A stretch of DNA of 22,064 nucleotides from a virus. The notes beneath the pieces were generated by a model that saw nothing but the letters and a program-made list of their open reading frames with translations, ran no database searches and had not been told where the DNA came from. Of the stretch, positions 1-22,064 are shown in pieces (position 1 is the first letter of the stretch; every line of letters begins with the position of its first letter). The stretch covers positions 1 through 22,064 of the IMG/VR virus record IMGVR_UViG_3300008110_000474. One strand, 5' to 3'. The position numbers were made by a program, and so were the translations under genes.

Positions 1-1964
1 AGCCCAAGCAATGTCATCTTGAGCGGGAGGTCTTGTTCAATGGTGATCTTGGACTCTTGCGCGTAGCCACGAATGCCATGTAGCGTCTTTGTCCCTGTGT
101 ACTCAGGCACAGCCGCATCCAAGATATTGGCAGCGTCAAAGGTGCGGAAAGGAATGTCAATAGTGTTGATCTTCATGTGCTGCGTTTCATAGACCAGCGC
201 ATTGACCTCGACAATCCGCTTCTTGAAACCTATCCGAGTTCCTGTCTGCAACTTCAGGTCTACCGGCATTGTTACTGCTCGCACCGTGTATTGCAGGCCG
301 CATTCATAGGATGCCGTAGATGCCCGTGGGAATGTCACCGTGCCACCACCAGGCACAACCTCGTCTTCTTGCACAGCGCCATCCAGCACCAACTCGCAGG
401 TCTTGGCAACCAGATGCGACATCGACAAGGTGGAAGCAACGCCGCCAGACTTGGCGCAGTCCGTAGATAGCGTGTCATCGAACCACTCTACATAGTACTG
501 TGTCGTGCTGTTTACCGTGCGCTTGACCACAACATAGATGGTGCTGATGTCAATGCCGACATCGATGAACTCTCCATCCGTGGTGAACTGAGATGGTGCA
601 ATGATGTTCTGTATCCGAAGCAGCGAGAAGACGGCCATCGAGCCATCATCACCGTTGGTGATCAGCAGCAGGTCATTCTCATCCGTATTTACTGATCGAC
701 GCAGCGCCATGCGCTTTGGGGTCTTGAGAAGGTGTCCGGCCAGCAAACTGATTTTGCTGGTCACATAGGTCAGCTGCGTGTCTGTGTAGGCGAACTCGTT
801 GAGAGACTTGCCCTGGCGCTGGATGAACAGCGTCCCAGACTCCAGCGTCTGCACCCGTGCGCCTTCCTTTGCGCCATTCCGCGTTGCCGTCTTGATGAAG
901 AAGTTCGTCGGAGTGATCGGGTCAAGGCCAGACTGCGGAACATAGAACTCGCCGCCAGAGGTGAACACCTGCAAGTCGCGGCCAGACAAGATGTCCACAA
1001 TCGCGCTGTAGTTGTTGGTGTCCAGCGTGGCCTCGACGCTATCGTCATCTAATCCCTCGTCAGGATCGAATTCAAAGAACAGGCCAACCTTGCTGCCCCA
1101 GACCGTAGACGGCCGCGACTTGCTGCCACCAAAGTACAGCCGCCCTTCATGGAAGGTGACGCTGCGCGGCCATCCCTTTGTCGAGGACCATACCGCCTCG
1201 TAGCCAGACTCATAGGTCCAAGAGCCGCTGGCAACCGCAGAGGTGCTGAAAAACGGGAATTCAGTCACGGCGCTTACCACCGTGCCGCTGGTATAGGCCA
1301 CAATCCGCGCCCGTCCCTGCGGTTGGGCCGTCACATACTGACCGACAGAGCCAGCCGTAAACACGGAACTGGATGCCGTCAGGGTGATGTTGCCGCTCAC
1401 CGCACTGGGCGTGAGTGTGCCTGCTGGAGTCGAGGTGGCCGGGGTGTATGCATACTTTGGAATACTGACAAAACTGATGGCGCTGGCCGTCCAGGTGGCA
1501 TCCGTACCGCCGCGCACGATCTTGACCGGAGGCAGGTCAGGATGCACCAAAATCAGCGTGTCAGCGCTTTGCGTCCAGCAGATGCTACTGAGCATCGCCC
1601 CGGTAACGCCAACACCTGAGAGGTCCAAATAAGCGTTTCCAGACGCATTGATGTTGGCAATCACAGCACCGGCCTTGATCACTACGGCACGATTGTGAGT
1701 GAGTACTAACATATACGAATCGGTGGTGCTGAATTCAAACGGGATCAAACGCACCCCGTTGGCAGTAGATTCTGTGCCACTGTTTGGCAGGCTGCTCAGA
1801 TAGCGCAGTCCAGCACGGCGGCGAATACCACCCTGCGGCTGGCAAATTACATTGGTGGCTTCCTCCAGCGCATTGGCATACGCGGCCAGGTCAACCCTGG
1901 ACCGCAGCAAAGGGTCAAGTTCACCGCTGCCAAAGTTAGTCTGGATTGAAACGAAGCGAGTCAT
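1..1964 (-). CDS. Tail tubular protein B-like / tail stabilisation protein (3' end cut by window edge)
   Basis: An uninterrupted minus-strand frame of 654 codons begins at the ATG at 1964 and runs off the left edge, so the C-terminus is missing. The N-terminus (MTRFVSIQTNFGSGELDPLL, then RVDLAAYANALEEATN and GGIRRRAG) matches the conserved opening of podovirus tail tubular B / BPP-1 type stabilisation proteins. Further motifs are FHEGRLYFGG near residue 275 and a block around residues 350-390 containing LFIQRQGKSLNEF. In this family the protein forms the tail tube or nozzle below the tubular A ring. The start shares one base with the TAA of the upstream tail tubular A gene (TAATG), indicating translational coupling. 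The family assignment is from motif memory and gene order, not a search. Confidence 0.85.
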   Translation of the reverse strand, partial: MTRFVSIQTNFGSGELDPLLRSRVDLAAYANALEEATNVICQPQGGIRRRAGLRYLSSLPNSGTESTANGVRLIPFEFSTTDSYMLVLTHNRAVVIKAGAVIANINASGNAYLDLSGVGVTGAMLSSICWTQSADTLILVHPDLPPVKIVRGGTDATWTASAISFVSIPKYAYTPATSTPAGTLTPSAVSGNITLTASSSVFTAGSVGQYVTAQPQGRARIVAYTSGTVVSAVTEFPFFSTSAVASGSWTYESGYEAVWSSTKGWPRSVTFHEGRLYFGGSKSRPSTVWGSKVGLFFEFDPDEGLDDDSVEATLDTNNYSAIVDILSGRDLQVFTSGGEFYVPQSGLDPITPTNFFIKTATRNGAKEGARVQTLESGTLFIQRQGKSLNEFAYTDTQLTYVTSKISLLAGHLLKTPKRMALRRSVNTDENDLLLITNGDDGSMAVFSLLRIQNIIAPSQFTTDGEFIDVGIDISTIYVVVKRTVNSTTQYYVEWFDDTLSTDCAKSGGVASTLSMSHLVAKTCELVLDGAVQEDEVVPGGGTVTFPRASTASYECGLQYTVRAVTMPVDLKLQTGTRIGFKKRIVEVNALVYETQHMKINTIDIPFRTFDAANILDAAVPEYTGTKTLHGIRGYAQESKITIEQDLPLKMTLLG

Positions 1965-2578
1965 TAGTACCTCACCGCGATCAGACTAAAGTCATTGATA
2001 CTGTTGCTTGGCTGACCAGCGCCATCGATCTGCATGGCAGTACGCAGATAACCACCACGGCCATTGTCTGAAGGCGCTCCGACAGCAACGCCCTGCCAGT
2101 AGCTGGCTTTGTCACCCTGGTCCGTAATCGGCATTGCAAGATGCCACGCCATCATGTACTTAAGCAGCTGGATGAAGTAGACCGGCAGAGAGTATTCCGG
2201 GACTGAGTACGGGTAGTCAATCCAGACTGCCGTGTAGTCAGTCATTACCGTATCGCCAAAGATTCGGTATTCCTTGCGCGGGTAGTCACCAGGCGATGCA
2301 CTGGTAAACAGCGCCCTGGGCGGTCCAATCTTGTCACCAGGCAGCGCGTATTCGTACTTGTACTCTGTGGTCGGTGTAGTCACCAATTGCGCCAGAGCCA
2401 CCTTCTTGAAACTGAATGACCACGGGTAGATCAACAGCGCCTGATCGCGGATGTCGCTGTACAGGCGGTCACAGGTATTGGCTTCATCCGTTCCCTCATT
2501 GAAGGAAGAGATCGGCTTTGCGCCGAGCATGATCAGCGCGTCAGAACAAACGGAAAGGGCTGAATCACCTGCTGCCAT
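1964..2578 (-). CDS. Tail tubular protein A-like (tail adaptor ring)
   Basis: The protein has 204 residues from the ATG at 2578, close to the length of T7 gp11. This start is chosen over an upstream in-frame ATG because GGGAG lies 6 nt before it and it limits the overlap with the upstream gene to 14 bp. The N-terminal block SALSVCSDALIMLGAKPI followed by ANTCDRLYSDIRDQAL and YPWSFSFKK is characteristic of phage tail tubular A / gp11-like proteins, which form the ring between portal and nozzle. A Tyr-rich middle (residues ~60-110) and the later QLLKYMMAWHLA helix also fit the family. Its stop overlaps the start of the tubular B-like gene, which supports the pairing. Confidence 0.88.
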   Translation of the reverse strand: MAAGDSALSVCSDALIMLGAKPISSFNEGTDEANTCDRLYSDIRDQALLIYPWSFSFKKVALAQLVTTPTTEYKYEYALPGDKIGPPRALFTSASPGDYPRKEYRIFGDTVMTDYTAVWIDYPYSVPEYSLPVYFIQLLKYMMAWHLAMPITDQGDKASYWQGVAVGAPSDNGRGGYLRTAMQIDGAGQPSNSINDFSLIAVRY

Positions 2579-3167
2579 TTGGCGCTCCCAGTACTTGTCT
2601 TGTCCATCCACTCATAGAGCGAATGTTGGCAGCTAACCCAGCAGAAATGTCTTTTTGAATTGCAGAGTGCCATTCATCAAGATTTGTTTTGCTTTTCCAC
2701 GGAGCGCCACGCGGATTAGATGCTCCAACCTTTGACGCATCATGTTTAACTTGCGTATCAAAAAACTGCTCATTATCAGGAACCAGGTCAATTGGGCATC
2801 CACAAAGGATTACCTCATCATAACCAAGCAGGCTTGCGATACGGGCCGCTCCCCAGCCAGAAGTCCCACGAACACCAGCAAGGCACGGCCAAACACAATC
2901 TATTGAATTTAAATCATCAGGCTTGATACTTGACTTGTATGGAGAGTGAACAACAACTTCATCACCCCACTTTTCTCGGTGCAGTTTTTTCATCCTGACA
3001 GCATGTTCTGGATGATGCGTCACAGCATGTCTCGCTTTAACGATTGACACCGAAAACTTTACGGCAATTACATCAGCGCTTGGCCTAAGTGCAAAGGCTT
3101 TAGACAAATCGCTCGAAACACAAGTGGCAGAACCGACAACAAGGACGGCTCTGCCACCCCACTGCAT
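2565..3167 (-). CDS. Rossmann-type, glycosyltransferase/MptE-like protein (probable moron)
   Basis: The 200-residue product opens with a glycine-poor beta strand (RAVLVVGSATCVSSDLSKA) typical of an N-terminal Rossmann unit. Residues ~115-135 (SGWGAARIASLLGYDEVILCGCPIDL) resemble the DUF115/MptE-like and sialyltransferase-like proteins, where a similar block precedes a nucleotide-binding loop. No catalytic residues can be named with certainty. The gene interrupts the usual capsid-to-tail order. It is visibly richer in A and T (about 37-47% GC in three 60-bp lines counted by hand) than its neighbours, which suggests recent acquisition. It is joined to both neighbours by overlaps: TAATG upstream and 14 bp downstream. 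A role in modifying a virion or host-surface glycan is inference only. Confidence 0.6.
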   Translation of the reverse strand: MQWGGRAVLVVGSATCVSSDLSKAFALRPSADVIAVKFSVSIVKARHAVTHHPEHAVRMKKLHREKWGDEVVVHSPYKSSIKPDDLNSIDCVWPCLAGVRGTSGWGAARIASLLGYDEVILCGCPIDLVPDNEQFFDTQVKHDASKVGASNPRGAPWKSKTNLDEWHSAIQKDISAGLAANIRSMSGWTRQVLGAPNGSR

Positions 3168-3448
3168 TAGTCCGTATCCGTTGCAGTCACAGTCACGCCG
3201 TCAGTGATGTCCACTACCGAACCGGTATTGGAGTTCACATAGGCGGTAGACATCACCGGAGTGCCACCCGTTGCCGAGTAGCAGAAAATCAGATCGCCAA
3301 CCTTGAGGATGGAAGCCACGGTATTGAAATACCCCGAAGCGCGGATGACCGATTGGGCATCAGTGCTGCTGTAGGTATAAATAGCCGGGGCATTACCAGC
3401 CTTAGACTGACCACCAACGGCATTGAAGCCGGTTGCGGAAAAAGCCAT
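3167..3448 (-). CDS. Small capsid-associated protein (decoration/cement or head-fibre type)
   Basis: The product has 93 residues, is rich in Ser, Thr, Ala and Val, and has no charged clusters. Its order is MAFSATGFNAVGGQSKAGNA, a YTYSSTDAQSVIRASGYFN segment, VGDLIFCYSATGG and a C-terminal VVDITDGVTVTATDTD. This pattern recurs in small proteins encoded directly downstream of podovirus capsid genes, and I read it as a virion surface protein. The ATG is preceded by AAGGAG with about 10 nt spacing, and only 18 bp separate it from the capsid gene, so both should be on the transcript started at the promoter near 4451-4478. The precise role (cement versus fibre) cannot be settled from sequence. Confidence 0.65.
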   Translation of the reverse strand: MAFSATGFNAVGGQSKAGNAPAIYTYSSTDAQSVIRASGYFNTVASILKVGDLIFCYSATGGTPVMSTAYVNSNTGSVVDITDGVTVTATDTD

Positions 3449-3466
3449 GATTTATTGCTCCTTATC

Positions 3467-4309
3467 TCAGGTTTCGCGGCAGGTGATTTTGACGATACCT
3501 TCATCGTCGATGGCAATCGCACCAGCCGAAAACACTTCGTTAACCAGCCACGAAGTCTTTTCTGCAATGTAATTGATCTCGGTACGCATTCCAATGCCTT
3601 CACCGTAGCCAACAGCCATCTGATGGAAAGCAAAGCAAGAACGATCCAGCGAGCCATCAATAACCAAGCCACCTTCGGAACGATCACCCATCGTGTGGAA
3701 GGTGAAGCCCAGGAACGAATTGATATCGCCCTGCACCAGCGCCTTCACGCTGTTGAAGTCGCTCGAAGTGACGGAGGTTTCCGACAGCAGCGAAGCAAGA
3801 CCATTGCCGTGGATAATGATGTGACGGCCTTCCGGCGGCACATTATTTTTATCCAGCAGACGCTTGGCTTCACGCAGCTTTGCCACATTGAGGTTGCTGT
3901 CCGTGCCGCCAATGTCATTGCTGACGGTCAGCGAGGTGGACGAAGCAGTCAACGCATCCAGAATCATCTGGTCTTGACGGCGACCCATAGCGCCAGCAAC
4001 GACTTGCACCAGTTCTTGGCGCTCGTCAAAGTTCACTTTGGCTTGGTTGAAAATGTCAGAGTACTCGGCAGCGTTGTAGTCAGCCAAGGTACAGGTGACG
4101 GTGGAGAAAGCAACATTCAGCGGAGTGACATCGGTCTGCGGAACGCGGAGCGTTGCGACACCTTTGCCAACTTTCGGGAACTTCACAGTGCTGCCTTCAA
4201 CCCCTCGACGCTGGCGAACCGCCGGAACCAGCATGGCCTTACCTTGGTAAGCCTGCTTGACTTCCGCATCGAAGAGAGTAACGAAGGCGTTCGAGAGAGA
4301 CACGCTCAT
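3467..4309 (-). CDS. Major capsid protein (HK97 fold)
   Basis: The 280-residue protein starts MSVSLSNAFVTLFDAEVKQA, continues with KAMLVPAVRQRRGVEGSTVKF near residues 24-45, has a long central helix region (NFDERQELVQVVAGAMGRRQ) and an A-domain-like segment HIIIHGNGLASLLSE. It ends AGAIAIDDEGIVKI, a common end for phage capsid families. Length and position directly after the scaffold fit the capsid of BPP-1-like podoviruses. Initiation is supported by GAGGT 6 nt before the ATG. The gene is unusual in this operon because a terminator and promoter separate it from the scaffold, so it likely has its own expression control. A 372-codon antisense frame overlaps it but is regarded as spurious. Confidence 0.9.
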   Translation of the reverse strand: MSVSLSNAFVTLFDAEVKQAYQGKAMLVPAVRQRRGVEGSTVKFPKVGKGVATLRVPQTDVTPLNVAFSTVTCTLADYNAAEYSDIFNQAKVNFDERQELVQVVAGAMGRRQDQMILDALTASSTSLTVSNDIGGTDSNLNVAKLREAKRLLDKNNVPPEGRHIIIHGNGLASLLSETSVTSSDFNSVKALVQGDINSFLGFTFHTMGDRSEGGLVIDGSLDRSCFAFHQMAVGYGEGIGMRTEINYIAEKTSWLVNEVFSAGAIAIDDEGIVKITCRET

Positions 4310-4480
4310 GGTATTACCTCATTCAAAAATTTAGGATTGGGTTCTCGCGCCGGTATGCCAAAAATCTGGGCCGAATGCTTGTTGGTTACGCCAACCACGC
4401 GACAGCGCCTGCTGTGGGAAGGGCCGAAAATCCGGTATGCCTTGTCCCGGATCATACGCCCCCGGTTGTAGAAAGCAAGC
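4310..4480 (-). promoter_or_regulatory. Capsid gene promoter and structured leader
   Basis: On the minus strand a sigma70-like promoter can be read: TTGCTT (4478-4473), a 16-bp spacer and TATGAT (4456-4451). It lies immediately downstream of the scaffold terminator. The roughly 130-nt leader that follows holds GGCATACCGG twice (4432-4441 and 4350-4359) with TTCGGCC beside each copy, and a small hairpin GTTGG-CGTAA-CCAAC (4395-4381). The repeated element could be a protein-binding or translational control site. The promoter call rests on visual match only. Confidence 0.5.
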
Positions 4481-4488
4481 GCTAACTT

Positions 4489-4517
4489 AAAAAAAACCCC
4501 CGGTGGATGGCCGGGGG
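4489..4517 (-). terminator. Intrinsic terminator after the scaffold gene
   Basis: A perfect 7-bp stem (CCGGGGG/CCCCCGG on plus coordinates 4511-4517 and 4497-4503) with a 7-nt loop is followed on the minus strand by eight T (4496-4489). It sits 31 bp after the scaffold stop codon. Confidence 0.9.
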
Positions 4518-4548
4518 AAAGGTGGCGACGAAAAACCTGACAAATAGC

Positions 4549-5343
4549 TTACTGGAAACTGGACGCGAACATCCGCTCCACTTTCTGACGGAATGCCGGA
4601 TCGGTTTTGTACTTGGGATCGGCAACCATCTGGTACAACTCGTCCTTGCTGGGAGCGCCAGACGGCGGCAGGGAGTTGGTTGGGATACGGGTTCCCTCGT
4701 AGGATTCCCGCAATTTCATCAGCGCCTTAATGCCGTTGGCCGTCCCGCCCATGACCTTGAATTCCTCAAAGTCATCTTTGCCCCAAATTCCCTTGCGGAC
4801 CAGGCCGGATGCCCAGTCAACCATCCCTTTGACAACCGCATCCGCATTCGGACCAAGCGCAGCTTTTTCCTGCTGGAGAGACTTAACCTGGGCCTCGACA
4901 TTCCCAGACCCCATCTTGACCACTTCACCAACAAGGTCATCTAGCGCTCCTTGACTGAGGCCGTATTTCTGCGCCCAGCCCATAACATGAGAGCGGAGAG
5001 GATCGTCTTCAGGGATCGAGCCGAAGGCGGCGGTATCGTACTTTCCATCGGCTGGGGCTTTGTGCTTGCCCTGGCTGATTTGCTTGCGGAGATCGCTCCA
5101 GCTTTTGGCGATGCCTTCGAGGTCCGGCTCGCTGGTGTCTTTCTTCCAGAAGTTTTCCGGCCAGAAGTCTGGTCTTTCGAGAGGTTCTTCATCGGTAGAC
5201 GGCTCCTCTGCCTTGTGTGCAATGACAACATTTTGAGTGTCCGGCTGGGCCGCGCTGTCATCAGTAACTGTCGCTGAATCGAGTAGGCCAACTTCACCGC
5301 CAGACGACTCGGTGCTGCTAGGCTCGTTTCCTTGCGTTTCCAT
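4549..5343 (-). CDS. Scaffolding / capsid assembly protein
   Basis: The protein has 264 residues and is hydrophilic. Its N-terminal ~65 residues are acidic and low-complexity (many Glu, Asp, Ser, Thr and Pro). A conserved-looking block follows, RPDFWPENFWKKD, then DLEGIAKSWSDLRKQI and PADGKYD. The middle is helical with DDLVGEVVKMG and VKSLQQEKAALG, and the C-terminus is short and basic (DPAFRQKVERMFASSF). This matches phage scaffold proteins, in which a C-terminal helix binds the capsid subunit and an acidic tail stays flexible. Its place between the Bbp19-like gene and the capsid gene is canonical. Its ATG overlaps the preceding TAA. Confidence 0.85.
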   Translation of the reverse strand: METQGNEPSSTESSGGEVGLLDSATVTDDSAAQPDTQNVVIAHKAEEPSTDEEPLERPDFWPENFWKKDTSEPDLEGIAKSWSDLRKQISQGKHKAPADGKYDTAAFGSIPEDDPLRSHVMGWAQKYGLSQGALDDLVGEVVKMGSGNVEAQVKSLQQEKAALGPNADAVVKGMVDWASGLVRKGIWGKDDFEEFKVMGGTANGIKALMKLRESYEGTRIPTNSLPPSGAPSKDELYQMVADPKYKTDPAFRQKVERMFASSFQ

Positions 5344-5615
5344 TAAGTATTCCCTTGATTAATTGCTCTCTTGATCCGTGCTTCAATGTCCCGCACCACA
5401 CTGTTCTGACCTTCACGGTAGAACGCATGGGCTGGATCGCTCCCAGGCACGGCAACCGGTTGCTCTAGGTAGACGGCACGAAGCCATTCGGCCAGCTTCT
5501 TGCCGTCTTCGTTTGAAAAGACCCGTAATGTCAGCCGGTCTAGATTGTCTCTGGCCTCTGACGCATCACGAACATCGGTTGGTGCTGCCGTTTCTAGATC
5601 ATCCCAACCAGACAT
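5343..5615 (-). CDS. Bbp19-like small virion-cluster protein
   Basis: The 90-residue product carries the pattern RVFSNEDGKKLAEWLRA, then PDPAHAFYREGQ-type residues (here GSDPAHAFYREGQNSVVRDI) and a basic C-terminal helix IEARIKRAIN. This corresponds to the family named after BPP-1 Bbp19, which is encoded between portal and scaffold. Its function in assembly is not known to me. It overlaps the portal stop at its start and the scaffold ATG at its end, so the three genes are translationally linked. Confidence 0.8.
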   Translation of the reverse strand: MSGWDDLETAAPTDVRDASEARDNLDRLTLRVFSNEDGKKLAEWLRAVYLEQPVAVPGSDPAHAFYREGQNSVVRDIEARIKRAINQGNT

Positions 5616-7186
5616 CAGGCCCCCATTGCTTGTTGCACTGCACCAGCTGCGGCCTCTGGATTAGCCTGTGCTGCCTGCTGCGCCATCTGCGCCATGTCTT
5701 CCATGCGCTGCGCCCTCTCTGCTGGGCTGGCTCTGAGTCGCGCCGGGATACCAAGCTTCTCGCCAACATAGTCCAGTGTCTCGCCAATCTTGAGAGACAT
5801 CTGACCTTCCGGTCCAAGGCCCTGGGCGATCTGCGCGAATTGCAGCACCTTATTGATCTCGTCCATCGACTGCGCCATTGCCAGCGGAGCCACTGGAGTG
5901 ATGCGAACTTCAAGACCGTTTACTCGCAACGGCAGGTCCACTAGACCACGGGCATCCATGACTTCCAGCGTCTTGGTCACCAGTGGGATCATTGCCTCGT
6001 TGATCAGTCGGCCAAAGGCGCTGCCCAAGTTCTGGGACAGTTCTTTCATGCGCTCGACTACCTCAGTCGCAGACCTGGCGCTCATGTTGTCCGGCGGCAG
6101 AGACTCGTCCAACAGTATCCGCTTGATGGACATCTGCAAGTTGTTGATCACGATCTGGCTGACATTGAAGTCACCACTACGCGGCAATGCTTTGAGCGCT
6201 TCACCCTGTGGACCACCGTTCCTGGCTACAGGAATGATCGCTCCAGGAATAATCTTGACTGTGTTCGGGTTCAACACGCCATCATCAGCCGCAGTATAGA
6301 CCCCGGCAATAGCAAGGCTGGCGTTCTTCAACAGCAACTCCAGCGTCTTGTTCAGCGTCTTGATGTCTGGCAATGCGGTTATCAGCGGTCCACGGCCATA
6401 GATTTCACCGGCCACCTTCATGTAGCGAGCCACAACCCACGGGCTGTACGGCATCACGCGGTAGACAACCTCGGTCTTGGTTTCTTTGTGAATGACATAG
6501 TAGCCATACTTGCCTGACCTATAGTCAAATACAGTGGCCTCTATCAACTCAACATCATCAGTCGGTTTGTCATCAATTCGTTTTTGCAACTCAGGATCGA
6601 TCTTTGCGTCTTTCCACTGCTGCTGAATTGACTCGCCCTTGATCCGCATGCGCCGGTAGACATTATCCACCTGTCCGTTCGCGCCCTCTTCAAACGACAC
6701 AAGGTATTGCGGCACTGGCACAAAGTTGATCGGGCTGACATCATCACCAGGCTGCACAATCATCACTGCCGTTCCGACAGCCAAGTCGAGCAAAAACTCG
6801 CCCGTAGCAATGTCGAAATTGGATTGCTTCAGCGTTGCGAACAGTTTTTCTGTGTAGACATCCAGCGCAGCTTGCGCTTCGCTGCGACGATCATTAGGAA
6901 TGTCAGGGCCAGGCTCCAGCCTGCACCATGAACGCTGCGGCGGGAAGATTCCAGATTGCAAGCGGTTGGCAAAGCGCTGCGTCGAGTTGATGGCCGTCGA
7001 GTCAAACACCCGTGCCATCTTCTTGCTGCCACCAACCTTCCCTTCCCAGTAGCCGTCATACAGATTGCGCTGCGGCAGGGCAAACTCGTACGCATCTTCG
7101 TACAAGTCGCGGAAGTCGTCCTTCTTCCGCATGGCGAGATCGTGCCGCTTGAGCAAGTCTTCTGGCGATAGTTTTGATTCAGCCAT
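5615..7186 (-). CDS. Portal protein (head-to-tail connector family)
   Basis: The product has 523 residues from the ATG at 7186, a length normal for podovirus connectors. This start is preceded by AAGAG at about 6 nt and replaces a TTG two codons upstream. Family signatures include YEFALPQRNLYDG near residues 30-45, VFDSTAINSTQRFANRLQSG, FPPQRSWCRLEPGP, a long central domain with SPWVVARYMKVAGEIYGRGP, LPDIKTLNK, and PPDNMSARSATEVVERM near residue 360. The C-terminal ~40 residues are a Gln/Ala-rich helix (the barrel or crown region in relatives). The protein forms the dodecameric vertex through which DNA is packaged by TerL. Confidence 0.93.
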   Translation of the reverse strand: MAESKLSPEDLLKRHDLAMRKKDDFRDLYEDAYEFALPQRNLYDGYWEGKVGGSKKMARVFDSTAINSTQRFANRLQSGIFPPQRSWCRLEPGPDIPNDRRSEAQAALDVYTEKLFATLKQSNFDIATGEFLLDLAVGTAVMIVQPGDDVSPINFVPVPQYLVSFEEGANGQVDNVYRRMRIKGESIQQQWKDAKIDPELQKRIDDKPTDDVELIEATVFDYRSGKYGYYVIHKETKTEVVYRVMPYSPWVVARYMKVAGEIYGRGPLITALPDIKTLNKTLELLLKNASLAIAGVYTAADDGVLNPNTVKIIPGAIIPVARNGGPQGEALKALPRSGDFNVSQIVINNLQMSIKRILLDESLPPDNMSARSATEVVERMKELSQNLGSAFGRLINEAMIPLVTKTLEVMDARGLVDLPLRVNGLEVRITPVAPLAMAQSMDEINKVLQFAQIAQGLGPEGQMSLKIGETLDYVGEKLGIPARLRASPAERAQRMEDMAQMAQQAAQANPEAAAGAVQQAMGA

Positions 7187-7188
7187 GA

Positions 7189-7512
7189 TCAACTCTTTTC
7201 TTTCTGATATTTGCGTAGCAAACTTCTACCTTTTGCAGCGAGTCTTGCTGCTGCATCTCTTGTGCGCGGAACTGGCTCACCCCACGCATTTGCAGCCAGC
7301 GCCAATCGCGTTGGCTTCCCTTTGTCATTCACCAGAGGCCCACTCGGATTTGTATAGAACCTTGTCAGAAACGAACCCTTGCGCCGTGCCTTCTGTCCTG
7401 TTGGGCTAGACTCCTTGACCCCAGCCTGCAAGTTCTTGCTCTCACCAGAGCGCTCAAACTTGCGCCTTCCAGCCTCGGTCAGCCCACCCCCTGGGTCTTT
7501 GTACTTGCTCAT
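7189..7512 (-). CDS. DUF6321-like protein
   Basis: The 107-residue basic product has the order KYKDPGGGLTEAGRRKFERS, a segment KARRKGSFLTRFYTNPSGPL, and GKPTRLALAANAWGEPVPRT with an Ala/Arg-rich end. This arrangement is what I know as the DUF6321 family, common beside phage packaging and virion genes and probably nucleic-acid binding given its charge. The ATG at 7512 is preferred over a GTG three codons earlier because it forms an ATGA overlap with the upstream stop. No enzymatic motif is visible. The role is unknown. Confidence 0.75.
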   Translation of the reverse strand: MSKYKDPGGGLTEAGRRKFERSGESKNLQAGVKESSPTGQKARRKGSFLTRFYTNPSGPLVNDKGKPTRLALAANAWGEPVPRTRDAAARLAAKGRSLLRKYQKEKS

Positions 7513-8096
7513 TCGTACCATTCCAACTCAAGCAGCGCCGTGTGCTCTGTGCCATTGACATTGGTCAATCTGAATAGGTAATTGGTGAGCGGTGCAAGAA
7601 CATACTCCAAGCTTCCAGACGCACCGCCTGCTGATTTTTTCCCAGTGCCGCCAGTGATGAACTGCCGATTGATCAGCGTTCCCAATGTGGTTACGGTAGG
7701 ATTGGTAACCATCGCAACATTGCTGGTAGTGTCAATGTTTCTGTTTCTGCGAACAGGCGTAAACGCTGTGCCGCCAGTGGTGCTTGTTTCTTCGTAAACA
7801 AAGAAATCACAGTCACCAGACGATTCCATTGCAATGGTCACATGAGCAATTGTCCCAGGCCCAGCAGCAAGCACAATATCAGCGCTTGAACCTGATGCAA
7901 GCTTTGCAGAGTCAGGATAGATATTCCAAGCGATGAATGCGCGGCCTTCATGCAAGCGCTGATGGTTGATGTCAACCATAATCAGCCCGTTGTCAGACCC
8001 AGCAATCATTTGACTGCCGTCTTTGTCCTTCTGCGTCAGCGCGACAAACTGAGCCTTTTGCGGCTGCGACTCGCGCTCAACATACAGAACCGCCAT
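7509..8096 (-). CDS. Predicted virion structural protein
   Basis: The product has 195 residues with beta-rich, Gly/Thr-rich composition. It begins MAVLYVERESQPQKAQF, includes GLIMVDINHQRLHEGRAFIAW near residues 38-58, a threonine-rich loop STTGGTAFTPVRRNRN, and ends with NVNGTEHTALLELEWYE. Proteins with the VD.NHxxxHEG element and a terminal EWYE occur widely in tailed-phage virion clusters, usually annotated hypothetical, and probably decorate the head or form a short fibre. The fold and location are inferred from composition and neighbourhood only. It is coupled to the gene before it (stop at 8096) and after it (ATGA). Confidence 0.65.
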   Translation of the reverse strand: MAVLYVERESQPQKAQFVALTQKDKDGSQMIAGSDNGLIMVDINHQRLHEGRAFIAWNIYPDSAKLASGSSADIVLAAGPGTIAHVTIAMESSGDCDFFVYEETSTTGGTAFTPVRRNRNIDTTSNVAMVTNPTVTTLGTLINRQFITGGTGKKSAGGASGSLEYVLAPLTNYLFRLTNVNGTEHTALLELEWYE

Positions 8097-8545
8097 CAGT
8101 CCTCTTCCTTCTCATCTGAGATCGGACCACCGACAAGCCACGCATCACAAGTGCGTGAGCCTGCACACTTGAAGTGAAACAACTCGCAGAAACCAAGGCC
8201 AGCAGACTCAATGACATCCTCGTCATAGCCTGACTCTTCTGCTGGATTCTTTGCTTCGATGCCCTGCTTGATGCATTCCATCATCTGGCTGGTTACAATG
8301 AATGCAGAACAATTACCGCAGCGCATGCCCTTGGCTTCAGCTTCGCTCGTATTCCAGATCACCGCCTTTCGTAGCCAGAAGACCTCGTTGTTCTTTTCAT
8401 CCAGCGGATTGGCTGGGCCGTAACCGACATTCTCAAACGCCCAGTTCCTGTTCTTGAGATTAACCATGATGTCGCGTGTGGCCAGCGGACAAGAGTATTC
8501 TTCCTCGTCCTCCATGCTGCTCTCAATCAGTGGGCGCGTAGCCAT
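8096..8545 (-). CDS. Cysteine-rich, probable metal- or Fe-S-binding protein
   Basis: The 149-residue acidic protein has seven cysteines. C76 and C79 form a CGNC motif, followed by C91 and then C120, C127 and C133 in GFCELFHFKCAGSRTCDAW. The six-Cys spacing suggests a zinc or iron-sulfur site; C19 is outside the cluster. Similar short proteins with a CxxC and a terminal Cys-rich block are seen in phage genomes and sometimes annotated as high-potential iron-sulfur-like. I cannot confirm that name. The N- and C-termini are strongly acidic (EDEEE and DEKEED). Its position among virion genes points to a late product, possibly carried in the particle. Confidence 0.65.
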   Translation of the reverse strand: MATRPLIESSMEDEEEYSCPLATRDIMVNLKNRNWAFENVGYGPANPLDEKNNEVFWLRKAVIWNTSEAEAKGMRCGNCSAFIVTSQMMECIKQGIEAKNPAEESGYDEDVIESAGLGFCELFHFKCAGSRTCDAWLVGGPISDEKEED

Positions 8546-8703
8546 TACTTGCCTTTCTTTGCCATGCCAGCCTCAGACATGGCGATTGCCACGGCCTGCT
8601 TTTGACTGGTCACTTTGTCACCGCTGGATGACTTCAGCTTTCCAGCCTTGTACTCGCGCATTACTTTCTTGACCTTGGCCTGCATCTTGTCTTTGGCTTC
8701 CAT
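8545..8703 (-). CDS. Small basic DUF6496-like protein
   Basis: This 52-residue gene is easy to miss. It reads MEAKDKMQAKVKKVMREYKA, then GKLKSSSGDKVTSQKQAVAI, and ends with ALA-poor basic residues MAKKGK. The block KVMREYKAGKLKSSSG.KVTSQKQAVAIAMSEAG is the pattern of the DUF6496 family, found in phages and in bacterial small proteins with Lys-rich, probably nucleic-acid-binding character. It shares one base with the next gene (TAATG), and the preceding gene ends 11 bp before its ATG. Function unknown. Confidence 0.8.
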   Translation of the reverse strand: MEAKDKMQAKVKKVMREYKAGKLKSSSGDKVTSQKQAVAIAMSEAGMAKKGK

Positions 8704-8714
8704 GATTGCCTCTG

Positions 8715-8996
8715 CTATTTCATTTCGCCGGAGCCAAGCGTCTGCTGCAACCCAGTCTCAGGTGTCAGACGCGCCTCGGACAACAGCATGCGAGAACCGC
8801 CTCGCAGTCGAGCGCTGCGCCGTGAAGCCAACCTCTCAGCTTCCTCTCTGCGCTGCTCTTCATTCTGAACGCGCATACGCTCTGTCTCAGCTTTTTGTTC
8901 ATCCAGCTGACGCTGCGTTGCTTCCATTGCAGCTTTTGCGCCACCATCATCTTGGCTTTTTCCACCACCAAAAATAGAACTGACTACTCCACCCAT
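8715..8996 (-). CDS. Small coiled-coil virion-cluster protein
   Basis: The 93-residue product starts with a Gly-rich hydrophobic segment MGGVVSSIFGGGKSQDDGG, then a charged helix of about 40 residues with many Gln, Glu and Arg (QRQLDEQKAETERMRVQNEE). It ends RLRGGSRMLLSEARL and TLGSGEMK. The same three-part layout occurs in small proteins near phage connector genes. The tail may be inserted into the particle or membrane, but this is not established. GAGGT lies 4 nt before the ATG. Only two bases separate it from the stop of the GNAT-like gene. Confidence 0.65.
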   Translation of the reverse strand: MGGVVSSIFGGGKSQDDGGAKAAMEATQRQLDEQKAETERMRVQNEEQRREEAERLASRRSARLRGGSRMLLSEARLTPETGLQQTLGSGEMK

Positions 8997-8998
8997 GA

Positions 8999-9487
8999 TT
9001 ACCTCGCCATCAAGTAGAAATCCGATTGGTCAGGCCCGTACTTGAGCATGAGTCCCTCGGTATTGAAACCGAGTCGCTGCGCCCACCGTACAGCCCGTCT
9101 GTCATCCTTTCTAACAGTGATTTGCAATCGATGCAAGCGCAGGTATATCTCAAAGATATCGCACATTCGCAAGGCGCTTTTGGTCATAGCGACTGGGATG
9201 GTACGGGCCTTGTCATCAATCACCATCCACATCTCGCCAACGCCTTCCCAGCATAGGACGCAGCCCAAGATTGCCACTGGTGTTCCGTATAGGAATGCCG
9301 TGATAGCCACCCCCATCTCGGCCTGCGCCCTGATCATGGTTCGCATGTTGACGGCCTTGGACAAAGCCAGCACTTCCGGCTGCACCGCCTTGATTTTGTC
9401 CAAGTGTTCCATGTGGAACGGGAGGAAGACTACCCCAGGGTGATATACCGCCTCCCGGTTGATCAGATCAACTGGCAGCAAAGACAT
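8999..9487 (-). CDS. GNAT-fold protein of the virion cluster
   Basis: From the ATG at 9487 the product has 162 residues. The N-terminal part FLPFHMEHLDKIKAV aligns with the first strand and helix of GNAT domains. VAILGCVLCWEGVGEMWMVI is the central hairpin, and LHRLQITVRKDDRRAVRWAQ followed by RLGFNTEGLMLKYG is the typical C-terminal half (an aligned helix then a GF.xEG strand). Proteins of this type between terminase and portal are widespread in podoviruses. Whether they acetylate a substrate is unknown. The start is a compromise: it has only a weak GGA upstream, and the gene overlaps terL by 20 bp. Confidence 0.75.
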   Translation of the reverse strand: MSLLPVDLINREAVYHPGVVFLPFHMEHLDKIKAVQPEVLALSKAVNMRTMIRAQAEMGVAITAFLYGTPVAILGCVLCWEGVGEMWMVIDDKARTIPVAMTKSALRMCDIFEIYLRLHRLQITVRKDDRRAVRWAQRLGFNTEGLMLKYGPDQSDFYLMAR

Positions 9488-11027
9488 CGAAGTCCGTTTT
9501 CGCAACTGCGCTGCCAATGGCAGGCGTGTTGTAGCTTGGCTTCCTGACCATCCGGTTGTACTCGCCGCCACCCAGCATCAGGTAGCCAAAGGAATCGCCA
9601 ATGTGAGAATGCTCGTTCTTGTTTGGGGCATCCTTGAACCGCTCTTGGCCTGCGCCAACCGCGATGCGTTTGAAGTGGTAGCCGCCAGACAGAGATTTGC
9701 GGAGCAGCTTGCACGATTTGTTGATGATCAGCCCCGGCTTGCCGCCGATCAGTCGCTGCATGGGAGCGGCCGCGGCCTCCCGGCGCACCTTGAAATCATT
9801 GCTGGCAGTTGGCTGCGCCTTCAATCCAAGGGTTCGCAAGTGATCAAAAGCCGTCACCTCGTAGATGGCATCCCGCGCCATACCCGCCGGATCGCCCCAG
9901 ATCATCAGTTCAAACCCAGGGTAGCGCTGGTTCATTTCAGCCAGTAGCTGCTGGCCGAAGCGCTCCAGGCCCATGTCAAAGGTGACGATCTCATGCAGCA
10001 CAATCCAGCGTCCGTTGGGTAGTCGCTGCCCTATGGTGGCCGCGGGTGTCAGACCAAAGTCCAGCCCGATCTGGATGGGGATTCCCTGCTCCGGCTCGAC
10101 ATCACCGGACATGCTGTTATCCTCGTACTCCGGCCAGACAGGTCTGCCTTCTTGGACATAGGTGTACTCGCCACCGGCATAGCACATAATCCAGTCTAGA
10201 TTCTTGCCGCCCATCATCTGCAAGTAGTAGCCACCAGGCAGATTGTTCAGATTCTCGGCCTTGGGGTTGACCTTCCACCACTTGCTGGCAGCGAAGACAT
10301 GGTCATTGGCCTCTGGCATCTCCGGCAGATCGTCGGACTTGACCGGGATTACGCCGCCTGGCTGACGAAAAAACCTCCACGCATACGGGCCAGTCAGCTT
10401 TTCAGTCTCGGCCAGCTTGAACCACCAGTGATCGTCATCCATTGGGTTGGTATCCATCCAGATGCCGGACCAGGTAGCGCCGCCGTCCCGCTTGGTAGGG
10501 TAGCGGCCAACGCGGTGGGTCAATCCGTCGATCACCGCCTTGGGCAACTCCCTAGCTTCGTTCACCCAAGCCCCAGTCAACTCTAGAGACAGCAGCTTTC
10601 GGACATCCTTGGGCTGGTCCAGCGCCAGGAAGATGACTTCGCAGTCAATTCCGGCCGCATCACCCCTGGCTGGCAGGCGAATATGGTGAGTAATAGGCGG
10701 CGTGTAGTGAATTGGCCCGAATGTAGCCTCTGGGAAGAGGTCAATCCAGGTCTTTAGGGTGGTGGTACGCAGCATGGGGTAGCTGTTTCGCACAATCGCC
10801 CAGCGGCTGTACCGGATTCCGTCGATGGGGGACGGCTTCTGGCGCACGGCGCGCATCATTATCTCAGCAGCACAGGCGTATGACTTGCCAGAACCCACCG
10901 GCCCCATCATTCCTCGGACAAAAGCGTTGCTTTGCAAGAACTCCCAGACCTTGGGTGAGCGTCTGAAGTCCAGATTCAGACCCATGCCGCCGATTGACTT
11001 CTCCGATTTGTCTGCCGTCTTAGCCAT
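9468..11027 (-). CDS. terL: Terminase large subunit
   Basis: The 519-residue DNA packaging motor carries both expected activities. The ATPase has Walker A GPVGSGKS at residues 42-49, a Walker B-like TGAWVNEARE with the catalytic Glu at 157, and a coupling motif around MDTNP at 191-195. The RNase H-like nuclease has Asp323 (GLDFG), Asp379 (WGDPAG) and Asp478 (SHIGDSFGY). It converts concatemeric DNA to packaged genomes together with the small subunit and the portal, both encoded in this operon. The ATG overlaps the small-subunit gene by 8 bp. The Shine-Dalgarno site is weak (GAAAG), so coupling is likely important. Confidence 0.96.
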   Translation of the reverse strand: MAKTADKSEKSIGGMGLNLDFRRSPKVWEFLQSNAFVRGMMGPVGSGKSYACAAEIMMRAVRQKPSPIDGIRYSRWAIVRNSYPMLRTTTLKTWIDLFPEATFGPIHYTPPITHHIRLPARGDAAGIDCEVIFLALDQPKDVRKLLSLELTGAWVNEARELPKAVIDGLTHRVGRYPTKRDGGATWSGIWMDTNPMDDDHWWFKLAETEKLTGPYAWRFFRQPGGVIPVKSDDLPEMPEANDHVFAASKWWKVNPKAENLNNLPGGYYLQMMGGKNLDWIMCYAGGEYTYVQEGRPVWPEYEDNSMSGDVEPEQGIPIQIGLDFGLTPAATIGQRLPNGRWIVLHEIVTFDMGLERFGQQLLAEMNQRYPGFELMIWGDPAGMARDAIYEVTAFDHLRTLGLKAQPTASNDFKVRREAAAAPMQRLIGGKPGLIINKSCKLLRKSLSGGYHFKRIAVGAGQERFKDAPNKNEHSHIGDSFGYLMLGGGEYNRMVRKPSYNTPAIGSAVAKTDFDVFAAS

Positions 11028-11460
11028 TGTTGCTTTCTACATCGATGACTTCTGGCGATTGGATATTGATACCAATAACCGAGGGCCGTTCCTCATCGTT
11101 GTTGTTGTCCAGCAGCCCAGATGCCTTGGCAAGCAGGCGCAACACGCCCACCTTGTCGAACAGTTCGATGTCCAGCGTCCGCTGCACCTCCCCATTCTTG
11201 TCGGTACGCTCGTTGACCTTGATGCTTTTGATGGCATGCAGAGCATGTTCTGGTATCTGATCGGATGGTTTGACCTGGATATTGCCTTGGTCATCCCAGG
11301 ACATGATGTCCGTCAGCTTGGTGTTTGCCATGCTCAGAAGGGCGTAGCTGACGGCTTCCCGGTTCTGGATCAGAGTCTCGGACCGTTTGAGCCGCTGATG
11401 CACAGACCGGACACCGCCCCACCCTTCCAAGCTTGGCAGTACCTGCTTGGGCTTTACCAC
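11020..11460 (-). CDS. terS: Terminase small subunit
   Basis: The 146-residue product starts with GTG at 11460, seven bases inside the end of the preceding gene. It begins with a basic segment followed by a helical region (VHQRLKRSETLIQNREAVSYALLSMANTKLTDIMSWD in sense order, residues ~20-55). ALHAIKSIKVNERTDKNGE and a conserved helix FDKVGVLRLLAKASGLL follow. These are typical of small terminase subunits that recognise the packaging site and form the ring feeding TerL. It directly precedes terL, as in most tailed phages. No DNA-binding specificity can be read from sequence. Confidence 0.8.
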   Translation of the reverse strand: MVKPKQVLPSLEGWGGVRSVHQRLKRSETLIQNREAVSYALLSMANTKLTDIMSWDDQGNIQVKPSDQIPEHALHAIKSIKVNERTDKNGEVQRTLDIELFDKVGVLRLLAKASGLLDNNNDEERPSVIGINIQSPEVIDVESNNG

Positions 11461-11729
11461 GGAATGTCATCTTTCAGATTGTCCATTGACCCCGGCTGGT
11501 AGCCATTGGCCTTGGCCTGGCTATGCTCGGTAGGCTTTGGCATCTTGGGCCTGCCGATCTTGACCGAGTACCACGGATCACCGGCTTTGGTCTTGCCTTG
11601 TCGAATGTCCAAGTAATGCAAGCTGCCGTCTGGCAGCAGAATCTCACCACGGAAGTCGGCATGCCAATCTTCCTGTTTTTCCTTGTTCAAGAACGCCGTG
11701 CCTTGACCAGGCCGCATCTCATACGCCAT
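11454..11729 (-). CDS. Small phage protein of unknown function
   Basis: The 91-residue product starts MAYEMRPGQGTAFLNKEKQE and continues with DFRGEILLPDGSLHYLDI, KTKAGDPWYSVKIGRP and a Pro/Lys-rich tail. The MRPGQGT.F.N opening with a beta-rich core is a pattern I associate with small phage and plasmid proteins encoded near terminase or ssDNA-binding genes. I do not recognise a named family. A strong AAGGAG lies 8 nt before the ATG. It is the first gene of the minus-strand packaging operon and overlaps the terS start by seven bases. It could be a DNA-binding accessory protein. Confidence 0.65.
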   Translation of the reverse strand: MAYEMRPGQGTAFLNKEKQEDWHADFRGEILLPDGSLHYLDIRQGKTKAGDPWYSVKIGRPKMPKPTEHSQAKANGYQPGSMDNLKDDIPW

Positions 11730-11765
11730 ACCAACTTCTCCTTTTATTGTTGTATCTGGACAGAC

Positions 11766-11795
11766 AGTCTACCCGCAGTGGTATATCACTTGCAA
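11766..11795 (-). promoter_or_regulatory. Candidate promoter of the packaging/virion operon
   Basis: On the minus strand TTGCAA (11795-11790), an 18-bp spacer and TAGACT (11771-11766) match the sigma70 consensus at four of six positions each. The start of transcription would be about 30 nt before the ATG at 11729. A near-palindrome GTGGTATATCAC (11779-11790) sits in the spacer and could bind a regulator. Visual prediction only. Confidence 0.35.
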
Positions 11796-11809
11796 CTCCA
11801 AAAAATATC

Positions 11810-11838
11810 TTGAATGCTTAAACCCCGTCCGTTACACT
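11810..11838 (+). promoter_or_regulatory. Candidate plus-strand promoter of a possible RNA gene
   Basis: TTGAAT (11810-11815), a 17-bp spacer and TACACT (11833-11838) form a sigma70-like pair at ideal spacing. There is no open reading frame downstream on this strand before the terminator at 12277-12315, so a transcript from here would be about 470 nt of non-coding RNA. The boxes match only 4 of 6 positions each. Confidence 0.3.
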
Positions 11839-11968
11839 GTGTGCATTCGGGGGCCATAACCCAGCCCTTGAGAATGTAGGCGCGACAGACTCAGATAAAC
11901 GCAGCGCATGGGGCAAGTGGTTCCTTCCACACAGGATCGGGCCAGAGAAAAACCCAGCTGGGCAAAGA

Positions 11969-12134
11969 TGCCAGTAGCAAGCGATAAACCAGAGCGCCAC
12001 CTCTTTTGAGGTACACCCCATATATACGGGTGAGGTTCTTTTTGCTTCAACGAAGCTCGGTCCTTCGTAGGCACACAGCGCAACGCGCTCACACCTCATA
12101 CCTCGGCTAACTCAAGACCGTGCCAATAGCAAGC
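11969..12134. repeat. Near-perfect 14-bp direct repeat, 152 bp apart
   Basis: TGCCAGTAGCAAGC (11969-11982) and TGCCAATAGCAAGC (12121-12134) differ at one base. They bracket the hairpin cluster. They might be sites for a replication or regulatory protein, or edges of an inserted segment. No third copy was seen. Confidence 0.5.
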
Positions 12135-12138
12135 ACCA

Positions 12139-12166
12139 AAAACCTAATATTTATAAATAAGGTTTT
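12139..12166. repeat. AT-rich inverted repeat
   Basis: AAAACCT (12139-12145) and AGGTTTT (12160-12166) flank AA plus a 12-bp perfect palindrome TATTTATAAATA (12148-12159). A further A-rich run follows to 12172. It stands out from GC-rich surroundings. It could be a bidirectional terminator, an operator or a DNA-unwinding element. Confidence 0.6.
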
Positions 12167-12276
12167 AAAAAACTACGGCTTGAAAAACACGGGAAAAATT
12201 GTGTGGGGCACCCACCGTACAGGCGGGAGGCAGGGGGGCATAGGGTCGCTCTTGGCGCAGCGCAACACCGGCAGCA

Positions 12277-12315
12277 CCTAACGCGTATGCGCGCACCTGC
12301 GCGCGTTAGGTTTTT
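12277..12315 (+). terminator. Orphan intrinsic terminator on the plus strand
   Basis: CCTAACGCG (12277-12285) pairs perfectly with CGCGTTAGG (12302-12310) and is followed by five T (12311-12315). An alternative inner stem GCGCGC-ACCT-GCGCGC (12289-12304) can stack under CCTAAC/GTTAGG. There is no T-run on the minus side, so it is oriented for plus-strand transcripts. No plus-strand gene lies upstream in the window. Confidence 0.7.
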
Positions 12316-12402
12316 GATACACCACCGCCCCTGCTGGCAGCGCAGAATCCACGGCACGGCACGGCGTACCTGGTGCATTCGAAGGTAAGCAAGCGGAACA
12401 GG

Positions 12403-12996
12403 CTACCTGCTACCCTGCACTTCGGCCAGCAAACGCTCGGCGCTCGGCACTGGCAGACCTTCGGCACGGTACGCTGCGGCCAGCGCGTCAACGGCTGACT
12501 GTTGATTGATTGTCGAATCAACTAGTCTTTCCTCATAAGTATCTTGACTAGGTTCATTAACTGTACTTATGTTAGTTTTCTTGCGTTTGCCTTTGGACAT
12601 GTCTCGCCTTTCCTGTAGATGCACTGCTAGTTCACCGGCCATGCTGGCCGCATCTGCTGCGGATAATTCTGTCGCGTAGACTATCCGCAGCGTATCTCCG
12701 GCCTTCCCTTTCCGGCCTCCCTTGATCCGCTCAACATAACCTAGTGCCTTAAGCTTGGACATCTGCCGGTTCACTGCTGGCGCTGATACACCTAAATCCT
12801 GGCCGATCCGCTGCTGACTCGCCCAAAGGTATCCGGCCTTATTGGCATAGGCTGCTGACTGCATCAATACCCGAAGCGCTGCTGGCCGTAACCTTCTGTC
12901 GTTAATCGCGCGGTACGGCAGCACCACAAAACGCCGTCTATCCTCGTTCGCATGCTCTGCCAGCGCTGTTTGCTCGGGTATCTGGAATGCCGTCAT
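12403..12996 (-). CDS. Winged-helix DNA-binding protein (possible replication or regulatory protein)
   Basis: The 197-residue product has an N-terminal winged-helix domain. RRFVVLPYRAINDRRLRPAA and LRVLMQSAAYANKAG are followed by a helix-turn-helix SQQRIGQDLGVSAPAVNRQM and a wing LGYVERIKGGRKGK, spanning about residues 20-100. The C-terminal half is basic then Ala-rich and contains no recognised motif. This layout occurs in plasmid- and phage-borne replication or regulatory proteins, but I cannot assign a specific Rep family. No Shine-Dalgarno site is visible; a TAGAAT hexamer (13008-13003) ends 6 bp before the ATG, which would give a leaderless or very short-leader mRNA. The gene is divergent from the plus-strand cassette at 13137 and shares a control region containing an FNR-like box. 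Confidence 0.75.
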   Translation of the reverse strand: MTAFQIPEQTALAEHANEDRRRFVVLPYRAINDRRLRPAALRVLMQSAAYANKAGYLWASQQRIGQDLGVSAPAVNRQMSKLKALGYVERIKGGRKGKAGDTLRIVYATELSAADAASMAGELAVHLQERRDMSKGKRKKTNISTVNEPSQDTYEERLVDSTINQQSAVDALAAAYRAEGLPVPSAERLLAEVQGSR

Positions 12997-13023
12997 GTCA
13001 GTATTCTAGGTTAGTGGTTACTC

Positions 13024-13037
13024 TTGATCTAGATCAA
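13024..13037. promoter_or_regulatory. Perfect FNR/ANR-type box
   Basis: TTGATCTAGATCAA is a perfect 14-bp palindrome that matches the FNR-family consensus TTGAT-N4-ATCAA exactly. It lies between two divergent genes, 100 bp before the plus-strand ATG at 13137 and 28 bp before the minus-strand ATG at 12996. Another regulator with a similar palindrome is possible. Confidence 0.6.
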
Positions 13038-13055
13038 TGTTCCAGTAAATAACCT

Positions 13056-13083
13056 TTGCATGCGGAACTAAGCATGCTATTGT
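13056..13083 (+). promoter_or_regulatory. Candidate promoter and leader of the DUF7249/DUF7227 cassette
   Basis: TTGCAT (13056-13061), a 16-bp spacer and TATTGT (13078-13083) form a plausible sigma70 promoter. The FNR-like box would be centred about 60 bp before the transcript start. GCATGC occurs twice in the spacer region. The leader can form a GCACT/AGTGC hairpin (13093-13112). Confidence 0.4.
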
Positions 13084-13136
13084 GCTGTCCATGCACTGCG
13101 CTCATGTAGTGCGCTAACCCAAAAAGAGGATAGACC

Positions 13137-13424
13137 ATGATGGAAAAGACCTATAACGGCTGGACCAACTACGCTACATGGCGAGTTAACCTTGAGATAT
13201 TTGACGGCATGCCGATAGAGGAATTCAACGGCATTAATGACCCAGTAGAGCCGGAACTGATCTGCGTGCATACGCTAGCGGAGGCCGTAAAAGAGCGAGC
13301 GGAATATTACATAGAAAGCACATCCAGTGCTGGCCTCGTCCTCGACTATGCTTTGGCTTTCCTATCCTATGTGAACTGGAAGGAAATTGCACAGCGCTTA
13401 ATTGATGACTATACCGCCGAATAA
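13137..13424 (+). CDS. DUF7249-like small protein
   Basis: The 95-residue acidic product begins MMEKTYNGWTNYATWRVNLE, the NGWTNYATW..NLE signature that I associate with DUF7249, a family spread over plasmids and phages. The rest is helical (HTLAEAVKERAEYYIE and IAQRLIDDY) with no catalytic motif. GAGGA lies 6 nt before the ATG, within a leader string repeated before the next gene. A second ATG follows immediately, so initiation could be at either codon. It is first in a five-gene plus-strand cassette that ends at the terminator near 14700. Function unknown. Confidence 0.8.
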   Translation: MMEKTYNGWTNYATWRVNLEIFDGMPIEEFNGINDPVEPELICVHTLAEAVKERAEYYIESTSSAGLVLDYALAFLSYVNWKEIAQRLIDDYTAE

Positions 13425-13439
13425 CTAAGAGGATAGACC

Positions 13440-13625
13440 ATGAAACAAATCACCGTCACAATGAAACAAATCTACGGCAGCACAACTTACTACCCTGCCT
13501 GTGCTGATTCCCTGCTGTTCGCTCGCATTGCCGGTACTAAGACCCTGACACCAGCAGCGCTGTCTGCAATCAAGGCACTGGGCTACCTGATAGTGCTACA
13601 GCAAGAAACCCTGACCATTGATTAG
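13440..13625 (+). CDS. Small conserved accessory protein
   Basis: The 61-residue product reads MKQITVTMKQIYGSTTYYPA, then ADSLLFARIAGTKTLTPAAL and a helix ending GYLIVLQQETLTID. The KQ.YG..YYP and GTKTLT elements are seen in small proteins that accompany DUF7249 and DUF7227 genes on plasmids and phages. The leader aagaggatagaccatga is identical over 17 bp to that of the preceding gene, which argues the two are both translated and perhaps arose in a common module. Function unknown. Confidence 0.7.
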   Translation: MKQITVTMKQIYGSTTYYPACADSLLFARIAGTKTLTPAALSAIKALGYLIVLQQETLTID

Positions 13626-13633
13626 TGCCACCT

Positions 13634-13661
13634 AGCAGCGCGTTAACACTAGCGCGCTGCT
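13634..13661 (+). other. Strong intercistronic hairpin
   Basis: AGCAGCGCG (13634-13642) pairs perfectly with CGCGCTGCT (13653-13661) across a 10-nt loop. No T-run follows, so it is probably an mRNA stability or partial attenuation element between the second and third cassette genes. Confidence 0.6.
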
Positions 13662-13707
13662 GGATTGTCACTCCCGGCAATCGTTTACCCATGAAGAGGA
13701 AACGACA

Positions 13708-14394
13708 ATGCATGTTCACCTGACACCCAAAAGCGCGAATGTTAAGACCGGACCGATACCTGTCAGCACCAGCAGCAGAGAATCCTGCCCGGATACCTGC
13801 CCATTGAAAAAAGCCGGATGCTATGCCGATGCCGGGCCGCTGGCCCTGCACTGGAACAAGGTAACAGACCAGCAACGCGGTACAGACTGGAATACCTTCT
13901 GCGACAGTATCGCAGCACTGCCACCCGGTCAATTGTGGCGGCACAATCAGGCCGGTGATCTGCCGCACCAGCACGGCCGCATCGATGCCGCAGCGCTTGA
14001 TCTGCTGGTGTCTGCAAACCACGGAAAACGCGGATTCACCTATACGCACCACGATGCCGCGATCAATGCCGATCTGCTGGCCACTGCTAACATCAGCGGA
14101 TTCACCGTGAATCTGTCAGCGAATGATCTGCACCATGCCGATGCGCTGGCCGATTCAGGATTGCCAGTGGTGGCCGTGCTGCCGATAACGCAAACCAGCA
14201 ACACCAAAACACCAGCAGGGCGCGCCGTGGTGGTATGTCCGGCCACCGTGCGCGAGGATGTTAGCTGCGCGACATGCCAATTGTGCGCCCGTGCTGATAG
14301 GTCCGTGATAATCGGATTCCCGGCGCACGGCACTAGCGCCAAAAAAGCCGATTCTGTCGCGCGCCGGGTGATACCGCTAAAGGTGGCCGCATGA
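13708..14394 (+). CDS. DUF7227-like cysteine-rich protein (possible TIM-barrel enzyme)
   Basis: The 228-residue product starts MHVHLTPKSANVKTGPIPVS, followed by Cys27, Cys31 and Cys38 (SCPDTCPLKKAGCYAD) and LWRHNQAGDLP near residue 76. The core then alternates predicted strands and helices: GKRGFTYTH at 106, ISGFTVNLSAND at 129 and LPVVAVLPITQ at 152. Residues 177-193 hold Cys177 and a CATCQLC motif, before IIGFPAHGTS. Eight cysteines in two clusters suggest metal or Fe-S binding. The serial strand-helix units resemble the gp88 and DUF5131-type phage proteins thought to be related to radical-SAM barrels; that link is inference. GAGGA lies 7 nt before the ATG. The substrate is unknown. Its TGA overlaps the next gene (ATGA). 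Confidence 0.75.
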   Translation: MHVHLTPKSANVKTGPIPVSTSSRESCPDTCPLKKAGCYADAGPLALHWNKVTDQQRGTDWNTFCDSIAALPPGQLWRHNQAGDLPHQHGRIDAAALDLLVSANHGKRGFTYTHHDAAINADLLATANISGFTVNLSANDLHHADALADSGLPVVAVLPITQTSNTKTPAGRAVVVCPATVREDVSCATCQLCARADRSVIIGFPAHGTSAKKADSVARRVIPLKVAA

Positions 14395-14570
14395 ATCAGA
14401 CCGAGCAATTAACTATAGCGCTGGTCATGGCACTGACAGCGCCAACAGATGCACAAGCGAAGCGCGCTAGTGATCTGGCCGAGGAAATATCGTCCGGACT
14501 AACAGCGGAACAGGTAAAACATTGTAAGTACGCGGCACTAGCGGTAATTGAATTCGAGGAGACAAAATGA
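14391..14570 (+). CDS. Small helical protein coupled to the DUF7227-like gene
   Basis: The 59-residue product begins MNQTEQLTIALVMALTAPTD and continues AQAKRASDLAEEISSGLTAE, then a helix with one Cys. It is acidic and probably two or three helices; a similar small gene often follows DUF7227-like genes in mobile elements. It overlaps the upstream stop by ATGA and the downstream start by ATGA, so all three are translationally coupled. Function unknown. Confidence 0.75.
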   Translation: MNQTEQLTIALVMALTAPTDAQAKRASDLAEEISSGLTAEQVKHCKYAALAVIEFEETK

Positions 14571-14665
14571 ATAATTCAGGCGATATTGCAGTAGCATTTT
14601 TTTGTGCGGCCGTGGCCGTGGTGGCCGTAGTGCTGGCCGTATTTGAGACCTTCAATAGACTGTAA
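14567..14665 (+). CDS. 32-residue single-span membrane peptide
   Basis: The reading frame encodes MNNSGDIAVAFFCAAVAVVA followed by VVLAVFETFNRL. A hydrophobic stretch covers residues ~7-26, flanked by an acidic N-terminal side and a basic C-terminal end, as expected of one transmembrane helix. GAGGAG ends 5 nt before the ATG, and the gene forms an ATGA overlap with its neighbour, so translation is very likely despite the length. It is the last gene before the terminator. It might anchor or regulate the cassette's other products; a holin-like role cannot be excluded but has no support. Confidence 0.7.
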   Translation: MNNSGDIAVAFFCAAVAVVAVVLAVFETFNRL

Positions 14666-14681
14666 AACCTAACAGAATCAC

Positions 14682-14708
14682 GGCCAGCCTGGTGCTGGCC
14701 TTTTTTTT
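14682..14708 (+). terminator. Intrinsic terminator of the cassette
   Basis: GGCCAGC (14682-14688) and GCTGGCC (14694-14700) form a perfect 7-bp stem with a 5-nt loop, followed by eight T (14701-14708). It lies 16 bp after the last stop codon. Confidence 0.95.
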
Positions 14709-14718
14709 ACCTGCTGCC

Positions 14719-14916
14719 GCTGGTGGCCGGTCTGCTGCCGCTCGCCTTTCGGGGCTGGCGGTGTGTTGCTGCGCGCCTGTTAAATCAGGCCGCTGGTGGC
14801 GCTCGGCCGTGTTGCTGGTGGTGGTGTACCGGCGCGCTGCTGTTCGTGCCGTGGTGGCCGCGTTATCGGCCTTGCTGCTGGCCTGCGGCCTGCTGCTGGT
14901 GGCCGTGCGCTGGTGG
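14719..14916 (+). repeat. Cluster of five E. coli-type Chi octamers
   Basis: GCTGGTGG occurs perfectly at 14719-14726, 14792-14799, 14814-14821, 14895-14902 and 14909-14916, all in the same orientation, with several one-mismatch copies nearby. A sixth perfect copy is inside the recombinase gene at 16576-16583. Low-complexity sequence is the simplest alternative explanation. Confidence 0.6.
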
Positions 14917-15160
14917 CCGGTATCTTGGCGCTGCTGCTGGCCTGCCGCTGGCCTGCTGCTGGTGCGCGCTGTCCGGGTGGTGGCCGGTGGCCTGGCCGGT
15001 GGCCGGATGCGGCCTGAATAATCAGCAAAGCGCTGCTGGTTACCGCGCTGCAACATGGCGCGACACCCCAGGATTGCACTCAAAACTCCCCATATGGGAG
15101 GCGGCCAGAAATTTTCTTGGCCGAATTCCGCTTTTGAATTCAGCCAGCCTGTCAGGATTC

Positions 15161-15183
15161 TGTGTCAATTTTACTTTGACACA
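15161..15183. promoter_or_regulatory. Perfect 8-bp inverted repeat, operator-like
   Basis: TGTGTCAA (15161-15168) and TTGACACA (15176-15183) are separated by seven A/T-rich bases. The site lies 38 bp beyond the stop of the DUF7696-like gene. It could be an operator, a recombination site or a weak terminator stem; a T6 run on the minus strand is on the wrong side for it. Confidence 0.45.
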
Positions 15184-15221
15184 TTGGGAAAAAAGGCAGG
15201 CACTTCTCAGCCGCCAGAGAA

Positions 15222-15512
15222 TCAGACACCCTGCGCTTTGGCCTTGCGATGCACCGCCACCATCGCCCCACGCAGTGCGTTGTAGCCAACCATGCCACGC
15301 GCAGCCTTGACTCCGGCCAGGTAGTCGGCCTTGCTGGGCTTGACCTTGGTCTTGCCCTTCCAGATCGGTTCGTCAGGGTAGGTTGCCAGCACCAGCCGCG
15401 CCTCGCACTCGGTCATCCAGTCTGGGCACTCATTGCAGACCTGCCGCCCATCCACCAGAGTGACGCTGGAGGTTGGCCTGCCCAGGCAGCGCGTCGAGTT
15501 GTCGCAGATCAT
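15222..15512 (-). CDS. DUF7696-like protein
   Basis: The 96-residue basic product has N-terminal cysteines (C3, C9) and a central VDGRQVCNECPDWMTECEAR with C26, C29 and C36. KADYLAGVKAARGMVGYNAL follows, with a basic end. The VC..CPDW..ECEAR block followed by Y..GV...RG is the pattern of DUF7696, frequent in phage recombination regions. The cysteines may hold zinc. Its ATG overlaps the RuvC-like stop (ATGA), so it is the third gene of a minus-strand operon. A partnership with the resolvase is suggested by position only. Confidence 0.7.
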   Translation of the reverse strand: MICDNSTRCLGRPTSSVTLVDGRQVCNECPDWMTECEARLVLATYPDEPIWKGKTKVKPSKADYLAGVKAARGMVGYNALRGAMVAVHRKAKAQGV

Positions 15513-15973
15513 GGCTGTAGCTGGGTGTCGAGCGCCCAGTGCAGAATGGCAATGGCATCAGCCTCGTTGTCGTTCTCCACGGGATGGCCCTTGGCTTTAG
15601 CCGCTGCGATCATTTCATCCTTGCCAGCGTTTCCCTTCCCGGTTGCATGTTTCTTGATCGTGCCAACAGGGACACCTTGATAGGCGATGCGGTGGTGCTC
15701 GCACCACGCAGTCAGTACGGCCAGGAAGCCACCGTAGACATGAGCCGCATCAGTCCCGGCATGGCGGCGCACTTCCTCAAAGTAAACGGCATCCACCTGG
15801 CCCAGCTGGTTCTTGATCTCGGTCAGCCAGTTCTTGAAGCGCAGGTAACGCATGCCACCACCCTCGTAGCGCCCCGGCTTGAAGGTGATGTAGCCATGAC
15901 TGATCATGCCATCGCTGGATGCTGCCCAGCCGCTGGTAGTCCCAAGGTCCAGTGCTAGGATGACCTCTCTCAT
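15509..15973 (-). CDS. RuvC-like Holliday junction resolvase
   Basis: The true start is the ATG at 15973 (MREVILALDLGTTSGW), which forms an ATGA overlap with the upstream gene; a longer upstream extension is out-of-frame shadow. The 154-residue protein has RNase H-fold acidic residues: Asp9 in LALDLGTTSG, Glu66/67 in VYFEEVRR and Asp139 in NDNEADAIAI. A basic loop VGTIKKHATGKGNAGKDEM lies between. Length and motif order match phage RuvC-like nucleases that resolve branched DNA before packaging, which suits a phage with exonuclease/RecT recombination. It acts as a dimer in relatives. Confidence 0.88.
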   Translation of the reverse strand: MREVILALDLGTTSGWAASSDGMISHGYITFKPGRYEGGGMRYLRFKNWLTEIKNQLGQVDAVYFEEVRRHAGTDAAHVYGGFLAVLTAWCEHHRIAYQGVPVGTIKKHATGKGNAGKDEMIAAAKAKGHPVENDNEADAIAILHWALDTQLQP

Positions 15974-16149
15974 CGCTGCCCCAGCATCTGGTTGAGTCTG
16001 GACTGCGTGTCGCTGTAGCGTGGCGTGAGCGCCTGCCGGATGCACTCTTCGATGATGCTGGCACGGGAGCGGCGCTGGTCCTCGGCTGCTTTGTCCAGCA
16101 AGGCGCGACTCTCTGGCCGCAGCCGCAGGGTGAATACTTTCTGTCGCAT
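15970..16149 (-). CDS. Ribbon-helix-helix DNA-binding protein
   Basis: The 59-residue product begins MRQKVFTLRLRPESRALLDK and continues AAEDQRRSRASIIEECIRQA. This is the ribbon-helix-helix pattern: a basic strand (KVFTLRLR), helix A, a polar turn (RRSRAS) and helix B (IIEECIRQAL). AAGGA lies 7 nt before the ATG. It heads the minus operon RHH / RuvC-like / DUF7696 and is divergent from the recombinase. It probably regulates the shared promoter region (16150-16324), where several inverted repeats are present. An antitoxin role is possible in this family, but no toxin-like neighbour is seen. Confidence 0.82.
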   Translation of the reverse strand: MRQKVFTLRLRPESRALLDKAAEDQRRSRASIIEECIRQALTPRYSDTQSRLNQMLGQR

Positions 16150-16209
16150 GGGAGTCCTTTTGTATAGCTGTCTGATAGACCAATGGTAACGGACGATACC
16201 CTAGAAAAC

Positions 16210-16223
16210 TTGACCAAGATCAA
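16210..16223. promoter_or_regulatory. FNR/ANR-type box, one mismatch
   Basis: TTGACCAAGATCAA matches TTGAT-N4-ATCAA except for one base. It lies 102 bp before the recombinase ATG, nearly the same distance as the box at 13024-13037 from its ATG. An adjacent CAAGATTCTTG palindrome (16221-16231) might bind the RHH protein instead. Confidence 0.5.
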
Positions 16224-16241
16224 GATTCTTGAAGATAGTTG

Positions 16242-16270
16242 TTGTCAGACCGTTTGTTGTGGGTTAGAGT
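16242..16270 (+). promoter_or_regulatory. Candidate promoter of the recombination operon
   Basis: TTGTCA (16242-16247), a 17-bp spacer and TAGAGT (16265-16270) fit sigma70 well. Transcription would start near 16277, placing the FNR-like box at about -60. The leader contains a hairpin GTGTAGCG-CAA-CGCTATAC (16280-16298, one G-T pair) before the GAGGAG ribosome site. Confidence 0.5.
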
Positions 16271-16324
16271 CCGGTCATGGTGTAGCGCAACGCTATACCC
16301 AACCACCCAGATCGAGGAGTTGAC

Positions 16325-16984
16325 ATGGAATACATCGCATACTATCGCGTCAGCACAGACCGCCAGGGCAACAGTGGCTTGGGTCTTGAGGCGCAGCAGG
16401 CCGCGGTCAAACAGCACGGCGGCACTGTCATTGCTGAGTACACCGAGATTGAAAGCGGCGGCAAGTCATGCCGTCCCCAGTTGCTGGCAGCACTGGCCGA
16501 GTGCAAGCGCACTGGCGCAACCCTGATCGTAGCCAAGCTGGACCGGTTGGCGCGTGATGCCAAGCTGATCCTGACGCTGGTGGACGAAGGCGCGAAGGTC
16601 AAGTTCCTGGACCTGCCGGAGATCGACACCGAGGGGCCGATTGGCAGGCTGATGCTGACCATCATCGCTGGCGTAGCCGAGTTTGAGCGCCGCATCATCT
16701 CCAAGCGTACCAAGGAAGCGCTGGCTGTCAAGAAAGCGCGCGGCGTGAAGCTTGGCTGTCCCTACCCGGAGCGTGGCGGCGCTATTACTGGTGGCCGTGC
16801 CAAGTCCAGGGCACTGCTCGCTGCCCAGCCACTGGCCGCAGTCCTGGCTGAGATCAGGCAACTAGGGTTCACCACCATCCGCGAGATACAACAGGAACTC
16901 ATGGCACGGGGAATCGCCACGCCATCAGGCAGCAAATCATGGTCTACCAGCGCAGTTCAACGGCTAATTGGGAGGGTTGGGTGA
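16325..16984 (+). CDS. Serine recombinase (resolvase/invertase family)
   Basis: The 219-residue protein has the catalytic Ser10 in YYRVSTDRQ, the conserved KLDRLARD at residues 71-78 and EFERRIISKRTKEAL at 119-133. Residues ~140-219 hold a basic helix-turn-helix region (FTTIREIQQELMARGIATPS, then SWSTSAVQRLIGRVG). It lacks the long zinc and coiled-coil domain of large serine integrases, so it is of resolvase type and probably acts on a nearby res-like site for multimer resolution or inversion. GAGGAG lies 5 nt before the ATG. It leads a long plus-strand operon. A perfect Chi octamer falls within it at 16576. Confidence 0.9.
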   Translation: MEYIAYYRVSTDRQGNSGLGLEAQQAAVKQHGGTVIAEYTEIESGGKSCRPQLLAALAECKRTGATLIVAKLDRLARDAKLILTLVDEGAKVKFLDLPEIDTEGPIGRLMLTIIAGVAEFERRIISKRTKEALAVKKARGVKLGCPYPERGGAITGGRAKSRALLAAQPLAAVLAEIRQLGFTTIREIQQELMARGIATPSGSKSWSTSAVQRLIGRVG

Positions 16985-17046
16985 GCGAGATCATTGCGTG
17001 GTATCTGGTTTTTTTGTTGGTTGTTGTTCTAATTTACGGAGGTTGA
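16981..17046 (+). CDS. 21-residue membrane microprotein
   Basis: A GTG start overlaps the recombinase stop by four bases (GTGA), and the frame encodes MSEIIAWYLVFLLVVVLIYG plus Gly. Residues 4-19 are continuously hydrophobic. Its last codons contain the GGAGG that serves the next gene, so its translation may control access to that site. It could be a real peptide or a leader that couples genes; the lack of its own strong ribosome site is expected for coupled starts. Confidence 0.5.
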   Translation: MSEIIAWYLVFLLVVVLIYGG

Positions 17047-17047
17047 T

Positions 17048-17317
17048 ATGAAACTGATGGACATTTTCTTTTCGCTGATGGATGGCTATGACCCACCGAT
17101 CATGCTGCCGCATGAGGCGATCATGGCGTGGAGGCCAACCGATCCTCGGCGCTATGACACGGTCCGTGCCGAGTGCATAAAGACATTGCGTGAGAGTAAC
17201 CGGTACATTTTGGACGGCCATTTCACGCCGACAAAGGCCAGCAATACTGACATCACAGTCACCTTCACGCGAGTGCGCCAGCAGCACGGAGAAACGCTGA
17301 TCCAGGTGGCGCAATGA
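17048..17317 (+). CDS. Small protein of unknown function
   Basis: The 89-residue product starts MKLMDIFFSLMDGYDPPIML and continues with a charged middle (WRPTDPRRYDTVRAECIKTL) and a strand-rich end. No known family is recognised. A GGAGG site 4 nt before the ATG and the ATGA overlap with the lipoprotein gene support it. It sits between a recombinase and a lipoprotein in one operon, with no hint of a specific role. Confidence 0.7.
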   Translation: MKLMDIFFSLMDGYDPPIMLPHEAIMAWRPTDPRRYDTVRAECIKTLRESNRYILDGHFTPTKASNTDITVTFTRVRQQHGETLIQVAQ

Positions 17318-17559
17318 AGACCATGCTGGCATTTCTGTCGGTGATCCTGGGCGGCTGCGGCAGCATGCAAGAAGCGGTCAGCAACCTGCAAGTGGACAAG
17401 GATATTCAGGCAATGAGTCGAGCGGAGGTCATCGCAGGCATCAACGAATGCGAGAGCGCTGGGCAACGGGCAGTAGTACTAAGCGCCAAGCGGCGCATCA
17501 ATGGACAGGTGATCCCGGCTCCCGTCGAGGTTACCTGCCTTCCAAAACTAAAATGGTGA
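17314..17559 (+). CDS. Small phage lipoprotein
   Basis: The 81-residue protein has a short signal peptide MKTMLAFLSVILGGCGSMQE with an LGGC lipobox; Cys15 would be lipidated after cleavage. The mature part (about 67 residues) is polar, with SRAEVIAGINECES, AVVLSAKRRING and a C-terminal VEVTCLP. A second and a third Cys could form a disulfide, consistent with a periplasmic location. Phage lipoproteins at such sites sometimes block superinfection or change the envelope, and spanin subunits are also lipoproteins, but there is no lysis cassette here. Coupled to the gene before it by ATGA. Confidence 0.72.
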   Translation: MKTMLAFLSVILGGCGSMQEAVSNLQVDKDIQAMSRAEVIAGINECESAGQRAVVLSAKRRINGQVIPAPVEVTCLPKLKW

Positions 17560-17566
17560 GGTGGCG

Positions 17567-17788
17567 ATGAGTCAGAATACTGATGTATTGGCGTACATGA
17601 AAAAGAACAAAGGCATCACCAGCATGCAGGCGATCATGGACCTGGGAATCACGCGACTGGCCGGACGCATCTGGGAGTTGCGGATGGATGGGCATCTGAT
17701 CCTCGACTACTGGGTCAAGGTCAAGACACGGGCTGGACGCGAGGCGAAAGTAAAACGCTATGTTTTGCAACCGAAAGGAAAAAAATAA
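17567..17788 (+). CDS. Small winged-helix protein
   Basis: The product has 73 residues from the ATG at 17567, which GAGGTGG precedes. It reads MSQNTDVLAYMKKNKGITSM, then a helix-turn-helix MDLGITRLAGRIWELRMDGH and a basic wing ending RYVLQPKGKK. This compact winged-helix form is common just upstream of phage recombination genes and may regulate them or bind DNA ends. TAATG links it to the exonuclease gene. Confidence 0.8.
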   Translation: MSQNTDVLAYMKKNKGITSMQAIMDLGITRLAGRIWELRMDGHLILDYWVKVKTRAGREAKVKRYVLQPKGKK

Positions 17789-18741
17789 TGGTCAGTAAAG
17801 TCACGCCGGACACCATGATGTCGGCCAGTCGGTTGCCGTCACTCATGGGATACAGTAAGTACAACACCCCCAATGACGAACTGCAATACAGCATCCGCGC
17901 CTTGCAAGACATGGAGCGGCCGGACATTGGCAACGAAGCAATGGCCTGGGGCAATCAGATGGAGCCTTTGATCTTGTCCGAGGCGGCGCGCAGGCTGGGA
18001 CTAAGCGATGTTGTGCTGGACCATCCAACAGCTTGTTATCACCCAGCCATCCCGCTGTGCTGCTCTCTCGACGGCACTGGCAATGGCCGAGGCCAGGTGA
18101 TCCGCACCGATCCTGACAAGGGCATCTATGTTGTTGGCCAGGACAGCATCAACTTGCATGGCGTGGGGGTGCTTGAGGCCAAGTTGACCAGTGTCCGGCC
18201 AGAAGATGCCCCGGCCCTGTACCGTGGTCCGATCCAACTGCAAGGCCAGATGGACATCATCCAGGCACAGTGGGGTGCGGTATGTGTGCTGTACGGCGGC
18301 ACGGAATTACGCATCTTCCTATTCGCCCCGCATGTCGGAACGGTCACTCGGATAGTGGAAGCGGTCAGGGACTTTCAGCGGCGGCTCGACAATTGGAAGG
18401 CCACCGGCGAGATCGATTTCTACCCGCCGTCGAGCAGCAAGGATGCGGACAGGATGTACCCAAAGGCCGAGGACATCGAGGTGGTGCTGCCGCCAACAGC
18501 CGAGGAACTTGTAGAAAAAATCAAGGCAGCACAGGCCGTGGCTTTGCAGGCAGAGACTGACCGCAGCAAGGCCGAGGCCGATCTTAAGGTCTTGATGGGG
18601 ACGGCCACCACTGGCGTGATCGGAAACTATCGAGTGTCCTGGCCTATGCGTAGCTACTCGGCCAAGCCAGCCAAGGTCACCCCGGCCAAGGAAGCGTACT
18701 CAATCCGTCAATCTAATCTCTCAATCAAGGAACGCAAATGA
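17788..18741 (+). CDS. YqaJ-type 5'-3' exonuclease
   Basis: The 317-residue enzyme shows the lambda-exonuclease/YqaJ core. Glu59 is in WGNQMEPLI, Asp95 in SLDGTG, Glu130 and Lys132 in LEAKLTS, and Gln152/154 in QLQGQMDI. These residues bind Mg2+ and cut one strand from DNA ends, giving 3' single strands for the annealase. The C-terminal ~70 residues are an Ala/Glu-rich helix (AAQAVALQAETDRSKAEADL) and a basic tail. It is paired with recT through an ATGA overlap, the usual exonuclease/annealase order. Confidence 0.9.
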   Translation: MVSKVTPDTMMSASRLPSLMGYSKYNTPNDELQYSIRALQDMERPDIGNEAMAWGNQMEPLILSEAARRLGLSDVVLDHPTACYHPAIPLCCSLDGTGNGRGQVIRTDPDKGIYVVGQDSINLHGVGVLEAKLTSVRPEDAPALYRGPIQLQGQMDIIQAQWGAVCVLYGGTELRIFLFAPHVGTVTRIVEAVRDFQRRLDNWKATGEIDFYPPSSSKDADRMYPKAEDIEVVLPPTAEELVEKIKAAQAVALQAETDRSKAEADLKVLMGTATTGVIGNYRVSWPMRSYSAKPAKVTPAKEAYSIRQSNLSIKERK

Positions 18742-19784
18742 GCAACATCACTACCCGCCAAGGGTTCGCACCCCAGACATTTACCGAGTGCCGCCAGTTC
18801 GCCGAGGAGTTGGCATCATCCAGCCTAGTCCCCAAGCAGTACCAGGGAAAATCGCAAGACATCTTGGTCTGTGTCCAGTGGGGAATGGAACTCGGCCTCG
18901 CTCCCATGCAGGCGCTCCAGAACATTGCGGTCATCAACGGCAAGCCCAGCGTATACGGTGACGCAGCGCTGGCGCTGGTCCAGGCCAGTCCGGTCTGCGA
19001 GGGTGTCGAGGAAACAATCGAGGGCGAAGGCACTGCCAATCCGGTGGCCGTCTGCACCTGCCATAGGAAGAACCGTCAGCCGGTCACAGCCAGGTTCAGC
19101 GTCGAGGATGCCAAGCGCGCTGGGCTGTGGGGCAAGCAAGGTCCGTGGCAGGCGTACCCCAAGCGCATGCTCCAGATGCGCGCCCGTGGCTTTGCGTTGC
19201 GCGATGCCTTCCCTGATGTGCTGAAGGGTCTGATCACCGCCGAGGAGGCCCAGGATTACCCGACAGAGCGCGATATCTCTCCGGTCAAAACCAACCCGCT
19301 GGATGCCATTGCGCCGCCAGTAGCGCCAGCAGAGTTGATCTACAACATCCCGGCTGAGACAATCACGGCAGAGATGCTGGAGCAGGTAGTCGAGCCGGTA
19401 GAGGTAGCGCAGACTGCGGAGCAATTGAAGGCCGAGTTCGAGGCGGCTGGCATCGAAGTGGTTGCAGTTGAGACAGTGCAAGAACTGCCGAAAGCAGCGC
19501 CGCGCATGTATCGCTTGATGGTTCCAGGAAAGGAAGAGCCGGTCAAGGAATTCGATGAACCGCTGGAGTTCATCAAGGCATACGAAGACCTGGCCGAGAG
19601 GACTGCCCGTGCTGGAAAAGCGCCGCACCGGGATCGCATGACCAAGCTGCGCGAGTTGCGCGAGGCCAATGAGCAAACGCTCAAGGCCATGCCGGTGGTG
19701 CAGAGGACCGCGCAAAGCGCGGCGTACAGCCATCGCCTTGCTGCTCTGGGCGCGGCCATGAAGGAGGCTGGCGATGCAAGTTAA
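18738..19784 (+). CDS. recT: RecT-family single-strand annealing protein
   Basis: The 348-residue protein has the family core QTFTECRQFAEELASSSLVP, SQDILVCVQWGMELGLAPMQ, LQNIAVINGKPSVYGDA and KRMLQMRARGFALRDAFPDV, in residues ~10-165. The second half (residues ~180-348) is longer than in many RecT proteins, acidic and helical, with QTAEQLKAEFEAAG. It anneals single strands produced by the adjacent exonuclease during recombination-dependent replication. The stop overlaps the start of the next small gene by 11 bases. Confidence 0.93.
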   Translation: MSNITTRQGFAPQTFTECRQFAEELASSSLVPKQYQGKSQDILVCVQWGMELGLAPMQALQNIAVINGKPSVYGDAALALVQASPVCEGVEETIEGEGTANPVAVCTCHRKNRQPVTARFSVEDAKRAGLWGKQGPWQAYPKRMLQMRARGFALRDAFPDVLKGLITAEEAQDYPTERDISPVKTNPLDAIAPPVAPAELIYNIPAETITAEMLEQVVEPVEVAQTAEQLKAEFEAAGIEVVAVETVQELPKAAPRMYRLMVPGKEEPVKEFDEPLEFIKAYEDLAERTARAGKAPHRDRMTKLRELREANEQTLKAMPVVQRTAQSAAYSHRLAALGAAMKEAGDAS

Positions 19785-19950
19785 ATATACGATTGAGGCG
19801 CTGACGCTGGAGCAGATGGAGGAACTCATCGCGCACTACCATAAGCGCTGGCCGTCTACTGGCTACGGCACAAGCACTGGCTCGATCCGATATCGACATG
19901 GCGATGATGTTTGGGTCTGCACAATGACACGCGAGGACAGCTGCGACTGA
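19774..19950 (+). CDS. Small phage protein (58 residues)
   Basis: The gene starts with ATG at 19774, preceded by a strong AAGGAGG 6 nt upstream, and overlaps recT by 11 bp. It reads MQVKYTIEALTLEQMEELIA, then HYHKRWPSTGYGTSTGSIRY and ends with WVCTMTREDSCD. The GYGT motif and a C-terminal TR..SCD are elements of short proteins found near recombination genes in proteobacterial phages. Function unknown. A longer frame that reads through this region is a shadow until its own downstream start. Confidence 0.72.
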   Translation: MQVKYTIEALTLEQMEELIAHYHKRWPSTGYGTSTGSIRYRHGDDVWVCTMTREDSCD

Positions 19951-20012
19951 TCAACGGGGGAAAGCGGATGCCGAAGCAGTTAGCGTTGCGACTACGCGGC
20001 GGATCGGACGCA

Positions 20013-20544
20013 GCGAGTACCCCGCCATTTAAATACAGGAGAACAACTATGAGTGTTGAAGCACTTAAAGAAGCCTTTTTAGTAGCAAGGAAAGCAGCAG
20101 ACGCAGCATGGGAAGCAGAACGGAAAACACGGAAAGTATTTAAAGAAGCATTGCAAGTAGCGTGGGAAACAGCAAAGGAAGAAGAGGGGGAGGCATGGAA
20201 AGAAGTAATGCAAATAGCATGGAAAGTACAACGGGGAGCACGGGAAGAAACAAAGGAAGCGTTTGAAGCAGAAGAAAAAGCATTTGCAGCAGAGGCAGCA
20301 TATAAAGCGGCATGCGAAGCACGGGCAGCACTGGTAGCACGGGGAGTAGCAGAGGCAGAACGAAAAATACAGGAGGCAGTAATAGCAGAATGGGAAGCAA
20401 TAGACGCGTCACAGAAAGCACTGGAAGCAAATGACATACGGGCAGCATTGGAAGCGGGAGATGCATTACGGAAAGCACAAGACAGATGCCGAGCAGCGTA
20501 TGCGACATGGGAAGCATGGAAAGTAGCAGGGGCGGCGAGTACCC
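20013..20544 (+). repeat. 10-bp direct repeat flanking the coiled-coil gene
   Basis: GCGAGTACCC occurs at 20013-20022 and 20535-20544, each followed at a short distance by CATTT. In the shared frame they encode DAASTPPF just before, and GAASTQSF at the end of, the coiled-coil protein. The repeat may mark an insertion or an internal duplication. Confidence 0.5.
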
Positions 20545-20555
20545 AATCATTTTGA
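20049..20555 (+). CDS. Ala/Glu-rich alpha-helical (coiled-coil) protein
   Basis: From the ATG at 20049 (CAGGAG, 7 nt spacing) the product has 168 residues, almost all predicted helix. Ala, Glu, Lys, Arg and periodic Trp recur in units such as AAWEAERKT, VAWETAKEE, EAWKEVMQ, IAWKVQRG and EWEAIDASQ. The Trp spacing is about 7-11 residues. Codon use is unlike its neighbours: Ala is almost always GCA and Glu mostly GAA, with purine-rich strings, so large frames open antisense. An alternative ATG at 19969, behind GGGGGA, would add 27 residues (MPKQLALRLRGGS...). The composition suggests foreign origin or repeat growth. Function unknown. Confidence 0.7.
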   Translation: MSVEALKEAFLVARKAADAAWEAERKTRKVFKEALQVAWETAKEEEGEAWKEVMQIAWKVQRGAREETKEAFEAEEKAFAAEAAYKAACEARAALVARGVAEAERKIQEAVIAEWEAIDASQKALEANDIRAALEAGDALRKAQDRCRAAYATWEAWKVAGAASTQSF

Positions 20556-20562
20556 GGCGACT

Positions 20563-20955
20563 ATGATACGGATGACAAAACAGGTAGTTGAAGTGGTAGA
20601 TGCCATGCGAAAGATCGGCGAGCCAACCACGGTTGATGTAATCGTTGCTGAGTTGGGGCTGACTCGCAGAGAGAATGATCTTATCGGTGGCAGACTGCAC
20701 AGCTACAAAGACAAAGGCTTGGTAATCAAGGTTGGAATAATCCCAGGGACCAGGGGTTGCGTAGGCCAGAAGACAATCTGGAAGCTGGACGAAGAGGTAG
20801 CTGCAACAATCTCTGGCGTAATGCTGATCAGGAAATCCAGCGGCACTGTGCCAAGTGGCTGGAAACATGAAGCGTTGACAGAGGCAATGCGTGGCATGAA
20901 CCATTCTGAGCATCTGCGCGACATGGTAGTCACAAAAAACATGGGGGCAGCATGA
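20563..20955 (+). CDS. Winged-helix-like DNA-binding protein
   Basis: The 130-residue protein has an N-terminal domain of helix-turn-helix type (QVVEVVDAMRKIGEPTTVDV, then AELGLTRRENDLIGGRLHSY and a DKGLVIKVG wing). A second, helical part follows with LTEAMRGMNHSEHLRDMVV. GAGGCGACT precedes the ATG at 20563; a second ATG at 20572 is also possible. It is likely a regulator or DNA-end-binding accessory in the recombination operon. Its stop overlaps the next ATG by four bases. Confidence 0.72.
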   Translation: MIRMTKQVVEVVDAMRKIGEPTTVDVIVAELGLTRRENDLIGGRLHSYKDKGLVIKVGIIPGTRGCVGQKTIWKLDEEVAATISGVMLIRKSSGTVPSGWKHEALTEAMRGMNHSEHLRDMVVTKNMGAA

Positions 20956-21524
20956 CTAAAAACGAAGCACTGAAGCTGGCGCTTGAGGCGTTGGACTGTA
21001 TTTGTTCGCCGCTGCATGTTCGTGAGATTGAAAAAATTGGCAGCGCGATGAAAGCAATCAAAAAAGTCTTGGCACAGCCGGAATTTGTGTTGAATGGTAT
21101 TGACTGTTCTTGCGGAAGGAAATGGCGCGTTGTCAACAACACACTGACGGCATCTGAACAGCCGGAGCAAGAGTTTTTTGTAATCAAGCACTACTCTGCT
21201 GATGAGCGCCCAACCATAAAAGGCAATGGTTTTGATGGACTTGAGGTAGGCACTGATCGAGAGGACGCCGAGAAATTCATTAAATGGGTCAACGCTCGTA
21301 TTTCCACCCCACCACAACCCAAGCCGGAGCAAGAATCTGATGACCTTACCATTGCTTACATGAGCGGATTTCATGACGGTAAAAACAAAAATGCACCACA
21401 GCGCAAGCCGCTGACGGATGAGCAGTTAATTGCTGCGTATGAATCAGAACAACAAGGAAGATACGGCGATCATATTCGCTCCCTTCGTGCCATTGAAGCC
21501 GCCCACGGCATCAAGGGGGAATGA
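20952..21524 (+). CDS. Phage protein of unknown function with RKPLTDEQ motif
   Basis: The 190-residue product starts MTKNEALKLALEALDCICSP and has Cys52 and Cys54 in DCSCGRKW. A middle region (PEQEFFVIKHYSADERPTIK) resembles a small ligand- or protein-binding strand cluster. The C-terminus contains RKPLTDEQLIAAYE and IRSLRAIEAAHGIKGE. The RKPLTDEQ and IRAIEAAHGI elements recur in accessory phage proteins from proteobacteria, often in mosaic combinations; their function is unknown to me. Coupled to both neighbours by ATGA. Confidence 0.68.
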   Translation: MTKNEALKLALEALDCICSPLHVREIEKIGSAMKAIKKVLAQPEFVLNGIDCSCGRKWRVVNNTLTASEQPEQEFFVIKHYSADERPTIKGNGFDGLEVGTDREDAEKFIKWVNARISTPPQPKPEQESDDLTIAYMSGFHDGKNKNAPQRKPLTDEQLIAAYESEQQGRYGDHIRSLRAIEAAHGIKGE

Positions 21525-21934
21525 TGCTAGTCCAACTACTTGACCCCGATCCGATCCTGCGCGATGACCCTGTTCGCCCAAGGATCAGCCCGCAGCGCAA
21601 AGTCAGCCCGTTTAGTCGTGTTTATATGTGGCTTGAGGAACAGCGCATAGGCGCGGTCGTTTGCTGTTCGTACAGGCACAACATCCCAAAAACTGAGCGT
21701 GAATTATTGCAAGTTGAAAACTACAACCAAGATGGCATGAAAGTTATCTTGTATTCAATTTGGAGTTACGAAAAAGGTTGTGGGCAGAAACTTGTGCGAT
21801 CCGTTCTCGCAAGGTATCGGGAAGATAGAGTAATCACTATGTCACCAAAGACTGATATGGCTAGGCAATTCCACTTGAAGAACGGCGCAAAAGTATTGCA
21901 AACAAACAAAACAACGGTGAACTATGAATATTGA
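21521..21934 (+). CDS. GNAT-like acetyltransferase-fold phage protein
   Basis: The 137-residue product has QRIGAVVCCSYRHNIPKT as a strand-turn-strand and SIWSYEKGCGQKLVRSVLAR, where KGCGQKL resembles the acetyl-CoA pyrophosphate loop. The terminal TMSPKTDMARQFHLKNGAKV matches the last helix and strand of GNAT domains. It is shorter than most GNAT enzymes. Activity and substrate are unknown. Two adjacent ATG codons follow AAGGGGG, so the exact start is ambiguous. Its stop overlaps the next gene by 11 bases. Confidence 0.65.
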   Translation: MMLVQLLDPDPILRDDPVRPRISPQRKVSPFSRVYMWLEEQRIGAVVCCSYRHNIPKTERELLQVENYNQDGMKVILYSIWSYEKGCGQKLVRSVLARYREDRVITMSPKTDMARQFHLKNGAKVLQTNKTTVNYEY

Positions 21935-22064
21935 ACGAATCAGAGAACTTGCTGAACAGGCTGGTATATCTTTGAGTCAGAAAGACTACAGTTATTACTG
22001 GGTAGAATCAGCAGAAGATATAGAAAAGTTCGCCGAGTTGATTGCCGCAGAGGAACGCGAGGCG
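21924..22064 (+). CDS. Start of a small phage gene (cut by window edge)
   Basis: Forty-seven codons are visible from the ATG: MNIERIRELAEQAGISLSQK, then DYSYYWVESAEDIEKFAELI and AAEEREA. It looks like the N-terminus of a family of short phage proteins that open with ERI.ELA..AG and end FA.L.A.EERE. The 3' end is beyond the window. Confidence 0.6.
   Translation, partial: MNIERIRELAEQAGISLSQKDYSYYWVESAEDIEKFAELIAAEEREA

Follow-up and report, generated by a model that had tools for sequence, protein, structure and literature searches.

Two FNR-type palindromes that lie in divergent control regions of a podophage-like virus are probably binding sites for a host activator of the CRP/FNR superfamily, one with the specificity of FNR, ANR or FixK, and their placement would suit class I activation of two rightward promoters. 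The virus is represented by a 22,064-base IMG/VR record, all of which was analysed and which is called the window here. Box 1 lies between a replication-initiation-like (rep-like) gene on the minus strand and an accessory operon on the plus strand; box 2 lies between a ribbon-helix-helix (RHH) gene on the minus strand and a recombination operon on the plus strand (Table 1).

Table 1. Features of the two control regions and their surroundings. Coordinates are those of the window unless a locus is named.
Feature	Coordinates	Strand	Basis or remark
Rep-like gene: replication-initiation-like winged-helix protein (HTH_36)	12403..12996	-	Protein/domain comparison, relatives
Rep-like gene -10, TAGAAT; predicted leaderless promoter	13003..13008	-	TARAAT-N6-ATG conserved in relatives
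Box 1, TTGATCTAGATCAA; perfect FNR-type palindrome ("FF" site)	13024..13037	.	Sequence match
Accessory operon promoter, sigma-70-like: TTTGCA, 17 nt, TATTGT (13078-13083)	13054..13083	+	Predicted
Accessory operon: DUF7249, small ORF, DUF7227, small ORF	13137..14570	+	Putatively driven from box 1
RHH gene: ribbon-helix-helix (Arc/CopG-like) protein	15970..16149	-	RuvC-like gene next
RHH/RuvC operon promoter: TTACCA (-35), 17 nt, TATACA (-10)	16161..16189	-	Predicted
Box 2, TTGACCAAGATCAA; FNR-type palindrome, one mismatch	16210..16223	.	Sequence match
Recombination operon promoter: TTGTCA, 17 nt, TAGAGT (16265-16270)	16242..16270	+	Predicted
Inverted repeat GGTGTAGCG-CAA-CGCTATACC, separate from box 2	16279..16299	.	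Near-invariant in box-2 alignment
Recombination operon: serine recombinase, small ORFs, YqaJ/RecE-like exonuclease, RecT-like annealing protein	16325..19784	+	
TAGGG-N4/5-CCCTA palindrome of distant loci, examples (range L020-L064)	L047:5285-5299, L031:5891-5904		

The structural genes of the window are oriented leftward, and its portal, terminase and capsid proteins resemble those of Methylophilales phage MEP301 (MW452941; 78%, 76% and 79%, respectively). Gene order is partly common to the two genomes, and uncultured relatives share the same kinship in these three proteins and a partial gene order with the window. However, MEP301 has no FNR-type box anywhere in its genome, and its rep-like and RHH-like proteins are distant from those of the window (36% and 42%). 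A GC-rich stretch of low complexity, made up of CTGCTGGTGGCC-like repeats, lies at about 14690-15020, after the accessory operon and before the RuvC operon, and has BLAST matches in many genomes.

The preliminary description had reported an exact FNR-consensus palindrome and a one-mismatch copy of it, ending 100 and 102 nt before the ATGs of the two rightward operons and followed by candidate -10 hexamers that start 41 and 42 nt past the box ends; all of these sequences and positions were confirmed. Box 1 is an exact TTGAT-N4-ATCAA, the consensus of Escherichia coli FNR and Pseudomonas putida ANR. Downstream of both boxes are sigma-70 -35 and -10 elements that are kept in relatives. From the centre of box 1 it is 24 nt to the -35 and 47 nt to the -10, and the corresponding distances for box 2 are 25 and 48 nt. 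If the -10 begins at -12, the predicted centres are at about -59.5 (box 1) and -60.5 (box 2), and a -10-to-start distance that is 1-2 nt longer would put the centre at -61.5; overall, the predicted centres fall between about -59.5 and -61.5, with the transcript starts taken from the promoter sequences. Class I sites of FNR are located at -61.5 or -71.5 (PMC6343905), and among the 23 mapped FNR-activated promoters of E. coli one natural site is at -60.5, class I being rare in that set, in which 19 of the 23 are class II (PMC3688515). Sequence, geometry and conservation in relatives thus give good support to the part of the preliminary reading in which FNR/ANR-type boxes occupy a class I position.

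Each box also faces a leftward promoter, which the preliminary description had not mentioned. On the RHH side, 50 nt separate the centre of box 2 from the -10 downstream of it. Box 1 is 15 nt upstream of the opposing rep-like -10, with its centre 22 nt from that hexamer, and it covers the predicted -35 region of the rep-like promoter. A class II site at the rep-like promoter was considered and rejected, since 29 nt would be needed. The rep-like ATG follows its own -10 after 6 nt, and the rep-like mRNA seems to be leaderless, as judged from TARAAT-N6-ATG (12994-13008), which is kept in relatives. A further inverted motif, TGTTCC...GGAAC (13039-13070), flanks the -35 of the accessory promoter and is also conserved in relatives.

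Could the palindromes be there by chance and have no function? In Markov-1 simulations (n = 4000) of the window's intergenic DNA (2.6 kb), the pattern TTGAY-N4-RTCAA was expected 0.0067 times, and none of the 4000 simulations had two or more copies, against the two observed; for the strict form of the pattern, 0.0025 intergenic copies are expected. The whole window has three matches (0.12 expected), one of them in a coding gene. This third match, at 7555, is inside a structural gene, as are its homologues in loci L004 and L006, and it is not part of the feature. Identical boxes do occur by chance inside coding sequences of unrelated phages, but the intergenic excess, together with the constant position of both boxes across the clade, makes a chance origin extremely improbable.

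The preliminary description had stated that boxes absent or mutated in close relatives would speak against the reading, and this is not the pattern that was seen. Relatives were collected from viral records (6 loci from a scan with the rep-like protein and 65 from a scan with the RHH protein), and the close clade consists of uncultured relatives with RHH proteins that are 92-100% identical; L003, a 100% identical copy, was left out of the counts. Box 1 is intact in all seven distinct contigs that cover it (the window, L004 to L008 and L018), with a constant position of -41 relative to the rep ATG. Of 13 contigs, 11 have an intact box 2 (the window, L004, L006, L007, L008, L010, L011, L014, L015, L016 and L018), whose position relative to the RHH ATG is -73 to -75; the exceptions are L013, with one broken half-site, and L005, in which the region is deleted. 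On the same strand, box 2 reads TTGATCTAGGTCAA in L010 and TTGATCTAAGTCAA in L015, and the altered letters are confined to the Y, R and N4 positions, where variation is permitted. The conservation of box 2 is clearly above that of its flanks, where about 0.5 of the columns are invariant. The flanks of box 1 are well conserved too (0.55-0.68 of columns invariant), and so the conservation of box 1 is weak evidence when taken by itself.

The spacing of the accessory promoter from box 1 is kept in L004-L007. In L008 a different sequence has taken the place of the promoter core beyond the -35, yet a -10 (TAGAAT) is found 47 nt from the centre of box 1. The genes behind box 1 differ among relatives while the box and promoter are constant, and the interval 13137-15221, like the same interval in L004-L008 and L018, appears as an accessory-gene slot of changing content. 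In L015 and many distant relatives the rep-like gene comes directly after a small gene like the one at 15222, with no island.

The pattern in the wider family is different. None of the 53 more distant loci (L020-L072) has an FNR-type box at the slot. A simple pattern search found that 37 of these 53 have instead a TAGGG-N4/5-CCCTA palindrome in the box-2 slot, where the RHH and recombinase genes diverge. Since the clades have different palindromes there, the slot seems to hold sites for different regulators, depending on the clade.

Which protein reads the boxes? No CRP/FNR protein scored above the family cut-off in any virus record searched, and the sole CRP-type helix-turn-helix matches (HTH_Crp) were below the cut-off and mostly at the rep-like protein. 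This result would make a host FNR/ANR-type regulator the likely owner; most of the records are fragments, and so the absence is not complete proof.

Two phage proteins encoded beside the boxes are alternative owners. The winged-helix protein, which the preliminary description had listed among its alternatives, might use box 1 for autoregulation or as an origin, with box 2 as a second site. Box 1 is 28 nt upstream of its gene, over the -35 region, and its helix-turn-helix is weakly similar to that of Crp. However, the recognition-helix region differs strongly among relatives (SAPAVNRQMSKL, SQPAVHRQIARL and SGVAVHYQLKKL) while box 1 hardly varies, which makes this protein an unlikely owner; in addition, homologues in the wider family are without such a box, and L015 has box 2 alongside a diverged rep protein. 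Ownership by the winged-helix protein is therefore weakened, and we regard it as very unlikely.

The RHH protein is the main rival and is harder to dismiss. The boxes would be its operators, through which it would repress or autoregulate the divergent promoters and the accessory operon. Box 2 is immediately upstream of the RHH gene, and box and protein co-vary, the reading strand being KVFTLRL in the clade with the boxes versus KPFMVRL or KPFLTRL in relatives that do not have them. An RHH operator should overlap the promoter that is repressed, but about 60 nt lie between box 2 and each of the two predicted starts (it is at about -61 of either predicted promoter), which is a bad position for a repressor, and both boxes are too far upstream for the rightward promoters to be repressed from them. 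Better-placed candidate operators are available: the inverted repeat at 16279-16299, close to where the recombination transcript is predicted to begin, and a GTATAGC half-motif (16161-16167) at the RHH -10, and both are likely to be the RHH operators, as their positions suggest. Moreover, box 1, a textbook FNR site, has no RHH gene next to it. The RHH reading is thus weakened and we consider it unlikely.

A host FNR/ANR-type activator is the best explanation because the phage proteins fit worse and because TTGATCTAGATCAA is a literature FNR box. Every letter of it agrees with the box cited for FNR of E. coli and ANR of P. putida (PMC4505428), and the EtrA site predicted upstream of ccoN in Shewanella contains it (PMC3078092). 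A related alternative is that a host member of the CRP/FNR superfamily that does not sense oxygen, such as a nitric oxide sensor of the DNR/NNR type or an orphan FixK, reads the boxes, in which case the geometry would be the same and the signal would differ. Paralogues of the DNR, NNR and FixK types share the TTGAY-N4-RTCAA site. In Herbaspirillum seropedicae there are three orthologues of Fnr, and their motifs are related (PMC5934665), which also counts in favour of such a regulator. Against this, box 1 is the model site of FNR and ANR, and we give a regulator that does not sense oxygen only a small chance.

Attempts to find the host itself gave little. Relatives of the terminase in genome contigs were found on short and possibly misbinned MAG contigs and on one 186-kb Hyphomicrobiales MAG contig. 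A BLAST search of the window against 398 genomes of the phylum of the latter contig matched mainly the RuvC-like gene and gave no convincing host link, and no tRNAs that might have helped to predict the host were found.

IMG/VR was scanned for FF-type boxes followed at class I spacing by a TTG...TANNNT promoter, together with three control spacings, and there was no convincing general excess: five distinct non-coding lineages, this clade included, versus 1, 2 and 5 in the controls. A post hoc restriction to contigs above 40% GC looks better and is not relied on. In two unrelated phage contigs (L129:11417-11477 and L134:11703-11762) an FF box in intergenic DNA is followed at class I spacing by a good sigma-70 promoter; the promoter in L129 precedes a small, possibly RHH-like gene. 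A third contig, of 41 kb, has near its end (L075:1411-1487) a TTGACA-like promoter flanked by two FNR-type boxes, which are 63 nt from each other. By eye, its proteins suggest that it may be a Bacteroidota phage, in which case sigma-70 spacing means little, and its FF box of matching spacing was set aside as support.

Several known systems resemble the one described here. Like the class I FNR promoters of E. coli (a synthetic FF site at -61.5 and the natural one at -60.5), the window has the FF sequence in box 1, a centre near -60 and sigma-70 -35 and -10 elements; unlike them, it is a phage genome, the control regions are divergent, the starts are predicted and the dependence on FNR is putative. 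The ANR/FNR regulon of P. putida and the EtrA regulon of Shewanella have the same 14-bp site as box 1, but those regulons consist of host genes, whereas here phage genes would be controlled, and the E. coli promoters are mostly class II. The closest precedent is the gonococcal prophage NgoPhi1, which is induced anaerobically and whose gene NGO0472 has been assigned to the FNR regulon (PMC3032703). There, too, a phage gene is placed under host FNR, as would putatively be the case in the window; however, NgoPhi1 is a filamentous prophage in the chromosome, while the window is from a podophage-like virus in which two promoters each have a conserved class I box. The statement in the preliminary description that such a link was not known in podophages holds as far as a limited search of the open-access literature goes, which found no podophage report of an FNR-type link, but the prophage is a precedent (PMC3032703). 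Host FNR acting on phage genes is thus not new in itself, and the exchangeable slot, if that reading holds, would be the interesting twist.

We predict the following mechanism from the arrangement of the sites. The host regulator in its active form, which for FNR or ANR means at low oxygen, would bind the boxes as a dimer at about -60 and act there as a class I activator, bringing RNA polymerase to the promoter of the accessory operon from box 1 and to that of the recombination operon from box 2. The leftward RHH/RuvC promoter lies at nearly the same distance from box 2, which may serve both directions. Because box 1 overlaps the -35 region of the rep-like promoter, its occupancy could also repress the rep-like gene. 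The identity of the protein, the activation, the repression and the oxygen or nitric oxide signal are what we infer here, the signal from the site alone. Read in this way, the oxygen state of the host probably tunes two sets of phage genes.

A broader picture is offered tentatively, as a possibility that we rate as somewhat doubtful. In a clade of podophages of a freshwater type, a habitat suggested by the IMG sample identifiers, class I sites would tie a recombination operon and a swappable accessory slot to the oxygen sensor of the host, and from the same site the leaderless rep-like gene on the opposite side could be turned off, so that the phage would switch programmes where oxic and anoxic conditions meet. 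In sister phages this input would have been swapped for TAGGG-N4/5-CCCTA, and the activator slot at box 2 would be an exchangeable host-sensing module.

If this is true, the respiratory state of the host would set part of the phage life cycle through the host's own regulator, which would provide a concrete mechanism for oxygen-dependent phage infection, for example in lake oxyclines. The combination of a constant promoter and changing cargo would also indicate how accessory genes could arrive already wired to a host signal.
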